Shown in pieces: positions 1 through 64,000 of a DNA stretch of 64,000 bases. Made by a program: the position numbers and the translations under genes. This DNA is from Psychroflexus curvus. Its GTDB lineage: Bacteria > Bacteroidota > Bacteroidia > Flavobacteriales > Flavobacteriaceae. Positions within the stretch are counted from its first letter, which is position 1. The number at the start of each line of letters is the position of its first letter. The notes under the pieces were generated by a model that had not been told where the DNA came from, ran no database searches, and saw only the letters and a program-made list of their open reading frames with translations. The stretch lies in assembly GCF_020164585.1 (NCBI RefSeq), contig NZ_JAIQZF010000005.1:248001-312000 (forward strand), in the 5' to 3' direction.

Positions 1-1252
1 TCGCCTGTGCACAAAGTTTAACTCTCGAAAAACCATTTTGGGTATCGGTTAGAAAAGGGACAAACAAAATATCCATGCCTTCTTTGGCCAGGATTCTGGA
101 CAACTCCGGAAACTCCACATCGTAACAAATCAAAATCCCTATTTTACCGCAATCGGTATCAAATACTTTAAACTCGCTTCCGCGCTGCATCCCCCAGACT
201 CTTGCTTCGTCTGGAGTCACATGAATTTTTTCGTAACGCTCTATGCTTCCATCGCGTTTACAGAGATAACCCACATTATACAACTTGTTGTCAATCAATT
301 CTGGCATACTTCCAGAAATGATATTGATATTATAAGCAATGGACAGTTCTGCCATTTTATGTTTGACAGGCTCTGTATACTTCGCCAGTTCCCGTATCGC
401 ATCCGGCTCGCTGAGATGGTTGTATTTTGACATCAAAGGCGCATTAAAAAACTCAGGGAATAGAGCAAAATCCGAGCGGTAACCCGATAAAGATTCTACG
501 AAAAATTCCACCTGATGCAACAATTCTTCCAGGCTGCTGTAAGAACGCATCTGCCACTGAACGAGACCCAGGCGAACTTCGCTTTTCTGGTTGGAGGGGG
601 CTTTGCTTTCTTTTTCAAAATAAATATTATCCCACTGCATCAAGACCGCGTATTCTTTAGAATCCTTGTCACCATCCAGATAGTTGGACAAAATTCTAAC
701 CGGTCTAAAATCGTTGGATAATTGGAAGTTTAAGACGGGATCATTTATCTCCTTCGTCCTCACTTTTTGTATGTATTGCTTCGGACTTAACTCACTTGAA
801 AATTTATGATAATTTGGAATTCTTCCACCAAACACAATTCCTTTTAAATTCAACTGCTCGGTTAACTCTTTTCTATAATCATATAGTCGTCTGCCCAATT
901 TTAAGCCCCTGTATTCTTTCCTGACGATGACATCAATACCATAAAGCATGTCGCCATCCTCCGTGTGATTTTTAAACTTCACGTCCCCCGCAATATCATC
1001 GTAGGTATGCTGATTGGATAATTTATTATAGTCCACGATGATGGAAAAAGCGCAACCTGCCAGGTCACCGTTCACCAGAATCACCACTTGCCCTTCAGGA
1101 AAAATATCTATCAGACTCCTCAACTCATCTTTGCGCCAATACGCATCTGCAACGTCACCATAAATTTCAATAAACACCTCTTTAAGGACTTCAAAATCCT
1201 TTAGCGAAAGGTATTTTAATTCAATTTGTTCAATTTTTGGGGAATTATCCAT
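1..1252 (-). CDS. GNAT acetyltransferase / carbon-nitrogen hydrolase fusion, partial (C-terminus outside window)
   Basis: The reading frame is open from ATG at 1252 to the window edge, 417 codons. Residues about 1-190 look like a GNAT acetyltransferase. From about 220 a nitrilase-superfamily domain follows with the expected triad: Glu in DFALFPEFF, Lys in YEKIHVTPDE and Cys in GILICYDVEFPE. Such fusions are usually somewhat over 500 residues, so roughly the last 90-100 are missing. The product is probably a cytosolic amidase, with the GNAT part of unknown substrate. It reads in the same direction as the polyamine genes upstream, which hints at an amine or amide substrate, but the 190-bp gap leaves co-transcription unproven. 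Confidence 0.85.
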   Translation of the reverse strand, partial: MDNSPKIEQIELKYLSLKDFEVLKEVFIEIYGDVADAYWRKDELRSLIDIFPEGQVVILVNGDLAGCAFSIIVDYNKLSNQHTYDDIAGDVKFKNHTEDGDMLYGIDVIVRKEYRGLKLGRRLYDYRKELTEQLNLKGIVFGGRIPNYHKFSSELSPKQYIQKVRTKEINDPVLNFQLSNDFRPVRILSNYLDGDKDSKEYAVLMQWDNIYFEKESKAPSNQKSEVRLGLVQWQMRSYSSLEELLHQVEFFVESLSGYRSDFALFPEFFNAPLMSKYNHLSEPDAIRELAKYTEPVKHKMAELSIAYNINIISGSMPELIDNKLYNVGYLCKRDGSIERYEKIHVTPDEARVWGMQRGSEFKVFDTDCGKIGILICYDVEFPELSRILAKEGMDILFVPFLTDTQNGFSRVKLCAQA

Positions 1253-1364
1253 AGTAGGGTAAAATAAATTTAATTTTTAGCTTGATAGTAAGCAGTAGTT
1301 ATTTCAGAACTGAGTTTTCTTCGGATATTAATACGAGTAAGCTTTGTGAGTTTTTAGACATCCA

Positions 1365-1428
1365 ACTTCCAGAATTCACATTCACTCGAATCAGCGTCCA
1401 AAGTGAAGATGAATTCTGAAAGTTTTTT
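1365..1428. terminator. Imperfect hairpin followed by a T tract on the + strand
   Basis: Arms at about 1365-1386 and 1402-1422 pair over some 20 bp with three mismatches and share the core CAGAATTCA. T6 follows on the + strand. Both neighbouring genes read leftward, and on that strand the hairpin lacks a U tract, so it may be a stabilising or processing hairpin, or a degenerate repeat, instead of a terminator. Confidence 0.3.
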
Positions 1429-1445
1429 CGTCTGTTTCAACCTAA

Positions 1446-2414
1446 TTACATTTCCAGAAGGTAAGCAAAGATAAGGGGAGCAACTATAGTTGCATCGCTT
1501 TCTATGATAAATTTAGGGGTATCTATGTCTAGTTTACCCCAGGTAATTTTCTCGTTAGGAACCGCCCCGGAGTAAGAACCATAACTTGTAGTAGAATCAG
1601 AAATCTGGCAGAAATAATTCCAGAAGGGGGTGTCGGTTCGTTCCATATCCTGGTAAAGCATCGGTACTACACAAATTGGAAAATCACCGGCTATACCTCC
1701 GCCTATCTGGAAAAAGCCAATGCCCTCCTTCGAGTTATCGGTGTACCAGTCTGCCAAAAAGGTCATGTACTCAATACCCGATTTTACGGTAGAGGCTTTC
1801 AGCTCTCCTTTCATCACATAACTGGCAAAAATATTTCCCATCGTACTGTCTTCCCATCCCGGAACAACGATAGGTAAGTTTTTCTCTGCAGCGGCATACA
1901 TCCAGGAATCCTTCAGGTCGATTTCATAATACTCTTCCAAAACTCCAGACAGCAATAGTTTGTACATGTATTCATGTGGAAAATAACGCTCGCCTTTGGC
2001 TTCCGCATCTTTCCAGATCTTCACTATGTGTTTCTGCAAACGTCTAAATGCTTCTTCTTCCGGAATACAGGTGTCAGTAACTCGGTTAAGTCCTTTTTCC
2101 AATAATTTCCATTCGTCTTGTGGTGTTAAATCCCGGTATTCCGGTACGCGTTTATAATGAGAATGCGCTACCAAATTCATGACATCTTCCTCCAGATTAG
2201 CGCCTGTACAGGACACAATATGAACTTTATCCTGACGAATAATTTCTGCAAAAATCTTACCCAGCTCGGCAGTACTCATGGCTCCTGCAAGGGATACCAG
2301 CATTTTGGAACCGCCTTCCAGTTGCTTCTCGTAAGCCTTGGCCGCATCGACCAGACTCGCTGCGTTAAAGTGTAAGTAATAGTTTTCTATAAAGTCTGAA
2401 ATGGGTTTACTCAT
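1446..2414 (-). CDS. Deoxyhypusine-synthase-like protein (probable homospermidine synthase)
   Basis: The 322-residue protein has the deoxyhypusine synthase fold and keeps the WGK motif that carries the catalytic lysine (Lys about 294), inside the C-terminal stretch NEKITWGK. NAD-binding glycine segments such as FFQIGGGIAGD are also present. Bacteria lack eIF5A, so bacterial homologues are thought to transfer the aminobutyl group of spermidine to putrescine or another small amine, giving homospermidine. The leftward gene lies downstream of arginine decarboxylase and agmatinase, which together make putrescine and so supply a substrate. The family assignment is firm. The substrate is inferred from family and context. 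Confidence 0.88.
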   Translation of the reverse strand: MSKPISDFIENYYLHFNAASLVDAAKAYEKQLEGGSKMLVSLAGAMSTAELGKIFAEIIRQDKVHIVSCTGANLEEDVMNLVAHSHYKRVPEYRDLTPQDEWKLLEKGLNRVTDTCIPEEEAFRRLQKHIVKIWKDAEAKGERYFPHEYMYKLLLSGVLEEYYEIDLKDSWMYAAAEKNLPIVVPGWEDSTMGNIFASYVMKGELKASTVKSGIEYMTFLADWYTDNSKEGIGFFQIGGGIAGDFPICVVPMLYQDMERTDTPFWNYFCQISDSTTSYGSYSGAVPNEKITWGKLDIDTPKFIIESDATIVAPLIFAYLLEM

Positions 2415-2518
2415 GGTTTTTTTTATTTAAAATCTAAGAATACTTTATAGAAAAAAGAACAAGGAAAAAAGACTTATTCGAACTAGCCTTATGTATTCTA
2501 GGATTAATTTATTTTTGA

Positions 2519-2872
2519 TTAAAGTTGATTTTGAGAAGCTGATGCCTTTCTTTGAAAATGTTCAATTTTGGCCTCTATAGCTTCAAATTCTATTTCTGTA
2601 ATATATAATTTATGTTTTGCGATAATTAACTGAGTGATGAGTTCAAACGAAGAACCAATTGAGATATTAATGAAGTGCTTAAAGCTTTTTTGACTTCTTG
2701 CGGAGCCTTCAGCTATATGACTTGGTATAGAAATAGAACAGCGATTAATTTGATCGGACAGCGCAAATCTTTCAACATCAGGAAACTCCTTTATGATATC
2801 CGATACATCAAAGGTGATCTCAAGACCTAACTTCCAAATATTTAAATTCTTATAGTTATGCCTTTTAGCCAT
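2519..2872 (-). CDS. Four-helix bundle protein (23S rRNA intervening-sequence family)
   Basis: The 117 residues match the family in length and pattern: the start YKNLNIWKLGLEI, the central RCSISIPSHIAEGSAR and amphipathic helices throughout. These proteins were first found encoded in intervening sequences of 23S rRNA but are common as free-standing genes in Bacteroidota. Their function is unknown and they form small helical oligomers. It lies between agmatinase and the DHS-like gene and splits the polyamine block. Simple-sequence DNA directly upstream suggests that it arrived as an insertion. Confidence 0.85.
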   Translation of the reverse strand: MAKRHNYKNLNIWKLGLEITFDVSDIIKEFPDVERFALSDQINRCSISIPSHIAEGSARSQKSFKHFINISIGSSFELITQLIIAKHKLYITEIEFEAIEAKIEHFQRKASASQNQL

Positions 2873-2884
2873 TAGAAATATTGT

Positions 2885-3150
2885 TTTGAATTAAGCTCTA
2901 TTCTCCTTGCTCTTTTCCCTATTCTCTATTCTCTTTGTTCTTTTCTCTATTCTCTTTGTTCTATTTTCTTTTCTCTCTGTTCCTTACTTCTATGCTTGTC
3001 GTTTTTGCTTTTGATTCTATGGCTGCTATTGATTCTATGGTTTCTATGGTAGCTATGGTTTCTATGGTTTCTATGGTAGCTATGGATAAAGTAAACTTTT
3101 GTGTGTTATACCTTGTATCTAAAATCTAATATCTAAAGTCTATTATCTAT
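2885..3150. repeat. Low-complexity and short tandem repeats
   Basis: Three blocks lie side by side. A pyrimidine-rich block (about 2900-2990) repeats TATTCTCTTTGTTC. A block at 3016-3085 alternates TTTCTATGG and TAGCTATGG. An AT-rich block at about 3113-3150 repeats variants of ATCTAAA. An open frame over the middle would encode a MVSMVAMVSM run and is judged non-coding. The motifs look like replication-slippage products. Confidence 0.75.
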
Positions 3151-3154
3151 AAAT

Positions 3155-4033
3155 CTAATCTTCCTCCTCCTCTTCAGAAGCATTTTCATATTTGAATTTA
3201 TAGCTCAGCATTTTGTAATACAGCTTAGCTGCGAGGAAATCTGAAGATTTATCCACTTCGTTTGGACAAAGTTCCACGATATCAAAACCGACTACATTTT
3301 TCTTTTTAAAGATTTCCTTCAAAAATTCTAAGGTCTCATACCAAAACAAACCTCCGGGCTCTGGTGTTCCGGTAGAAGGCAAAATAGAAGGATCGAACGC
3401 ATCAAGATCGATGGTAATAAAGACATTTGGCGTCATTTGTCCAACAGCATCATCCGACCAGTCTTCGTAAAGGTCGTGAGCAAAATACACGCGGTTTTCA
3501 TCCATATGTTCTACTTCAGACTCATCCATAGAACGAATACCTATCTGAATTAGATTTCCCTTTTTACTGGCTTCGTGTACCGCACAGGCATGGTTGCAGG
3601 CACTTCCTTCGTAAGAAGGCCTTAAGTCTGCATGTGCGTCAATTTGAACAACAGTCAGTTCCGGGAAATGCTCATGAAAAGCTCTTATAGTTCCTATGGA
3701 AACAGAGTGTTCACCACCAAAAATAGTTACAAACTTATCCTGATTGATGTAGTTTTTGGTCGTTTTATGAACGGCTTCTACCATCTTTTCTGGTGAAGAG
3801 TTTTCCGATACCGGAGGTGCCAGATAGATACCCTTTTTGTAAACTTCTGTTCGGGTTTCTATGTCGTACAACTCCATGTTTTCTGAAGCTTCCAGGAAAG
3901 CCTGCGGCCCTTTGTCTGCTCCTTTTTGCCAAGAACTTGTTCCGTCATAAGGAACTGGAATTAAAACGACTTTCGCTTCGTCGATACGTGCGTACTTGTC
4001 TGGAATTCCTGCGTAATTTGTCTTAGATGCCAT
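3155..4033 (-). CDS. speB: Agmatinase (agmatine ureohydrolase)
   Basis: This cytosolic Mn-dependent ureohydrolase would convert agmatine to putrescine and urea. The 292 residues carry all metal-binding motifs of the arginase family in order: GGEHSVSIG, DAHADLR and TIDLDAFDPS. The C-terminus is a short acidic tail. The start codon lies inside the end of the arginine decarboxylase gene (11-base overlap, both leftward), so the two steps arginine to agmatine to putrescine are very probably co-translated. Other ureohydrolases such as formimidoylglutamase are less likely given this pairing. Confidence 0.92.
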   Translation of the reverse strand: MASKTNYAGIPDKYARIDEAKVVLIPVPYDGTSSWQKGADKGPQAFLEASENMELYDIETRTEVYKKGIYLAPPVSENSSPEKMVEAVHKTTKNYINQDKFVTIFGGEHSVSIGTIRAFHEHFPELTVVQIDAHADLRPSYEGSACNHACAVHEASKKGNLIQIGIRSMDESEVEHMDENRVYFAHDLYEDWSDDAVGQMTPNVFITIDLDAFDPSILPSTGTPEPGGLFWYETLEFLKEIFKKKNVVGFDIVELCPNEVDKSSDFLAAKLYYKMLSYKFKYENASEEEEED

Positions 4034-5423
4034 GATAACCTAAAATTTTGAGTAAATCTTCACTTTTTTGTTGTTCGCTAAATAGTTCCGTCGACAAACT
4101 TCCGTCGTCGTTTTTTTGTATTAAAATATGTTTGGGACTTGGGATTAAACAGTGCTGCAAACCACCAAAACCTCCTATGGTTTCCTGATAGGCGCCAGTG
4201 TTGAAAAAGCCCACATAGAGCGGATCTTCCCTCTCGTATTTAGGAAGGTAAATCGCATTCATATGCTGTTCAGAATTGTAATAATCGTCGCTATCGCAGG
4301 TCAATCCCCCAAGCAAAACACGCTCGTATCTGTCCTGCCACCTATTGACGGCCAGCATGATAAATCGTTTGCTAATTGCCCAGGAATCTGGTAAAGTCGT
4401 GATAAATGACGAGTTGATCATATTCCATTTTTCACGATCGTTTTGTTGCTTCTGGTACAAGACTTCATAAATAGCTCCACCACTTTCACCAACAGTAAAA
4501 CTGCCAAATTCAGTGAAAATATGAGGAACAGGAACGTCTTCTTCTTCGCAGGTCAACTTGACTTGATTGATGATTTCATCGATCATGTATTGGTAATCAT
4601 ACTCAAAAGCCAAAGAGTTTTTGATAGGAAAACCTCCACCAATATTAAGACTATCCAGACTAGGGCAAACTTTTTTCAAACGCGTATATACACGCAAACA
4701 CTTTTGCAGCTCATTCCAATAGTAAGCATTATCCCTAATACCTGTATTGATAAAAAAGTGAAGCATTTTCAGCTCAAGCTGGTCGTTAGTTTTGATTTGA
4801 TCTTCGTAAAACGGAACGATATTTTTATAACCTATCCCTAACCTGGAGGTATAAAATTCGAATTTGGGTTCTTCTTCAGAGGCAATTCTGATTCCAATTT
4901 TGAAATCCCTATCGATATCTTTGGTGAGCAAGTCGATCTCCTCATAATTATCGATAACGGGAATACAGTTATGCTGTCCGCCATTAATGAGCTTAGCGAT
5001 ATTTGAAACGTATTGATCCCTTTTAAAGCCATTGCAAATCACAAAAGTGTCTTTCGTGATTTTTCCTTTTTCTTTTAAACTATTTACAATATCAATATCG
5101 AAAGCAGAAGAGGTCTCTATGTGAATATTGTTCTTTAAAGCTTCATCCAAAACATGTTTGAAATGAGAGCTTTTTGTACAATAGCAATAATTGTATGTCC
5201 CCTTATAATCATGCTTTTCTATAGCGTTTTGAAACCACTTTTGAGCACGAAGAATATTTTCGGAAATTTTGGGTAGATATGTGAATTTTAAAGGGGTTCC
5301 ATAGTTCTCTACAAGTTCCATCAAGTTGATATTATGAAACTTGAGTTCATCTTCATGTAAAGTAAATTCATCTTGAGGGAAATCATAGGTTTGACTTATT
5401 AAGTCAATGTACTTCGTGTTCAT
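4023..5423 (-). CDS. speA: Arginine decarboxylase, short Bacteroidota type
   Basis: This PLP enzyme of the alanine-racemase-like fold III would decarboxylate arginine to agmatine. The PLP lysine is seen in NYCYCTKSSHF near residue 84, a glycine-rich phosphate-binding segment in LNIGGGFPIKN, and the C-terminal active-site region in LTCDSDDYY. At 466 residues it is much shorter than the roughly 630-residue E. coli SpeA and matches the compact form usual in Bacteroidota. It is the first gene of the leftward speA-speB pair. About 240 bp of apparently non-coding DNA lies upstream. Confidence 0.92.
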   Translation of the reverse strand: MNTKYIDLISQTYDFPQDEFTLHEDELKFHNINLMELVENYGTPLKFTYLPKISENILRAQKWFQNAIEKHDYKGTYNYCYCTKSSHFKHVLDEALKNNIHIETSSAFDIDIVNSLKEKGKITKDTFVICNGFKRDQYVSNIAKLINGGQHNCIPVIDNYEEIDLLTKDIDRDFKIGIRIASEEEPKFEFYTSRLGIGYKNIVPFYEDQIKTNDQLELKMLHFFINTGIRDNAYYWNELQKCLRVYTRLKKVCPSLDSLNIGGGFPIKNSLAFEYDYQYMIDEIINQVKLTCEEEDVPVPHIFTEFGSFTVGESGGAIYEVLYQKQQNDREKWNMINSSFITTLPDSWAISKRFIMLAVNRWQDRYERVLLGGLTCDSDDYYNSEQHMNAIYLPKYEREDPLYVGFFNTGAYQETIGGFGGLQHCLIPSPKHILIQKNDDGSLSTELFSEQQKSEDLLKILGYHGI

Positions 5424-5667
5424 TTATAACTAGTTATTAGTTTTAAAGTTAAGTAAAAAATATATGTTTTATGAAAGAATGACAACCTTAGTATAGTTTA
5501 TAGGTGGTGTTGGAAGAATTGAATCCTGATTTTCTGAATAAAACTTCATAATCGAAGTTGAGAGTTTAGGTTTAATTTCATTACAAATGAAACTTATTTT
5601 GATAGAATTAAAAAGCCTTAAAATGTTAAATTTTAAAGCTTTGGATTTAGTTACAATTGCAAAGTTA
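5424..5667. other. Intergenic, no supported gene
   Basis: AT-rich spacer between speA and the MORN-repeat gene. A 78-codon leftward frame (5469-5705) overlaps the MORN gene out of frame and has no recognisable features, so it is treated as chance. No clear terminator was seen. Confidence 0.5.
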
Positions 5668-6561
5668 TTATTGAATAGGTTTGTCTTTTTCCCAATCTCC
5701 TTCAAAACTTACATTTCCATCAATATCGTATAAAATACCTGAACCGCTTCTCAATCCATTTTTGAAACCTCCCACATATTCCTGACCCTTAGGATAATGA
5801 AAAGTTCCTTCTCCAGTTCGTTCTCCCATGACAAAATCGCCTTCGTACTTTGCTCCATCAGCCCATTGAAATTCTCCTTCTCCGTGTGGTTTATTTTCCT
5901 TCCATTCGCCTCTATATATAGAGCCATTTGCCCAAACACCTACTCCACTTCCTGTTGCAGTATTATTTTCTGTTTCACCGATATAATGGATTAAAATATT
6001 TTTATCAGATTTGAAACTTATGACTTTTAAGGTCTCTTTACGGTTGAGCTGTCTTGTCTTAATATTCAATTCATTTTCAAGACTATCAGTTCTACTCTCG
6101 AGCTCATGAAGTGAAAACCTCAAATTTTGTTGCAGTGAATCCAACCGACTCGTAATAGAATCCTTGGCCTCTAACATAGTGCTAAGCTCGGTTCTCAAAT
6201 TGATTTTTGCAAAATCATCGTCATTTTCAGAACTTATGATCTCTTCCAGACGTTGTATCCTTTGATTTACTTTTCGTTTTAACTCCTGATTTGAAATTTC
6301 AAAACTTCTGTATCGCCTCAAGGCTTGTTTTGGTTGCTTTTCTAACATCCAAACCTCATCTGCTTTAATTATTTCCTGAAGAACAGAAAAGTCAGATTCT
6401 AATTTTGAATAAGCCGAAGCAGGTATAGTTTCACTTCCTCGGTACGCTTCAAGTTTTGAATCAGTATAATAAATTATGGCAAGAAAACCCAAATTCACTG
6501 CAAAGGAGATAATGAATAAGATCTTAAATCGATTTTTATTGTTTTTGTCTTTTGAGCTCAT
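5668..6561 (-). CDS. Membrane-anchored coiled-coil protein with C-terminal MORN repeats
   Basis: A single membrane segment at residues about 13-32 is followed by a long charged coiled coil (about 45-175) and then at least four MORN motifs, for example YRGEWKENKPHGEG and YEGDFVMGERTGEGTF. MORN repeats form beta-hairpins used in membrane association or scaffolding. The protein is probably anchored in the inner membrane with the repeats outside, although topology was not determined. It is last in a leftward run with DUF2490 and MORN-like genes, 13 bp after the DUF2490 stop. Function unknown. Confidence 0.8.
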   Translation of the reverse strand: MSSKDKNNKNRFKILFIISFAVNLGFLAIIYYTDSKLEAYRGSETIPASAYSKLESDFSVLQEIIKADEVWMLEKQPKQALRRYRSFEISNQELKRKVNQRIQRLEEIISSENDDDFAKINLRTELSTMLEAKDSITSRLDSLQQNLRFSLHELESRTDSLENELNIKTRQLNRKETLKVISFKSDKNILIHYIGETENNTATGSGVGVWANGSIYRGEWKENKPHGEGEFQWADGAKYEGDFVMGERTGEGTFHYPKGQEYVGGFKNGLRSGSGILYDIDGNVSFEGDWEKDKPIQ

Positions 6562-6574
6562 ACTTAAATATTAA

Positions 6575-7402
6575 TTAGTCGTAGAATCTGGTTTCTGGTA
6601 TCTTATCATCAAACGCTCTCAAATCCAAATTGATATAAATATTAAATTTGAACACCCATCGCTGTCTGTAAAATCCTCCGTATTCTCCAGACTGTCCAAA
6701 ACTGTACATCATATTTGCAGAATAACTCGTGCGTGGTGAGGCTATATACCCAATCCCAGGATACAACCTTAGGTCTTCCAATGGATTATCTACTATCGCC
6801 TTACCACTTTGCATAATCAGCTCTACATCTGGGTTAAAATATATAGTCCCTGGTTGTAATTTAGGTTTGTTGAGCGGAATCTTCATCATAAATTTATAAC
6901 GCCACCTGTTTCCAAAAACATAGTCTGATCCCTTTTTAAACTTTTTCTTCCATCGGTGTTCGATTCTAATACGGTGATAAACTCTAAATCGATCAAAAGG
7001 CATCATCAACTGATATTCGTGCCAAATTCGAGGTTCTAGTCTGATTTTTTCATATGCATCACCACTTTGATCACCAAAATCAATTCGCAAAACCCCTCCT
7101 GCGGTGAACTTAAAATTTTTGGTAGGAATATATTGAATACCGTGTCTGTTATAAACTTGAGCCACATCTCCTATAAAATTCCTGGACTCGTTTTCTCGCA
7201 TTCTATAATGAAGTTCTGCGTGCCAGAACCACTTATCACTAAGTCGAAAAGTGCCATAACTATTAATCCAAGTAAGGGTTTCAGGTTCATTAAAAACAGA
7301 TTGATCTGGATGGGTAGCAGTACCCTCTTGACCAAAAACGGCAGTAACAACAAAAACAAAGAATAAAGTGACTCCAATTGTCCCTCTTAACATCATATAC
7401 AT
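6575..7402 (-). CDS. DUF2490 outer-membrane-like protein
   Basis: A signal peptide (residues about 1-24, ending VFGQ) precedes a beta-strand-rich, aromatic protein with alternating patterns typical of DUF2490 beta-barrels, for example HAELHYRMREN and WRYKFMMKIPL. Length 275 fits the family. The start overlaps the upstream stop as TAATG. A second ATG at codon 4 (MLRG) is possible and would give a more usual signal peptide. It probably lies in the outer membrane. Its role is unknown. It sits between two MORN-type genes, so the three may act together at the envelope. Confidence 0.8.
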   Translation of the reverse strand: MYMMLRGTIGVTLFFVFVVTAVFGQEGTATHPDQSVFNEPETLTWINSYGTFRLSDKWFWHAELHYRMRENESRNFIGDVAQVYNRHGIQYIPTKNFKFTAGGVLRIDFGDQSGDAYEKIRLEPRIWHEYQLMMPFDRFRVYHRIRIEHRWKKKFKKGSDYVFGNRWRYKFMMKIPLNKPKLQPGTIYFNPDVELIMQSGKAIVDNPLEDLRLYPGIGYIASPRTSYSANMMYSFGQSGEYGGFYRQRWVFKFNIYINLDLRAFDDKIPETRFYD

Positions 7403-9420
7403 TAATATTTCAACTTCAATTCTAAAACAGACAATATAGCTTCAGGATTTTTTTCTCTTCTTAATTCCTTTTCCTCTTGCTTTGTATCGCGTTTGCTCAA
7501 TTCCAACATTTTCTGATAGACCATATTTATATCCTCCATGGCAAAATCAACAGACTCACATGTAAAATCATCACTGAGTTTTTTAAACAAATAAGGCTTT
7601 AAACTTTCATCAAAGGCTTCGTAGATATTTTCCTTAATTCTTTCGGACATGTCCACCATCATGTAAGGATTGAAGGTTATCTTCGTGTATGCAACATCCA
7701 ATCTTTCGTTTTTGGATTTCAAATCTTTTAGAAAAATATAGAAGTCTATTAACTCGTCATAGCAATTGAGCAAACCCTTAATTCTATTTTTCTTCTCATC
7801 AATTTTCAGTCCTCCATAGGTGTTAAAGCTATCCTCTGTGAGTTTCAAAACCAGTTCAGAATACCTTTCGTGATAGTTATTAAAATCATTTTCTTTAGAT
7901 TCTGTATTGAATAAACTTTCGATTTTGTCCTTCTTTTCTACAAGTCTTTTTTCATCATTGGAAAGCGATTTTTCAATTTCCATCGCCTTAAAAATTGTTT
8001 TGGCATCGCCATATAAAGCGTCAACGTCTTCCCTTATCCTCTTGATCAAAGAATTCGCTTGACCCAAGTCGAAGTTGTTACGTTCTGGAACTTTTGGAAA
8101 TTCATGAGATTTAGTGACCAATTCTGACTGAAATTCATAAGTCACTTCAATTGGCAAACGGAGTTTAGGCCAGATTTTCCCGTAAATTTCATCTCTGTTT
8201 ACAAACTCAAAAGCATCTGAAGTGATGACCTCTACCATTCTTTTGAGTTGGTTCAATTCATTTTTATAAATATTAAAAATGAGTTCAACTTCATTCAGTT
8301 TCTCGTAAGCAGGCTTGCCAATTTCAACCTTAGGATTGTCTGAAAATTCATTCAAAATAGATTGGATCGCTTCAAAATTTTCAGCAGTTTCTTTTATCTG
8401 TTGCTTTTCTTCTGTGGTAAACTCAAACTTTTTAACCCTAAATTTCCCAAGTCCCAAAGGACTACTTCCTCTTAAGCTGTTCCAAATATCAAATCCAGAG
8501 TTATGAGAAAAGGCAAGTACACTGTTTTTTATAAACTCATTACCTTTTTGATGAGAGTCATTAATCGAAACGTTTATTGAGGATGAAACAGATTGTTTTA
8601 TATCTAAGTCTACAAGATTAAGAATTTTAAAGTATCCCTCTTCCAAAGAATAATCTTCCCACTGGCCTTCATCTCTCGACTCAGATGTATCAAAGCCCGA
8701 GTAAGAAATATCAAAGGTCTTATCATCAATTACAATTTTATAGGTTTTGAGAATACCTGCTTCGTAAGTTCTAATTTCTTGAATAAACTTATCTTCGGTT
8801 TGATGATTAATTTCCCAATCTCCTTGAAAATAGCCATCTGCGTTAAAATAACCTTGAATGCTTATAGACTTTGATCTGGATTTAAAAAGCCCTATCAACC
8901 TATTATCTTTGAAAGTAGATTCAATAAAAAAGAGCGTATCTTGAACTTCCGAAGTTATAAAATCTTGCTTGACCGCTTCCCAATTTCCAACTGCTTTACC
9001 ATCTTGAAATTTCCCTGAGATCCTATTCTCATTTCCTGTGGCAGGCTTTACAATCCTAAAACCAGATACAAACTTCTGGTCTTCTTCTTTCATTTTTTTA
9101 TCAGAAAAGACCCAGTTTCCGGATTTCTGATTAGAGGAAAATTCGCCTTCATAAGTAGTCACCTCATAATCGAAGCTTTTTAATTGGGAAGACTGTAAAG
9201 ATTGAAAAAAGAATTTACCATCATAAATATCTACACCTTTGGATACAGCGTATTCATACTCTACAAGTCCAGAAGTACTCTCATTTATTTTCAAAGAATC
9301 TTTCTTAACTTTTCTTTGCTGTGCAAGCGCTACAGTTGAATAAGTTAAAATAAAAATTAAGAGAGCCCTACTCAAAAACAAGTAGAAATTAAAAAAATAA
9401 TGTCTTTTTGTTTTATCCAT
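7402..9420 (-). CDS. Secreted protein with N-terminal MORN/YwqK-like repeats and long helical region
   Basis: The 672 residues begin with a signal-anchor or signal peptide (about 14-34, ending VALAQ). Residues about 50-260 hold repeated strand units of the type GKFQDGKAVGNWEAV, GYFNADGYFQGDWEIN and YEGEFSSNQKSGNWVF, which resemble MORN/YwqK repeats. From about 330 the sequence is highly charged and predicted helical. No enzyme motif is visible. It starts 8 bp after the pseudouridine synthase gene ends and shares its stop with the next start, so it belongs to a leftward operon. Function unknown. Confidence 0.75.
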   Translation of the reverse strand: MDKTKRHYFFNFYLFLSRALLIFILTYSTVALAQQRKVKKDSLKINESTSGLVEYEYAVSKGVDIYDGKFFFQSLQSSQLKSFDYEVTTYEGEFSSNQKSGNWVFSDKKMKEEDQKFVSGFRIVKPATGNENRISGKFQDGKAVGNWEAVKQDFITSEVQDTLFFIESTFKDNRLIGLFKSRSKSISIQGYFNADGYFQGDWEINHQTEDKFIQEIRTYEAGILKTYKIVIDDKTFDISYSGFDTSESRDEGQWEDYSLEEGYFKILNLVDLDIKQSVSSSINVSINDSHQKGNEFIKNSVLAFSHNSGFDIWNSLRGSSPLGLGKFRVKKFEFTTEEKQQIKETAENFEAIQSILNEFSDNPKVEIGKPAYEKLNEVELIFNIYKNELNQLKRMVEVITSDAFEFVNRDEIYGKIWPKLRLPIEVTYEFQSELVTKSHEFPKVPERNNFDLGQANSLIKRIREDVDALYGDAKTIFKAMEIEKSLSNDEKRLVEKKDKIESLFNTESKENDFNNYHERYSELVLKLTEDSFNTYGGLKIDEKKNRIKGLLNCYDELIDFYIFLKDLKSKNERLDVAYTKITFNPYMMVDMSERIKENIYEAFDESLKPYLFKKLSDDFTCESVDFAMEDINMVYQKMLELSKRDTKQEEKELRREKNPEAILSVLELKLKY

Positions 9421-9428
9421 AAATATCT

Positions 9429-10253
9429 TTAAACCATTCCTAAATTGATGACTTCCTGCTTTGTAAGGATGCGGTAATGTCCTCTCGGAACATTTTTCTT
9501 GTCAAGATTAGCATATACCACGCGATCCAGCTTTTCAATTTCGTAACCTAGCTTTTTAAATATACGTTGTACGATATGAGCACGCTGACTTCTCAGCTCC
9601 AGTCCGATGATGTTTTTCGGTCTGTTATCTACGTAAGAAGCTTCCTCTATCTTCACCTTAGAACCCTCTATAAACGGACCGTCCTTAATGACTTCCAGAT
9701 CCTGTTCTCTTAGGGGCTTGGTTAATTCTACCTGATAAATTTGACGAACACCATTTTTATGTCCGGACAACTTTTTGGCCAGAGTTCCATCATTCGTAAA
9801 CAGAATCAATCCCATGGCACTCGTATCTAGTTTACCAACTGGAGCCAATTTAGATTTAGATGCATTCTGCACCAAATCCATAGCGGTTAATTTGCCTTTT
9901 TCATAGCTTCCTGTCACATAAAATCCTTTGGGCTTGTTTAAAAGCACATAGGATTTTGGCTCAGGATTAATTAATCTACCATCAAATTTAACCTCATCGT
10001 CCAATTTCACCTGATGCCCCATTTCAATAACAACCTTGCCATTTACGGTAACATTTCCAGATTTTATGTAGATGTCTGCATCTCTTCTGGAACACACACC
10101 AGAATTGGCGATGTATTTATTGAGACGCATGCCTGCATTTGGATTTTTTATCTGCTTATCTACTTTAGATTGAGCAACTTCCTTTTTACTGAATTTATTT
10201 TTAGAATCCTTTTTACTTGAGTCTTTATGTTTTTTCGGGTCTTTCATTTTCAA
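9429..10253 (-). CDS. rluB: RsuA/RluB-family pseudouridine synthase
   Basis: After a lysine-rich tail of about 40 residues comes an S4 RNA-binding domain (MRLNKYIANSGVCSRRDAD) and then the catalytic domain with KPKGFYVTG and the catalytic Asp in PVGKLDTSAMGLIL. The family consensus there is GRLDxxTxGLLL, so the Thr is replaced in this copy. It should isomerise a uridine in 23S rRNA (RluB-like), although RsuA or RluE specificity cannot be excluded. It leads a four-gene leftward run, with only 8 bp before the next gene. Confidence 0.88.
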   Translation of the reverse strand: MKMKDPKKHKDSSKKDSKNKFSKKEVAQSKVDKQIKNPNAGMRLNKYIANSGVCSRRDADIYIKSGNVTVNGKVVIEMGHQVKLDDEVKFDGRLINPEPKSYVLLNKPKGFYVTGSYEKGKLTAMDLVQNASKSKLAPVGKLDTSAMGLILFTNDGTLAKKLSGHKNGVRQIYQVELTKPLREQDLEVIKDGPFIEGSKVKIEEASYVDNRPKNIIGLELRSQRAHIVQRIFKKLGYEIEKLDRVVYANLDKKNVPRGHYRILTKQEVINLGMV

Positions 10254-10390
10254 AATTTGCGCAAAGATACTGTTTTTAAAGCAGTTGGAAATGAAAATTT
10301 TAAAAGTCGTGTATTATGATATGAAGAAACAATTTTAGTGTAGGGTGAAAATTATCTATGCTATTCTAAATCAAAAAAAAGAAACTGAAA

Positions 10391-10461
10391 AATATACGGT
10401 TTTACCGCACCAGGTTTACGGCTGAACCGTAAATAAAAACTAAAGAAGGGGTGTACTTTTG
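10391..10461 (+). promoter_or_regulatory. Promoter with dyad operator upstream of the DUF4304-like gene
   Basis: A perfect inverted repeat TTTACGG-N5-CCGTAAA lies at 10415-10433, preceded by a second, looser dyad ACGGTTTTACCG (10396-10407). A Bacteroidota -7 box TACTTTTG is at 10454-10461, about 20 bp downstream. The dyads thus sit around the -33 position, where a regulator would block or recruit polymerase. Confidence 0.5.
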
Positions 10462-10483
10462 AATAAGTCAAAATCTCTTAATT

Positions 10484-11005
10484 ATGAAAGCAATAGAATT
10501 ATTACAAAAAATGGAAAACCAAGTCTTAAAACCTCTTATGCTGAAGAATAATTTTCAAAATGACGGAGAGATTTGGTGGAAATCTACAGAGGACTTTTCC
10601 TTGGTACTTACTCTGCAGAAGTACTGGTGGTCAACAGAAGATAAGATAGATTTCAGAATTAACCTTGGTCTTATGATCCCTCCTATAAAAGAATCTAATA
10701 AAAAACGACCTGAAATCACAGAATTAGCTGTTTGCGTTTCTCAGGACTGTTATCTCCCGGAAGACATCCAGTTTCATAAATTCAAAAACAGCATAGGTTA
10801 TTGTATAAAAAATGAAGATGACATGGAAGAGTTCTTAACCGTAGTACAACGCGATTTTGAAAAATACATTATCCCTCAATTTGTTAAACAACAAACCCTG
10901 GAGGATTGTGTAGAATTTTATAAAGACGTCCCTTTCTGGAATCAAAGATTAGATAGGTTTATTCAGGAACACAAGTTTAAACTTATGAATAATTTAGCGA
11001 GTTAG
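10484..11005 (+). CDS. DUF4304-like hypothetical protein
   Basis: The 173-residue soluble protein has no signal peptide. The start IELLQKMENQVLKPLMLKNNFQ resembles DUF4304 proteins, which begin with a helix ending in a L-x-x-x-GF motif, followed by aromatic-rich strands (EIWWKSTEDFS, LQKYWWSTEDK). Function is unknown. It has its own promoter with a dyad element, and the next gene appears to be transcribed separately. The family match is from memory of the pattern and is moderate. Confidence 0.7.
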   Translation: MKAIELLQKMENQVLKPLMLKNNFQNDGEIWWKSTEDFSLVLTLQKYWWSTEDKIDFRINLGLMIPPIKESNKKRPEITELAVCVSQDCYLPEDIQFHKFKNSIGYCIKNEDDMEEFLTVVQRDFEKYIIPQFVKQQTLEDCVEFYKDVPFWNQRLDRFIQEHKFKLMNNLAS

Positions 11006-11026
11006 ACCATTTATAAATTAGAATTG

Positions 11027-11034
11027 TATTTTTG
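11027..11034 (+). promoter_or_regulatory. -7 promoter box of the DUF4837 gene
   Basis: TATTTTTG matches TAnnTTTG. The TTG of this box would be the furthest upstream possible start codon of the frame. Transcription would begin just after it, which supports ATG at 11077 as the true start. Confidence 0.45.
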
Positions 11035-11076
11035 GAACAATATTGGATACAGGTTATTCAACTTAAAACATCAAAC

Positions 11077-12072
11077 ATGCAATCACCTTTACGCTTCTTA
11101 AACAGATTTGGCATAGCGACACTTTTGTTATTGTTTATCGCCTCCTGCGTTGACACAAGTAATACCGGATACAAAGCGGAGTCTTCTGGAAACCTCAACC
11201 GGCTCAATGTAGTCATTACAAATGAACAGTGGCAGGATTCTGTTGGCGAACATATACGAGATATTTTCGCAGCAGACGCTTTAGGTCTTCCGCAACAAGA
11301 ACCAAAATATGCTCTAAATCAAATCCCTCCTTCAGCTTTTAACGGCTTTGCAAGAAAAAACAGAACCTTTTTGAAAATTGAAAACTCTAAACTTACCGGA
11401 CATCAAATTCTTTTAGATTCTTTTGCAGAACCACAGTTAGGTATTGCTATAACAGGTCCAAATCCAAAATCAATTATTACAGAGTTAGAAGAAAACAAAG
11501 AAAAATTCCTGGACCTACTCGAAAAAACTGAGATCGATGAGAAAAGGAGACGCATGAAAAAGTCTCCAAACAAAGTTGATGTTCTCAAAAAATCACTGGG
11601 CATTAGTATGCTGTTTCCTTCTGCCTATCGCTACGCTAAGCAAGAAGAAGATTTCTTCTGGATGCGTAAAGACATCAAAAACGGGAGCATGGAATTATTA
11701 GCTTACGAAGTTCCCGTATCTACTATTGAAAAAAATGGTGACATTATAGCCAATGTAGTCAAAATGAGAGATTCTGTAGGAGCGAAATATATACCTGGCC
11801 CAAAGGAAGACACACACATGATTACAGAAGAAGCTTATGCTCCTTATTTATTCGAAACTGAAATTGACGGCAAATTTACTTACGAGGTCAAAGGAACCTG
11901 GGAAGTAAAAGACTTTTTTATGGCTGGTCCTTTCGTCACCTACGCTATAAAGGATGATAAAAACGACCGTTATGTAATTCTTGAAGGTTTTGTCTTCAAA
12001 CCTTCTTCTTCTAAAAGATTGCAAATGTTTGAAATTGAAGCTATCTTAAAATCAGCTGAATTTATAGATTAA
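11077..12072 (+). CDS. DUF4837 family lipoprotein
   Basis: From ATG 11077 the 331-residue protein has a lipoprotein signal (FGIATLLLLFIASC, lipid-modified Cys about 24). A body typical of DUF4837 follows: WQDSVGEHIRDIFAADALGLPQQEPKY early, then IPPSAFNGFARKNR. This family is confined to Bacteroidota and its function is unknown. The protein is expected to be lipid-anchored, probably periplasmic or at the outer membrane. A 15-codon upstream extension is open but overlaps the promoter box and would bury the signal peptide. A strong bidirectional terminator follows 19 bp after the stop. Confidence 0.85.
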   Translation: MQSPLRFLNRFGIATLLLLFIASCVDTSNTGYKAESSGNLNRLNVVITNEQWQDSVGEHIRDIFAADALGLPQQEPKYALNQIPPSAFNGFARKNRTFLKIENSKLTGHQILLDSFAEPQLGIAITGPNPKSIITELEENKEKFLDLLEKTEIDEKRRRMKKSPNKVDVLKKSLGISMLFPSAYRYAKQEEDFFWMRKDIKNGSMELLAYEVPVSTIEKNGDIIANVVKMRDSVGAKYIPGPKEDTHMITEEAYAPYLFETEIDGKFTYEVKGTWEVKDFFMAGPFVTYAIKDDKNDRYVILEGFVFKPSSSKRLQMFEIEAILKSAEFID

Positions 12073-12090
12073 TTCCTGAATTTATAATAA

Positions 12091-12123
12091 AAAAAAAAGA
12101 CCTCTTGATCGAGGTCTTTTTTT
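12091..12123. terminator. Bidirectional intrinsic terminator
   Basis: The stem AAAAGACCTC / GAGGTCTTTT with a 6-base loop is flanked by A and T runs. It separates the convergent DUF4837 and TonB-receptor genes and can serve both. Confidence 0.9.
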
Positions 12124-12143
12124 GTCTGGTTAAACTCATTTTG

Positions 12144-14519
12144 CTAAAACTTAAAAGTAACCCCTGCCAGAAAGTTAATACCTGCCTGAGGATAAAAGCC
12201 AGCACCTTCAATAGTTTCAGTTTGCCCTGCTTGATTTTGCATATCAAAAAAATAAAAGTAACCATTAGACTCGTACTTCACATCAAAAACATTGTTGATG
12301 AGTCCAGAAAACATAACTGATTTAAATAAGGGTGGATTTTTCCATTCGTAGACAATATTGATATCATTGGTGAAAAAACTATCCAGCAAAGACACCTCAC
12401 TATCTATATTCCCCATGTACTGTTCTCCAACATATTTAGAAATCAAATTCACCTGAAAGGCTTCACTTGGATGAAAAATGAGCTGATTGGCAGCAATAAT
12501 TTCTGGTGAAAAAGAAATATTGGTATTTCCAAGATTACGTATTTCACCATCTAAATTGGCTTTGAAATCGATGTTTTTATTTCTGCTCAAAGTCAAATTA
12601 GGACGAGTTGAAAACAAACTACTGATTTTAATGTCAGCATCAATTTCTAAACCTACTCTATAACTTTCACCACTGGTTTCTCTTATAGGCGCCCCTACAT
12701 CATCCAATGCACCTGTGAGTACCATTTGGTCTTTGTAGTACATATAATAGAGGTTTGTGTTGATGGTAGAGTTCCCCAGAGCTAATCTCCACCCCAATTC
12801 AAAATCATCTAAAATTTCCGGATTAGTAATCCCATTTTCAAAATCTCTTCGTCGTGGTTCTCGCTGAGCTTTACCGTAAGATCCATACAATTGATTTTCT
12901 TCATTGAGCTGATACGTCATCCCAGCTTTAGGATTGAAAAAGTTATAATTTTCATCCACCAGGAGATTGACTTTATCTGAAGTTAATCCGCTGGTTTCGT
13001 AATTTACAAACCGACCTTGAACATCGCCAAAAACGCTGAGCTCATCATTAAGACGCCAGGTGACTTTACTAAAAGCTGTAAATTCTTTCTTTGTACCGTT
13101 TCCGAAGTAATAGTTATCTCTAATTTCAGAATCTCCTGCAAACCTTGACCAAATCACTTCTCCAAAATGATCGTTGGTGTAATAGCTGTAAAACAAGCCA
13201 GAAGTGAAATCAAACTGACTATCGCTATAATTTAGAGTTCCATTGACTACATAATAATCGTTATCCAGCCAGCGTCTTCTTATCAAATCTGAATTTTCTA
13301 TGGTTTCATTTCCTATGGAAACTGCACCGATGTCATGAAAAACCAGATCTGCCTCTTCTTTGTATTGTTCAAAATAGCCCCGACCGTAAGTGTAATTTAA
13401 ACTCAGGTTAGTGGACCAATTCTGATTTAGCCTTTGGTTCCAATGCAGCTGATAGTGATTCTGCTTGTAGTTATCAACTTCGTTAGCATAAAATTGAGTA
13501 GTGCCATTTTCATCGGTATAAATTCCAGAGGGGTTGAAGGTCCTGTCGGTTGCTAAAGTTTCTCTGTCTACACCATACCATGCTTGATAAGTGATATTAT
13601 TACCACCAAAACTTAATGCTTTTATAAATGTCCCGCCATATTTAAAGGTTCCTTGCAGAAAATAAGATTTTAAATCTGAAAAGGCTCTGTCGATGTAGCC
13701 ATCAGACTTGATTTGAGATAAACGGCCGGAAAAGGTAAACTTATCTTCCAAAAGCCCGGTTCCAAATTCTACGGTATGTCGCCTGGTATTGAAAGAGCCA
13801 AACGAGTTGCTCAACTCCGCACTTGGTTCGTCATTTTTAGCTTCAGTAAGGATGTTCAAACTCGCTCCAAAAGCACCGGAGCCATTAGTAGACGTTCCTA
13901 CACCTCTTTGTAACTGTAAGTTTTCTGTTGACGAAGCAAAATCTGGTAAATTCACCCAGAAAGTGCCCTGGCTTTCCTGGTCGTTGTAAGGAATTCCGTT
14001 TAAGGTCACATTTACCCGAGAGGCGTCACTCCCTCTTACCCTAATGGAGGTATAACCAATTCCATTCCCGGCATCTGTGGTAGAAACTACAGAAGGTAAC
14101 ACATTCAGCAAAACAGGAATATCCTGGCCAAGGTTTCGCTCTTCAATCTCTTCCTTACTGAAGTTGGAGTGGGTAATTGGAGAGTCGGCATTCACTCGAA
14201 AGGCCTGAACTAAAACTTCATCCAAAGCCTCTTCGGCATTGGACATATCCACATTTAAAGTTTGGTCAGAATCTACACTAACCTTAAACTCTCTTCGGTT
14301 ACCAAAAGTAAACACAAACGTATAGGTTCCTGGAGAAACCTCAAGTTCATAGTGCCCATTTTCATCTGTAACGGTTCCAAGATTGCTGGCTTTTGTAAAA
14401 ACACTCACGCCTGGGAGTGATTTGCCATTGTCGGTTACTTTTCCTTCTACCGTGTAAGTTTGTGAGAAGGATTGCCATCCCCAAAGGATAGCGCATAGTA
14501 GAAATAATTTGGTTTTCAT
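12144..14519 (-). CDS. TonB-dependent outer-membrane receptor, probably for thiamine
   Basis: The 791-residue protein has a signal peptide (about 1-19, ending SFSQ), then a CarboxypepD_reg-like domain (TVEGKVTDNGKSLPGVSVF, residues about 22-100). A plug domain follows (about 120-230, with SIRVRGSDASRVNVTLNGIP), then a 22-stranded-type barrel ending in the aromatic LAGVTFKF. It would import a ligand across the outer membrane using ExbB-ExbD-TonB energy; a set of those genes lies at 31.7-33.7 kb. The leader carries a TPP riboswitch, so the likely ligand is thiamine or a relative. Specificity rests on that regulation, not on binding-site residues. Confidence 0.93.
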   Translation of the reverse strand: MKTKLFLLCAILWGWQSFSQTYTVEGKVTDNGKSLPGVSVFTKASNLGTVTDENGHYELEVSPGTYTFVFTFGNRREFKVSVDSDQTLNVDMSNAEEALDEVLVQAFRVNADSPITHSNFSKEEIEERNLGQDIPVLLNVLPSVVSTTDAGNGIGYTSIRVRGSDASRVNVTLNGIPYNDQESQGTFWVNLPDFASSTENLQLQRGVGTSTNGSGAFGASLNILTEAKNDEPSAELSNSFGSFNTRRHTVEFGTGLLEDKFTFSGRLSQIKSDGYIDRAFSDLKSYFLQGTFKYGGTFIKALSFGGNNITYQAWYGVDRETLATDRTFNPSGIYTDENGTTQFYANEVDNYKQNHYQLHWNQRLNQNWSTNLSLNYTYGRGYFEQYKEEADLVFHDIGAVSIGNETIENSDLIRRRWLDNDYYVVNGTLNYSDSQFDFTSGLFYSYYTNDHFGEVIWSRFAGDSEIRDNYYFGNGTKKEFTAFSKVTWRLNDELSVFGDVQGRFVNYETSGLTSDKVNLLVDENYNFFNPKAGMTYQLNEENQLYGSYGKAQREPRRRDFENGITNPEILDDFELGWRLALGNSTINTNLYYMYYKDQMVLTGALDDVGAPIRETSGESYRVGLEIDADIKISSLFSTRPNLTLSRNKNIDFKANLDGEIRNLGNTNISFSPEIIAANQLIFHPSEAFQVNLISKYVGEQYMGNIDSEVSLLDSFFTNDINIVYEWKNPPLFKSVMFSGLINNVFDVKYESNGYFYFFDMQNQAGQTETIEGAGFYPQAGINFLAGVTFKF

Positions 14520-14568
14520 TCGTAAAATGATTTACGAATAAAAGGGGCAATTATTCAAAGTTAAACAT

Positions 14569-14716
14569 AAAAAAACCTGATGACCGCTCTGGTATCAGGA
14601 GTATAAAACAATGCATGACAAACTTGTCATTTTCCCTTGGCAACATTACTTGCCCAGGTTCATTGGGTATAATCTCAGTCCCGATAACAACCGGAACACC
14701 CCTTTGAGATGTGGTG
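14569..14716 (-). ncRNA. TPP riboswitch with intrinsic terminator
   Basis: Read on the minus strand, the aptamer (about 14708-14631) shows the conserved THI-box elements in order: AGGGGTG, CTGAGAT, ACCC, GAACCTG, GTAATG and AAGGGAA. About 30 bases further on, a hairpin CCTGATACC / GGTCATCAGG followed by T7 (14601-14569) forms the terminator, ending 50 bp before the receptor start. Binding of thiamine pyrophosphate would favour termination and lower receptor synthesis. Confidence 0.95.
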
Positions 14717-14745
14717 CAAAACTAAAATAAATCTTTTGAAATCAA
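14717..14745 (-). promoter_or_regulatory. Promoter of the TPP riboswitch-receptor transcript
   Basis: On the minus strand TTG (14745-14743) is followed after 18 bases by TAGTTTTG (14724-14717), matching the Bacteroidota sigma-A consensus. It ends directly before the aptamer. Confidence 0.7.
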
Positions 14746-14936
14746 CCTAAGCTTACCGCTATTTATTTAAAATTTGAGTGATATCTTCATAAAGATTTCA
14801 ATCACCTAAGATATAAGACAGTAGCTTAGAATTATTTGTTTTATAAGATTGATCGAATTCAATTTGACAAAACCTTATGTTTTTCGATTTGAAATGATTA
14901 AACTCCAGAGTTATTATTAATTTTATTGTTTTTCTG

Positions 14937-14944
14937 TATTTTTG
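14937..14944 (+). promoter_or_regulatory. -7 promoter box of ppc
   Basis: TATTTTTG matches TAnnTTTG 70 bp upstream of the ppc ATG. No good -33 element was seen at the usual distance. Confidence 0.35.
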
Positions 14945-15013
14945 ATATGCTAGATGCAGTAAGAATGTATCTCTAGTTTTCACTAAAGCTTTTTAACCTA
15001 AAATCAGCAGACC

Positions 15014-17521
15014 ATGCAAAACAACGAACGTGTAGAAAAATTTAGACAACTTGTAAGCAATAAATATCTAATTTATAATAGTCTATTTTTAAATCTCCCA
15101 AATGAAAACACGGCTTATACAGGTATTTTCATCCCGCTTTTGCATAAATTAAGCAAAGAAGGTTATCAAAAAGATGCTCAGCCCAAAGAGGTGATAGAGG
15201 ATTTCTTAGCGAATCATACAGAGTTAAAAACAGATAAGGAAAAGTTTGATTTATTGTTCAGGATGATAAAATACATCGAACGTCAGGTGGTTTTATTTGA
15301 CAGTATTGAAGACGCCGCTTTTTCCAGTTTTGAAAAACAAAAAATCGAAAACGTCTTGCAACCAGGAAATGAAAATTACCAAGACTTGGTAGAACATCTC
15401 AAAAGCTTTAGTTCAAGAATCGTTTTTACTGCTCATCCTACCCAATTTTACCCTAACAATGTACAGGGAATTATGCACGAACTTCGCAGTGCGGTTCAAC
15501 AAGACAGCATTACAAAAATCGATAACTTACTCCAGCAATTAGCCTACACACCTTTTATAAACAGGGAAAAACCTACACCTTTCGACGAAGCACAAAGTAT
15601 TATTTTTTATTTGAGATATGTGTATTACGATACCCTGGGCAAGATTTATCACAAGATTGGTAAGGAAGCTAATTTACAACCTGACTTCAATCCCAATCTA
15701 CTGGAATTAGGATTTTGGCCGGGCGGAGACAGAGATGGTAATCCTTTTGTAACAAAAGAAACCACTTACAAAGTGGCGACTCAATTGAGAATCACCATCA
15801 TGAAATGCTATTACAATCACCTGAAAATTCTGATGCGTAAACTCACCTTCAGAGAAGTCAATGCCCCTTTAAATAAATTGAAAGGCAAGCTATATAAGCA
15901 GATTTTCAAGAAAAAGACCAGCTTAACTTCTGAGGAGATCTTAGACATAATGTATAACGTCAGAAGCTTAGTTAAAGACAACTACAAGTCTTTAAATATT
16001 GATTTAATCGATGATTTCATCGGACGGATTCATCTCTTCGGAAATCATTTTGCTGCCTTAGATATTCGCCAGGACAGCAGCATTCATAATCAAGTGATTG
16101 CTGAAATATTCAAAAAAGAATTTGAAGTTGATTATACCGAATTGTCTTCAGATGAAAAATTGAACTACCTGACTCAAAAGTCCCTGGAAATAAACCCGGA
16201 CGATTATTCTGATGATTTGGTAGTAGATACCATTAGAAACGTCTATCAAATTCGAGAAATCCAAGAACTGAATGGTCAGCGCGGTTTGCATCGCTACATC
16301 ATTTCCAATTCAGAAAGTATTTTTGATGTCTTGCATGTGTATGCGCTGTTCAGATACTGCGGATATCTGGAAGAAGATATCAACATAGACATCGTTCCTT
16401 TATTTGAAACCATGGCAGGGATGGACAACTCTGAAGCAATTATGAAAGAACTTTACGAGAATGAAGTTTACAAGAAGCATTTGCATAAGAGAAATAAAGA
16501 ACAGCACATCATGTTAGGCTTTTCAGACGGCACCAAAGACGGTGGCTACCTGAAAGCCAACTGGGAAATTTACAGAACCAAAGAACGTCTAACGAGTTTA
16601 TCGAGACAAGAGGGTTACCAGGTTGTCTTTTTTGATGGCCGTGGTGGCCCACCCGCTCGTGGTGGTGGTAAAACCCATCAATTTTATGCGGCTCAGGGCA
16701 ATGAAATTGCCAATGAAAAAATTCAACTGACCATACAGGGGCAAACCATTACAAGTGTTTTTGGGACTCATGAGCAAGCCACTTATAATTTTGAACAATT
16801 GCTTTTGGCGGGTGTCAAATCCAAGCAAAGCAAAAACTGGAAACCAAACCATAAAGAATTACTGACTAATTTGGCTGACAAGAGCTATGAAAAATACATC
16901 AGTTTAAAAGAACACAGGCTGTTTATTCCTTATCTCGAGGAAATGACCACACTCAAATATTATGGAGCAACAAATATTGGCAGTAGACCAACCAAGCGAA
17001 ACCAAAATGCCGAACTTCGATTGAAAGATTTGAGGGCTATTCCATTTGTGGGGTCCTGGGGATTGGTCAGACAAAATGTGCCAGGTTATTACGGCTTAGG
17101 TACTGCACTCAATTCGTATGCAGGCCAGTTTCATGTAGTTGAAGACTTATATGAACATTCAGCCTTTTTTAGATCCTTAATTCTGAATAGCATCATGTCC
17201 ATGAAAAAATCCTATTTCCCCTTAACTTCCTACATGAAAAACGATAAGAAATATGGAGAGTTTTGGAAAAATCTGCGAACAGAATATGAGCTTACTAAAA
17301 AACTAGTTCTTAAACTAACCCATCAAACCGAATTGATGGAAAATGAAGAGCTGGCTAGAAAATCAATTAGTATGCGTGAGAATATTGTTCTGCCACTGCT
17401 AAGCATACAGCAATATGCTTTGCAAAAAATTCAGGAAAACGATCCAAATAAGGAGATTTACGAAAAAATGGTCATCAGGGCTTTGTTTGGTAATATCAAC
17501 GCTAGTCGAAATTCAGCTTAA
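15014..17521 (+). CDS. ppc: Phosphoenolpyruvate carboxylase
   Basis: It adds bicarbonate to phosphoenolpyruvate, giving oxaloacetate for the TCA cycle. Signature motifs appear in order: TAHPTQF (usually TAHPTE), LGFWPGGDRDGNPFVT, LGFSDGTKDGGYLKANW, FDGRGGPPARGGGKTHQF (usually HGRGGTVGRGGGP) and GSRPTKR. The 835 residues are shorter than the 880-930 of proteobacterial enzymes. The altered motifs and length fit the Bacteroidota clade. It is a monocistronic rightward gene between leftward thiamine genes. Allosteric Lys/Arg residues were not checked. Confidence 0.95.
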   Translation: MQNNERVEKFRQLVSNKYLIYNSLFLNLPNENTAYTGIFIPLLHKLSKEGYQKDAQPKEVIEDFLANHTELKTDKEKFDLLFRMIKYIERQVVLFDSIEDAAFSSFEKQKIENVLQPGNENYQDLVEHLKSFSSRIVFTAHPTQFYPNNVQGIMHELRSAVQQDSITKIDNLLQQLAYTPFINREKPTPFDEAQSIIFYLRYVYYDTLGKIYHKIGKEANLQPDFNPNLLELGFWPGGDRDGNPFVTKETTYKVATQLRITIMKCYYNHLKILMRKLTFREVNAPLNKLKGKLYKQIFKKKTSLTSEEILDIMYNVRSLVKDNYKSLNIDLIDDFIGRIHLFGNHFAALDIRQDSSIHNQVIAEIFKKEFEVDYTELSSDEKLNYLTQKSLEINPDDYSDDLVVDTIRNVYQIREIQELNGQRGLHRYIISNSESIFDVLHVYALFRYCGYLEEDINIDIVPLFETMAGMDNSEAIMKELYENEVYKKHLHKRNKEQHIMLGFSDGTKDGGYLKANWEIYRTKERLTSLSRQEGYQVVFFDGRGGPPARGGGKTHQFYAAQGNEIANEKIQLTIQGQTITSVFGTHEQATYNFEQLLLAGVKSKQSKNWKPNHKELLTNLADKSYEKYISLKEHRLFIPYLEEMTTLKYYGATNIGSRPTKRNQNAELRLKDLRAIPFVGSWGLVRQNVPGYYGLGTALNSYAGQFHVVEDLYEHSAFFRSLILNSIMSMKKSYFPLTSYMKNDKKYGEFWKNLRTEYELTKKLVLKLTHQTELMENEELARKSISMRENIVLPLLSIQQYALQKIQENDPNKEIYEKMVIRALFGNINASRNSA

Positions 17522-17581
17522 GCAAGAGCCTCAGGTTCTCATCAAGAGAAAAAAACCTGATTCAATTCAGCCTCTCCAAGA

Positions 17582-17609
17582 TTTGTACTTCATCCGTAGT
17601 ATAAATTTG
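17582..17609 (+). promoter_or_regulatory. Promoter of the FAD oxidoreductase gene
   Basis: TTTG at 17582-17585 and TAAATTTG at 17602-17609 are 16 bases apart, 33 bp upstream of the start codon. Confidence 0.6.
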
Positions 17610-17641
17610 GAGAGGCTTATCTTTGCTGAAAATTTCGCCTT

Positions 17642-18760
17642 ATGAATTTATCCTATTGGGAGCAACATACCTGGTTTAAAAATGTAGATTTCTGCATCAT
17701 TGGAAGTGGAATTGTAGGTTTATCCTGCGCCCTTCAGCTCAAGAATAAGTTTCCAAAAGCTAAGGTTATAGTGCTGGAAAAAGGCAGTTTGCCACAAGGT
17801 GCAAGTACCAAAAATGCAGGCTTCGCCTGTTTTGGAAGTGCGAGTGAATTGCTCTCTGATCTGCAGCATCACGATACAGAAGAGCTTGTGAATTTAGTAC
17901 AACAACGCGTTGATGGTTTGGAATTGCTTAAATCTACTTTAGGTGAAAAACAAATCGACTATCAACAGCACGGCGGCTACGAAGTTTTTCAGGAGAAAAA
18001 CAAAGACAGCTTTGAAGAGTGCGAAGCCAACTTGGACCATCTGAACGACATGTTGCGCCCTGTTTTCAAGGCAGATACATTCCAAATGAAAACCAATAGG
18101 TTTGGATTTAAAAATTCGTTATCCAATTTGATTTATACTCCTTTTGAGGGACAGATTGATACAGGTAAAATGATACAGGCTTTATTGAAAAAAGCACAAT
18201 CTAAAGGCATTTCCGTTTTAAATTCTTTAGAAGTCACCGATTTTTCAACTGAAGCTGAGTCAGTTCATATTCAGCTGAAAGAGTTTAGTTTTAAAGCCAG
18301 GCACCTTTGCATTGCGACCAATGCCTTCGCTTCCGAGTTATTGGATCTAAAAGTAACTCCAGCGAGAAGTCAGGTGTTGATTACCAAACCTATTCCGAAT
18401 TTACCAATTAAAGGCACCTTTCATTTAGATGAAGGTTTTTATTATTTCAGAAATGTACACGACCGGATTTTGCTTGGTGGTGGTCGAAATCTGGATAGTG
18501 AACGCGAAATGACTTCAGAATTAGCAACTACTGCTCGTATTCAGAATGCTTTGGAGGAGTTACTTAAAAACGTGATTTTACCCGATCAAGATATTGAAAT
18601 CGATCAACGCTGGAGTGGTATTTTGGGTGTAGGTGAGCAGAAAAAACCAATCATAAAACCCATTTCGGATCGAGTGTTTTGTGCAGTCCGATTAGGCGGA
18701 ATGGGCGTTGCCATTGGAAGTAGTGTAGGGAAAGAATTAGCAGATTTGATTGACGGATGA
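17642..18760 (+). CDS. FAD-dependent oxidoreductase, DAO family
   Basis: The N-terminal Rossmann motif FCIIGSGIVGLSCALQL with the ribose-binding glutamate in VIVLEKG defines a DAO-type (glycine oxidase / D-amino acid oxidase) flavoprotein of 372 residues. The typical mid-motif is TKNAGFACFGSASE, and the C-terminal FAD contact is CAVRLGGMGVAIG. It should oxidise an amine or amino acid with oxygen or quinone as acceptor. The substrate is unknown. ThiO-like or gamma-glutamylputrescine oxidase-like roles are possible, since thiamine and polyamine genes lie nearby. No signal peptide, so it is cytosolic. Confidence 0.85.
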   Translation: MNLSYWEQHTWFKNVDFCIIGSGIVGLSCALQLKNKFPKAKVIVLEKGSLPQGASTKNAGFACFGSASELLSDLQHHDTEELVNLVQQRVDGLELLKSTLGEKQIDYQQHGGYEVFQEKNKDSFEECEANLDHLNDMLRPVFKADTFQMKTNRFGFKNSLSNLIYTPFEGQIDTGKMIQALLKKAQSKGISVLNSLEVTDFSTEAESVHIQLKEFSFKARHLCIATNAFASELLDLKVTPARSQVLITKPIPNLPIKGTFHLDEGFYYFRNVHDRILLGGGRNLDSEREMTSELATTARIQNALEELLKNVILPDQDIEIDQRWSGILGVGEQKKPIIKPISDRVFCAVRLGGMGVAIGSSVGKELADLIDG

Positions 18761-18775
18761 ATGGCCATTTCTCAT

Positions 18776-19284
18776 TCTGCCTGCCCGCCTCAGGCGTGGA
18801 AGGAGCCTTTTCAGCGACTGATGAATCTTCTCCGGTTCAAGGAATCAGGACACAGGATCCACGACTCACGACGCTTTCATACAAACTATAGAATAAAGAT
18901 TTCCATTTCATTCTACTGACTACCGACTACTCTCTACTTTGTACTTTTTATTGAAAGATCCCTCCTATCGTCGGGATGACAAAGGAAGATCGCTCGCATG
19001 AATGACAAGGCCCACTGTCCCGCCTCAGGCGTGGATGGAGCCTTTTCAGCGACTGATGAATCTTCTCCGGTTCAAGGAATTAGGACACAGGATCCACGAC
19101 TCACGACGCTTAACTACAGACTATAGAATACCGATTTCCATTTCATTCTATCCCTTCTGACTACCGACTACTTTCTATCGTCGGGATGACAAGATCACAC
19201 TGTCATTCAGAAGGAGCCTTTTTAGCGACTGATGAATCTTTTTCTTTCGAAAAGCATTAGACTTCTCCTAGAGTCGGGATCATC
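18776..19284. repeat. Interspersed repeat, two full units plus a partial unit
   Basis: Units of about 180-200 bp start near 18780 and 19013. They share blocks AGCGACTGATGAATCTTC, GGACACAGGATCCACGACTC, GATTTCCATTTCATTCTA and ATCGTCGGGATGACAA. A shortened unit (about 19190-19280) runs into the 3' end of the GIY-YIG gene. No gene is supported. The same repeat recurs at 19656-19890, 23765-23905, 24282-24480, 25500-25815, 26190-26373 and 27796-27850. Confidence 0.85.
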
Positions 19285-19590
19285 TTAAATTTTATCATTC
19301 AAAAATTCCCATTCTGGATTAAAATTATTGATTAGTGCTTCTTTTTTAGATCTTCTGTATCCTTTTATTTGCTTTTCCCTTGCTATAGCTTGATTAATAT
19401 CCTGAAAATGTTCAAAATAAATTAAATAATAGCATTTGTATTTTGTAGTAAAAGCTTTTGATAATGCTGTTGGGTTTTTATGGAAATAAAGTCTTCCCTG
19501 TAAGTCGTTTGTAACACCTGTATAAAGTACCGTTTTGTTTTTATTTGTAAGGATATAAACGTAATAGTTATGAGTCCCAAGTGTTTTCAT
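19285..19590 (-). CDS. Small GIY-YIG nuclease, copy A
   Basis: The 101 residues form a stand-alone GIY-YIG domain. The first motif is YYVYILTN (residues 9-16) and the second is LYTGVTN (22-28), where YTG replaces YIG. The conserved Arg is in LQGRLYFHK and the metal-binding Glu in AIAREKQIKGYRRSKK. These UvrC/UPF0213-like single-domain proteins are common in Bacteroidota. They are presumed endonucleases but their target is unknown. The gene is embedded in an interspersed repeat on both sides. Copy C differs by only 3 bases in 306. Copy B differs at about 45 bases but only 7 residues, which points to selection on the protein. Confidence 0.9.
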   Translation of the reverse strand: MKTLGTHNYYVYILTNKNKTVLYTGVTNDLQGRLYFHKNPTALSKAFTTKYKCYYLIYFEHFQDINQAIAREKQIKGYRRSKKEALINNFNPEWEFLNDKI

Positions 19591-19896
19591 TTTAAAGATT
19601 AATGAAAATTTTATTCAATTTACTAAAAAATTCCACTTATCACCTATCCTACACGAAAAAGAGATCCCTCGTCGCTCCGCACAAGCTGCGCTTTCTCGGG
19701 ATGACAAGATCACACTGTCATTCAGAAGAAGCCTTTTCAGCGACTGATGAATCTTCTCCGGTTCAAGGAATCAGGACACAAGATCCACGACTCACGACGC
19801 TTAACTACAGACTATAGAATACCGATTTCCATTTCATTCTATCCCTTCTGACTACCGACTACTTTCTACTTTCTATCGTCGGGATGACATCGTCCC
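19591..19896. repeat. Interspersed repeat upstream of GIY-YIG copy A
   Basis: About 70 bp of leader, also conserved in copies B and C, is followed by a repeat unit at 19656-19890. An open frame at 19602-19817 would translate the repeat (HSEEAFSATDESS and onwards) and is treated as non-coding. The repeat ends within 10 bp of the ArfB stop codon. Confidence 0.85.
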
Positions 19897-20301
19897 CTAA
19901 AGCTTCGGCTTTTTCCTCAATTGTTTTTTGTCTGAATGTTGTTTTTTCTTTTGAAGGCGTTTCAATTTGGAAGAGCGCGAAGGTTTGGTTTTGATTCTTC
20001 TTTTTGGTTTATGAAGCGCTTTTTTGAGCTTCTCTTCCAGAAGGGATACTGCCAGCTTTTTATTTTGAAGCTGACTTCGGGTTTGAGAAACACTTAATTT
20101 CAGCTCCCCTTCAGCATTGATTTTGGAAGCCAGTTTCTCCTGAATTCGATTTTTTTGAGCTTCAGAAAAAACAATTGACGATGAAGGATGCCAGGTGATA
20201 ATGACTTTGGTCTCTGTTTTATTAACGTGCTGCCCTCCGGGACCACCACTCAGCGCAAATTGAAATTCAAGTTCTTTATAAAGCAGCTTAGTATCAAACA
20301 T
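19897..20301 (-). CDS. arfB: Peptidyl-tRNA hydrolase ArfB (ribosome rescue)
   Basis: ArfB (YaeJ/ICT1 type) hydrolyses peptidyl-tRNA on ribosomes stalled without a stop codon. The 134 residues contain the release-factor GGQ loop in ALSGGPGGQHVNKTETKV (about 18-35) and a lysine/arginine-rich C-terminal tail that in this family enters the empty mRNA channel. The start overlaps the DUF4301 gene by 8 bases, so it is the last gene of the leftward thiamine-associated operon. Its link to thiamine is positional only. Confidence 0.93.
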   Translation of the reverse strand: MFDTKLLYKELEFQFALSGGPGGQHVNKTETKVIITWHPSSSIVFSEAQKNRIQEKLASKINAEGELKLSVSQTRSQLQNKKLAVSLLEEKLKKALHKPKRRIKTKPSRSSKLKRLQKKKQHSDKKQLRKKPKL

Positions 20302-21838
20302 CAGCCTGGGGTTGATGTCCGGGTTTTAGCAAATCCATAACTGCTTTTACAGGGTTGAAACTTTCAACAGGTACTTCTACAAAAACCGTATTCCAAAGAG
20401 CCATTCCTCCATTCCAAAGCCCTGGCAGTTCCAACCCTCTTATGGGTTCGCCTCCTACAAACTTATTAGCAACAAATCCACGTTCGGTATCTACAAAGGC
20501 TTTCAAATTGAAAGCTTCTCCTTTATAATTTTTCATGCTGCATACAATATCCACTGGATTGAAATGAGTGGACGCTTCCATTTTCTCCTTTTGATCTGAG
20601 TCCGATAAGTCAATTTGATTCTTTTCTACAATTTGAAGGGATACACTGCCATCCTCATTTTTAATCCAAAATGGACCACCACCAGGCTCTCCTGTATTCA
20701 CTACCATTCCACAAACCCTTATCGGCCTGTTGAGATAATGAGACACATCCTGTTTATCTTTAATGTTCAGGTGAACATTCAGTTCTTTTCTTAAAAAAGA
20801 AACTGCTTCTTCGAGCAATTCCTGATTATCTGGGTCTTTCTCCAGCTTTTTCAAAAAAGAAAAGGATTTTTCCTGAAGCTGAATAAGCAGTCCTGCAAGA
20901 ATGGATTTGTAGTCCAGAGAGGACTGATTGGTTTCAATAGCAGAATTTTGATGAGAAACATTGTCAATGTTTTTAATAAAAACCAAATCAGCTTCAAGTT
21001 GATTTAGATTTTCTATTAACGCGCCATGTCCTGCTGGTCGAAATACTATTTGACCATCTTTATCTCTAAATAAATTTTCGCTTGCATCTACACAAACTGT
21101 ATCTGTAGAGGGATGTTGGAATGAAAAATCAACTTTATAGTTCACTCCAGTTTTTTCTTCAATTATAGGTTGAAATCTTTTCAACTTCTCTTCAAATTCA
21201 TCGAGATGACCAGAAGATATTGTAAAATGAAGCTGAACTTTCTTATTCTTTACCGCGTAGCTTAAAGCTTCATAAAAATGTTCTTCAAATGCGGTTAATT
21301 TTTCGTTAGGATAGCTGTGAAACGGAATAAGCCCCTTAGGCAAATTCGGCATATCAAACTCCTCTTCAGCTAGCATTACATCGGTCAACTTCAAGGCTTT
21401 TTCACCTTCAGATAACTCCTTTACATCTATGCCTTTTTGGTTTAATGCTGATTTTAAATCTTCATAAAATGCTATATTTTCGATAGACTCAAAAAAAACT
21501 TTAAGCGATTTAAATTGATCTTGGTTTAGGAAGTCTTCAAAGCTTAATTCAGAAGTTAGAAATTCTTTTTGAAATTGATGAAGTAACTTGAACATTCTGG
21601 AGGCAGCTCCACTAGCAGGAACGAATTTTAAAACCTTAAGACCTGAATGCTGATAAACCTCCTTCAATTCAGCCTTTTTATCAGCTTGTAGTTGAATAAT
21701 TCCATCATCTAAAGTCGCTGGCTTAACAATTTCGACTTTAGGGAATCCAGTTTTAAGATGACTTAAATCTTGTTCAATCTTTTTTACTGTAAGTTCATGC
21801 TTTTTTATGTGAGAAAGGTCGGTAGGATCGAAGTTCAT
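20294..21838 (-). CDS. DUF4301 family protein
   Basis: The 514-residue soluble protein matches DUF4301, a family largely limited to Bacteroidota, with the motifs VPASGAASRMFK near residue 77, FRPAGHGALIENLN near 270 and GEPGGGPFWI. The glycine-rich segments resemble nucleotide-binding loops, and some nucleotidyltransferase-like activity has been suggested for such folds. I infer nothing firm. It is the fourth gene in the operon, starting 8 bp after the kinase gene and overlapping arfB by 8 bp. Confidence 0.85.
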   Translation of the reverse strand: MNFDPTDLSHIKKHELTVKKIEQDLSHLKTGFPKVEIVKPATLDDGIIQLQADKKAELKEVYQHSGLKVLKFVPASGAASRMFKLLHQFQKEFLTSELSFEDFLNQDQFKSLKVFFESIENIAFYEDLKSALNQKGIDVKELSEGEKALKLTDVMLAEEEFDMPNLPKGLIPFHSYPNEKLTAFEEHFYEALSYAVKNKKVQLHFTISSGHLDEFEEKLKRFQPIIEEKTGVNYKVDFSFQHPSTDTVCVDASENLFRDKDGQIVFRPAGHGALIENLNQLEADLVFIKNIDNVSHQNSAIETNQSSLDYKSILAGLLIQLQEKSFSFLKKLEKDPDNQELLEEAVSFLRKELNVHLNIKDKQDVSHYLNRPIRVCGMVVNTGEPGGGPFWIKNEDGSVSLQIVEKNQIDLSDSDQKEKMEASTHFNPVDIVCSMKNYKGEAFNLKAFVDTERGFVANKFVGGEPIRGLELPGLWNGGMALWNTVFVEVPVESFNPVKAVMDLLKPGHQPQADV

Positions 21839-21846
21839 AATAAAAG

Positions 21847-22401
21847 TTAAAGAGTTTTAATGGTTGATTTTGCTAGTTGTAAACGCTGACTGAGATCCCC
21901 TTTTAAAATAGTGTAAGGAATATCTCTTTGGATGAGCGTATTTTCAAATATAGCAAACATTTTGTTTCTCTCATTGGGTTTATCTCTCAAATCATCTTCA
22001 ACCCAGGGGGCATCGATATAAGTCAGAAAGTAATGAGCATAGTCATGTTGCTTTACACACTCCTCAAGAACAGGGTCCTCAAAATTTTCGAAATAGGTTT
22101 TGGCGTAGGTTAGTGTTTGAAGCACATTGGTATCGCAAAATAAGAACTCTTTAGCTTTTTTTGCTTTTTCATTCTCTAGCTGAATTTGACCTTTAGCAAT
22201 AGGAATCAGGTCGGATGGCGCACACACCTCAGCAGAATTATTATATTTTTCTTGCAAATAGTCTCTGGCAAACTCAGGTGCCCACTCTGTGTGATACGCA
22301 TTAGCTAAAGCTTCCGCTAAAGTCGATTTCCCAGTAGATTCTGGACCAAAGAGCACTATTTTAGTAAGGTCTCTTTGGGTTTGTTCAAGTTCTTTTTCCA
22401 T
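21847..22401 (-). CDS. NadR-like P-loop kinase, probable thiamine-salvage kinase
   Basis: A Walker A motif FGPESTGKSTLAEALA lies near residues 18-33, followed by EWAPEFARDYL and a Walker B-like FLFCDTNVLQT. This is the pattern of the ribosylnicotinamide kinase domain of NadR. It lacks the NMN adenylyltransferase half (184 residues). In Bacteroidota such kinases accompany PnuC-type transporters and trap the vitamin by phosphorylation. Next to a thiamine-binding protein and a PnuT-like permease, thiamine is the more likely substrate than nicotinamide riboside. It overlaps the permease gene by 46 bp, indicating translational coupling. Confidence 0.85.
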   Translation of the reverse strand: MEKELEQTQRDLTKIVLFGPESTGKSTLAEALANAYHTEWAPEFARDYLQEKYNNSAEVCAPSDLIPIAKGQIQLENEKAKKAKEFLFCDTNVLQTLTYAKTYFENFEDPVLEECVKQHDYAHYFLTYIDAPWVEDDLRDKPNERNKMFAIFENTLIQRDIPYTILKGDLSQRLQLAKSTIKTL

Positions 22402-22994
22402 TCTAAAAATCCATAAACAGCAATAATAGTAAAAAGTATATATTGAAATGAAGTAAACGTAAGTCCTTTATAATAATACAAAGGAATAGAAATCAGGTCA
22501 CCAACAATCCAATAAATCCAGTTTTCAAGCCTTTTTTTAGCCATCAACCACATTCCTACAAAGAAAATGGCCGTGGTCAGTACATCCATATAACTGATCC
22601 ATCCGTCCCACTTATCAAAAACTTCATAGACAATACAAACAAAAATTGCGGTCCCTATGAAAATGAAAATTGACTTCACATTTTCTCTTGCCGTAGCTTT
22701 TTCAATAGGAATAAAATGAGACTCATCGACTTTTCGAGTCCAGATATACCAGCCGTAAATACTCATGATAAAGTAATAGGCATTTATCATCATATCTCCT
22801 AAAAGACTGTATTGATAGAGGATGTAAACAAAAATAAGCGTGCTTACAATCCCCGTGGGAAACACCAAAATATTGTCCTTTTTTGAAAATAAAACACTCA
22901 AAAAACCAAAGACAATGGCAATGACTTCTAAAACGATAAAATGAGTTGGGGTGTTTTCATATTCTGAAAATAACCAATCAAAAATGAGGCTCAT
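22356..22994 (-). CDS. pnuT: PnuC-family vitamin transporter (PnuT-like, thiamine)
   Basis: The 212-residue inner-membrane protein has about seven hydrophobic segments and the PnuC-family signature around MSIYGWYIWTRK and the C-terminal NWIYWIVGDLISIPLYYYKG. PnuC proteins carry nicotinamide riboside. The PnuT branch carries thiamine by facilitated diffusion followed by kinase trapping. The flanking thiamine-binding protein and NadR-like kinase, and the nearby TPP-controlled TonB receptor, favour PnuT. No TPP riboswitch was seen directly upstream of this operon, so its regulation is unclear. Confidence 0.88.
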   Translation of the reverse strand: MSLIFDWLFSEYENTPTHFIVLEVIAIVFGFLSVLFSKKDNILVFPTGIVSTLIFVYILYQYSLLGDMMINAYYFIMSIYGWYIWTRKVDESHFIPIEKATARENVKSIFIFIGTAIFVCIVYEVFDKWDGWISYMDVLTTAIFFVGMWLMAKKRLENWIYWIVGDLISIPLYYYKGLTFTSFQYILFTIIAVYGFLEWKKNLNKPKETLLK

Positions 22995-23238
22995 AATTAC
23001 TTCTATCAGATTTTACTAGTTTCATGTGCAGCAAACCACGGTCCATGGCTTCAAATGCCGTCTGGACTTCTTCCTGCAGAATTTGCATCACCTTGTCATA
23101 TTCGCCATACACCTGAGTGCTCAGCGGATTTTCTAAAACCCTAAGTCCGGAATCACGCAGGGCTTTTATAAAATCGATAATGATAGGTTCATAATCGTCC
23201 TGAATGGGTGTCAGTGTCAGTTCTACTGAAATTTTCAT
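22978..23238 (-). CDS. Thiamine-binding protein, MTH1187/YkoF family
   Basis: The 86-residue soluble protein fits the MTH1187/YkoF ferredoxin-like fold. It starts with MKISVELTLTPIQDDY and contains STQVYGEYDKVMQILQEEV. These proteins bind thiamine or its precursor HMP and usually lie next to uptake genes. It opens the leftward operon and overlaps the permease gene by 17 bp. The upstream DNA is repeat-rich and holds no THI-box. Confidence 0.85.
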   Translation of the reverse strand: MKISVELTLTPIQDDYEPIIIDFIKALRDSGLRVLENPLSTQVYGEYDKVMQILQEEVQTAFEAMDRGLLHMKLVKSDRSNYEPHF

Positions 23239-23908
23239 AGTTTAGCTTTTGAATGGCAAGGTTACTATTTTTTCTTAGAAGAAAAACTTTTCAAAACAAG
23301 TAATAGGCAAAGGTGAGTTGGAATCCATCAAATTAACTAATGGCTTGCTTCTTCAAGAGCCTGCCTGACGGCAAAGGCAGGTTAGACGATCGCGATAGCA
23401 GTAGGCCACCCATTTGAGATGATTGATTAACAGATATACAATACAAAATGATATAGCGTACCTAACGGCACACTGGATAAGTGATGTCTTTGTTTTTACC
23501 CATAAATAGTCCCTAGCGGGACAGGTTCCACATCTTATGCGTTAAGCAGGTGTGTGACATTTCAAAACGGGCTTGGTGTGAATATGTTATTTCAAACTAA
23601 GCACTCAAAAACTCACAGACTACTTCATATCGAATACTGAATATAAAACACCGAATATAATTTTCCGTTTCATATCGACTGCTTAGTACTTTATACTTAT
23701 CAACACTTAAGGCAGTACTCCTTACTTCCACTATTTGAAATCTGACTTCTGATATCTTTCAATAAGAGACCCCTCCTATCGTCGGGATGACAATGGAAGA
23801 TCGCTCGCATGAATGACAAGGCTCACTGTCATTCTGAACGAAATGCAATGGAATGAAGAATCTTTATCTATCGAAAAGCATTAAACTTCTCCTATAGTCG
23901 AGATTACT
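23239..23908. repeat. Repeat-rich intergenic region between thiamine operon and GIY-YIG copy B
   Basis: Three repeat families are visible. One is a palindromic element (about 23358-23400: CCTGCCT-N8-AGGCAGG, then CGCGATAGCAG). The second is an 80-bp block (about 23447-23530) with GGCACACTGGATAAGTGATG and the palindrome GTCCCTAGCGGGAC. The third is a GIY-YIG-associated unit (23765-23905). The first two recur in the same order at 25157-25360. No gene is supported. Confidence 0.8.
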
Positions 23909-24214
23909 TTAAATCTTATCATTCAAAAATTCCCATTCTGGATTAAAACCATCAATCAATGCTTCTTTTTTGGACCTTCTGTATCCCTTGATTTGTTTTT
24001 CTCTCGCTATAGCTTGGCTTACATCTTGAAAATGTTCAAAATAAATCAAGTAGAAGCATTTGTATTTAGTAGTAAAAGCTTTTGACAAGGCTGTTGGGTT
24101 TTTATGAAAATAGAGTCTTTCTTGTAAATTGTTTGTAACACCAGTATATAGCACCGTTTTATTTTTATTGGTTAAGATATAAACGTAGTAATTGTGCGTT
24201 CCTAGTGTTTTCAT
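23909..24214 (-). CDS. Small GIY-YIG nuclease, copy B
   Basis: A 101-residue paralogue of copy A, intact, with YYVYILTN, LYTGVTN, the conserved Arg in LQERLYFHK and the catalytic Glu in AIAREKQIKGY. By eye it differs from copy A at about 45 of 306 bases but only 7 amino acids, so most changes are silent. The gene has evidently been kept functional since the copies separated. It sits in the same repeat setting, with a unit on either side, between the thiamine operon and the MazEF genes. Confidence 0.9.
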   Translation of the reverse strand: MKTLGTHNYYVYILTNKNKTVLYTGVTNNLQERLYFHKNPTALSKAFTTKYKCFYLIYFEHFQDVSQAIAREKQIKGYRRSKKEALIDGFNPEWEFLNDKI

Positions 24215-24502
24215 TTTTTGACTGATGAAAATTTACTCAATTTACTGAAAAATATCTCATACTCCTCTTTTTACTCGAAAGGGAGATCCCTCCTATCGTC
24301 GGGATGACAAGGCTCACTGTCCCGCCCAGACATGGAAGGAGCCTTTTTAGCGACTGATGAATCTTTGCAGGCTCAAGGAATCAGGACACAATCCACGACT
24401 CACGACGCTTAACTACAGACTATAGAATACCGATTTCCATTTCATTCTATTCCCTACTGACTACTTTATACTTTCTATAGTCAAAAAGACTTTACTAAAA
24501 AA
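24215..24502. repeat. Interspersed repeat upstream of GIY-YIG copy B
   Basis: A 65-bp leader related to that of copies A and C, then a full repeat unit at about 24282-24480 that ends just before the mazF stop codon. No gene is supported. Confidence 0.8.
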
Positions 24503-24826
24503 TCAGTCCACAAAGGTTTCTTTGATGATAGCTTTACACTTCTGTATTTCAGTTTTTGACAATTGATCGAATTTTTTAAGTAGTCGTGATTTATCAATTG
24601 TTCGAATCTGGTCAATGGCGATCATTCCTTTTTTACCCTTGTGTTTAACTCCTATCCTGGTAGGATATTTTTTCAAATTAGTTGTCATAGGTGCAACAAC
24701 TATAGTATTTAAAAATTTATTGACTTCATCTGGCGAAACAATAACACAAGGACGGGTCTTTTTGATTTCGCTGCCCTGGGTCGGATCAAGATTTACAAGT
24801 ACAATAGAATATTGTTTCAATTCCAT
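24503..24826 (-). CDS. mazF: MazF/PemK-family toxin
   Basis: The 107-residue toxin has the PemK/MazF beta-barrel pattern: IVLVNLDPTQGSEIKKTRP (family signature at the start of the barrel), VIVSPDEVN, VAPMTTN and GMIAIDQIRTIDKSRL. MazF proteins are sequence-specific mRNA or tRNA interferases neutralised by a cognate antitoxin. The antitoxin gene precedes it with a 10-base overlap, the usual order. The pair is enclosed by GIY-YIG copies B and C. Confidence 0.93.
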   Translation of the reverse strand: MELKQYSIVLVNLDPTQGSEIKKTRPCVIVSPDEVNKFLNTIVVAPMTTNLKKYPTRIGVKHKGKKGMIAIDQIRTIDKSRLLKKFDQLSKTEIQKCKAIIKETFVD

Positions 24827-25062
24827 TCGTCGAGATTTTCGTCTTCAAAGACATCATTAATCAACAATTCATCATCTTTATTCTCGTGCATTTTTTCAAA
24901 TTCCTTTTCCCATCCTTTCCTTGGATTGTCGATGGGTTTCAAAACGATTTGTTCTTTTTCCAGAATCATTTCGACCTTATTCTTGATGTTGTATTTTTCC
25001 AAAATAGTTTTGCTTAAACGCAGACCTTTAGAATTCCCGATTTTGATAATTGATGTTTCCAT
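24817..25062 (-). CDS. mazE: MazE/AbrB-type antitoxin
   Basis: The 81-residue protein begins with an AbrB/SpoVT swapped-hairpin DNA-binding domain (IIKIGNSKGLRLSKTILEKY) and ends in an acidic tail (ENKDDELLINDVFEDENLDEWN) that should wrap and inhibit the toxin. Such antitoxins repress their own operon. A minus-strand -7 box, TAACTTTG (25088-25081), lies about 20 bp upstream of the start. Confidence 0.92.
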   Translation of the reverse strand: METSIIKIGNSKGLRLSKTILEKYNIKNKVEMILEKEQIVLKPIDNPRKGWEKEFEKMHENKDDELLINDVFEDENLDEWN

Positions 25063-25818
25063 AGCTTAATCATGTAATTACAAAGTTAATACATTTATTT
25101 AAAATTAAAAAGTGTTTTTGACTACAATAGTATTCAATGCTTGACGACTAAGTTTCAATTAAATAAACTAAAGGCTGCTTCTTCACGAGCCTGCCTGACG
25201 GCAAAGGCAGGTGAGACGCTCGCGATAGCAGTAGATTTCCAACTTGAAGTGATAGATTAAGATATACAACCCAAAATCATATGGCGTACCTTACGGCACG
25301 CTGGATAAGTGATGTATTTGTTTTACCTTTACCTATAAATAGTCCCTAGCGGGACAAATTTCAAACTAGCAACTCAAAACTCACAAACTACTTCATATCG
25401 AATACAATTTCCCCTTTCATACAGACTACTTTTTACTTATCAACACTAAACGCAGTACTTCCTACTTCTAATATCTGAAATCTAACTTCTGATATCTTTC
25501 AATAAGAGATCCCTCCTATCGTCGGGATGACAAGATCACACTGTCATTCAGAAGAAGCCTTTTTCGCGACTGATGAATCTTTGCAGGCTCAAGGAATCAG
25601 GACACAGGATCCACGACCCACGACGCTTACATACAGACTATGAAACACCGAATATCGCTTTTCATTCTATCCCCTACTGACTACCGACTACTTTCTACTT
25701 TCTACTTTCTATCGTCGGGATGACAAGATCACACTGTCATTCAGAAGGAGCCTTTTTAGCGACTGATGAATCTTTTTCTTTCGAAAAGCATTAGACTTCT
25801 CCTAGAGTCGGGATCATC
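25063..25818. repeat. Repeat-rich intergenic region upstream of mazEF and downstream of copy C
   Basis: After the mazE promoter come the palindromic element (about 25188-25235), the 80-bp block with GCGTACC, GGATAAGTGATG and GTCCCTAGCGGGAC (about 25270-25360), a full GIY-YIG-associated unit (25500-25720) and a partial one (25723-25815). Order and sequence repeat those at 23239-23908, so the B and C neighbourhoods are segmental copies. Confidence 0.8.
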
Positions 25819-26124
25819 TTAAATTTTATCATTCAAAAATTCCCATTCTGGATTAAAATTATTGATTAGTGCTTCTTTTTTAGATCTTCTGTATCCTTTT
25901 ATTTGCTTTTCCCTTGCTATAGCTTGATTAATATCCTGAAAATGTTCAAAATAAATTAAATAATAGCATTTGTATTTTGTAGTAAAAGCTTTTGATAATG
26001 CTGTTGGGTTTTTATGGAAATAAAGTCTTCCCTGTAAGTCGTTTGTAACACCTGTTTAAAGTACCGTTTTATTTTTATTTGAAAGGATATAAACGTAATA
26101 GTTATGAGTCCCAAGTGTTTTCAT
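25819..26124 (-). pseudogene. GIY-YIG nuclease, copy C, nonsense in the active-site motif
   Basis: The frame is nearly identical to copy A (3 differences in 306 bases) over the full 101 codons. Codon 23, the Tyr of the YTG (YIG) motif, is TAA instead of TAT (26058-26056). The product would stop after 22 residues. A second change makes Thr15 into Ser. The near-identity extends about 200 bp beyond the gene on both sides, so this is a very recent duplication of the whole A segment that has since lost its nuclease. Confidence 0.92.
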
Positions 26125-26373
26125 TTTAAAGATTAATGAAAATTTTATTCAATTTACTAAAAAATTCCACTTATCACCTATCCTACACGAAAAAGAGATC
26201 CCTCGTCGCTCCGCACAAGCTGCGCTTTCTCGGGATGACAAGATCACACTGTCATTCAGAAGAAGCCTTTTTCGCGACTGATGAATCTTTGCAGGCTCAA
26301 GGAATCAGGACACAGGATCCACGACCCACGACGCTTTCATACAAACTATAGAATAAAGATTTCCATTTCATTC
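26125..26373. repeat. Interspersed repeat upstream of copy C, interrupted by an IS
   Basis: The leader and repeat unit (about 26190-26373) match those beside copy A. The unit breaks off at TTCCATTTCATTC, where the IS3-type element begins. Its continuation (TCATTCTACTTTCTAC) is found beyond the element at about 27800. Confidence 0.8.
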
Positions 26374-26427
26374 TGTCATTCCCTGATATAGGTTGACCGT
26401 TTTGATTAATATACTAATTTACTTTTT

Positions 26428-26538
26428 TCATAATTTTATTGGACAATTAATAGCTTGAGGTTCTTCTTTTGGATCAAAATCTTGTTTGCTTAGTTCTAAT
26501 TTGATTTCATAATTTTCCTCAGCATAGATAATAACCAT
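26428..26538 (-). CDS. Tiny ORF inside the IS3-type element
   Basis: A 36-codon frame beginning MVIIYAEENYEIKLELSKQ lies between orfB and the left end of the element. It has no recognised domain and no visible promoter. It could be a passenger remnant or chance. Confidence 0.2.
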   Translation of the reverse strand: MVIIYAEENYEIKLELSKQDFDPKEEPQAINCPIKL

Positions 26539-26547
26539 TGGTCTTTT

Positions 26548-27370
26548 TTAGTTCTTTAAATCTAACAAATAATTTCTAAAGGCTTTTGGTGTTCTTCCAT
26601 CTAAGCCACTGTGTTGCCTTTTTGTATTGTAATGCCTTATAGCTTTTTGGCTTTTAAAGTCTTTAAATCCTTGATATGCCAAAGTTTTAAATACTCATTT
26701 TTTATCGTTCCATTAATGCGTTCTGCATAGGCATTGTCTTGAGCAATTTATCCCATACTCACTTCTATACCAGCATTTCCAAGCAAATCTTTATATGCCT
26801 CGCTACCATACTGTGAACCGCGGTCAGAATGATGGATCATTGTTTCTGGTTCTGAAGACTTTATCTGTTTCAATGCCATTCTTAAAGCTTTTATGTTACT
26901 CTGTTTACGCATATTTTTACTTACATTATAGCCTATTATTTCTCTGGTATAAACATCTATTATAAAAACTAGATAATAAAATTTACCATCGATATCAAAG
27001 TATGTAATATCACTTTGTAAGACCTGATAAGGCTCTGTGACTATCATTCCTTCAATTAAGTTAGGATAATTCAAATGAGTAGGTGTAGTCGTTCTTATAT
27101 AATTTTTAATCCTTCTAACACGATAACCTAAATCAATGAATATCTCACAAAACTTATCCCTTCCCATACACTCTGGTTTGAGCGTACGATACAACTTCTC
27201 AACCCCACAACCTGGATGTTCTTCTCTAACTAATGTCGACCTGACTTACTAAATCCATGAGTTCTAAATCAAATTTGATTTGTCTATTACGCGCTTGATA
27301 AACAGCTTGTTTGCTGATGTTTAAACATCGATAAAACGCATTAAGACTATAATCTAATTCTTCTTTGTGG
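26548..27370 (-). pseudogene. IS3-family transposase OrfB (DDE integrase), decayed
   Basis: The pieces recognised in order are an N-terminal helix (LDYSLNAFYRCLNISKQAVY), EEHPGCGVEKLYRTLKPE, and the catalytic core with Asp in LQSDITYFD and Asp in HHSDRGSQYGS. The third catalytic residue is Glu in NAYAERINGT, and the tail is HSGLDGRTPKAFRN. Three lesions separate them: a frameshift near 27229-27245, a stop (TAA, 26750-26748) just before the catalytic Glu, and a second frameshift near 26640-26670. The start is approximate because OrfB is normally made by frameshifting from OrfA. The middle piece (27194-26748) is still open for 148 codons. Confidence 0.88.
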
Positions 27371-27752
27371 TCTTGGAACCACCAGATTGTGGGGTGTTTG
27401 AGTTTTTTTTAATGTCGATATCATAGTCTTGCTTAGCCAGTTCTATCATCTTTTCTAGATAGTCTATATTCATTTGCTTTTGCCCTAAAGCTCGTTCTAG
27501 ATCTGCTATACGAGATTGCATTTCTTTAACTTTATTCATATGACTATCTTTAAATTCAACAACTTTTACCGACTTCTTATTGTACTTTGAATACTTGTAA
27601 ATCCAATTGTAAATCGTTTGGTTAGTAATGTCGTAAATCTTTTCCAGTTCATAAACTGAATGTTTTCCTGATTCATAAAACTTGACAATTTTTAATTTAA
27701 AATCCTCAGAATAAATCTTTCGAGGTCCTAAACGTTTTCCGCTCTTTATCAT
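27354..27752 (-). CDS. IS3-family OrfA (HTH transposase subunit)
   Basis: The 132-residue protein has a helix-turn-helix of the transposase type (YSEDFKLKIVKFYESGKHSV, then ITNQTIYNWIYKYSKY) followed by a leucine-zipper-like coil (MQSRIADLERALGQKQMNID). It is intact and would bind the inverted repeats. With OrfB broken the element cannot move by itself, but OrfA could still bind related elements. Confidence 0.88.
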   Translation of the reverse strand: MIKSGKRLGPRKIYSEDFKLKIVKFYESGKHSVYELEKIYDITNQTIYNWIYKYSKYNKKSVKVVEFKDSHMNKVKEMQSRIADLERALGQKQMNIDYLEKMIELAKQDYDIDIKKNSNTPQSGGSKTTKKN

Positions 27753-27795
27753 CTGTAAATGGTTTTAAACGGTCAACGCTATTTAGGGAAGGTCA

Positions 27796-27850
27796 AAGGT
27801 CATTCTACTTTCTACTTTCTACTTTGCACTTTCTATCGTCGGAATGACAA
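27796..27850. repeat. Right half of the repeat unit split by the IS
   Basis: TCATTCTACTTTCTAC then TATCGTCGGAATGACAA continues the unit that ends at 26373, marking the IS as a later insertion. Confidence 0.7.
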
Positions 27851-27852
27851 AC

Positions 27853-27893
27853 AAAAAAAGCCTGAAATTCTAGATTTAGAATTTCAGGCTTTT
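27853..27893 (-). terminator. Intrinsic terminator of the acyl-CoA dehydrogenase gene
   Basis: The stem AGCCTGAAATTCT / AGAATTTCAGGCT with an 8-base loop is followed on the minus strand by T7, 20 bp after the stop codon. Confidence 0.9.
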
Positions 27894-27913
27894 GCTATAA
27901 TTCAAATTCAAAA

Positions 27914-29056
27914 TTAGTCTGCCAAAATACTTCTGGAGATGACTATTTTTTGAATTTCTGAGGTTCCTTCGTAAATCTGAGTGATTTTCGCATCACGCAT
28001 CATTCGTTCCACATGGTATTCTTTCACGTATCCATTTCCACCGTGAACCTGAACCGCTTCTACTGTTACATCCATCGCAACCTGAGACGCATAAAGCTTA
28101 GCCATAGCCCCAGACAAATCGTAGTTATGTCCATTGTCCTTATCCCAGGCTGCTTTCATAACCATATGTCTCGCCGCTTCAATGCTGGTGTGCATGTCTG
28201 CCAGTTTAAAAGCAATGGCCTGGTGATTTTTGATTTCAGTTCCAAAGGCTTTTCTGATTTTGGAATACTCTTTTGCCATTTCATAAGCACCGGCAGCAAT
28301 TCCCAGAGCCTGAGCAGCAATTCCAATTCTTCCACCAGCCAGAGTTTTCATGGCAAACTTGAATCCGAAACCATCTTCTCCAATTCTGTTTTCTTTAGGC
28401 ACTTTCACATCATTGAAGGTCAACGAATGCGTATCACTTCCGCGAATGCCCATTTTTTGTTCTTTAGGACCCACTTCAAAACCTTCCATGCCTTTTTCTA
28501 CGATAAACGCATTGATTCCACGGTGTTTTTTCTCTTTATCGGTATGAGCTATCACCAGATATATTTCTGCTGAATTCCCATTGGTTATCCAGTTTTTGGT
28601 GCCGTTAAGGATGTAGTGATCCCCTTTATCTATGGCCGTCGTTTTTTGAGACGTCGCATCACTTCCCGCTTCAGGTTCACTTAAACAAAAGGCTCCAATT
28701 TTCTCACCTGTGGTCAGTTTGGATAAATATTTTTTCTTTTGCTCTTCGGTACCGTAAGTATCCAGTCCCCAGCATACCAGCGAATTATTCACAGAAACCA
28801 CAACAGAAGCCGACGCATCTATTTTGGATAACTCTTCCATTGCCAACACATAAGAAACGGTGTCCATCCCACCTCCTCCATACTCTGGAGAGGCCATCAT
28901 TCCCATAAAACCAAGTTCACCCATTTTCTTAACCTGCTCTTTAGGAAATTCCTGTTTTTCATCACGTTCGATGACCCCGGGTTTCAATTCATTTATAGCG
29001 AAATCTCTCGCTGCCTGGCGAATCATTTCGTGCTCTTCTGTCAACTTAAAATCCAT
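27914..29056 (-). CDS. Acyl-CoA dehydrogenase
   Basis: This FAD enzyme makes the first oxidation of an acyl-CoA thioester, passing electrons to ETF. The 380 residues show the signatures FCLSEPEAGSDATS (about 130-145), NGTKNWITNG, and the C-terminal QIYEGTSEIQKIVISR with the catalytic Glu of the short/medium-chain and butyryl-CoA type. No signal peptide. It is monocistronic, with a consensus promoter upstream and a terminator downstream. Chain-length preference cannot be read from sequence alone, though the length and motifs fit short-chain or butyryl-CoA dehydrogenases. Confidence 0.95.
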   Translation of the reverse strand: MDFKLTEEHEMIRQAARDFAINELKPGVIERDEKQEFPKEQVKKMGELGFMGMMASPEYGGGGMDTVSYVLAMEELSKIDASASVVVSVNNSLVCWGLDTYGTEEQKKKYLSKLTTGEKIGAFCLSEPEAGSDATSQKTTAIDKGDHYILNGTKNWITNGNSAEIYLVIAHTDKEKKHRGINAFIVEKGMEGFEVGPKEQKMGIRGSDTHSLTFNDVKVPKENRIGEDGFGFKFAMKTLAGGRIGIAAQALGIAAGAYEMAKEYSKIRKAFGTEIKNHQAIAFKLADMHTSIEAARHMVMKAAWDKDNGHNYDLSGAMAKLYASQVAMDVTVEAVQVHGGNGYVKEYHVERMMRDAKITQIYEGTSEIQKIVISRSILAD

Positions 29057-29091
29057 ATAATTTCTGTTTCAGTTTTATTAAAAATTTGACA

Positions 29092-29122
29092 CAAATATAA
29101 GATTAACCTAAAGAATTTTCAA
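29092..29122 (-). promoter_or_regulatory. Promoter of the acyl-CoA dehydrogenase gene
   Basis: On the minus strand TTG (29122-29120), 20 bases, then TATATTTG (29099-29092), ending 35 bp before the start codon. Confidence 0.65.
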
Positions 29123-29219
29123 TCAAAGCTTTCATAATTTAAGATTAATGTAAAAAAACATGAAGCAAAAGTTCCTTCAGAAAAAATAGATATAAGTACA
29201 GGATTTGAGGACTTTAAAT

Positions 29220-29227
29220 TAATTTTG
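29220..29227 (+). promoter_or_regulatory. -7 promoter box of anmK
   Basis: TAATTTTG matches TAnnTTTG. The in-frame TTG at 29225 lies inside this box, so translation should start at the ATG at 29246. Confidence 0.4.
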
Positions 29228-29245
29228 AGCACAGAGAACTCATCT

Positions 29246-30298
29246 ATGAACACCTATTCTGTTATCGGCGTCATGTCTGGCACTTCCCTCGATGGAATTG
29301 ACCTTCTGCACTGCAGGTTCCAAAAAGGAAAACCCTTTTCTTTTGAAATTCATACAGGCAGTACTTATGCCTATTCCTCAATCTGGATAGAAAAGTTGAA
29401 ACAGGCTCACACCTGGCCTTTAGAGCACATTAAAACCCTGGATGAAGACTACACGCTTTTGCTAGCTGACTATATCAACCGATTTATCAACGAGAACCAC
29501 TTGTCTGACATTGATTTTATCGCTTCTCACGGTCATACCATTTTACACCAACCCGAAAAGGGATTCACTTACCAAATTGGCAATCTGCCAAAGCTGGCCA
29601 CGTTGACCAAACAAAAAGTCATCTGCGATTTCAGGGTACAGGATGTGGAACGGGGCGGACAGGGTGCCCCTTTGGTTCCTATTGGCGATCGCCTGCTTTT
29701 TGGAGAGTACGATGCCTGTGTGAATCTGGGGGGCTTTGCCAATATTTCCTTTGAAAAGAATAATCAGCGTATTGCTTATGACATCTGCCCTGTCAATAAA
29801 ATCCTGAATATTTATGCCAACAGGCTTGGAAAAGAATTTGACGAAAGCGGCTCTATCGCCAGAACTTCAGTTCCAAATGTTGAGCTTGGTTATAAACTGG
29901 AAAAGCTTCAGTATTATTCCAAACCCCCGCCCAAATCCTTAGGCATCGAATGGCTGGAAGCTGAATTTCTCCCCCTATTGAATCTTACAGAATTGAGTTC
30001 CGAAGAAATAATAAGCACCTGCACACAACACTTCGCTCAACAAATTGCAAAGGCTATTACTGGTCACCGAAAGGTTCTTTTTACGGGTGGTGGAGCCTTC
30101 AATACCTATTTGGTGGAGCTGATTTCTAAGCAATGTGATGCCAAACTTGTCATCCCAAACCCTGAAGTGATTCATTACAAAGAGGCTTTGATTTTTGCCC
30201 TTCTGGGGGTTTTGAAAGCGCGTGGAGAAGTGAATGTTCTGGCATCGGTCACGGGGGCTTCGCGAGATCATTCTTCTGGTCGAGTTTTATTGCCTTAA
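29246..30298 (+). CDS. anmK: Anhydro-N-acetylmuramic acid kinase
   Basis: This cytosolic enzyme opens and phosphorylates 1,6-anhydro-MurNAc from cell-wall turnover to MurNAc-6-phosphate. From ATG 29246 it has 350 residues with the N-terminal phosphate-binding motif VIGVMSGTSLDGID, the central SHGHTILHQPEKGFTYQIG, DFRVQDVERGGQGAPLVP with the catalytic Asp region, and VLFTGGGAFN in the ASKHA fold. Length fits the family. A TTG seven codons upstream is in frame but lies in the promoter box. The next gene begins 92 bp downstream. Confidence 0.93.
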   Translation: MNTYSVIGVMSGTSLDGIDLLHCRFQKGKPFSFEIHTGSTYAYSSIWIEKLKQAHTWPLEHIKTLDEDYTLLLADYINRFINENHLSDIDFIASHGHTILHQPEKGFTYQIGNLPKLATLTKQKVICDFRVQDVERGGQGAPLVPIGDRLLFGEYDACVNLGGFANISFEKNNQRIAYDICPVNKILNIYANRLGKEFDESGSIARTSVPNVELGYKLEKLQYYSKPPPKSLGIEWLEAEFLPLLNLTELSSEEIISTCTQHFAQQIAKAITGHRKVLFTGGGAFNTYLVELISKQCDAKLVIPNPEVIHYKEALIFALLGVLKARGEVNVLASVTGASRDHSSGRVLLP

Positions 30299-30350
30299 TA
30301 GATTTTTAAGAATTATTGAATCTATAATTAGTCATGCTTTACTGAATCTA

Positions 30351-30358
30351 TATATTTG
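30351..30358 (+). promoter_or_regulatory. -7 promoter box upstream of the amino-acid dehydrogenase gene
   Basis: TATATTTG, 32 bp before the chosen ATG. No TTG at standard -33 spacing was found. Confidence 0.4.
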
Positions 30359-30389
30359 CGAGCAAATCATCAAAACGCGAAGATTTCTT

Positions 30390-31616
30390 ATGAAAGAACT
30401 TTTAAAAAAATACGAAGATAAAGCGCCCGAAATAGTGTTTCACTGGAGAGATTCTGAAACGGAAGCCGAGGGTTGGACGGTGATCAACTCACTGAGAGGT
30501 GGCGCTGCTGGCGGTGGAACGCGCATGCGAGAAGGACTCAACGAAAATGAGGTGCTGTCTTTGGCAAAAACCATGGAAATAAAATTTACAGTGTCTGGCC
30601 CGGACATTGGCGGTGCAAAATCGGGCATTAATTTCGACCCAAATGACCCCAGGAAACATGCAGTTTTGGAACGCTGGTATAAGGCGGTTTCGCCATTGTT
30701 GAAAAGCTATTACGGAACTGGTGGAGACCTGAATGTAGATGAAATCAACGAGGTCATTCCCATCACTGAAAGCTGTGGGGTGTGGCATCCACAGGAAGGT
30801 GTTTTTAACGGGCATTTTCAACCTACAGAAGCCGATAAAATCAACAGAATTGGTCAGCTGAGACAAGGTGTGATCAAGGTTATAGAAAACACCGATTATA
30901 CACCAGATGTATTGAGAAAATTCACTGTGGCCGACATGTGTACAGGCTATGGCGTTGCAGAGTCGGTAAAGCATTTTTATAATATTTACGGGGGTGATGT
31001 AAAAGGTAAAACAGCTATTATCCAGGGTTTTGGAAATGTGGGTTCTGCAGCAGCCTTTTACCTCTCCAAAATGGGGGCTAAAATCATTGGTATCCTGGAC
31101 CGAGATGGGGGATTGATCAATAAAGACGGATATACTTATGAACAGATCAAAGACTTGTTTTTAGCTAAAGAAGGAAACACCTTAAAAAGCCAGGATTTAA
31201 TTCCTTTTGACAAGGCCAATAAAGAGTTCTGGTCGCTTGGCGCAGAGATTTTTGCCCCTTGCGCTTCTTCCAGACTTATTCAAAAAGACCAGATTGACAG
31301 TTTGGTGGAGCATGGTCTGGAAGTGATTTCCTGTGGGGCGAATGTGCCTTTTGCAGACAAGGAAATCTTCTTTGGTCCTATCATGGAATACGCCGACCAA
31401 AAGGCCAGCGTGATTCCCGACTTTATTGCCAACTGTGGTATGGCCAGAGTCTTTGCTTACTTTATGGAACGCAAAGTTTTGATGACCGATGAGGCGATTT
31501 TTAATGATATTTCTATCACCATTGAAAATGCCATTCAGCATACCTTTGAAAATAACAATGACAAAAAACACATCAGCAGTGTGGCTTTTGAGATTGCCCT
31601 AAAACAATTGGTCTAA
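30390..31616 (+). CDS. Glu/Leu/Phe/Val dehydrogenase family protein
   Basis: From ATG 30390 the protein has 408 residues. The substrate domain carries the catalytic Lys in DIGGAKSGINFDP (family GGxKxGI) and the Asp in GTGGDLNVDE. The NAD domain has IIQGFGNVGSAAAFYLSKMGAKI. The reaction is reversible oxidative deamination of an amino acid. The SG in place of GG and the overall divergence make glutamate uncertain, and leucine or valine are possible. The frame is open for 52 codons further upstream, but that part overlaps anmK and has no family resemblance, and a promoter box lies just before the chosen start. Confidence 0.88.
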   Translation: MKELLKKYEDKAPEIVFHWRDSETEAEGWTVINSLRGGAAGGGTRMREGLNENEVLSLAKTMEIKFTVSGPDIGGAKSGINFDPNDPRKHAVLERWYKAVSPLLKSYYGTGGDLNVDEINEVIPITESCGVWHPQEGVFNGHFQPTEADKINRIGQLRQGVIKVIENTDYTPDVLRKFTVADMCTGYGVAESVKHFYNIYGGDVKGKTAIIQGFGNVGSAAAFYLSKMGAKIIGILDRDGGLINKDGYTYEQIKDLFLAKEGNTLKSQDLIPFDKANKEFWSLGAEIFAPCASSRLIQKDQIDSLVEHGLEVISCGANVPFADKEIFFGPIMEYADQKASVIPDFIANCGMARVFAYFMERKVLMTDEAIFNDISITIENAIQHTFENNNDKKHISSVAFEIALKQLV

Positions 31617-31691
31617 TGCTGAAATACTTATGAAGTGATAAAATTAATTGCTTACATTAGCGTTGTTTATATCATAAATACACCATAACTC

Positions 31692-32381
31692 ATGTTGATA
31701 CCATTTACTCAAGAAACTCCTGTCGCCGGAGAAGAACTTGTTGAAGAGAAAACCTTATCCATCATCGATTTAATGTTCAGTGGTGGGCCAGGAGGAACTA
31801 TTATCATATTGATTTTGGCCGTGCTTTTGTTCCTTGCAATTTACATTTATTTTGAACGTATTTTCGCTATCAAAGCAGCTTCCAGAACCGATAAGAATTT
31901 TATGAACCAGATCAAAGACAGCGTGACATCAGGCAATATTGAGTCGGCAAAGATGCGTTGTGCACAGGAAAACTCACCGGTAGCAAGGCTTACTGAAAAG
32001 GGGATTTCCAGAATTGGCTCCCCTTTGGAAGACATCAATACTGCCATAGAAAATGCCGGCCGACTTGAAGTTTACAAGCTGGAAAAAAACGTCAGTGTTT
32101 TGGCAACCATCGCCGGTGCTGCCCCAATGATTGGTTTTTTGGGAACGGTGATAGGAATGGTTATTGCTTTTCATGAGCTGGCGAGCAGCAGCGGCCAAGC
32201 CGAAATGGGATCGCTGGCCGAAGGTATTTATACCGCAATGACCACAACTGTGGCTGGCCTTATCGTTGGTATTATTGCTTACATCGGTTACAACCACGTG
32301 GTCGTCAGAACCGACAAAGTGGTACACCAGATGGAAGCTACCGCCGTAGATTTTCTGGATTTATTGAACGAACCTAGTTAG
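31692..32381 (+). CDS. exbB: ExbB-type proton channel (MotA/TolQ/ExbB)
   Basis: It forms the inner-membrane proton channel that energises TonB receptors. The 229 residues have a first membrane segment (about 36-55: IIILILAVLLFLAIYIYFE) and two more around APMIGFLGTVIGMVIAFHEL and MTTTVAGLIVGIIAYIGY, the conserved core of the family. A TolQ role cannot be excluded. ExbD follows after 2 bp, then TonB, so the whole motor is one operon that could power the TonB receptor at 12.1 kb. Confidence 0.92.
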   Translation: MLIPFTQETPVAGEELVEEKTLSIIDLMFSGGPGGTIIILILAVLLFLAIYIYFERIFAIKAASRTDKNFMNQIKDSVTSGNIESAKMRCAQENSPVARLTEKGISRIGSPLEDINTAIENAGRLEVYKLEKNVSVLATIAGAAPMIGFLGTVIGMVIAFHELASSSGQAEMGSLAEGIYTAMTTTVAGLIVGIIAYIGYNHVVVRTDKVVHQMEATAVDFLDLLNEPS

Positions 32382-32383
32382 TT

Positions 32384-32776
32384 ATGAATTTACGAGGTAG
32401 AAATAAAGTGAGTGCCACCTTCAGCATGTCTTCTATGACAGACATTGTGTTCTTGTTGCTCATCTTTTTTATGTTGACGTCTCCAATAATCACCCCCGAA
32501 GCTTTGGATTTAATATTACCAAAAGCCAAAGGAAAGACCACTTCCAAACAAAACGTGGCCGTAAGCATTACTGAAGATTTGAAATTTTATATCGATGAAG
32601 AAGAAGTCAATTTCAAGAGCATAGAAAAAGCTCTAAAATCCAGGCTGAGCGGTATTGAGGAACCTACAATCATTTTGCGTGCCGCGGAAGGAGTTCCTAT
32701 TGAAAAAGCGGTACTCATAATGGATATTGCCAACAGAAATAAATATAAAATTGTACTGGCTGTGAAACCCAACTAA
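32384..32776 (+). CDS. exbD: ExbD-type biopolymer transporter
   Basis: The 130-residue protein has a single membrane helix (about 19-40) with the proton-carrying Asp in SSMTDIVFLLLIFFMLTSP and a small periplasmic domain. It partners ExbB in the inner membrane. The start is 2 bp after the exbB stop, and tonB begins 3 bp after its own stop. Confidence 0.92.
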   Translation: MNLRGRNKVSATFSMSSMTDIVFLLLIFFMLTSPIITPEALDLILPKAKGKTTSKQNVAVSITEDLKFYIDEEEVNFKSIEKALKSRLSGIEEPTIILRAAEGVPIEKAVLIMDIANRNKYKIVLAVKPN

Positions 32777-32779
32777 ATC

Positions 32780-33658
32780 GTGAGCATATTTAAGACCAAA
32801 CACGAGAAGAAATCCTTCCTCATCACCACAGGGCTGTATATCCTGTTTGTGTTGCTGATGTTTTTCTTTGGATTAAACTATATGGATCCTCCGGAGCAGA
32901 GAGGCATTGCAATTAATTTTGGAACGACAGATATGGGTTCTGGCGACGAACAACCCAGTACACCATTAAAAACTTCTCCACAACCTGCAAGTACGCCTCC
33001 ACCACCTCAAGAAGTGGAAGAAGCTGTTGTTGAGGATATTCAGGAGGATGTAGTGACTCAGGACCTTGAAGAAGCTCCAGTCATCAAAGAAAAAGAAAAG
33101 GTTGTAAAAGAAATCAAAAAGCAACCCGAAAAGCCAAAGGAAGAGGTTCAGGAAAAAGTCGAGGAAGCTCCACCTGAACCTACTCCAGAACCCGAACCTG
33201 TCAAAGAGCAAAAACCGGAAAAATCGGTTACCGATGCTATGGAAAGTTTGATGAACGGGCCCGAAAATGACGGACAGGCTGAAGGCGGAGAAGGCACCGA
33301 CAATCAGGCAGGAGATAAAGGCGACCCGGAAGGTGACCCCAATGCCAAAAACTATTACGGAACTGGAAAAGGACTGGATGGAGATGGCAACTACCGACTT
33401 GGTGGAAGAAAAGCCCTTTCTAAAAAGAAATTTGTCCAGGAATGTGATGAGTCCGGAGAGGTGGTTGTGAGAATAGAAGTCAACAGAATGGGTGACGTGG
33501 TGAAAGCAACGCCAGGCGCCAAAGGAACCACCAACTCAAGTACATGCCTTTTGGATCCCGCCAAGCGAGCAGCACTGGCAACAAAATTCAACAGTGATTC
33601 TAAAGCGCCATCTACACAAATCGGTTTTATCACTTACGTTTTTAAATTATCTGAATAA
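32780..33658 (+). CDS. tonB: Energy transducer TonB-like protein
   Basis: GTG start. A membrane segment at about residues 12-31 is followed by a long Pro/Glu/Lys-rich spacer (about 50-150) that can span the periplasm, then a Gly/Asp-rich stretch. The C-terminal domain of about 90 residues (GEVVVRIEVNRMGDVVKATP) replaces the classical TonB C-terminus with the compact form common in Bacteroidota. It would pass energy from ExbBD to outer-membrane receptors. A TolA-like role is a weaker alternative. Confidence 0.88.
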   Translation: MSIFKTKHEKKSFLITTGLYILFVLLMFFFGLNYMDPPEQRGIAINFGTTDMGSGDEQPSTPLKTSPQPASTPPPPQEVEEAVVEDIQEDVVTQDLEEAPVIKEKEKVVKEIKKQPEKPKEEVQEKVEEAPPEPTPEPEPVKEQKPEKSVTDAMESLMNGPENDGQAEGGEGTDNQAGDKGDPEGDPNAKNYYGTGKGLDGDGNYRLGGRKALSKKKFVQECDESGEVVVRIEVNRMGDVVKATPGAKGTTNSSTCLLDPAKRAALATKFNSDSKAPSTQIGFITYVFKLSE

Positions 33659-33664
33659 ATACAA

Positions 33665-34885
33665 ATGACCTATACTGAAACGCTACACTGGATGTTTGAT
33701 CAACTTCCTATGTACCAGCGGCAAGGCAAAACAGCCTTCAAAAAAGATTTAACCAATACCTTAGCCTTGACCAAAGCGCTAGGAAATCCCGAGCAGCAGT
33801 TCAAAAGCATACATGTGGCAGGCACCAATGGAAAAGGGTCTGTAAGTCATATGTTGGCTTCTGTGTTGCAAAGCGCAGGGTATAACGTTGGTCTGTATAC
33901 CTCTCCTCATCTTACAGATTTCAGGGAGCGAATCAAAATCAACGGCGAACACATTCCTAAGGCCAATGTGATTGAATTTATAGCCCGGCACAAGACTTTT
34001 CTCGAAACTCAAAACCTGTCTTTTTTCGAAATGACCGTAGGAATGGCTTTTGATTATTTTGCTGCTAAAAAGGTGGATATAGCCATTATTGAAGTGGGTA
34101 TGGGCGGCCGACTCGACTCTACCAATATCATCACTCCCCTCCTCTCTGTGATTACCAACATAGGCATGGATCACATGGCTTTTCTAGGAGACACTTTGGA
34201 AAAAATCGCTGGAGAAAAAGCAGGAATTATCAAGAAAACGGTTCCTGTAGTAATTGGCGAAACCACTCCTAAAACCAAAGCTGTATTTATGAAAAAAGCT
34301 AAAAAAGAAATGGCTCCTATACACTTTGCTGAAGTATGGGACACTCCTCTACCCAATTGCGATCTAAAAGGCAGTTATCAAAAATTCAATTTAAAAACCT
34401 GTTTGAAAAGTCTTGAGGTTTTAAATGCTTTAGACGGCTGGAAAGTGACCAAAACAGCTATCAAAAGGGGTTTAGCAGAAGTTAAAGCCAATACACGATT
34501 AAGAGGACGTTGGGATATTTTAGACGAGTACCCTAAGATAATTGCAGACACGGCGCACAACAAAGAAGGTCTAACTTTAGTAATAGAGCAAGTACTACAG
34601 GAGAAATTTAAGGATTTACACATCGTTTTAGGCTTTGTAAACGATAAAGACCTGGATAGCGTTCTACCTTTATTTCCTAAAACGGCTAAGTATTACTTTT
34701 CTAAACCTGACGTTCCCAGAGGTATGGAAGCAACCAGCTTATATTACAAAGCCAAGGACTATGCGCTTTTCGGTAAAGCCTTTACAACGGTAGATAACGC
34801 GCTAAAGGCCGCACGGAGAGAAGCAAAAAAAGAGGATTTAATTTTTGTAGGTGGAAGTACCTTTACAGTGGCAGAAATTTTATAA
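33665..34885 (+). CDS. folC: Dihydrofolate synthase / folylpolyglutamate synthase
   Basis: This cytosolic Mur-ligase-family enzyme adds glutamate to dihydropteroate and to folates. The 406 residues hold the P-loop HVAGTNGKGSVSHMLASVL (about 43-61), LYTSPHLTDFRERI, GMGGRLDSTNI and ADTAHNKEGL. The length is slightly short but in the family range. The start is 6 bp after tonB, so it may be the last gene of the exbB-exbD-tonB transcript. A separate promoter serves the tRNAs beyond it. Confidence 0.93.
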   Translation: MTYTETLHWMFDQLPMYQRQGKTAFKKDLTNTLALTKALGNPEQQFKSIHVAGTNGKGSVSHMLASVLQSAGYNVGLYTSPHLTDFRERIKINGEHIPKANVIEFIARHKTFLETQNLSFFEMTVGMAFDYFAAKKVDIAIIEVGMGGRLDSTNIITPLLSVITNIGMDHMAFLGDTLEKIAGEKAGIIKKTVPVVIGETTPKTKAVFMKKAKKEMAPIHFAEVWDTPLPNCDLKGSYQKFNLKTCLKSLEVLNALDGWKVTKTAIKRGLAEVKANTRLRGRWDILDEYPKIIADTAHNKEGLTLVIEQVLQEKFKDLHIVLGFVNDKDLDSVLPLFPKTAKYYFSKPDVPRGMEATSLYYKAKDYALFGKAFTTVDNALKAARREAKKEDLIFVGGSTFTVAEIL

Positions 34886-34901
34886 AAAATAAAGCTTTTA
34901 G

Positions 34902-34931
34902 TTTGAGAAATCAAAATAAGGTTTATATTTG
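34902..34931 (+). promoter_or_regulatory. Promoter of the tRNA-Val pair
   Basis: TTTG (34902-34905), 18 bases, then TATATTTG (34924-34931), an exact fit to the Bacteroidota consensus, 13 bp before the first tRNA. Confidence 0.8.
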
Positions 34932-34944
34932 CAATCCCAATTTG

Positions 34945-35019
34945 GGGCGATTAGCTCAGCTGGTTCAGAGCACCTCGTTTACACCGAGGGGGTCGGGGGT
35001 TCGAACCCCTCATCGCCCA
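34945..35019 (+). tRNA. tRNA-Val (anticodon TAC)
   Basis: A full cloverleaf can be drawn. The acceptor stem is GGGCGAT/ATCGCCC, the anticodon stem CCTCG/CGAGG with loop TTTACAC, and the T arm is GGGGGTTCGAACCCC. The discriminator is A, and CCA is not fully encoded. The anticodon is at 34980-34982. Confidence 0.96.
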
Positions 35020-35021
35020 CT

Positions 35022-35055
35022 AACCCTAGCTGAAAGTTAGGGTTTTTTATTTTTA
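35022..35055 (+). terminator. Intrinsic terminator between the tRNAs
   Basis: AACCCTA / TAGGGTT stem followed by a T-rich tract. Confidence 0.75.
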
Positions 35056-35059
35056 AGCC

Positions 35060-35134
35060 GGGTCATTAACTCAGTTGGTTCAGAGTGTTACCTTGACAGG
35101 GTAGAAGTCACTGGTTCGAATCCAGTATGACCCA
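35060..35134 (+). tRNA. tRNA-Val (anticodon GAC)
   Basis: The acceptor stem is GGGTCAT/ATGACCC. The anticodon stem is TTACC/GGTAG with a G-T pair and the loop TTGACAG, and the T arm is CTGGTTCGAATCCAG. Position 10 is A where most tRNAs have G (TTAACTC instead of TTAGCTC). It follows a terminator, so it may be expressed by read-through or processing. The anticodon is at 35095-35097. Confidence 0.93.
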
Positions 35135-35144
35135 CATCAAGCAG

Positions 35145-35175
35145 AAATCCAATACCCAAAGGTATTGGATTTTTC
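35145..35175 (+). terminator. Intrinsic terminator after the second tRNA-Val
   Basis: AAATCCAATACC / GGTATTGGATTT with loop CAAA, then more T. Confidence 0.85.
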
Positions 35176-35223
35176 ATTGGGTACAAACCCAAGCTTGCTT
35201 GTAGGGGTGTACCCAATGAAAAA
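35170..35223. repeat. Long inverted repeat
   Basis: Arms at 35170-35190 and 35203-35223 pair over about 20 bp (TTTTTCATTGGGTACA with its complement) around a 12-base loop containing AAGCTTGCTTGT. It directly adjoins the tRNA terminator and begins the repeat region. Confidence 0.8.
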
Positions 35224-35600
35224 GACAAAAAACGCGATAGCGGATTTGGATTTCTATTTGCAGGAGCGGGCTTCTCATCTGGATCAACACCGTTAATCCA
35301 GAAAATCAAAACCACAAGCAATAGACATTTCCAAGGACACGAGCCTACCTGGCAGCAAAGGCAGGCGAGACAAAAGGACACGAGCGGAACGCTCGCGCCT
35401 GCGACAACAAAAAAGACAAAAAACGCGATAGCGGTTTTTGAATTTCTATTTGCAGGAGCGGGCTTCTCATCTGGATTAACACCGTTAATCCAGAAAATCA
35501 AAACCACAAGCAATAGACATTTCCAAGGACACGAGCCTGCCTGGCAGCAAAGGCAGGCGAGACGAAAGGAAACGAGCGGAACGCTCGCGCCAGAACGTGG
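35219..35600. repeat. Two tandem copies of a 191-bp repeat
   Basis: The second copy is offset by 191 bp (GACAAAAAACGCGATAGCGG at 35224 and 35415). Each copy contains TTTGCAGGAGCGGGCTTCTC, a CACCGTTAATCCAGAAAATC block, and at its end the palindromic AGGCAGGCGAGAC plus CGAGCGGAACGCTCGCG. That end is related to the short repeats at 23.36, 25.19, 55.86 and 58.93 kb. A 141-codon leftward frame through both copies and the antisense of the tRNA is not considered a gene. Confidence 0.88.
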
Positions 35601-35880
35601 GCGTTACTCTTCCACCCAAAACTTCGCCACGATTTTATTTTTTGCAATTCGATAAAAAGTCGGCCGTTTCTATCACTAACTAATCATCATTTAAAGTAAT
35701 AAAACTTGTCAAATGGTCTACTTGGCTATTGCGTAAACGAAAAAAAGTCATCAAACACTCACTCTACACCTTTGGAACGGCTGGGGAGGAATTTCACCCT
35801 TCACCATTCACTTTTTAAACGATTATTCGATTATAATACACGATTTTACGAAAAACGTCTACAACTCAATACTATCCAAC
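35601..35880. other. Intergenic, no supported gene
   Basis: About 280 bp between the tandem repeat and the response-regulator stop codon. No gene, tRNA or hairpin of note was seen. A 72-codon rightward frame overlaps the regulator antisense and looks spurious. Confidence 0.5.
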
Positions 35881-36507
35881 TCACAACTCATTATCATACG
35901 ATTTGCGAATCAACTCAGCTTTAGAATTGATTTCCAAAGCCTTATAAATATTCTTAATATGACTCCTCACTGTATCCAGAGAAATAAATAAATCGGAGGC
36001 AATCATTTTATAACTCTTACCTATCACAATACCCTTAACGATTTCAAGTTGTCTTTCGGTAAGCTGACTTTTGGGTTTGGGTTTGTAGTAATCTGAAATT
36101 TTTCTGGCGATGGCTGGCGACATATAGGAGCCTCCCTGAGCAACCACTTCAACCGCCTCCTTGATTTTGGGCAACGAACTTCGTTTGGAGATATATGAAC
36201 AGGCCCCGGCACTTAGAGCTTTAAAAATGACATCGGTTTCTTCAAAGGTGGTAAGTATAATCACTTCCAGTTCTGGTAAAAGCGTTTTTATTTTTGGCAA
36301 GGCCTCGATTCCGCTCTGTCCAGGCAATTGAATATCAAGCAACAAAATAAAAGGGGAACTGGATTTGTCTATCCATTCGATGAACTTCTCCACACTCCCA
36401 AAAGTATGCAAAAGCTTAATGCTTGTTTGCATAGTGAAAAATGACACCAACCCGTCTAAAACGACCGGGTCATCTTCTACTATTGCGATGTTAATCTGTG
36501 CTGGCAA
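35881..36507 (-). CDS. LuxR/NarL-type response regulator
   Basis: The 208 residues comprise a receiver domain (about 5-120; acidic pocket AIVEDDP, phospho-acceptor Asp in ILLLDIQLPGQSG, Thr in VIILTTF, Lys in SYISKRSS). A GerE/LuxR HTH follows (about 142-205; LTERQLEIVKGIVIGKSYKMI, then LDTVRSHIKNIYKAL). It should be phosphorylated by the sensor encoded 63 bp upstream and bind DNA as a dimer. A palindrome lies in that gap and a near-identical one lies upstream of the sensor gene. Confidence 0.94.
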   Translation of the reverse strand: MPAQINIAIVEDDPVVLDGLVSFFTMQTSIKLLHTFGSVEKFIEWIDKSSSPFILLLDIQLPGQSGIEALPKIKTLLPELEVIILTTFEETDVIFKALSAGACSYISKRSSLPKIKEAVEVVAQGGSYMSPAIARKISDYYKPKPKSQLTERQLEIVKGIVIGKSYKMIASDLFISLDTVRSHIKNIYKALEINSKAELIRKSYDNEL

Positions 36508-36546
36508 TTTTTTAGGGATAAGTACTTATAATTATTGATACCTTCC

Positions 36547-36564
36547 AACCACATCTTGATGTGA
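36547..36564. promoter_or_regulatory. Palindromic operator candidate in front of the response-regulator gene
   Basis: AACCACATCTTGATGTGA contains the perfect palindrome CACATC-TT-GATGTG, 40 bp upstream of the regulator start. It matches a site at 39605-39622 at 15 of 18 positions, differing only in the three central bases. Confidence 0.55.
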
Positions 36565-36570
36565 ATTATA

Positions 36571-39500
36571 TTAAATACTATGCGGCAAGTAAACTTTTAC
36601 CCCAAAGCCGTTTTCAAAATCTAAAGTGAGTTGGCCATTAATGTTCTCACATCTTAATTTCATATTGGCCAGACCCATTCCTGATCCACTTTCAAAAGTT
36701 TCAACACGGCCGTTGTCTTTTATGTGAAGTATACACTGCTCGTCTTTATTGGAAATCTTTACGTTTACTTTATCAGCATTAGAATGTTTAAGGATATTAG
36801 TGATGGCTTCTTTGAATATTAAAAAAAGATTGCGCTTGCAGTTAAAGTTGATTTTTCTATTAGGGTTTATCACATCAGCATCAATACTATAAGCGATTTG
36901 AGCAGGAAGAAGCATTTCTTCTGCCAGCTCCTGCATGCGTTCCAATAAATCGGCAAAGGTATCTCGTCTGCTATCTATGCTCCAGACTAGATCTCGCATG
37001 TGAGAGATCGTATCTCTACTCATAGTTGTAATTTTATGCAACCTGTTTTTATCAATTTTATGATTGGTTTGCATCTCCAGCATTTCGGTTTGCATCGCCA
37101 ATCCTGTCAGCATAGAACCCACATCATCATGTAAATCGCTCGAAATCTTTGTCCGCAAGCGTTCCATTGCTAAAGCCTGATTCAATCTGTACTGAAAAAA
37201 CAGATAAATGACACCAAAAACAAACAAAACAAGCAGACTTATAAACCACCAGCGCTTGTAAAATATCTGTTCCACATAGATTGGAATACTCAGCCCTGCC
37301 CTGCTCTCATTTCCGTTAGCATCCATTCCTTTCACTTTGAAATTATAAGTGCCGGCGGGTAATTTATTATACCTGATACTGTTAGCACTGCCTTGGTAAA
37401 ACCAGTCCTGATCAAAACCTTCTAGCTTGGTATAAAAAGAATATTGACTTTTCCCAAAGTAAACGGGAATAGACCAGTCTATCATAAAATGCTGGTCATA
37501 GGGACTTAAAACAATAGCTTCTTCTTTTAATTTACTGATTCGTCGTGTGCTTTTATTTCTTTGGTTATACACTTCAAATCCTGTAAAATTTAAAGCAGGT
37601 AAAGTATATTCCTGGAAGAGCTCTTCAAATTTAAATTTATTGATTCCGTTTAGACCGCCAAGATAAAAGTTTCCGTTTATATCTTTATAGGCAGACGTAT
37701 AATTAAACTCATTATGTGTTAACCCGTCTTCCACAAAATAATTGTAATGCATTTTGGTTTTTAAATTGAAAGTACTCAACCCGTTATATGTAGCCACAAC
37801 GATTTTATTGGCATCAGCAGGTAAGATAGACACAACATTATTATCAGACAAACCTTTTTTCTTATCTATAACTTCAATCGTATGCTTTTCGAGATCTAAA
37901 ACATTAACGCCCCCTCCAAAAGTGCCTATTAGAAGATTATTTTTATATTCCAGCAATGATAAAACCGAATTTTTACTCAAAGACGGATTCGTGTTAACCG
38001 TGAATTCTTCTTCTATAGTTCCATTGAGATTAACTTTTAAAAGACCCTGACTCTGAGTGGCAATCCATATGATTTCAGGATTGATTTCACTTTGTATATA
38101 GGTTATGAGCTCGTAATCTTTTAAGGGTTGACTATCAAAAATGAGTGAAAATGCTTTAGTATCAGCATCTATCTGAATTAATTTTGAAAGCTTAAAACCA
38201 GTTAAAAGTGAACCGTCTTTTAGTCTTAAAATTGGGTTGGGTTTTGTTTCATTCAAATAAAAGCTAAATTCGTCATAGGTGTTTAAACTCTGTGAGTTAA
38301 AATCGATTTCGATTAAAGAATTATTGACTGTGAATGCTTTATTCTTTACTGTATCTGATACAAAAAACCGTGCATATTTCAGCTTTTGATAAGAATTCTG
38401 CAATAGGATAGGCGATGCGTTACCAGCAGTATTTATTTTATAAAGCTGGTTTTCAGATTCACACATGACGGCCACATAACCATCCTTCAACGGAAAAATA
38501 CTTCTAAAGGTTTTACCCCATTTCCTATCTTTATTTTCAAGAATCCTTTCGAAATTTTGAGGTTTAAGTTTTACTTTTAGCAACCCGTTATCTGTCCCAA
38601 CCCATAAAAGATTTGAGTCATCCAAAAAAATGGTATTAATACTGCTGAAATTCATTTTTTTCGAAACATCGTAGCTGTAATCTATAATCTTACGGTTTGC
38701 ATCGAGGTAAAACAGTTCTTTTTTTCCTGCAAACCAAATGCCCCCATATGCATCTAAAAAACTTCCTTATGCTTTAAAAGGGTATGGCTAAATTCTAAAT
38801 CTTTATAAACATCAACGCCGCCTTTACTTTCAGAAAAATAATAATGACTGTTTTTAGAATCGAAAAAAGACTCTGCGAAATGAATCTTATAACCATACCA
38901 GTCGTAAGTCTCTAAAATTTTGTTCTGTAATATTTCGCCGTTTTGATTCAGAAACATGATCCCATGGTTGACAGTAGACCAGCAAATAAGATTGGTAGCT
39001 GTAATATCTATAGAGGTAAAGCCCGTACTTTTTCGCTCAAGAGACTTGATTAATCTGAATGAGTTACCATCGAATTTTATAAGAAACTGACGCTTTATTT
39101 TATACGAATCAAATTCATCAGTCACAACCCACAAATTATCAGTTTTATCCAGTGCAATCTCCAGGACTTCTCCTGCGAGTATTTTCTCTGGATCCTTGAT
39201 TATGTTAAGTTTTTCGGTGTCGAGATTTAAGGCGAATAACTTGTGATTAGCAATAAACCACAATGTATTTGAAGTCTCTTGATATATGAATTTAGAGATC
39301 TGCTCAAAAGGAATAAAATGCGGGTTACCCTTACTACTGTCGAAGATTATAAATTGGTTACCGTCGTATTTGGCAATACCCTGAGTCGTACCAAACCACA
39401 TAAATCCCTCTCTATCCTGGATAACAGCATCTACATGTCTAAAATTCAAGCCTTCTTGAGTAGTAAGCTTCTCTACCTGAATTGAATTTTGCGCGAGGAG

Positions 39501-39602
39501 TAGTGAAGCCATTGAAATGATGACCCACAACACACAACCGATTAAAACCCTGACTTTCAATTTAATAGGCGGATATAAATCAAAGATACTCATTTCTAGC
39601 AT
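36571..39602 (-). pseudogene. Propeller-type sensor histidine kinase, single-base frameshift (two open segments)
   Basis: Two adjoining frames, 39602-38754 and 38655-36571, are one gene. The first has a signal segment and propeller repeats (REGFMWFGTTQGIAKYDG). The second continues with more (LLWVGTDNGLL), a Y_Y_Y domain (about YSFYTKLEGFD), a membrane helix (FISLLVLFVFGVIYLFF), a HisKA_3 helix with His in SSDLHDDVGSMLTGL and an HATPase_c domain (GSGMGLANMKLR). The 98 bp between them translate in the second frame as a normal propeller unit (FLDAYGGIWFAG). The break is a run of six T (38761-38756, minus strand) where seven would restore about 1,010 residues. With the neighbouring regulator it forms a two-component system. 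Mutation, phase variation and sequencing error are all possible. Confidence 0.88.
38756..38761 (-). other. Homopolymer frameshift site in the sensor kinase gene
   Basis: A6 on the + strand (T6 on the coding strand). One extra base joins KEVF to LDAYGG in frame. Confidence 0.8.
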
Positions 39603-39604
39603 AT

Positions 39605-39622
39605 AACCACATCAATATGTGA
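39605..39622. promoter_or_regulatory. Palindromic operator candidate in the divergent promoter region
   Basis: AACCACATCAATATGTGA lies 3 bp from the sensor start (leftward) and 68 bp before the secreted-protein gene (rightward). It repeats the site at 36547-36564. Position suggests autoregulation and control of the rightward cluster. Confidence 0.55.
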
Positions 39623-39689
39623 TTGACAGACAAGTCTTTCTTAAATACTTTTCAACTGTTAAATTAACATAAATTTAAAAAAATTAGTT

Positions 39690-40418
39690 ATGAAAAAATT
39701 AGTTATGATTATCCTGATGTTGCCGTTGATGGCTATGTCTCAAGATGCAGATACGCAGTTATTGACCTTAACAGAATTTACCATCAAACAAGGACATGCT
39801 GCTCAGTTTCTGGGAGGTGTTAAACAATGGAAAGCCTGTTACAAGGAAAATGATGGTACCGATTCCTGGAACTTCTGGTCGAGAGTGCAGGGCGAAAGAA
39901 ATGTATTTGGGGTATCGGGTTTCATGCCCAACTGGGCTGAAATGGATAAAGAAGATGAAGCAGGAGAAGCCTGCAGAATCGTAGCCATGAACTTTATTAT
40001 GCCACATGTCGAAAAAGCGGTCTACAACATTACTAAAACCATACCCAAATGGAGTAAAAAGAACACGAGTACAGACTTTGAGCTGGTTTGGGTGACCTAT
40101 TTTAAAGTAAAGGATGGAGCTTTGTTTAACGAGGTTGTTAAAGAGGTCTCTGGAACTCTGGCTGCTGAAGAAGGCGAACCAAGAGGTTATTGGTATAGCT
40201 TTATGGGTGGAGGACAAGAGGCTCCCGATTATATGGTCTCTGAAACATTTCCTAGTTATGCTGCTTTGGATGAAGACGATAAAAAAGACAGTCCGTTTGC
40301 AGTTTATAAAAAAGTACACGGTGATAAAAAAGCCAAAGAAATGACCGACAAATGGAAGAAGGCTGTCGATACAGGCTGGTCTTACCTGTGGAAACTCAAC
40401 AAAGATTTATCTAATTAA
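39690..40418 (+). CDS. Secreted protein with two dimeric alpha/beta-barrel-like repeats
   Basis: The 242-residue protein has a signal peptide (about 1-18, MAMSQ). The mature part seems to be an internal duplication. Compare LTEFTIKQGHAAQFLGGVKQW (about 26-46) with VTYFKVKDGALFNEVVKEVSG (about 135-155), each followed by aromatic strands (FWSRVQGERNVFGVSGF, WYSFMGGGQEAPDYMVS). This is the pattern of two ferredoxin-like ABM units. No catalytic residues are recognised. It is the first gene of the rightward cluster, facing the sensor gene across an operator candidate, and is followed by a relative 12 bp downstream. Confidence 0.75.
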   Translation: MKKLVMIILMLPLMAMSQDADTQLLTLTEFTIKQGHAAQFLGGVKQWKACYKENDGTDSWNFWSRVQGERNVFGVSGFMPNWAEMDKEDEAGEACRIVAMNFIMPHVEKAVYNITKTIPKWSKKNTSTDFELVWVTYFKVKDGALFNEVVKEVSGTLAAEEGEPRGYWYSFMGGGQEAPDYMVSETFPSYAALDEDDKKDSPFAVYKKVHGDKKAKEMTDKWKKAVDTGWSYLWKLNKDLSN

Positions 40419-40430
40419 AAACTAAATATC

Positions 40431-41189
40431 ATGAAAACAATCAGCAAAATTTTAAAAGTACTGGTCCTGATTCTTATGGGTACAACGTTTTGTACTGGAC
40501 AAATTCAGCCGTACAGAATCCACGTCGATCACGTCTATCCTTCCAGTTCTGAAGATTACGAAAAAATATCCAAAAATTTGGCAGACTTAGCCAAAGAGAA
40601 TAAAGAAGAAAAAGGATGGCATGTCTTATGGACTAATGACAACCGAGTTATTTCCATGACCCCCGTTAACGGCTGGGAAGATTTGGGAGAGGAATTCTTA
40701 CCAAATACACGTGCAAAACTTGGCGATGAAAAATTCGCGAAGCTATTTGAAGAATTTGACGAGCATTATGACACCCACAGTGATAATATTATCATGTTGA
40801 GTGAAAAATATTCTTATATGCCTGGTGGCATTAATATATCCCCTGAAGGTCAGAACTATAGGAAAAACATGGTCTTATACCACAAGGCCCGTGACCGTCA
40901 AAAAATCATCGAAATAGCTGGAAAATTCAAGGAGCTTTACACGAAAAAAGGCTCGGCCTCCCACTATCGTTTTTATATGAGTGGATTTGGAAATCCTGAA
41001 GCCTATGTACTGGTCTCCAGCTCAGCAGAAAGCCCTTTGGAACATGCCAAACGAACCGAAGAAAATCAGAAACTCTTGGGAGAGGATGCTGGTAAACTCT
41101 GGAAAGAACTTTCACAATATGTGACTAAAATGGAGCATATGGAAGGACGTATGATGCCAGAGTTATCCTATGTTCCCACTAAATCTTAA
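40431..41189 (+). CDS. Secreted protein related to the upstream barrel protein
   Basis: The 252 residues start with a signal peptide (about 5-23, ending TFCTGQ). The mature part shows two similar halves, with IHVDHVYPSSSEDYEKISKN and VLYHKARDRQKIIEIAGKF as corresponding beta-alpha units, and SHYRFYMSGFGNPEAYVLVS aligning loosely with the previous protein. It is probably a periplasmic or extracellular paralogue with the same fold. Function unknown. It is 12 bp from the preceding gene, so the pair is co-transcribed. Confidence 0.75.
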   Translation: MKTISKILKVLVLILMGTTFCTGQIQPYRIHVDHVYPSSSEDYEKISKNLADLAKENKEEKGWHVLWTNDNRVISMTPVNGWEDLGEEFLPNTRAKLGDEKFAKLFEEFDEHYDTHSDNIIMLSEKYSYMPGGINISPEGQNYRKNMVLYHKARDRQKIIEIAGKFKELYTKKGSASHYRFYMSGFGNPEAYVLVSSSAESPLEHAKRTEENQKLLGEDAGKLWKELSQYVTKMEHMEGRMMPELSYVPTKS

Positions 41190-41333
41190 CCAAAGACTCC
41201 CCAGCACATTCTGTAAAAGGCTGGTAATTTATTGGCATAAACAAGACTGTTGTTTACAATAGCCCTTGTCATAGTTGGCAGGGCTAGACTTCCTACATAA
41301 TCAATTCTGAAAACGATTAAATAAATCAATATT

Positions 41334-42194
41334 ATGAAAAAACTAATTTTAGCAGGACTTACACTAGGCCTTTTTATAGCCTGTCAAAACCAGGAACGCT
41401 ACACTCAGGAATCTGCGCAAATTGACACGTACAAAAAAGTCATCACCGACTATGAAAACCAAGACTGGGAAAGTTTTGCCATGCATTATGCGGATACCGC
41501 AAAGATCGCAAACAATGTTACCGAAGATAAGGCTAAATCTCTAACTGAGGTTATCGAATCCAACAAAGAAGATGCCTCACTTTTTACGTCATGGGATTTT
41601 GTAGATGAAGAAGATGAGTATGAAATGATCGTCACCGATGAGGGAGAAACCTGGGTCAACTACTGGGGGCTTTGGCAAGGCACACTCAAAGCCGATGGGA
41701 ATACCTATGAAATTCCAGCACATATGACCGCGCAGTTTGTAGATGGAAAGATTGTAAAAGAATTCGGCTACTGGGACGTCTCCCCACTTCTTTTTAACCC
41801 TAATAATGTTGTCATCGTTGACCAGTTATATAAGGCCTTTTCAGCAGGTGAAATCCCTAAAGTCCTGGAATTGATGGATGAAAACATCGTTTGGAATGAA
41901 GCTGAAAGCAATGCCTATGCCGATGGCAATCCGTACATCGGTCCGGAGGCGGTATTGAATGGTGTTTTTGCCAGAGTGGGTGCAGAATACAAGTCTTTCA
42001 ACTTACAGGACATCGAGTTACATAATATGAGGGGTAATCAGGTTCTGGCTACCCTGCGTTATGATGCCAAGCATAACAACGGTAATAATTTCAACGCTCA
42101 GGTCGCCCATTTATGGACTTTAAACGATGGAAAAATCACGGCTTTTCAGCAGTATGTAGATACAAAAAAATTATATGACGCTACAGGAAAATAG
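41334..42194 (+). CDS. Lipoprotein with two NTF2/SnoaL-like domains
   Basis: The lipobox GLFIAC (Cys 17) marks a lipoprotein of 286 residues. Two NTF2-like cone folds are suggested: residues about 30-150 (YKKVITDYENQDWESFAMHY and VNYWGLWQG) and about 158-280 (VDQLYKAFSAGEIPKVLELM, then NEAESNAYADGNPYIGPEAV). The second half resembles SnoaL-like polyketide cyclase or limonene-epoxide hydrolase relatives, but the usual Asp/His pair is not clear. Ligand unknown. Confidence 0.78.
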   Translation: MKKLILAGLTLGLFIACQNQERYTQESAQIDTYKKVITDYENQDWESFAMHYADTAKIANNVTEDKAKSLTEVIESNKEDASLFTSWDFVDEEDEYEMIVTDEGETWVNYWGLWQGTLKADGNTYEIPAHMTAQFVDGKIVKEFGYWDVSPLLFNPNNVVIVDQLYKAFSAGEIPKVLELMDENIVWNEAESNAYADGNPYIGPEAVLNGVFARVGAEYKSFNLQDIELHNMRGNQVLATLRYDAKHNNGNNFNAQVAHLWTLNDGKITAFQQYVDTKKLYDATGK

Positions 42195-42334
42195 AAATCG
42201 GCATTTCCCCTCTATTTACAGTATTAGATTGAAGCAAAGGGAATTGGGGATGAAATTCAGATCCGTTCAGGCAACTTTAAATAATTAGTCAAAGTAAAAT
42301 CAAATAGAAAATTGACTCCTTAAATTCAAAAACA

Positions 42335-43276
42335 ATGAAAACAATTAAAACGACAATGCTATTGGTAATGATGCTGATTGCTGGTATCACCTATTCGCAA
42401 AAAAAGAACGGAACGATTTACATCGATCATCCGGCCATTACAACAGTGGAAGCTATGACGCAGGCTTTTGTAAGAGGCGACACCCAGAAAGTGGCTGGTT
42501 ATTTAGCCGATGATTTTATGGCTTACAATGGTGTAAGCATCAACCCAAACGAAAAAGGGCAAAACAAAGAAACCTTTTCAAATGCTGCCAAAGGATGGAA
42601 TGATGCGCTTGATTATTTTTCAATAAGCCGTACCCCAGGAGCCTATCCTGACGCATTGGAATACAAAGACGATAACCAGAAAGATGTCATATGGGTACAA
42701 ACCTGGGAAGACTTGAAAGGAGTTCACAAAAAAACAGGAGTTAAAATAAACCAGCCTATGCACCGATTGTTTGTAGTCAATAAAGACAATAAAATACAAA
42801 CCATTATTACCTACAACAACGCCAATATTGGCTCAGAAATTCGTCAAAGTTACAGCGACAGGAAGAACGGCATCATCTACAACCACCATGAAAACATCAA
42901 CAGCGTTCGCAAATTGATGTACGCTTTAGAAAACAAAGATTTAGATAAGGCCTATTCTTTTTATGATGAAAATGCCAGGTTTATGGATTCAAGTTCTTCA
43001 ACCTATGAAAGTATTTCTTTAACAGAGCAAAAGGAGATAGACAAGAGGATATTCGACACTTATGATATTACAAGTGTAGATATGGTAGGATATCCAGACT
43101 ATCTGCACTATGAAATGGGAGACGCCCGTGTTGTGCAATCTTGGTGGAATATCAATCTTACTCGCAAATCAGACAAAAAGGCCATTGTCCTACCCATTCA
43201 TTATTTAATGGATTTTAATGAGGAGGGAAAAATAATTTCTGAAACAGCTTATTATGACTCAAAACTTTTGGATTAA
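42335..43276 (+). CDS. Secreted protein with two NTF2-like domains
   Basis: A signal peptide (about 1-21, ending TYSQ) precedes two NTF2-like units of about 140 residues each: VEAMTQAFVRGDTQKVAGYL (about 37-56) and VRKLMYALENKDLDKAYSFY (about 190-209). Both include the same late strand pattern ending in a Tyr-rich tail. It is probably a distant paralogue of the preceding lipoprotein. The third and fourth cluster genes therefore repeat the paralogue-pair arrangement of the first and second. Function unknown. Confidence 0.75.
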   Translation: MKTIKTTMLLVMMLIAGITYSQKKNGTIYIDHPAITTVEAMTQAFVRGDTQKVAGYLADDFMAYNGVSINPNEKGQNKETFSNAAKGWNDALDYFSISRTPGAYPDALEYKDDNQKDVIWVQTWEDLKGVHKKTGVKINQPMHRLFVVNKDNKIQTIITYNNANIGSEIRQSYSDRKNGIIYNHHENINSVRKLMYALENKDLDKAYSFYDENARFMDSSSSTYESISLTEQKEIDKRIFDTYDITSVDMVGYPDYLHYEMGDARVVQSWWNINLTRKSDKKAIVLPIHYLMDFNEEGKIISETAYYDSKLLD

Positions 43277-43334
43277 AGTTTAATGTCACTGTTCATGATG
43301 CCCCAGCAACTAATTTTTTTCAAGTCTCTAAAAA

Positions 43335-44162
43335 ATGAAAAACGTATTAATAGCAAGAACGAGCAAAGGTACTGGTCTTGAAACTGCTCTTGCTTTTGGG
43401 AAATCTGATTATAAAGTGTTTGCTGCCATGAGAAACACCTCGATGGCTGAGGATATTAAACAAAGGATAGCTGCCGAATCTTTGGATATTATTGTATCTG
43501 AAATGGATGTCGATTCTGATGCCTCCGTCAAAAAAGGCGAGAATTCCTTAGTCAGTAAGTATGGAAATATAGACGTTTTAGTCAATAATGCCGGTATAGA
43601 ACGTCATGGTTCTGATGAAGAACTCAGCCTGGAAGATTTTAAATCCGTTATGGAGACTAATTATTTTGGAGTGTTGAGAAGCGTCCTTCCCGAAATGAGG
43701 AAGAGTCAGGAGAGGTGCAATATAAATGAATCCTCAGTTTCCGGTCATATTTCAAGCAGTCCTCTGGGGGCTTATGCGGCTAGTAAATTTGCACTTGAAG
43801 CCTTGAGTGAAGCTTTGGCTGGCGAAGTAAAACCCTTCAACATTCGTGTTGCCATCGCAAAGCCAGGAATTATAAATACACAAATGGCAGGTGGCATTAG
43901 TATAGATAAGGAGTCTCTTTATCCACATTCAAAGCGTCTCGCCGGACTGTTCTCAGCATCACTTAAAACACCACCAACATTGGTCGCGGACAAAATTTTG
44001 GAAGTGGCGGAAAGTGGGACCTGGAAATTAAGACATCCTGTTGGTCCCGATGTCGAGCCATTTATTCAATGGCGCAAATCCATGACCGACGAACAGTGGA
44101 TAGATTGGAGCGCTTACAGCGATGAAGACTGGTATAAGTCTGTAGAACTAAATTTTGGATGA
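43335..44162 (+). CDS. Short-chain dehydrogenase/reductase with altered cofactor motif
   Basis: This SDR of 275 residues keeps NNAG (VLVNNAGIERHG), the active-site Ser in NESSVSGHISSS and YAASK. The N-terminal dinucleotide motif reads IARTSKGTGLE where TGxxxGxG is expected, so the first glycine is Arg. Either cofactor binding is changed or the enzyme is failing. The C-terminal half is longer than in classical SDRs and resembles 'SDR family oxidoreductases' acting on small carbonyls. It is part of the rightward cluster with ADH and RidA. Confidence 0.85.
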   Translation: MKNVLIARTSKGTGLETALAFGKSDYKVFAAMRNTSMAEDIKQRIAAESLDIIVSEMDVDSDASVKKGENSLVSKYGNIDVLVNNAGIERHGSDEELSLEDFKSVMETNYFGVLRSVLPEMRKSQERCNINESSVSGHISSSPLGAYAASKFALEALSEALAGEVKPFNIRVAIAKPGIINTQMAGGISIDKESLYPHSKRLAGLFSASLKTPPTLVADKILEVAESGTWKLRHPVGPDVEPFIQWRKSMTDEQWIDWSAYSDEDWYKSVELNFG

Positions 44163-44258
44163 AATGCCAGATGAAGTTTTTAAAATCTTTTCAATAATGA
44201 CAAACCCATCGACCCATCACCAAAAAGTAGTTAACAAACAGATTGAATTCCACACATT

Positions 44259-45263
44259 ATGAAAGTATCAGCATTAGCCGCCAGCGGTCCACATCAAAAA
44301 TTAGAATCCTTCTCCTACGACATGGGTGAACTTGGAACAGAACATGTCGATGTGAAAGTGCTCAACTGTGGTATTTGTCATTCGGATCTCAGCATGATCA
44401 ACAACGATTGGGGGATGACCGCCTACCCCATTGTCCCGGGTCATGAGATCATTGGCGAAGTCATAGTTGCAGGCAGTGCGGTTAAGAACATCAAAGTTGG
44501 AGATAAAGTTGGCATTGGCTGGTTCTCGGGGTCTTGTATGTCGTGCCATGAATGTATGGACGGCTCTCATCATCTCTGCTCCAAGGTCGAAATGACCATT
44601 GGTGGACGCCATGGTGGCTTCGCCGATTATGTGCGAAGTCATTGGTCCTGGGCAGTTCCGTTACCAGAAGGAATTAACGTAGCAAAAGCAGGACCGCTGC
44701 TTTGTGGTGGTATTACTGTCTTTAATCCCATCCTCATTGCAGGTGTAAAAGCTACCGACAAAGTAGGCGTCTTAGGAATTGGTGGATTAGGTCATATGGC
44801 ACTAAAATTCTTAAACAAATGGGGATGTGAGGTTGTTGCCTTTAGTTCTAACCCAGGTAAAAGAGAATCCATTTTGGCAATGGGAGCTACCAAAGTAGTG
44901 GATTCCACGAATCCTGAGGAATTGGCAAAAATCGCTGGCACCTTGAATTTTATCCTGAATACCACCAACGTAAGCCTGGATTGGAATTCCTATTTGATGG
45001 CGCTCGCTCCAAAAGGAAAATTTCACAACGTCGGTGCGGTCCTGGAACCTATGGCTATCCCTGCATTTACTCTGCTTATGGGAGAAAAATCAGTCGCGGG
45101 GAGCCCGCTTGGTAGCCCAACACTGACCCGAACAATGCTTGAGTTCTGCGTTCGTCACGACATCTACCCTATTACTGAAGAATTTCCTATGTCAAAGGCC
45201 AATGAAGCTTTAGAGCATTTGAAATCAGGTAAGGCGCGTTTTCGAATCGTATTAAAAAACTAA
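44259..45263 (+). CDS. Zinc-dependent NAD(P) alcohol dehydrogenase
   Basis: The 334-residue medium-chain dehydrogenase has the catalytic zinc ligands in NCGICHSDLS and GHEIIGEV, the structural zinc loop CMSCHECMDGSHHLC and the Rossmann motif GVLGIGGLGHMALKFL. It resembles the YahK/cinnamyl-alcohol type of broad-range aldehyde reductases, usually NADPH-dependent. It lies between an SDR and RidA, suggesting detoxification or conversion of carbonyl compounds. Substrate unknown. Confidence 0.93.
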   Translation: MKVSALAASGPHQKLESFSYDMGELGTEHVDVKVLNCGICHSDLSMINNDWGMTAYPIVPGHEIIGEVIVAGSAVKNIKVGDKVGIGWFSGSCMSCHECMDGSHHLCSKVEMTIGGRHGGFADYVRSHWSWAVPLPEGINVAKAGPLLCGGITVFNPILIAGVKATDKVGVLGIGGLGHMALKFLNKWGCEVVAFSSNPGKRESILAMGATKVVDSTNPEELAKIAGTLNFILNTTNVSLDWNSYLMALAPKGKFHNVGAVLEPMAIPAFTLLMGEKSVAGSPLGSPTLTRTMLEFCVRHDIYPITEEFPMSKANEALEHLKSGKARFRIVLKN

Positions 45264-45290
45264 AAACTGATTAACAGCTAATAATAAACA

Positions 45291-45701
45291 ATGGAAAACT
45301 CTAAAATTAACTCAAAGAAACCAGAGTACTTCTTACTTCGACCAGAGGTTGAAAAAGCTTACGGCTATTCACATGCCGTAAAAATAGATAGGGATATCAA
45401 AATATCGGGAGCTGTTAGCATGGACGATGAAGGTAATCCCACGGCAGTTGGAGATTTCTTGCAGCAGCTGAAAAACTGCTATACCGATTTAGGTAAAATC
45501 TTAAACCATTACGGCTGTAGCTTTGACGATGTCGTCAAGGAAAATGTATTCACCACCGATATGCCTTTGTTTCTTGAACATGCTGAATACCGCACTCAAA
45601 TTTACAGAAATCATTTCCCCACAGGTTCCTGGCTGGGCGTTAAAGAATTGGCTTTGCCAGGATTGCTGATTGAAATTGAGTTGGAGGTTTATAAAATATA
45701 A
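45291..45701 (+). CDS. RidA/YjgF family protein
   Basis: The 136-residue protein has the YjgF/RidA pattern: VKIDRDIKISGAVSMDDEGN, then DFLQQLKNCYTDLGKILNHYGCSFDDVVKENVFTTDM cut by the helix-strand core, and IEIELEVYKI at the end. RidA proteins deaminate reactive enamines or imines. The usual catalytic Arg (in the R-x-A-V-G-V region) is replaced here around GSWLGVKELALPG, so the activity may be non-standard. It follows the alcohol dehydrogenase by 27 bp. Confidence 0.88.
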   Translation: MENSKINSKKPEYFLLRPEVEKAYGYSHAVKIDRDIKISGAVSMDDEGNPTAVGDFLQQLKNCYTDLGKILNHYGCSFDDVVKENVFTTDMPLFLEHAEYRTQIYRNHFPTGSWLGVKELALPGLLIEIELEVYKI

Positions 45702-45716
45702 TATCAATAGGCTTAA

Positions 45717-46358
45717 ATGAGAACTTTAAAAACAACTTCACTTGGCATTCTAGTTTTTATCGCCTTATATTTTGTGATAGACAGAGTGCTTCCATACTTT
45801 TTCAAATTTAATTTTGAGTATTATAAAGACTATTACTGGTCTAATAAATGGTGGCTTGTCGGTCATTTATTAGGAGGTGCACTGGCCTTACTTATAGGGC
45901 CTTTTCAATTTAGTACAAAGTTCAGGAATCGGTTTTTAAAAACACATCGGAATTTAGGCAAGCTCTTTATCATTGCCATTATTATAGCCTCTTTAAGTGC
46001 CCTGTATATGTCTATATATGTCGCGCCTCAAGTCAATATTTCATGGAGTGTTTCATTGTTTGTCCTGGCATTGGTTTGGCTAGTGAGCGTATTAACAGCT
46101 TACAGGGCTATTTTACTTAGAAGACTTCTTCAGCATAATGAATGGATGATTCGAACTTACATAATTACGGTTGCCTTTGTAGTGTTCCGCATTCTGAATG
46201 AAAATCCGTTCATGCGTGATTTGATGCCAACTTTTGAAGAGCGTGGTGCAACCTGTATCTGGCTTTCGTGGACTGTCCCTTTATTTTTTTCAGAAGTGCT
46301 ATTACAATGGAATAAGAAAAAAAAGGTGACTAAAATTTCAAACTATACCCTAATATGA
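45717..46358 (+). CDS. DUF2306 membrane protein
   Basis: The 213-residue protein has about six membrane segments. The DUF2306 signature is visible in WWLVGHLLGGALALLIGPFQF, KTHRNLGKLFIIAII and LLQHNEWMIRTYIITVAFV, with conserved histidines at the membrane borders. Function unknown, possibly a haem or quinone-linked redox protein. The stop overlaps the next start as ATGA. Confidence 0.85.
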   Translation: MRTLKTTSLGILVFIALYFVIDRVLPYFFKFNFEYYKDYYWSNKWWLVGHLLGGALALLIGPFQFSTKFRNRFLKTHRNLGKLFIIAIIIASLSALYMSIYVAPQVNISWSVSLFVLALVWLVSVLTAYRAILLRRLLQHNEWMIRTYIITVAFVVFRILNENPFMRDLMPTFEERGATCIWLSWTVPLFFSEVLLQWNKKKKVTKISNYTLI

Positions 46359-47110
46359 ACTTACAACTCAAAGGAAAAAATGCCATCATCACAGGGGGTA
46401 GTAAAGGTATTGGCAAAAGCATTGCTTCAAATCTTGCTGATGAAGGGGTCAATATGGCTATTTGTGCCCGTGGTAAAGAAGCTCTAAAAAAAACAAAAAA
46501 GGAACTTCTGAAAAAGGGCGTAAAAGTGATGGCTATGACCTGCGATGTCGGTGACACCGAACAGCTTAATACTTTTCTTGACCAGGTAAAAAAGCAGTTT
46601 GGAAGCGTAGATATTTTAATTAATAACGTCTCCGCTTTAAGCTTGGGAGACGATGACAGCGACTGGGAAACTTCCATTACTGTAGATTTATTAGGTAGCG
46701 TAAAAGCCTCCAGAAAGGTCATCCCCTGGATGCTGCAAGCAGGCAGTGGGAACATTTTGTTTATTTCATCAGGTTCCGGTCTTGAAGCAGGTTCACCTCC
46801 TGCCTATGCCGCGGTAAAGGCAGCCTTAATAAGCTATTCTAAAACCATAGCTATTCAATTGGCGCCAGAAAATATCAGAGTGAACACCCTTACTCCCGGA
46901 TCGGTAGAATTTCCCGATGGACTTTGGGAGTTAACCAAAACGCAAAACCCAACCTTATACGACTGGGCACTCAATTCTATTCCTTCCGGGAGAATGGGCA
47001 CTCCCGACGAGATAGGAAAAGTGGCCACTTTCATAGTTTCGCCTTGCGCCAGTTGGGTCATAGGCGCCTGCTTAGCCGTAGATGGAGGTCAGCGTAAAGC
47101 TAATTTGTAA
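46355..47110 (+). CDS. Short-chain dehydrogenase/reductase (SDR)
   Basis: A classical SDR of 251 residues with AIITGGSKGIGKSIA (NAD(P)-binding), NNVSALS in place of NNAG, ISSGSGLEAGSPPAYAAVK (Ser-Tyr-Lys) and the FabG-like end IGACLAVDGGQ. It is likely a cytosolic NADPH-dependent 3-oxoacyl or carbonyl reductase. Start overlaps the DUF2306 stop. Its last 50 codons are repeated in decayed form about 1.15 kb downstream. Confidence 0.92.
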   Translation: MNLQLKGKNAIITGGSKGIGKSIASNLADEGVNMAICARGKEALKKTKKELLKKGVKVMAMTCDVGDTEQLNTFLDQVKKQFGSVDILINNVSALSLGDDDSDWETSITVDLLGSVKASRKVIPWMLQAGSGNILFISSGSGLEAGSPPAYAAVKAALISYSKTIAIQLAPENIRVNTLTPGSVEFPDGLWELTKTQNPTLYDWALNSIPSGRMGTPDEIGKVATFIVSPCASWVIGACLAVDGGQRKANL

Positions 47111-47138
47111 AAAAATAATGTAATCAAAATAATTAATT

Positions 47139-48008
47139 ATGAAAAGTATACTAATCACAGGATGCAGCACAGGATTTGGATTCGATGCTGCTAAATACCT
47201 AGCTGAACAAGGCCATAAAGTCTATGCAACCATGCGAGACACCAGTACTAAAAATGCTGAAGCAGCAAAAGAATTATCAGATTTCGCAAAGTCTGAAAAT
47301 CTACACCTCAGCGTTGTGGATTTAGATGTCACTTCAGATCAAAGTGTTGATGAGGCGATGAAACACATTGACGACTGTGATGTATTGATCAACAATGCGG
47401 GCAGGGGCTTTGGCGGGCCAATCGAAGCTTTTTCTTCAAAAGAATGTATGGCTCAACTCGATTTAAATGTGATTGGCAACGTGCGTCTGCTGAAAGCGGT
47501 ATTGCCCATAATGCGTGCCAAAAAATCTGGACTTGTCATTCAATTGAGTTCCATTGCAGGCCGATTGGCCGTACCCGGATTTGGGATTTATCACGCCAGC
47601 AAATGGGCCGTTGAAGGCATGAGCGAAGCTTTACGCTATGAACTTGGCCCACTTGGCATCGATGTCGCCATTGTACAGCCAGGTCCGTTCTCCACTAATT
47701 TTTTTCCAGGCGTCATTTACCCGGAAGACACGGCAACCGCAACAGCTTACGAACATGTCACCACCTTCCTGGATACTTTTGGCAGTCAGTCCATGGCCGC
47801 TTTTGATAACCCAGACGCACCAACTGATCCCGCTTTGGTCGTTAAAAAATTTGAAGAACTCATCAATTTACCAGCAGGACAAAGGCCTTTACGCAATATC
47901 GTGGGATTAGATTTTGGAGCGCAAAGCATGAACGATGTTACGGAACCCGTCCGACTCGAAATGTTAAAAGGATTCAGCATTACTGAATTTGACGGGGTCA
48001 AAACTTAA
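47139..48008 (+). CDS. Short-chain dehydrogenase/reductase (SDR)
   Basis: 289 residues with ILITGCSTGFGFDAAK, INNAGRGFGG, QLSSIAGRLAVPGFGIYHASK and the PG motif IVQPGPFSTNFFPG. It resembles retinol-dehydrogenase-like SDRs that act on bulky carbonyls. It begins 28 bp after the previous SDR. A degenerate tandem copy lies at 48287-49074. Confidence 0.92.
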   Translation: MKSILITGCSTGFGFDAAKYLAEQGHKVYATMRDTSTKNAEAAKELSDFAKSENLHLSVVDLDVTSDQSVDEAMKHIDDCDVLINNAGRGFGGPIEAFSSKECMAQLDLNVIGNVRLLKAVLPIMRAKKSGLVIQLSSIAGRLAVPGFGIYHASKWAVEGMSEALRYELGPLGIDVAIVQPGPFSTNFFPGVIYPEDTATATAYEHVTTFLDTFGSQSMAAFDNPDAPTDPALVVKKFEELINLPAGQRPLRNIVGLDFGAQSMNDVTEPVRLEMLKGFSITEFDGVKT

Positions 48009-48021
48009 ACACTAACTCATT

Positions 48022-48260
48022 AAAGCACTAACTACTTATGAAATAAAACCCACCCATAACCAATTCCTCATCGAGGCTCTGAGTGTCATCAAAGAAGAGG
48101 ACAGAGTTTTTTATGATGTGTCAACCGATTTCATTCCTTCAGGAAGGCATGGCACTCCAGACGAAATTGGCAAGGTAGCCACCTCCATCGTCTCACCTAG
48201 TACCAGTTGGGTCATAGGCCCCTGCCTAGCTGAAAATAGCGGCCAGCGTAGAGCTATTTC
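48022..48260 (+). pseudogene. Duplication scar: start of a DUF418 gene joined to the end of an SDR gene
   Basis: Bases 48022-48100 resemble the first 90 bp of the DUF418 gene at 49084 (shared CACTAACTAC, ATGAAATAAA and CACCCA). From about 48118 the frame resembles the C-terminus of the SDR at 46355: IPSGRHGTPDEIGKVA and SWVIGPCLAENSGQR against IPSGRMGTPDEIGKVA and SWVIGACLAVDGGQR. The join near 48105 is the seam of a tandem duplication. Confidence 0.8.
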
Positions 48261-48286
48261 TGTGAAAACAATAAAAATAACTGAAT

Positions 48287-49074
48287 ATGAAGAATATAGT
48301 CATCACAGAATGTGACACAGGATTTGGATTTAATGCTGCTAAATATCTCGCTGAACAAGGGCATAAAGTCTATGCAATCATGAAAAACACCACCACTACA
48401 AATACTGAAGCAGCAAAAATCTTATCAGATTTTGCCACTACTAAAAATCGGAACCTAAGCGTAGTGGATTTAGACGTCACTTCAGACCAAAGCCTTGCTG
48501 ATATAATTAAACAAATTGAACATGTAGATGTCTTTATCAACAATTGCGGAAAAGATTATGAAGAACCTACTGAAGCGCTTTCTGAAGGGGTGTACGATGC
48601 AGAACTCGATTTTAATGTGATTGGAAATGTACCCATACTGAATGCTATTTCACCAATGATGCGCGCTAATAAATCCGGCCTTTTCATTCAATTAATTTCT
48701 GTTGGAGGTCGTCTTACCGTAATGGATTTGGCGTTTATCAAGCCGGCAAATGGGCCGTAGAGGGATTCAGCGAAGCCTTAGGGTATGAACCTGGACGTCT
48801 CGGTATTGATGTATTCATTGTGCAGCCTGGTCCGCTCTCAACTAATTTTTTTCCAAGGTTCATTTATCCAAAAGACATATCAACTGCAACGTCCTGAGAA
48901 CACGTAAGCCCTTTTCCTGTGACCTTTGGTAGTCAATGCGTGTCCGCTTTTGAAAACCCAGATGCAGCAGCCGATCTGAATTTTGGCTTGAATCAAATTA
49001 ATGAGGTGGCAGAACTCCAATTACAGATTTCAAAAGAACTTAATATTACTGACTTTGATGGAATGAAAGTTTAA
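48287..49074 (+). pseudogene. Decayed tandem copy of the SDR at 47139
   Basis: The copy begins MKNIVITECDTGFGFNAAKY and follows its parent for 150 codons. It has lost the TG of the cofactor motif (EC in place of GC, CDTGFGF) and changed NNAG to NNCG. A frameshift near 48720-48730 follows, then a TGA near 48896 and a deletion of about 25 codons. It ends in ITDFDGMKV against ITEFDGVKT. It is non-functional as an SDR. The first 157 codons remain open. Confidence 0.9.
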
Positions 49075-49083
49075 ACACAACTT

Positions 49084-50379
49084 ATGGAACCACTAACTAC
49101 CAATGAAATAAACCCCACCCAAAACCAGGCCCGTATCAAGGCTCTGGATGTGATCAGAGGCATTGCCTTGCTGGGTATCCTGCTCATGAATATCAATGGC
49201 ATGGGACTGCCCTACTCCTATTCAGACCCCAGTGTGCTTGGCCATACCGAGGGTTTAAACTATTATGTGTGGTTTGCCAATGAACTGTTTTTTGAAGGAA
49301 CCATGCGGGGATTATTCACCATCCTTTTTGGCGCAGGCGTTATTTTACTCACCACACGACTTATTCATAAAGGTGCAGGGATTTCTACAGCCGATGTGTA
49401 TTACCGTAGGATGATTTGGCTTCTGCTTTTCGGCTTAGTCAATTCATGGATATTTCTTTGGCCAGGAGATATCTTATATGCCTACGGACTCTTCGGCTTG
49501 TTTTTATTTCCCTTCAGAAATTTATCTGTGAAAAATTTACTGATTATTCCTGCGATTTTGATCAGTATTGGAGTGGTTTGGGATGTTTACGATTATCAAA
49601 AAAATAAAGAGATTAAAACAGAAGCTGAACTCGCCTTAATTTTAAAAAACACAGGGGCCACACTTGATGAAAAAGCCGAGCAGGCTATTGCAAAATGGGA
49701 AGAGGCAAGTCCTAAAAAAACACCTGAGCAAATCAAAGAATACATAGAGGGTATGAATGGTAGTTATTTCGACATTATGAAGCATAAAGCCCCTAAAATT
49801 CAATGGATGCAAACCTGGTTTCAATACCGCTACTCAGCCTGGGATATTCTGAGCTTTATGTTTTTGGGTATGGCTTTTTATAAACTGAGAATACTTCACG
49901 GCGAACAAACTATAAAATTCTACTTGCTGCTGGCAGTTATTGGCTATGCAATTGGTTTAAGTATCAATTATTATGAAGTTAGCTTAATCACAGGCAGTGA
50001 TTACGATCCACTTCATACCTATCAGGCTCATCAAACCTACAGCATTGGCCGACTCTTTGTCACTTTAGGCCATATTGGCCTTTTTATGCTGTTTATTAAA
50101 TCGGGAATCATCGGTTTTCTTCAACGGAGTTTAGCCGCTGTGGGCAGAATGGCACTATCTAATTATTTAATGCATAGCATCATCACTTCCATCCTGTTTC
50201 TCGGCTTCGGACTTTACGGTCAATTGGAGCGTTATGAATTGTACTATGTCGTGTTTAGCATCTGGATTTTTCAGCTGATCACCAGCCCCATTTGGTTAAA
50301 ACATTTCTACTTCGGTCCTTTTGAATGGCTTTGGCGTTCGCTTACTTATGGCAAAAAACAGGTCTTTAAAAAATCATAA
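49084..50379 (+). CDS. DUF418 membrane protein
   Basis: 431 residues with about ten membrane segments. The N-terminal motif RIKALDVIRGIALLGILLMNI is typical of DUF418/YeiB proteins, and the C-terminal DUF418 domain contains AVGRMALSNYLMHSIITSILF and FGPFEWLWRSLTYGK. These inner-membrane proteins are distant relatives of acyltransferases of the OpgC/acyl_transf_3 type, so an acyl transfer to a secreted or lipid substrate is possible. Followed after 3 bp by a related membrane protein. Confidence 0.92.
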   Translation: MEPLTTNEINPTQNQARIKALDVIRGIALLGILLMNINGMGLPYSYSDPSVLGHTEGLNYYVWFANELFFEGTMRGLFTILFGAGVILLTTRLIHKGAGISTADVYYRRMIWLLLFGLVNSWIFLWPGDILYAYGLFGLFLFPFRNLSVKNLLIIPAILISIGVVWDVYDYQKNKEIKTEAELALILKNTGATLDEKAEQAIAKWEEASPKKTPEQIKEYIEGMNGSYFDIMKHKAPKIQWMQTWFQYRYSAWDILSFMFLGMAFYKLRILHGEQTIKFYLLLAVIGYAIGLSINYYEVSLITGSDYDPLHTYQAHQTYSIGRLFVTLGHIGLFMLFIKSGIIGFLQRSLAAVGRMALSNYLMHSIITSILFLGFGLYGQLERYELYYVVFSIWIFQLITSPIWLKHFYFGPFEWLWRSLTYGKKQVFKKS

Positions 50380-50382
50380 TCT

Positions 50383-51555
50383 ATGTCCAAAACAAACCAT
50401 CGCGTTCAATCCTTAGACTTTTTAAAAGGTCTGGTTATCCTGCTCATGGCTTTAGACCACGTCAGGGATTATTTCCATAAAGACGTGTTTTATTTCGAAC
50501 CAACTGACATCGAGCAAACCCATTTAGCCTTGTTTTTTACCCGATTCATCACCCACTTTTGTGCTCCTGTCTTTGTATTACTGGCCGGGACTTCGGCCTT
50601 TTTTGTTCAACAGCGGATGTTGAAATTTGAACTTAGTCAATGGCTGGTTAAACGCGGTTTGTGGCTGGTGTTTGTAGAGGTTATCATCATCACTTTTGGC
50701 TGGAGGTTTCAGTTAAATTTTGATAGTATTGTTTTTCAGGTGATCTGGCTGCTCGGAATCTCCATGGTATTTCTGGCCGTATTTATTCACGTTCCTAAAA
50801 AGCTTATGATAGCCTCATCCCTTATCGTGATTTTTGGGCACAATAGTTTAGATGGGATTACAGGTGGTCAATTCAGTGATATCTGGACACTTCTGCATGT
50901 GCAAGGCCCGATTTTATTATCAGAAGACACCGTCCTTTTTAATGTCTACCCTCTCATTCCCTGGATATTTGTCATGCCTTTGGGCTATCATCTTGGGGGT
51001 CTTTATACTTCAGCTTATGACGCCAAAGCAAGGCGACAATTATTGATTTACATTGGGTTGGCTGCTATCGGTTTGTTTTTTGGTATCCGCGCAATTAATA
51101 TTTATGGCAACCTAACGTTTTGGACAACTTACGAAGACTTCGGTAAAACCTTAATGTCTTTTTTCAATGTTTCCAAGTATCCGCCTTCTTTACTCTACCT
51201 GTTGATCACTCTTGGGCCATCTATGATATTACTGGCCTGGGCAGAGCATTTTAAAGGTAAACTCTATACCATTACCGTGTTGTTTGGCAAAGTGCCTATG
51301 TTTTTCTATATCATCCATATTTATTATATCCATTTATTGGCTGTAATCGCCGCCTATCTTACAGGTTATGACCCATCACTCATGATAGTAGATGTTTGGA
51401 TCAGTTTTGAAACCGGACTCCAGGGTTATGGATTCTCTTTAGGGGTGGTTTATCTGGTATGGCTGTTTGTGGTGGTAACGCTTCACCCTGTTTGTGTGTG
51501 GTACTGGAACTATAAAAAAACACATCGCCATCACTGGTGGCTGAGCTATGTTTAA
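50383..51555 (+). CDS. DUF1624 / heparan-alpha-glucosaminide N-acetyltransferase-like membrane protein
   Basis: 390 residues, about ten membrane segments. The start VQSLDFLKGLVILLMALDHVRDYF holds the conserved Asp-His motif of the HGSNAT family (LDHVRD), and THFCAPVFVLLAGTSAFF follows. Such enzymes transfer acetyl groups across the membrane. It is 3 bp behind the DUF418 gene, suggesting a joint role in modifying a surface or secreted compound. Confidence 0.9.
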   Translation: MSKTNHRVQSLDFLKGLVILLMALDHVRDYFHKDVFYFEPTDIEQTHLALFFTRFITHFCAPVFVLLAGTSAFFVQQRMLKFELSQWLVKRGLWLVFVEVIIITFGWRFQLNFDSIVFQVIWLLGISMVFLAVFIHVPKKLMIASSLIVIFGHNSLDGITGGQFSDIWTLLHVQGPILLSEDTVLFNVYPLIPWIFVMPLGYHLGGLYTSAYDAKARRQLLIYIGLAAIGLFFGIRAINIYGNLTFWTTYEDFGKTLMSFFNVSKYPPSLLYLLITLGPSMILLAWAEHFKGKLYTITVLFGKVPMFFYIIHIYYIHLLAVIAAYLTGYDPSLMIVDVWISFETGLQGYGFSLGVVYLVWLFVVVTLHPVCVWYWNYKKTHRHHWWLSYV

Positions 51556-51591
51556 CTAAAAACAGGCTTTTAATCTTTAAAATTTATCCTT

Positions 51592-52653
51592 ATGAAATCT
51601 TCAATTTTTATTTTACTTACAGCTTGTTTTTTATCACTGAGTTGCGTGAACAAGGCAGAACAGTCTACTGCAACCAAAACCGATGAAATCGAAAATAAAT
51701 CGGGTTATTTCGACTATTCCAACAGCGATGACCAATGGACGGGTGGCGTCAGGATGATTCCGATAGAAACACCCAAAGGCACTTTTAATGTATACACCAA
51801 ACGCATGGGGAATAATCCAAAAATGAGGATACTACTTCTACATGGCGGTCCTGGTGGAACACATGAACAATTTGGAAACTTCGAGGGCTATCTGCCTAAC
51901 GAAGAAATTGAATATATCTATTACGATCAGCTTGATTCTTATTACAGCGACAAGCCCAATGATCCGTCACTTTGGACCACCGAACGTTTTGTGGAGGAAG
52001 TGGAGCAGGTGCGACAGGCCCTGGGTTTAAATAAGGATAATTTCTACCTTCTGGGTCAGTCCTGGGGCGGCATTTTGGCTATGGAATACGCCCTGAAATA
52101 TCAGGATAATTTAAAGGGTCTCATCATTTCTAATATGGTGGCGAGCGTACCGGAATACAATACATACGCCCAGGAAGTTTTAGGCCCACAATTACCAGAG
52201 GAAATCTTGAAAGAAATTCAACACATTGAAGCGAATAAAGATTACGCCAATCCGAGATACGAAGAGCTTCTGATGACTCATTTTTACACCGAACATATTC
52301 TCCGTTTGCCTTTAGAAAAATGGCCAAAATCTATCCAGCTGTTGTTTGAACATCTCAATCCTGAAATTTACGTTTACATGCAAGGTCCGAGCGAATTTGG
52401 CATCATAGAAGAAGCCACTTTAAGCGACTGGGATGTCTCTGATCGCTTAAAGGAAATTAAAACCCCAACCCTTATGTTAGGTGCAAAACACGACACTATG
52501 GATCCAAAGTATATGGAATGGATGGCTACCGAAGTTCAAAACGGCAGAAGTGTGATTACCAATGGAAGTCACGCGTCTCAGTTTGATGATCCGGATACCT
52601 ATTTTGATAGCATTATCAGCTTTATCAAAGATGTTGATAATGGCAGTTTTTAA
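51592..52653 (+). CDS. Proline-iminopeptidase-like alpha/beta hydrolase, lipoprotein
   Basis: The signal ends in the lipobox SLSC (Cys 18), so the 353-residue protein should be lipid-anchored. The hydrolase domain shows the oxyanion motif LLLHGGPGGTHEQFG, nucleophile elbow LLGQSWGGILA (Ser), catalytic Asp in GAKHDTMDP and His in NGSHASQF. This is the S33 peptidase / proline iminopeptidase pattern. The substrate may be a peptide or an ester. It follows the two acyltransferase-like genes. Confidence 0.92.
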   Translation: MKSSIFILLTACFLSLSCVNKAEQSTATKTDEIENKSGYFDYSNSDDQWTGGVRMIPIETPKGTFNVYTKRMGNNPKMRILLLHGGPGGTHEQFGNFEGYLPNEEIEYIYYDQLDSYYSDKPNDPSLWTTERFVEEVEQVRQALGLNKDNFYLLGQSWGGILAMEYALKYQDNLKGLIISNMVASVPEYNTYAQEVLGPQLPEEILKEIQHIEANKDYANPRYEELLMTHFYTEHILRLPLEKWPKSIQLLFEHLNPEIYVYMQGPSEFGIIEEATLSDWDVSDRLKEIKTPTLMLGAKHDTMDPKYMEWMATEVQNGRSVITNGSHASQFDDPDTYFDSIISFIKDVDNGSF

Positions 52654-52687
52654 GCTTTGAAAAAATACTAACTAAATAACACCCCTC

Positions 52688-53728
52688 ATGAACCTAAAAA
52701 AATCCTTTACTATTGCTTTAATACTTGGTGTATTAAGCATTATAGCCTGGGAATTCTACTGGCGGTCTCAGGGCCGTTTTCCAGATCTGGACGATGACAA
52801 ATACCTCTGGGCCAGTACTCGTGCGAAAGTTGAGAAAGCCTCAAAAGACGATGTAGTCCTTGTTGGCTCATCCCGAGTGTTATTTAATATCCAGGTGCAT
52901 AAGTGGGAGGAACTGACAGGAATTCAACCCATTCAGCTCGCCAATGCCGGCGCTACACCCCTTCCCACATTTCATGATATTGTAGAACATACAGATTTTA
53001 AAGGGACTGTGGTTGTGGGTGTAACACCTCCTTTGTTTTTTTCAACAACATTTGAGCAAGCACCTCCCTGGCGAAGAGCGGCTTCTCGTTCAGAATTTTA
53101 TAAAAATCGAACCTACGCTCAGCGTTTAAATTACTTCTTATCCATTCCGCTTCAAAATTCACTGGCCTTTATCAGCAATGATGATGAAGAATGGCATGAT
53201 GATATCAACCTCAAAGCTTTGCTGAACACCATTAGCTGGTCTGATAGAAATGGTCGTGCCAGTGACCCTCCATTTATGCGGTTTCAGGATATCGATATCC
53301 ATAGAAATGTTCGGATGAAAAACATAATGCTCACCGACACCGCATTTGCGAATTCGATAAAAACGGTTTGGAAATTTTTCATGTCTGCAGATATGCCCCC
53401 GCCGGATAAAGAATCTACCATCGCTTTTTTTATTGAAGATGTCAATAAATTAGAAGCCCGTGGTGGTCGGGTTATTTTGTTGCGAAATCCCTCTGATGGA
53501 TTTTTTAAAGACCTGGAAAATAATGGCTTACCTCGTTAAACCTTTTGGAATGAGTTGGTTGCCGAAGCCGATGTGCCAGCTTATCACTATCAGGATTACG
53601 AAAGCTTAAGTGGCTTTGAAACCATAGAATGGTCACATTTATCGGCCACTGATGCCGATCAATTTACAGAGAATTTTGTACGCATTCTTTTGAAAGACGG
53701 GCTTATCACTAACCTTAAAACCAACTAG
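52688..53728 (+). pseudogene. SGNH-type partner of MBOAT acyltransferase, interrupted by a stop codon
   Basis: The frame reads 283 codons to TAA (53537-53539), then continues in the same frame for another 62 codons to TAG at 53728, 2 bp before the MBOAT ATG. The full product would be 346 residues: a signal-anchor (about 7-24), the SGNH block I Ser in VVLVGSSRVLF, the Gly/Asn blocks in LANAGATPLP, and a C-terminal EWSHLSATDADQFT that carries the expected His. The stop removes that His. DltD/AlgX-like proteins of this kind work with MBOAT proteins to O-acylate polymers. Confidence 0.85.
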
Positions 53729-53730
53729 TC

Positions 53731-55146
53731 ATGCTGTTTAATTCATTGAGTTTTATCGTGTTTTTGGTGATTGTTTTGGTTCTCTATTATTCCAAACTAT
53801 TCAACTGGACCAACAAGAAAAGGATGCTGCTGCTGGCCAGTTATGTATTTTACGGCTTGTGGAATCCACCTTTGGTTATATTACTTTGGATTTCAACCCT
53901 GGTCGACTGGCAAGCTGGTAAGAAATTGGCTGTAGAAACCAATGCACGTCAGCGCAAATTGTGGTTGCTCCTTAGTTTAGCAGTCAATCTCGGATTCCTG
54001 GCTTTCTTTAAATACCGTGATTTCCTCTTAGACAATTTTACCAGCGTAGTCAATACGTATGGGTATGGCTATGAGGCGCAACCCATGGATATTATTTTGC
54101 CGATGGGGATTTCGTTTTATACGTTTCAAACCATGTCTTACACCATCGATATGTATAACAGAAAAATAGAACCTGCCCGAACCTTCCTGGATTTTGCTTT
54201 ATACGTCACCTTTTTTCCACAACTCGTAGCCGGACCAATTGTAAGAGCTCAAGATCTGATCACCCAATTTTATGAAGAAAAAAAGGCGACTGTAAAACAG
54301 TTTTTATGGGGTACGTTTTTACTGACCATCGGACTGTTTCAAAAAATTGTTCTGGCCGATACATTGCTGGCAGACACTTCGGACCAGGTCTTTGGGTCTC
54401 AAAAGATCTTAGACTCGCTAGATGCCTGGACCGGCACTTTGGCCTTTTCCGGTCAGATATTTTTTGACTTTGCAGGCTATTCCACCTGTGCCATAGGGAT
54501 TGCTCTTATGCTGGGGATTGTTTTACCCGATAACTTCAGGTATCCTTATGCGTCTATTGGATTTTCAGACTTCTGGAGGCGCTGGCACATTACTCTATCA
54601 ACCTGGCTCAGGGATTATCTTTACATTCCTTTAGGAGGTAACCGACATGGCATCGTAAGAATGTATGCCGCACTGATGATTACTATGTTGCTGGGCGGTT
54701 TATGGCATGGTGCTGCCTGGACCTTTGTGATTTGGGGTGGTTTGCATGGACTGTATCTGATTATAGAACGTATACTGAGGTCTAGAATACAAATTAAAAT
54801 CACGGCTTTTAATGGAATTATCCTGGCCTTATTCACCTATATTCTGGTCAATTTTACATGGGTGTTTTTTAGAGCAAGAGAGTTTTCGGTTGCCAAAAAC
54901 ATGTTGTCATCCATGCTCTTTATGAATGAGGAAGGCGAAAAAATTGTAGGGACATTTGATGTATTCAAAGTCTTCATTTTGATCGGTTTGTTGTTCATTT
55001 CACATTGGCTGATGCGCAAAACGTCGCTCAGAGAAGTTTCCTTGAGCATGTCACCTGTCACTTTGGGCATTGTTTGGGCAATCATGCTGTTTTTGATTGT
55101 GATTTCTCAGGGCAGTGGCGAACAGTTTATTTATTTTCAGTTTTAA
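53731..55146 (+). CDS. MBOAT-family O-acyltransferase (AlgI/DltB-like)
   Basis: 471 residues with about eleven membrane segments. Motifs are LPMGISFYTFQTMSYTIDMY, FFPQLVAGPIVRAQDLI, FSDFWRRWHITLSTWLRDYLY and the catalytic His in GGLWHGAAWTFVIWGGLHG. It moves acyl groups across the inner membrane for O-acylation of an exopolysaccharide or another secreted polymer. Its periplasmic SGNH partner is the interrupted gene directly before it. No polymer-synthesis genes lie nearby, so the target is unknown. Confidence 0.95.
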   Translation: MLFNSLSFIVFLVIVLVLYYSKLFNWTNKKRMLLLASYVFYGLWNPPLVILLWISTLVDWQAGKKLAVETNARQRKLWLLLSLAVNLGFLAFFKYRDFLLDNFTSVVNTYGYGYEAQPMDIILPMGISFYTFQTMSYTIDMYNRKIEPARTFLDFALYVTFFPQLVAGPIVRAQDLITQFYEEKKATVKQFLWGTFLLTIGLFQKIVLADTLLADTSDQVFGSQKILDSLDAWTGTLAFSGQIFFDFAGYSTCAIGIALMLGIVLPDNFRYPYASIGFSDFWRRWHITLSTWLRDYLYIPLGGNRHGIVRMYAALMITMLLGGLWHGAAWTFVIWGGLHGLYLIIERILRSRIQIKITAFNGIILALFTYILVNFTWVFFRAREFSVAKNMLSSMLFMNEEGEKIVGTFDVFKVFILIGLLFISHWLMRKTSLREVSLSMSPVTLGIVWAIMLFLIVISQGSGEQFIYFQF

Positions 55147-55196
55147 GATCTTTTAGATTTGATAGTTGGAAAAACAAGTAATTAAAAAACAGTTTG

Positions 55197-55364
55197 ATGA
55201 TCAAGTTCTTCAGAAACATCAGAAATAAACTTATCGAACAAGATAACAGGCATAAGTATCTGCACTATGTCATTAGCGAAATCCTCCTGGTGGCACTTGG
55301 GATTTTGATTACCGAAAACCTTACCCACTCCCGAGACGTTGGGACTTTAAGAAAGGTTTTCTAG
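55197..55364 (+). pseudogene. Truncated DUF6090 gene (N-terminal fragment)
   Basis: The 55-codon frame starts MIKFFRNIRNKLIEQDNRHK and contains VISEILLVALGILITEN, the N-terminal membrane segment of DUF6090 proteins, which normally run to about 240-260 residues. It then stops after an unrelated tail (HSRDVGTLRKVF) that starts near ACTCCCGAGACGTTGGG. The rest of the gene is missing. Confidence 0.7.
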
Positions 55365-55421
55365 ATTAGAACTGTTGAATAAAGTCGTAAGACTATTTAA
55401 AACCACACTAAATACAAAAAG

Positions 55422-55757
55422 ATGAAAAACAATCACAAAAACTGGACAAAAGAAGAACTGAAAATTTACATCCTGCTAGTATGTGCTAAGGCAGATGATG
55501 AAATATCTCCTGAGGAAATCAAATTGATACAATTAAAAACCAGTCAGGAAACCTTTGACAAAATTTACACTGAATTTAAAGGAGACAAGAATGAAAAAAG
55601 GTTGAAAAAAATAGAAAGGGTGATCGGCTTACACCATTATGGTAGCTTAGAGCTTCTAGAACTGAGAAAAGAAATTTTTAAGGTCTATTTAGCTGATAAT
55701 GTATTAAGTAAAAAAGAACGCTATTTAGATCAAATTTTTGATAATATCATTTATTGA
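55422..55757 (+). CDS. TerB-like small protein
   Basis: The 111-residue helical protein has the TerB-like pattern: WTKEELKIYILLVCAKADDEISPEE (about 8-32, with the Ala-Asp-x-x-Ile motif before the EE), and a repeat of it near the C-terminus (VYLADNVLSKKERYLDQIF). TerB domains often bind metal and are linked to tellurite resistance or phage defence, but no other ter genes are present. Stand-alone function unknown. Confidence 0.7.
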   Translation: MKNNHKNWTKEELKIYILLVCAKADDEISPEEIKLIQLKTSQETFDKIYTEFKGDKNEKRLKKIERVIGLHHYGSLELLELRKEIFKVYLADNVLSKKERYLDQIFDNIIY

Positions 55758-55966
55758 TGGGTGGTAGGCTCTCAACTTATTTTTTTAAAACAAACCCTTC
55801 TAAAAACCTTAAGTTGAAAATCAATAAACAGGAAAACCTACCCTAAGACAGGACCCGGCGAAGGCAGTTGAGACACTCGCGCCAGCGGGACTATAATGCC
55901 TGCTTAAGGTCACGGGGCTGTCTGATGGCAAAGGCAGGCTAAATGCTCTCACCAGTGGGAATTAAA
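55758..55966. repeat. Degenerate copies of the short palindromic repeat
   Basis: Two variants: CGAAGGCAGTTGAGAC with ACTCGCGCCAGCGG (about 55858-55891), and GTCTGATGGCAAAGGCAGGC (about 55919-55938). They relate to the elements at 23.36, 25.19 and 35.34 kb. No gene is supported. Confidence 0.6.
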
Positions 55967-56012
55967 CTAAAAATCCTCTAAAGCTAGCTTGACTTTAGAG
56001 GATTTTTAGTGA
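55967..56012. terminator. Bidirectional intrinsic terminator
   Basis: The stem AAAAATCCTCTAAAG / CTTTAGAGGATTTTT with a 9-base loop suits both the TerB-like gene and the leftward coiled-coil gene. Confidence 0.9.
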
Positions 56013-56026
56013 ATTTTACTTGAATC

Positions 56027-56569
56027 TTAGTTTTCGGGAGTAACCTCTTTGAGTGACTGTTCTGTTTTCCTCAATCTTTCACGCGTCTCCTTTAGCAAAA
56101 CCTCCAATTGGGATAGTCTTTCTTCGGCTTTACTTATTCTCTCTCTTCGTTCTTCGATTTCTTTTTTATCGGCTTCGGGCAGTGTTGACTTTTCCCCCAG
56201 AGATTCTTTCATGCGTTTTAGGCGATCTCTTCGATCTGTCAAAAGACTATCGGTTTCAGATAATCTGGATTCGGTCTCTTCCGCCATGTTTTGTGCCATT
56301 TGAGCACGATGCTGACCAAATTCTCTGCCGGTCATATCGCCCTTGTTTTTGCCATAGGCCTTTCCGGAATTGCCTTTTGACCTCTTGTTTGCCTTTTCAG
56401 CAGAAACCCGCTCGTCTTCAGTCTGAGCTGAATCCATTTCGTCCTGAGCCTCTTCTCTCTTCTCCTGAGCTTTTTCTTTCCTCTCCTGTCCTTTAGACTG
56501 GGCAAAAGCCTGGCCGGGACTTAAAAATAAAAAAGCGCCGAGTATACTTACTAGTATTATATTTTTCAT
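56027..56569 (-). CDS. Secreted coiled-coil protein
   Basis: A signal peptide (about 1-23, ending AFAQ) precedes a nearly continuous, very charged helix of about 155 residues (QERKEKAQEKREEAQDEMD and ISKAEERLSQLEVLLKETRE) with heptad spacing. No enzyme features. It starts 10 bp after a small lipoprotein gene that also has a coiled coil, so the two may form a periplasmic or outer-membrane-linked complex. Low-complexity content makes homology calls weak. Confidence 0.8.
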   Translation of the reverse strand: MKNIILVSILGAFLFLSPGQAFAQSKGQERKEKAQEKREEAQDEMDSAQTEDERVSAEKANKRSKGNSGKAYGKNKGDMTGREFGQHRAQMAQNMAEETESRLSETDSLLTDRRDRLKRMKESLGEKSTLPEADKKEIEERRERISKAEERLSQLEVLLKETRERLRKTEQSLKEVTPEN

Positions 56570-56579
56570 GTTATTTTAT

Positions 56580-56783
56580 TTAATTCAGTTGTTCTACAGT
56601 TTCTTTTGCTTCTCTGGATATACTATCCATTCTTGTATTGATTTTCTCAAGTTCTCTTTCCAGAGAATCTATTTTTTGAACAGTGCGTTCCTGTTCCATC
56701 TCTTCTTTTGAAGAAGTTGGCTCTTTACAGGCTACAACCCCTAAAAACAAAAGCATCATTACTAATATTACTATTTTTTTCAT
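56580..56783 (-). CDS. Small coiled-coil lipoprotein
   Basis: 67 residues with the lipobox LGVVAC (Cys 19) and a 45-residue amphipathic helix (RTVQKIDSLERELEKINTRM). This resembles Lpp-type helical lipoproteins in size and pattern, though no link to peptidoglycan (C-terminal Lys) is visible. First of the two-gene leftward unit. Confidence 0.8.
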   Translation of the reverse strand: MKKIVILVMMLLFLGVVACKEPTSSKEEMEQERTVQKIDSLERELEKINTRMDSISREAKETVEQLN

Positions 56784-57146
56784 AATTAATTTTTATGATT
56801 TCATCAATATACCATAATAACGTTCACTTTTCTAGTCTTTTAACCTATTAAAGCCGATGACCGCTACGAATCAAGCCTCCTGAGCCGGGCTGGAGGCTAG
56901 GCAAGCCTGGGATACGATCTAGACGCTCATGCCAGCTAAAGGTGTTAACATTTAAACCTGACAGGCCACAATCTTTCTCTGAAAGCAAAGGCCGTTAAGA
57001 CCCTTGTCCCTACTTCCTATATCTTATTCGGGTCTGGCTACTTTCAATATCATAAGATAAATTAATCATTTTCATTAATAATATAAGTTATTATTAATGC
57101 TTCGAATGTTAAATATTTGCACCCAAACTTTAAGAGGTCAATAATT
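56784..57146. other. Intergenic region with a dyad upstream of the SbtA-like gene
   Basis: It contains a degenerate short palindromic repeat (about 56884-56940) and a perfect 10-bp inverted repeat CATTAATAAT-N7-ATTATTAATG at 57073-57099, 47 bp before the SbtA-like start. It may be an operator. No gene seen. Confidence 0.55.
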
Positions 57147-58019
57147 ATGGATTTAAATCTACTGCTTGATAATTTAACCAACCCGGCTTTACTTTTTTTC
57201 TGCTTAGGCATATTTGCTGCATTCATCAAAAGCGATCTGGAAATTCCTCCCAATTCTTCAAAATTCATCTCCTTATACCTGATGTTTTCGATTGGCTTTA
57301 AAGGAGGGCAGGAACTGGCGCATAGCGAGTTTGGAAAGGAAATTCTCTGGGCCTTTGCTATTGGGCTGCTCAGTTCCATCCTTATACCCCTGTATTCTTT
57401 CTGGATAGCCAAAAAGAAATTTGGCATTTATAATGCTGCTGCCCTTGCCGCCGCTTACGGCTCTATAAGTGCTGTTACCTTTCTGACTACTATTTCCTTT
57501 CTCGATATACAAGGCATAGATTACGATGGCTTCATGGTTGCAGTCATGGCTTCTATGGAAGCTCCAGCCATTGTCATGGGGGTTCTGCTTCTCGCCATTT
57601 TTTCCAAATCAACCCAGGCAGCCTCCAGGATTGATTTGGGTGCCATTCTTAAGCATTCCATAAGCAACGGAAGTGTGGTTTTACTGATGGGGAGTTTGCT
57701 GATCGGGTTTATGGCCAGTGATGAACAGGCCAGGGGGATTGAACCCTTTACAACGGACATTTTCAAGGGCTTTTTAGCCGTGTTCTTACTGGATATGGGA
57801 TTGACCAGCGGTAAGCACTTAAAGGTCTTTAAAAGCAACGGAATTTCGGCATTTCTGTTTGCTATACTTATCCCGGCCTTTAACGGATGTCTTATTGCTT
57901 TGATCTCGGGATTTTTCCTGGACAGTATAGGCAACAGACTGATTCTGGCCATCACCTTTCCGTTTAATATCACCTTTGGAATTCCGATTTACTTAGGAAT
58001 CATCACTTATTTCTCATAA
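57147..58019 (+). CDS. SbtA-family (sodium-dependent bicarbonate) permease-like protein
   Basis: From ATG 57147 the protein has 290 residues and about ten membrane segments, with the DUF897/SbtA pattern: NPALLFFCLGIFAAFIKSDLEIP, MFSIGFKGGQEL, AAAYGSISAVTFLTTISFL, VMASMEAPAIVMGVLLL and NITFGIPIYLGI. Cyanobacterial SbtA imports bicarbonate with sodium and is gated by SbtB. No sbtB/PII-like gene is adjacent. In a heterotroph it could feed anaplerotic carboxylation (ppc is in this window), but the substrate is inferred. A TTG ten codons upstream is less likely as start. Confidence 0.9.
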   Translation: MDLNLLLDNLTNPALLFFCLGIFAAFIKSDLEIPPNSSKFISLYLMFSIGFKGGQELAHSEFGKEILWAFAIGLLSSILIPLYSFWIAKKKFGIYNAAALAAAYGSISAVTFLTTISFLDIQGIDYDGFMVAVMASMEAPAIVMGVLLLAIFSKSTQAASRIDLGAILKHSISNGSVVLLMGSLLIGFMASDEQARGIEPFTTDIFKGFLAVFLLDMGLTSGKHLKVFKSNGISAFLFAILIPAFNGCLIALISGFFLDSIGNRLILAITFPFNITFGIPIYLGIITYFS

Positions 58020-58126
58020 AGCCTGTGCCGGTTCAAATACAGTGGAAATTGATCTGAGAATTATAGCGGTATCAGCAAGCCGGACTCGTTCAGTGCGACA
58101 TGAAGGAACCCGAAGGCGCAGTGGCC

Positions 58127-58170
58127 TAAAAAAAGAAGTCCAATGTGTTTACATTGGACTTCTGAGGTTT
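58127..58170 (-). terminator. Intrinsic terminator of the flavin reductase gene
   Basis: AGAAGTCCAATGT / ACATTGGACTTCT with a 4-base loop, then T7 on the minus strand. Confidence 0.85.
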
Positions 58171-58222
58171 TAAATCAGCTGAAAGCCTGTCTAAGCTGAA
58201 TGTATAATTTGAAAAATCCTGA

Positions 58223-58723
58223 TTAAATTTCTGCTTTGTCTTTGGTATATTCTGATGGAAGCTGCATGGTGCACAAGCCTTTTTTGTCTTTTTGGAGATT
58301 TTCTTTGATGACTTCTCCAAAATAAACAGTGTGGTCACCGATGTTCAAACTTTTAACCACTTTACAGGTGAGGTATCCCAACGTGTCTTTTATTATCGCC
58401 TGGTCATTTTGTTTTTGGAAAGGCACCCCGTTTATCTTATCCTTTTCAACAGTAGATTTGGAACCGAATTTTTTGACATACTCTTTATGTTCTTCTGATA
58501 GTAAATGTACAGTAAAGTGTTCACTATAATTAATCGTTTCGTTTAAATCGCTTTTTTGTCCGATGGCTATCGAAATGATTTCGGGTGAAAAAGAAACCTG
58601 AGATACCCAGTTGAGCGTTCCTGCTGCTATGTAGTCATCTTCTCGTGTTTTAAGATTATCTGCCTTTTTTAAGGCGGTCAAAATGTAATATCCGTACGTA
58701 AATTTTTCTGCTAATTTGCTCAT
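58223..58723 (-). CDS. Flavin reductase-like protein
   Basis: 166 residues of the split-barrel flavin reductase domain: YGYYILTALKKADNLKTREDDYIAAGTLNWVSQVSFSPE matches the FMN-binding N-terminal half cut by variable loops, and the C-terminus has LNIGDHTVYFGEV. It would reduce FMN with NAD(P)H, or serve as a small flavoprotein. No monooxygenase partner is adjacent. Leftward, monocistronic, with a terminator 60 bp after the stop. Confidence 0.88.
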   Translation of the reverse strand: MSKLAEKFTYGYYILTALKKADNLKTREDDYIAAGTLNWVSQVSFSPEIISIAIGQKSDLNETINYSEHFTVHLLSEEHKEYVKKFGSKSTVEKDKINGVPFQKQNDQAIIKDTLGYLTCKVVKSLNIGDHTVYFGEVIKENLQKDKKGLCTMQLPSEYTKDKAEI

Positions 58724-59138
58724 AACGTTTTTATTTTTTGATTAACTAACTGTTTTGGAGGGGCTTATTAAAAGTTTTTTTATGGAATTTATAATTTCTA
58801 AACAGAAAACTGCAGGTTTATTTAAACTTACAGAGTCTCAACTTAAAGCACCTCAGGATTTCAATTTAGTGGAATTTGAAGACTTTTGTGTTAAAAAAAT
58901 GGCAAGATTGGAGACTTGATAAACTAAGAAGGCAAGAGAGAGACGCTTTCGCCAGCGTTAGTATTAGTTTTTAGGACACGCAGGTTTTAGGTTATTACTG
59001 CTGTTACAGGTGTATTTGTCTAAGGAAATTCAATCTGACTTTTATTAAAATCAGAAGAACTTATCACTCATTTTCAGAAAGTTACTTCCTTTTAGAAGTT
59101 TTTGCTTTATATTAGGTGGTCTTTTAAACTGTTTGGGG
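58724..59138. other. Intergenic, one small ORF and a degenerate repeat
   Basis: Holds a 45-codon frame (58782-58919) and a degenerate copy of the short repeat (GAGAGAGACGCTTTCGCCAGC, about 58934-58954). No terminator or tRNA was seen. Confidence 0.5.
58782..58919 (+). CDS. Small hypothetical ORF
   Basis: 45 codons (MEFIISKQKTAGLFKLTESQ at the start). No domain recognised. It may be a fragment left where DNA upstream of the recombinase was rearranged. Confidence 0.25.
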   Translation: MEFIISKQKTAGLFKLTESQLKAPQDFNLVEFEDFCVKKMARLET

Positions 59139-60305
59139 ATGAAAACTGTTGTTTTAGAGCCTTTATTGCATAGGAGGGTATCTTGTATAGGGCTTCGGTT
59201 TGGGTTTGACCCTGAACTGAAGGCGACTTTAAAAAGGCTTCCGGAATGCAAATGGACGCAGACGCACGGGTGTTTTTATGTGCCGAATGCGGAGGCCTCA
59301 AAGCGGCGATTACTGTCTGTTTTGAGAACTATGGGATGTGGGGTGGATTACACGGCTATGCAGAAAGCAAAGGCTGAGGCAGCGGCTGACAGGTTTTTGA
59401 ATCCTAAGCATCTGGAGGCTTTAATGACTTACGAGCGCTATCTGGAAGGGCAACGCAAGAGCGCTTCTACGGTAAAAACTTACGCAGCCTTTGTGGAGCT
59501 TTTCCTGAAATTTTTTGATTCTACAGCTTTGACTGATTTAAACAACAGGTCGGTGGAGTTGTTTGCAGAGGGGGTTTTGGCGGCGCGAGGCTACAGCATC
59601 AGTTCGCATAGACAGGCGTTGAGTGCGCTTAAGCATTTTTTTATCCTCAATGGCGATTTGGATGTGCGGGTTGAGCGCATTTCGGCCCCTAAAAAGGATA
59701 GAAAATTGCCCGAGGTGTTGTCTACAGAGGAGGTGATTTCTATTTTGCAGGCGACGCGGAACCTGAAGCACAGAGCGATTTTGGGTTTGATTTATTCTTC
59801 GGGCTTACGCATAGGTGAGTTGCTGAAGCTGGAGTTGAAGGATGTGGACCTGGAAAGGCAATCGGTGTATGTGAGATCGGGCAAAGGGAGAAAGGACAGG
59901 CATACGACTTTGGGGCAGAGCATACAGCCTTTGTTGCTGAATTATGTGAGGACTTATAAGCCTAAGCAGTTTTTGTTTGAAGGTAGTGGGGGCATGGCAT
60001 ATTCGGCCTCTTCGGTCAGGGCTTTTTTAAAGAGAAGTTGCCGTTTGGCCAAGATTAAAAAGCGTGTTACGCCTCATACCCTGCGGCATAGCTTTGCTAC
60101 ACATCTGCTGGAAAATGGTGTGGATATACGCTATATACAGGAACTGCTGGGTCATTCTCGTCCTGAAACGACGATGATATACACGCATGTGACAGAGCGA
60201 TCTATTAGTGCGATACAGAATCCGCTGGATGTCGCGGTGTCGAAGCACAAGCAACTGACTAAGGGTGATAAGGGCCTGGGTTCGACTCGTAAGCCGTTGG
60301 AATAG
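59139..60305 (+). CDS. Tyrosine recombinase/integrase with extra N-terminal domain
   Basis: From ATG 59139 the protein has 388 residues. Residues about 1-70 are an extra domain (LRFGFDPELKATLKRLPECKW, then GCFYVPNAEASKRR). A SAM-like core-binding domain (about 95-185, YERYLEGQRKSASTVKTYAA) and a catalytic domain follow, with Arg in SSGLRIGELLKL, Lys in RSGKGRKDRH, HTLRHSFATHLL, His in ELLGHSRPETT and nucleophile Tyr in MIYTHVTER. The C-terminal motifs resemble XerD and integron integrases. The gene is visibly richer in G+C than its neighbours, suggesting transfer. Cargo-like genes follow it on the same strand. Confidence 0.92.
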   Translation: MKTVVLEPLLHRRVSCIGLRFGFDPELKATLKRLPECKWTQTHGCFYVPNAEASKRRLLSVLRTMGCGVDYTAMQKAKAEAAADRFLNPKHLEALMTYERYLEGQRKSASTVKTYAAFVELFLKFFDSTALTDLNNRSVELFAEGVLAARGYSISSHRQALSALKHFFILNGDLDVRVERISAPKKDRKLPEVLSTEEVISILQATRNLKHRAILGLIYSSGLRIGELLKLELKDVDLERQSVYVRSGKGRKDRHTTLGQSIQPLLLNYVRTYKPKQFLFEGSGGMAYSASSVRAFLKRSCRLAKIKKRVTPHTLRHSFATHLLENGVDIRYIQELLGHSRPETTMIYTHVTERSISAIQNPLDVAVSKHKQLTKGDKGLGSTRKPLE

Positions 60306-60514
60306 GGGTTTGTTTTCTCTTATTAAATACTGCTAAGTTTTTAAATCAGCTGATGAGTACCCTAAAGCTTATAAAAACATGCGTTTATCCCGTACCTATT
60401 CCAAATAAACGTGTATTTTTATCAACATAAAACGAGTTACCCTTTATTATAAAAAAGATTCCCGATAGTTCTAAATTAGAGAACTAATTGTATATTTGTT
60501 ACATAATTTGATGA
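60306..60514. other. Intergenic region with the higBA promoter
   Basis: AT-rich, with a -7 box TATATTTG at 60491-60498, 17 bp before the higB start. The short distance suggests a nearly leaderless transcript. No attC-like element was found here. Confidence 0.5.
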
Positions 60515-60811
60515 ATGAAACGAATAATTGCGAAAAGTACGCTACGAGAATATTGGGAAAAACACGCTGACTCTGAACAGTATTTGAAAACTTGGTACGA
60601 TACAGCAAAAAGTGCAAAATGGTTTTCTCCAAACGATGTTAAACAAACTTACATTTCCGCAAGTATTCTAAAAAATGGTCGAGTTGTTTTCAATATTAAA
60701 GGAAACTCTTATCGACTTATTGTTAAATTTAATTACGAAAAGCAGTGGGCGTTTATCCGTTTTATTGGCACACACGCTGAATATGACAAAATAAACGCTG
60801 ACACCATTTAA
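60515..60811 (+). CDS. higB: HigB-type mRNA interferase toxin
   Basis: The 98-residue RelE/HigB-fold toxin shows WFSPNDVKQTYISASILKNG, RVVFNIKGNSYRLIVKFNYE and the C-terminal FIRFIGTHAEYDKI, with the basic and aromatic residues of the HigB active site. It would cut ribosome-bound mRNA. The antitoxin follows 10 bp downstream, the reversed order typical of hig modules. Confidence 0.93.
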   Translation: MKRIIAKSTLREYWEKHADSEQYLKTWYDTAKSAKWFSPNDVKQTYISASILKNGRVVFNIKGNSYRLIVKFNYEKQWAFIRFIGTHAEYDKINADTI

Positions 60812-60821
60812 AAAAAGAATA

Positions 60822-61193
60822 ATGAATTTAAAACCTATTAAAACCGAAAAAGATTACCGAAACGCTCTTGAACGATTGGAGGCGATTTTTGATGCACCTA
60901 TTGACACAAAAGAAGGTGACGAAGCAGAAATTCTTTCATTAATGATTGAAAATTATGAAAATGAGCATTATCCGATAGAAGCTCCAGATCCAATAGAAGC
61001 AATTAAAATCAGAATGGAAGAATTGAATCTACGCCAAAAAGATTTGGTAGGTGTAATTGGCGGTAAAAGTCGAGTATCCGAAATTTTAAATCGAAAAAAG
61101 AAATTGACTGTTGATATGATAAGAGAGCTAGAGAGATTACTTCAAATTTCTGCTTCTGTTTTAGTCAACAATTATCAACTCACAGAAAAATAA
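60822..61193 (+). CDS. higA: HigA-type HTH antitoxin
   Basis: 123 residues. An acidic N-terminal part (ALERLEAIFDAPIDTKEGDE) should hold the toxin. The C-terminal HTH_3 domain (about 68-118, RMEELNLRQKDLVGVIGGKS and VSEILNRKKKLTVDMIREL) binds the operon promoter for autorepression. The stop lies only 6 bp before the attC-like element. Confidence 0.93.
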   Translation: MNLKPIKTEKDYRNALERLEAIFDAPIDTKEGDEAEILSLMIENYENEHYPIEAPDPIEAIKIRMEELNLRQKDLVGVIGGKSRVSEILNRKKKLTVDMIRELERLLQISASVLVNNYQLTEK

Positions 61194-61198
61194 CAAAG

Positions 61199-61332
61199 GG
61201 TAACAGCGCATATAGTTTATGGCGGAATTAGTGCTAAATCCAAATTTTTTACATTTTTAAAAGATAAAAGTTTAACCGAAAGGCGAGCAGTTTCTTACTT
61301 CGCCACAAAACCATATACGCGAGACGTTGTGC
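61199..61332. other. attC-like imperfect inverted repeat
   Basis: The left arm GTAACAGCGCATATAG then TTTATGGCG (61200-61224) and right arm CGCCACAAAACCATATACGC then GAGACGTTGTGC (61301-61332) pair as CGC(A/G)TATA and GTTTxTGGCG with unpaired bases. They end in AAC on the left and GTT on the right, about 130 bp apart. This is the layout of an integron attC site: complementary outer boxes with extrahelical bases. The outer box does not fully match GTTRRRY. It could also be another dispersed element. Confidence 0.5.
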
Positions 61333-61349
61333 GTCATGCGAAGAACCAG

Positions 61350-62747
61350 ATGAATCCATTAAGAGAACAATATTTAAAGGACAAAGAAAAGGCTGCAAAA
61401 GAGCTCTTTGAAAGGGTAAAGGATAATCCAAAGCCTGATATTACTGACTTATGGAGTCTGCCAGAAGACTACTTCATCGAATGGAGAAAGCTTCATGATT
61501 TTCCAAAGCTCTTAAATCACTTTGACAAGACGCTGTTATTGTTTAAAGAGTGGAAATCTGACAATAAGCTGAATGATGATATTCTTCTTAAAAACGGTGA
61601 ATTAACCCCATTCTTTGAAAAGAAAAAGCTTTCTAAGAAAAAGAGGCTTTTTTTGATCGAGCAAACACATGAAAATAAAACAAGAACATTTGTTTCATAC
61701 AAAAAGCTTGAAGGTGAGAAACATAACTTTGGTAAAAAGTTTCATTTTAAAGTCCTTCTTGAATTTTACAGCTATTTAGATTGGCTAGAACAAAGGGGGA
61801 AATCTGAAAACATTTTAAGCATAAACTCTAGGACAGCACCTGAATCAGATTATGAGTCTGTAAGTATCCATGCAGATGTTTATTCTGCTTCCAAAGACTT
61901 TGAATTACTAAAAATGGGCGGAGTAGATGCGCCCGTCAACGGATTCGGAATTCTCTTGAGAGGAAAAAGACTTGAGTTTGTAAATGTCTGTGGTTTACGT
62001 CTAAAAGGTGAAATAAACTTTGGTGAAGAAGGAAATCTAAGCTTCTCATACTGCGCTTGTGACAATATGCTAGCAGAACAATTACAAATGCCGCTTCTAC
62101 AGTTTGAGCATTGTTCTGTTACGAATTTCAAAATTGTAGACTCTAAAATCCAACAATGGCGTTTCTACGACTGCCAAGTATCAGGTGATTTTGAAAACAC
62201 TCAATTTCGTTCGGTAAGTATTTGGGGTGGCTACTTTAATCCTGTGATGAAGGGTTGTACCATTTTTGATTTTGACATAGAAAAAGACAAGTCATTACCA
62301 GACAAAAATCTTTATGCATATAAGATTTTGAAGAAGATGTATGCAGACCAAGGGGACGATGTTAATGCAATAAAATACTTTATTAAGGAGCACAATTTTC
62401 TAAGAAAGAATAGCAAAGGACTCAATAAAATATCCAAAACATTAAGTTTCTTTTATTGGGGTTATGGTAGAAAGCCACTAAGGATTTTATGGGTATCTCT
62501 TCTTACACTATGCGTGTTTTCAGCAATCTATTGGTTTAATCGAGATTTGATTGTCCTAAATAATGGAACACCAATAGACTTGACAGTCTGGGACTGTATT
62601 TATTTCAGTTCAACCACATTCACAACACTCGGATATGGAGATTACAGTCCAACAGGCTACCTTAGAATAATAGCAGTATTTGAATCGTTTTTCGGTGTTC
62701 TAAATGCGGGATTCTTAGTAGCAGGACTTGCGACAAACAAATATTAA
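61350..62747 (+). CDS. Two-TM potassium channel protein with pentapeptide-like N-terminal region
   Basis: From ATG 61350, 465 residues. A hydrophilic region of about 180 residues is followed by a right-handed helix type stretch of about 110 (repeated units such as EINFGEEGNLSFSYCACDN and VSGDFENTQFRSVSIWGG). Then come two membrane helices around the pore loop with filter TFTTLGYGDYSP (ion_trans_2). It should be a homotetrameric cation channel. Channels joined to sensor domains occur in some anti-phage systems, and the neighbours (HigBA, HNH) would fit, but this is inference. A GTG at 61329 in the attC-like core is a less likely start. Confidence 0.88.
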   Translation: MNPLREQYLKDKEKAAKELFERVKDNPKPDITDLWSLPEDYFIEWRKLHDFPKLLNHFDKTLLLFKEWKSDNKLNDDILLKNGELTPFFEKKKLSKKKRLFLIEQTHENKTRTFVSYKKLEGEKHNFGKKFHFKVLLEFYSYLDWLEQRGKSENILSINSRTAPESDYESVSIHADVYSASKDFELLKMGGVDAPVNGFGILLRGKRLEFVNVCGLRLKGEINFGEEGNLSFSYCACDNMLAEQLQMPLLQFEHCSVTNFKIVDSKIQQWRFYDCQVSGDFENTQFRSVSIWGGYFNPVMKGCTIFDFDIEKDKSLPDKNLYAYKILKKMYADQGDDVNAIKYFIKEHNFLRKNSKGLNKISKTLSFFYWGYGRKPLRILWVSLLTLCVFSAIYWFNRDLIVLNNGTPIDLTVWDCIYFSSTTFTTLGYGDYSPTGYLRIIAVFESFFGVLNAGFLVAGLATNKY

Positions 62748-62807
62748 AATGAAAAAAGCACTAGCGGACAAAACTTGTTTGTTCGTCTTGCGAAAAAATA
62801 GTGAAGC
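62748..62807. other. Hairpin between channel and HNH genes
   Basis: Outer CACTA/TAGTG and inner CGGACAAA/TTTGTTCG arms form an asymmetric hairpin at about 62759-62803. It may end the channel transcript or be a small recombination site. It does not resemble the attC-like element. Confidence 0.4.
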
Positions 62808-64000
62808 ATGTATAAATACACCATAACTTTTTTAGCATTAACTGATACTATTTCATTTGACGTAAACTCACCAAAGAAAGAGACAATAGAAGAATTCGTT
62901 CAGAAGTTGCTGCTACTCTTTGCCAGAGTAGATACTGAAAATGAAAAAGTGATTGTTGAGTCTTTTCAACAGAACAACCCTGAGAATAGAAAGAAGATTG
63001 ATGAATTTGTTGACGAATTTAAAGAGCAGTTACCTCCGATAAATGCTGTCAGTGCATACTTCAGAAAGCTTAAAGAAAATGAACACTTCTTTTTTCTACC
63101 TAATCTAAAATTCGAACAGAAAGAAAACTACAAGTTATACGACTATTTAAGAGCCATTGATGACGGTGTTGACTTTAAGGAGTATGAAGAACAATTTGAA
63201 GAACTTTTCGGAAATCTCTTTGACAAGTATCATGTAAAAGCTGTTGGGCCAAAACGTGTTCTGATTGGTGAAAAAGATAAAGAGAAAAGGGTTTGTAGGT
63301 TCTGTAACAACTCCAATGAACCTATTAGCTTTACTAATGAAGCTCATGCCATTTCAGAAGGACTTGGTAATAAAACCGTAATACTTCTAGAAGAGTGTGA
63401 CCGGTGTAATGACCAATTTAGTAAGACAATTGAACCAGATATAGTTCAATACTTATCACTTTTCCGTACGTTTTTTGACGTGAAGGGAAAAGGTGGCAGC
63501 AAGAAATTCAAAGGCGAAAATTTTGAGTTGCAAAATGAAGGTAATGTTGAATTGAAGTTTTACAGCATTGATGATCGACCAGAAGAACCTTCAATGCCTT
63601 ATAAAGTCAAGTTAGAGACTAAGGAACCTATTTCTCTTCAGAATATCTATAAAAGTCTATGTAAGTTCTTTTTGAGCGTAATCGATACTGAGTATGTTGA
63701 AGAGTTTTCTGAAACAATTAATTGGATTAATGGAGATATAGAAGTCTCTCAGCTACCAAAAATTGGGGAGCTAATTTCATATCATGGATTTACCAAGCAA
63801 CCTAAGTTGGTCACTTACATAAGAAAGAATCAAGATACTAACCTGCCATTTGCGGTTGGTGAATTTTATTTTACTTGTAAAATATTTGTGTTTATTCTCC
63901 CCTTGACAAAAAAGGATGACAAAGATTTTCTGTCCGATACAGAATATCAGAAGTTTTGGGAAACATTTCAGCATTTTAAGAAAACAGAAGGTTGGGCATT
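62808..64000 (+). CDS. HNH endonuclease-like protein, partial (C-terminus outside window)
   Basis: Open from ATG 62808 to the window end, 397 codons. A mostly helical N-terminal region (about 160 residues) precedes an HNH module: CRFC pair, then NEAHAISEGLGN and EECDRCN, so the zinc-binding Cys pairs and catalytic His are present. The remaining visible 200 residues are not recognised. Such HNH proteins with long flanks are common in anti-phage loci. It is separated from the channel gene by 60 bp and has the same direction. Confidence 0.82.
   Translation, partial: MYKYTITFLALTDTISFDVNSPKKETIEEFVQKLLLLFARVDTENEKVIVESFQQNNPENRKKIDEFVDEFKEQLPPINAVSAYFRKLKENEHFFFLPNLKFEQKENYKLYDYLRAIDDGVDFKEYEEQFEELFGNLFDKYHVKAVGPKRVLIGEKDKEKRVCRFCNNSNEPISFTNEAHAISEGLGNKTVILLEECDRCNDQFSKTIEPDIVQYLSLFRTFFDVKGKGGSKKFKGENFELQNEGNVELKFYSIDDRPEEPSMPYKVKLETKEPISLQNIYKSLCKFFLSVIDTEYVEEFSETINWINGDIEVSQLPKIGELISYHGFTKQPKLVTYIRKNQDTNLPFAVGEFYFTCKIFVFILPLTKKDDKDFLSDTEYQKFWETFQHFKKTEGWA

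Follow-up and report, generated by a model that had tools for sequence, protein, structure and literature searches.

REP palindromes are frequent in bacteria, and those of the GTAG type are served by RAYT transposases, to which the spread of REPINs is also attributed. In such REPtrons (RAYT/TnpA-REP, GTAG REPs, REPINs) a small gene lies between tagged palindromes, further copies of which are scattered about without the gene, and one study states that the repeat type follows the RAYT enzyme lineage (PMC6006769). The CGTC REPs form another superfamily, which Di Nocera et al. 2013 (PMC3733652) describe by a tag CGTC, TGTC or CCTC, a stem mostly starting with AT and a short unpaired tail, occurring as inverted pairs in Bacteroidetes and Proteobacteria. 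The paper finds no dedicated transposase for the superfamily and proposes that the enzyme may have been lost early or that a broad range of transposases acts on these repeats; it reports that CGTC repeats flanked none of the tyrosine transposase genes, and the term GIY is absent from its text. Among the PMC matches listed, no title or abstract opening linked GIY-YIG nucleases to REPs.

The window studied here is a 64,000-nucleotide stretch of the Psychroflexus curvus genome in which copies of a GIY-YIG nuclease gene lie among interspersed repeats (Table 1). The original prediction held that three genes of 101 residues each sit inside the same repeat, in the order unit, gene, 70-bp leader, unit, in a relation resembling that of RAYTs to REPs. 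The arrangement is indeed seen at copies A, B and C, each flanked by repeat units and accompanied by a leader of about 70 bp, and intact genes are found at A and B, but copy C carries a TAA stop, which is one of its 3 differences from A, and so counts as a pseudogene. Repeat units devoid of the gene, also foreseen, number six in the window by the delimitation used here, and pieces of such units occur elsewhere in the genome (C1, C35, C30, C23 and C33).

Table 1. Positions of gene copies, repeat units and syntenic sites in the window.
Feature	Position	Strand	Remark
GIY-YIG nuclease gene, copy A, intact, 101 aa	19285..19590	-	PF01541 E 1e-15; open frame
GIY-YIG nuclease gene, copy B, intact, 101 aa	23909..24214	-	PF01541 E 4e-17; open frame
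GIY-YIG gene, copy C, pseudogene	25819..26124	-	TAA at codon 23
Gene-bearing unit A	19201..19706	-	End TGTCATCCCGA...GGGATCT at 19706, leader, gene, inverted repeat end at 19201
Gene-bearing unit B	23827..24309	-	Repeat ends at 24309, 23827
Gene-bearing unit C	25735..26240	-	Repeat ends at 26240, 25735; inside 570-bp near-copy of unit A
Gene-less unit, one variant end	18781..18981	-	
Gene-less unit, one variant end	19016..19191	-	
Gene-less unit adjoining arfB-like gene	19716..19889	-	
Gene-less unit, ends decayed	24318..24480	-	
Gene-less unit	25542..25725	-	
Gene-less unit split by IS3-family insertion	26250..26373	-	Other end probably 27803-27850
Site A, between FAD-dependent oxidoreductase and arfB-like genes	18761..19896	.	
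Site B/C, between MTH1187-like and acyl-CoA dehydrogenase genes	23239..27913	.	

Our recount between copies A and B gave 45 differing bases out of 306 and 7 differing residues out of 101, with a dS of 1.30 (near saturation), a dN of 0.038 and a ratio of 0.03 (dN/dS rows G306, G316, G322 and G323 were left out), and the protein is thus under purifying selection, as had been supposed. The expected 3 differences in 306 bases between A and C were recovered on recounting, and the near-identity extends over 570 bp (19168-19737 versus 25702-26271), with all 3 mismatches within the gene and the breakpoints in the adjoining repeat units; judged by its sequence, this block is a recent copy. In the P. 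curvus genome (3.0 Mb, 35 contigs; E<=0.001), the count proposed earlier placed all three gene copies within 9 kb of one contig, with gene-free repeat pieces elsewhere, and returned 14 other GIY-YIG matches of at most 46% identity, two of which also have the motif nearby.

The repeat ends of the window carry the tag (T/C)GTC beside a stem of about 5 bp (ATCCC/GGGAT, ATTCA/TGAAT) with long loops. They share with the CGTC superfamily the tag type (CGTC, TGTC or CCTC at one end) and the occurrence in many scattered copies, often paired in inverted orientation, but they do not match its stem of 8-9 bp and loop of 4-5 nt, dimensions that are found instead at proteobacterial GIY-YIG genes. An Rfam search of window positions 18700-28000 at E<=0.1 found no known family in the repeats, the sole match being a human lncRNA family, below the gathering score and outside the repeats, which was discarded.

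The association of gene and repeat extends well beyond chance and far wider than the window. Among 80 relatives (the best 80 of 200 loci, mostly Flavobacteriales), the motif lies within 400 bp of the gene in 79, compared with 213 of 2,612 control windows, and flanks it on both sides within that distance in 67, compared with 24 of 2,612; locus L145 is the one exception, with neither flank carrying the motif at this range. In the same best 80 of 200, an inverted bracket surrounds the gene at 42 of the 67 two-sided loci, the median repeat-to-gene distances are 58 and 37 bp at the gene's two ends, and five frames end before codon 50. Motif density in this set falls from 9.0-9.5 per kb within 150 bp to 0.13-0.15 per kb at 2.5-5 kb, and four permuted motif sets gave 0-0.13 per kb in all distance bins; distal windows and permuted motifs together rule out an effect of chance or composition. 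Furthermore, minimal elements that consist of the gene and two repeat ends alone, with terminal inverted repeats, were found in Chryseobacterium, Winogradskyella and Seonamhaeicola, and four other Psychroflexus genomes have the gene with repeats at loci besides sites A and B. A phage origin was also considered and ruled out, as only 10 of 50,697 phage records searched matched, all of them Rhizobium phages at 34-35% identity.

The search for empty sites, which had been suggested between strains, was run between species, and sites without the gene, with gene-less units and with the gene were all encountered, so that one and the same site is seen in both occupied and unoccupied form. Site A is a motif-free 40-62 bp in G312, G174 and G304, holds a single gene-less unit in G300 and bears the gene in G310. 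At site B/C, G300, G306, G323, G304 and G174 have 94-512 bp that contain neither the gene nor an intact motif, and G310 again has the gene, while at the pepD site five genomes have gene-less units and two the gene. In all, relatives' syntenic sites that are empty, gene-less or gene-bearing come from Psychroflexus (three sites), Azospirillum and Shinella. By eye, look-alikes of decayed units are present at some of the 'empty' sites, and no target-site duplication was seen, the junctions being blurred by divergence.

Across the family the gene is patchy, present at E<=1e-20 in 101 of 299 genomes. With hits adjoining the gene included in the counts, the median number of repeat hits is 21 in genomes with a close gene (n=17), 2 with a mid gene (n=84) and 0 with neither (n=198). 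At least 10 repeat hits without a close gene were found in 29 genomes, and of the 18 of these searched at E<=1e-5, 6 were without any gene; G094, for example, has 128 repeat hits and no gene at E<=1e-5. Conversely, G297 has the gene and only 2 repeat hits.

For genes of 45-59% identity, the mid class (90 of 93 loci, 3 shorter than 3,200 bases being omitted), the single motif TGTCATYC failed as a common denominator, as it was found on either side at 26 of 90 and on both at 17 of 90. A motif-free test detected repeats across the gene in 72 of these 90, with 1 inverted and 15 direct repeats among 180 controls, and led us to formulate a common design: a tag (T/C)GTC, a stem with co-varying arms and a tail C. 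Other versions of this design stand at more distant GIY-YIG genes, and also at many such genes on records from alpha-, beta- and gammaproteobacteria. In Azospirillum lipoferum the unit reads CGTC-ATCCCCGC-GAAG-GCGGGGAT-CCA and has the stem and loop dimensions of the CGTC superfamily; other units at proteobacterial GIY-YIG loci, inspected by eye, vary in stem and loop length.

The strict test (tag, 5-bp stem and C tail within 330 bp of the gene, gene ends being estimated where records carry no annotation) was positive at 64 of 80 close relatives (best 80 of 200), 75 of 90 mid-class genes and 16 of 19 loci of a plasmid collection (18 of 35 records examined, the omitted 17 being apparent near-copies by organism and identity). 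The corresponding distal control windows gave 24 of 292, 42 of 180, where the mid-class windows are themselves repeat-rich, and 5 of 38. Positives were 1 of 15 in a tRNA-linked GIY-YIG clade (15 of 19 loci being of sufficient length), 0 of 6 at RAYT genes (two short loci dropped) and 0 of 40 at arfB/MTH1187 loci, a zero in which the gene-less site-A unit of G300 is counted, since the test skips some real units. With a 6-bp stem, 10 of 80 close loci (best 80 of 200), 27 of 90 mid loci and 15 of 19 plasmid-collection loci (9 of 40 control windows) were positive, and it is therefore the motif and the 5-bp test that carry the case for the close clade.

At tagged sites, stem partners were of the own type in 176 of 436, 275 of 409 and 32 of 66, and of the other type in 6.9, 1.5 and 0.8%. 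Stem type and gene lineage track one another: the GIY-YIG tree requires 40 stem-type changes (134 rows) compared with a mean of 82 and a minimum of 72 in 200 shuffles, and without the close clade 20 changes (74 rows) compared with a mean of 49.5 and a minimum of 44. Plain co-inheritance of loci could account for part of this correlation.

The GIY-YIG domain (PF01541) is the only one found in the 101 residues, and Y12, Y23, R33, H37, E72 and N91, which we take to correspond to the catalytic positions of I-TevI, are invariant across 20 sequences. The best sequence match is 1zg2 (UPF0213, BH0048; E 0.0011), and the predicted fold is nearest to UPF0213 proteins (1zg2, E 3e-4) and to the branched-DNA nuclease Slx1 (E 0.013 and weaker). 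Both are taken as host proteins, and the Bacillota relative L377 lies in an operon-like setting and has no tagged hairpins. With free-standing GIY-YIG homing endonucleases the gene shares the invariant catalytic positions and site-wise presence or absence; in those systems the target is one conserved gene, whereas here the candidate target is a dispersed palindrome, and the gene is also placed inside this short, repeated putative target. The proposed likeness to RAYT and REP holds in anatomy, namely bracketing units, dispersed gene-less units, occurrence in several phyla, tracking of lineage and hairpin and the states of sites, but REPtrons have an HUH/Y1 transposase and the tag GTAG where this system has a GIY-YIG domain and (T/C)GTC. 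A RAYT as partner of the repeat was rejected, as RAYT loci were free of the motif (0 of 8) and of the tagged hairpin (0 of 6).

The presence of the gene within the same hairpin repeat in many unrelated bacteria suggests that gene and repeat spread jointly. We regard it as probable that this is a mobile element of the REP type, served by the small stand-alone GIY-YIG nuclease as its dedicated enzyme and spreading by cuts at REP hairpins and their repair. Its ends and gene-less derivatives are tagged palindromes of the CGTC-REP design, (T/C)GTC plus stem plus tail C. As to cleavage and movement, we infer that the nuclease would recognise the hairpin or cruciform of one REP or of an inverted REP pair and nick it at the tagged foot, and the break would then be repaired from a REP-flanked copy. 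Repair copying a gene-bearing unit would amount to homing into a REP array, of which copy C may be an instance; alternatively, a gene-less unit would be copied and the repeat would spread, in the way proposed for RAYTs and REPINs. The REPs might instead be a safe landing site, targeted by an ordinary free-standing GIY-YIG homing gene and spread by another enzyme. This we consider unlikely, although it would suit the repeat-rich genomes lacking the gene, the pepD site and the position of copy C as a gene unit within a pre-existing array; gene-bearing genomes have more repeats (gene-adjacent hits included), the minimal elements hold nothing beyond the gene and two repeat ends, and the RAYT loci of the same genus are without the repeat.

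A host role of the nuclease in processing REP cruciforms or REP-containing RNA, with the adjoining repeats as regulatory or terminator hairpins of its gene, would agree with the Slx1-like predicted fold and with repeats lying directly at the gene ends in the best 80 of 200 relatives; it seems improbable given the patchiness, pseudogenes, multiple copies and syntenic presence and absence, which fit a mobile element better. Still less probable is that a RAYT or IS transposase of the same genomes moves gene and repeat. Y1 transposase matches do occur in 24 of 27 Psychroflexus genomes and an IS3-family element sits within the array, yet the RAYT loci lack the tagged hairpin, PMC3733652 reports no CGTC-flanked tyrosine transposase gene, and the IS3 element, which has ends of its own, splits a unit. 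Duplication of a local segment within repeat-rich intergenic DNA, which the original prediction had named as its refutation, describes P. curvus itself well, with three copies in 9 kb of one contig and the recent 570-bp copy, but the comparison between species lifts this objection: gene and repeats at other loci in four other Psychroflexus genomes, the repeat beside the gene in 79 of the best 80 of 200 relatives and the strict hairpin test refute it as a full account, and we give it hardly any credence.

It appears to us an evenly balanced question whether, in Bacteroidota, Pseudomonadota and Cyanobacteriota at least, small GIY-YIG nucleases are the missing enzymes dedicated to the CGTC-REP superfamily as a whole, Neisseria dRS3-type repeats among them, with a structure-selective cut of the tagged hairpin and repair that copies gene-bearing or gene-less units. 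If true, this would constitute a second class of REP mobilisation, one without an HUH enzyme. The CGTC REPs, hitherto left without an enzyme, now have a single-gene candidate, about 100 residues long and accompanied by a matching hairpin in each lineage, which makes the question of their enzyme testable biochemically and offers a possible function for the common annotation 'GIY-YIG nuclease family protein'.

The P. curvus genome (3.0 Mb, 35 contigs) carries three GIY-YIG genes in the window (C31:248001-312000), all on the minus strand and with inverted repeat units around each. The original prediction of three 101-residue copies holds for A and B, whose frames are intact and match PF01541, and fails for C, which is interrupted by a TAA at codon 23; the predicted difference between A and B (45 bases, 7 residues) was confirmed, with a dN/dS of about 0.03. 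Over 570 bp, copies A and C with their surroundings differ by 3 mismatches only; the breakpoints of this block fall inside neighbouring repeat units, and beyond them the sequences are unlike; judged from the sequence, a gene unit was apparently placed into a pre-existing repeat array. At site A (arfB/oxidoreductase), the gene of Psychroflexus sediminis is closer to copy B (dS 0.26) than to copy A (dS 0.99), which suggests that the gene at this site was replaced or independently gained.

Features of the window at and around the GIY-YIG genes
Feature	Position	Remarks
GIY-YIG gene, copy A	19285-19590	
Second duplicated segment, gene-free	23324-23793 and 25155-25533	about 77-91% identical in pieces; beside GIY-YIG units
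GIY-YIG gene, copy B	23909-24214	
MazF/PemK-like toxin gene and antidote-like gene	24503-25062	between copies B and C; antidote-like gene TIGR02609, weak match
GIY-YIG gene, copy C	25819-26124	
IS3-family element	26374-27795	two reading frames, integrase frame short and seemingly broken; imperfect inverted ends; inside a gene-less repeat unit

A further 14 GIY-YIG matches in this genome are at most 46% identical. A second GIY-YIG subfamily of this genome, found at L040:6940-9800 (G000:C34) and L246 (G000:C30), comprises eight tandem genes with frames of 83 aa or shorter, spaced by about 364 bp, and the units read seem to include a tRNA gene's 3' half. At 14 of 18 loci in relatives, ARAGORN detected a tRNA (Met, Arg, Val, Ala, Asn, Leu) no farther than about 400 bp from the gene, and L246 has a tRNA-Asp; these are possibly tRNA-3'-end homing elements.

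A single scan of named genomes yielded 80 relatives' loci (the best 80 of 200), by title mainly Flavobacteriales plus a small number of Chitinophagaceae and a single bin labelled Chlorobiota, the closest being P. sediminis L076 (97%). Up to 150 bp from the gene, the motif TGTCATTC/GGGATGACA with its complements has a density of 9.0-9.5 per kb at these loci, compared with 0.13-0.15 per kb at 2.5-5 kb, and permuted motifs, used as a control, gave 0-0.13 per kb. TGTCATYC lay within 400 bp of the gene in 79 of these 80 and on both sides in 67 (inverted bracket in 42, other arrangements in 25), compared with 213 and 24, respectively, of 2,612 random windows from the same loci. The minimal element, seen in Chryseobacterium, Winogradskyella and Seonamhaeicola, reads TGTCATTCTGA...GAATCT, gene, AGATTC...TCAGAATGACA. 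Other close loci, partly from the same genomes, had the motif within 400 bp in 16/16 and 6/6 cases. Around mid genes (45-59% identity) TGTCATYC was found at 26 of 90, and a motif-free test detected repeats spanning the gene in 72 of 90; in 180 control windows this test gave 15 direct repeats and 1 inverted one.

The repeats at mid genes have a common design, (T/C)GTC, a stem and a tail C, with varying stem sequence (ATTGC/GCAAT, ATTTC/GAAAT, ATGCT/AGCAT, ACTGC/GCAGT and others). The site's own stem partner, with a C after it, was found at 176/436 tagged sites near close genes, at 275/409 near mid genes and at 32/66 in the plasmid collection plus one phage locus, and partners of other stem types at 6.9%, 1.5% and 0.8%; the hairpin arms therefore vary together, as expected of a recognised hairpin. 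A strict tagged-hairpin test was positive at 64/80 close and 75/90 mid loci vs 24/292 and 42/180 distal windows, the mid ones being just 860 bp away and partly within repeat arrays. It was positive at 1/15 loci of a separate tRNA-linked GIY-YIG clade, 0/6 RAYT genes and 0/40 arfB and MTH1187 loci; the simple motif lay near 2/14 other GIY-YIG loci in the window's genome and 7/22 more distant Psychroflexus loci. In a FastTree phylogeny built from 193 GIY-YIG proteins, the nine most frequent stem types, which cover 134 rows, require 40 changes (200 label shuffles: mean 82, minimum 72); after removal of the close clade, the remaining 74 rows require 20 (shuffled mean 49.5, minimum 44). Stem type follows gene lineage, a pattern to which shared inheritance of loci contributes.

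Site A holds the gene in the window's genome and G310 (taken to be P. sediminis), a single gene-less unit in G300, 40, 53 and 62 bp lacking the motif in G312, G174 and G304, and 170 bp with no intact motif in G306 (taken to be P. montanilacus). Site B (MTH1187/acyl-CoA dehydrogenase) is occupied in the same two genomes, spans 94 bp in G306 and G323 (the latter taken to be P. tropicus), and measures 248, 316 and 512 bp in G174, G304 and G300, with neither gene nor intact motif and, by eye, stretches resembling decayed units. Downstream of pepD, the gene lies within the array of G306 and, 1.7 kb farther downstream, in G322; gene-less motif matches number 3 in the window's genome, 7 in G310 (whose sequence includes a run of N at this place), 3 in G323, 2 in G174 and 1 in G300, none occur within about 1.5 kb in G304, G299 and G316, and the G301 sequence ends there. 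Azospirillum lipoferum 4B has the order sufB-REPs-gene-REPs-sufC, and three relatives have 87-129 bp there with neither gene nor REP, the flanks being about 95% identical. A Shinella site holds the gene in WSC3-e and HZN7 and lacks it in H4-D48 and PSBB067. No target-site duplication was definable at the compared sites.

Across 299 family genomes, matches to TGTCATYCNGAN{5,30}GRATCT, including those adjoining the gene, had a median of 21 in the 17 genomes that carry a close gene (best E<=1e-40; 16 of them with >=10), 2 in the 84 that carry a mid gene (E<=1e-20; 13 with >=10) and 0 in the 198 that carry neither (16 with >=10), the difference between close and neither being significant when kinship is ignored (Mann-Whitney, p=6e-13). 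Counting against this link, 6 of 18 genomes searched at E<=1e-5, from the 29 with >=10 matches and no close gene, had no GIY-YIG match. One of them, G094, has 128 repeat matches and its congener G297 has the gene and 2 matches; here the gene was perhaps lost after repeat expansion.

Beyond the family, tblastn of a plasmid collection gave 35 records, 18 of which were examined at 19 loci. With a 6-bp stem, a tagged hairpin lay within 300 bp at 15/19 (control windows 9/40), including Rhizobium, Shinella, Neorhizobium, Sinorhizobium, Azospirillum, Sphingobium, Novosphingobium, Neisseria, Aeromonas and Photobacterium, and with a 5-bp stem at 16/19 (control 5/38). By eye, Planktothrix (Cyanobacteriota) and Spirosoma genes have the TGTCATYC flavour; on the Planktothrix agardhii plasmid (L353), the GIY-YIG gene and TGTCATTC repeats have the gene of an MmeI-type restriction enzyme on one side and drmA, a DISARM gene, on the other. 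No tagged hairpin was found near the genes of Methylobacterium (L367) and Radiobacillus (L377); the Radiobacillus gene is part of an apparently conserved operon.

Across 20 relatives the residues Y12, Y23, R33, H37, E72 and N91 do not vary. The predicted structure (pLDDT 92) is nearest to UPF0213 BH0048 (E 3e-4), with Slx1 next (E 0.013 and weaker). Since Slx1 cuts branched DNA, a nuclease of this fold could plausibly cut the foot of a hairpin or cruciform.

As a whole, gene and repeats behave like a REPtron (RAYT transposase plus its REPs), but enzyme and tag both differ. The term GIY is absent from PMC3733652, which describes the CGTC REPs and reports no dedicated transposase for them, and among the titles and abstract openings listed from the PMC literature none linked GIY-YIG genes to REPs. 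Proteobacterial units at GIY-YIG genes fit the definition given in that paper; the window's units have shorter stems and are therefore filed as divergent relatives, not strict members. Together, we consider it fairly probable that this is a REP-type mobile element with a small GIY-YIG nuclease as its dedicated enzyme, and regard as evenly balanced the wider reading that such nucleases serve the whole CGTC-REP superfamily, with the 6-bp plasmid control (9/40) and the decayed-looking units at 'empty' sites weighing slightly against both.
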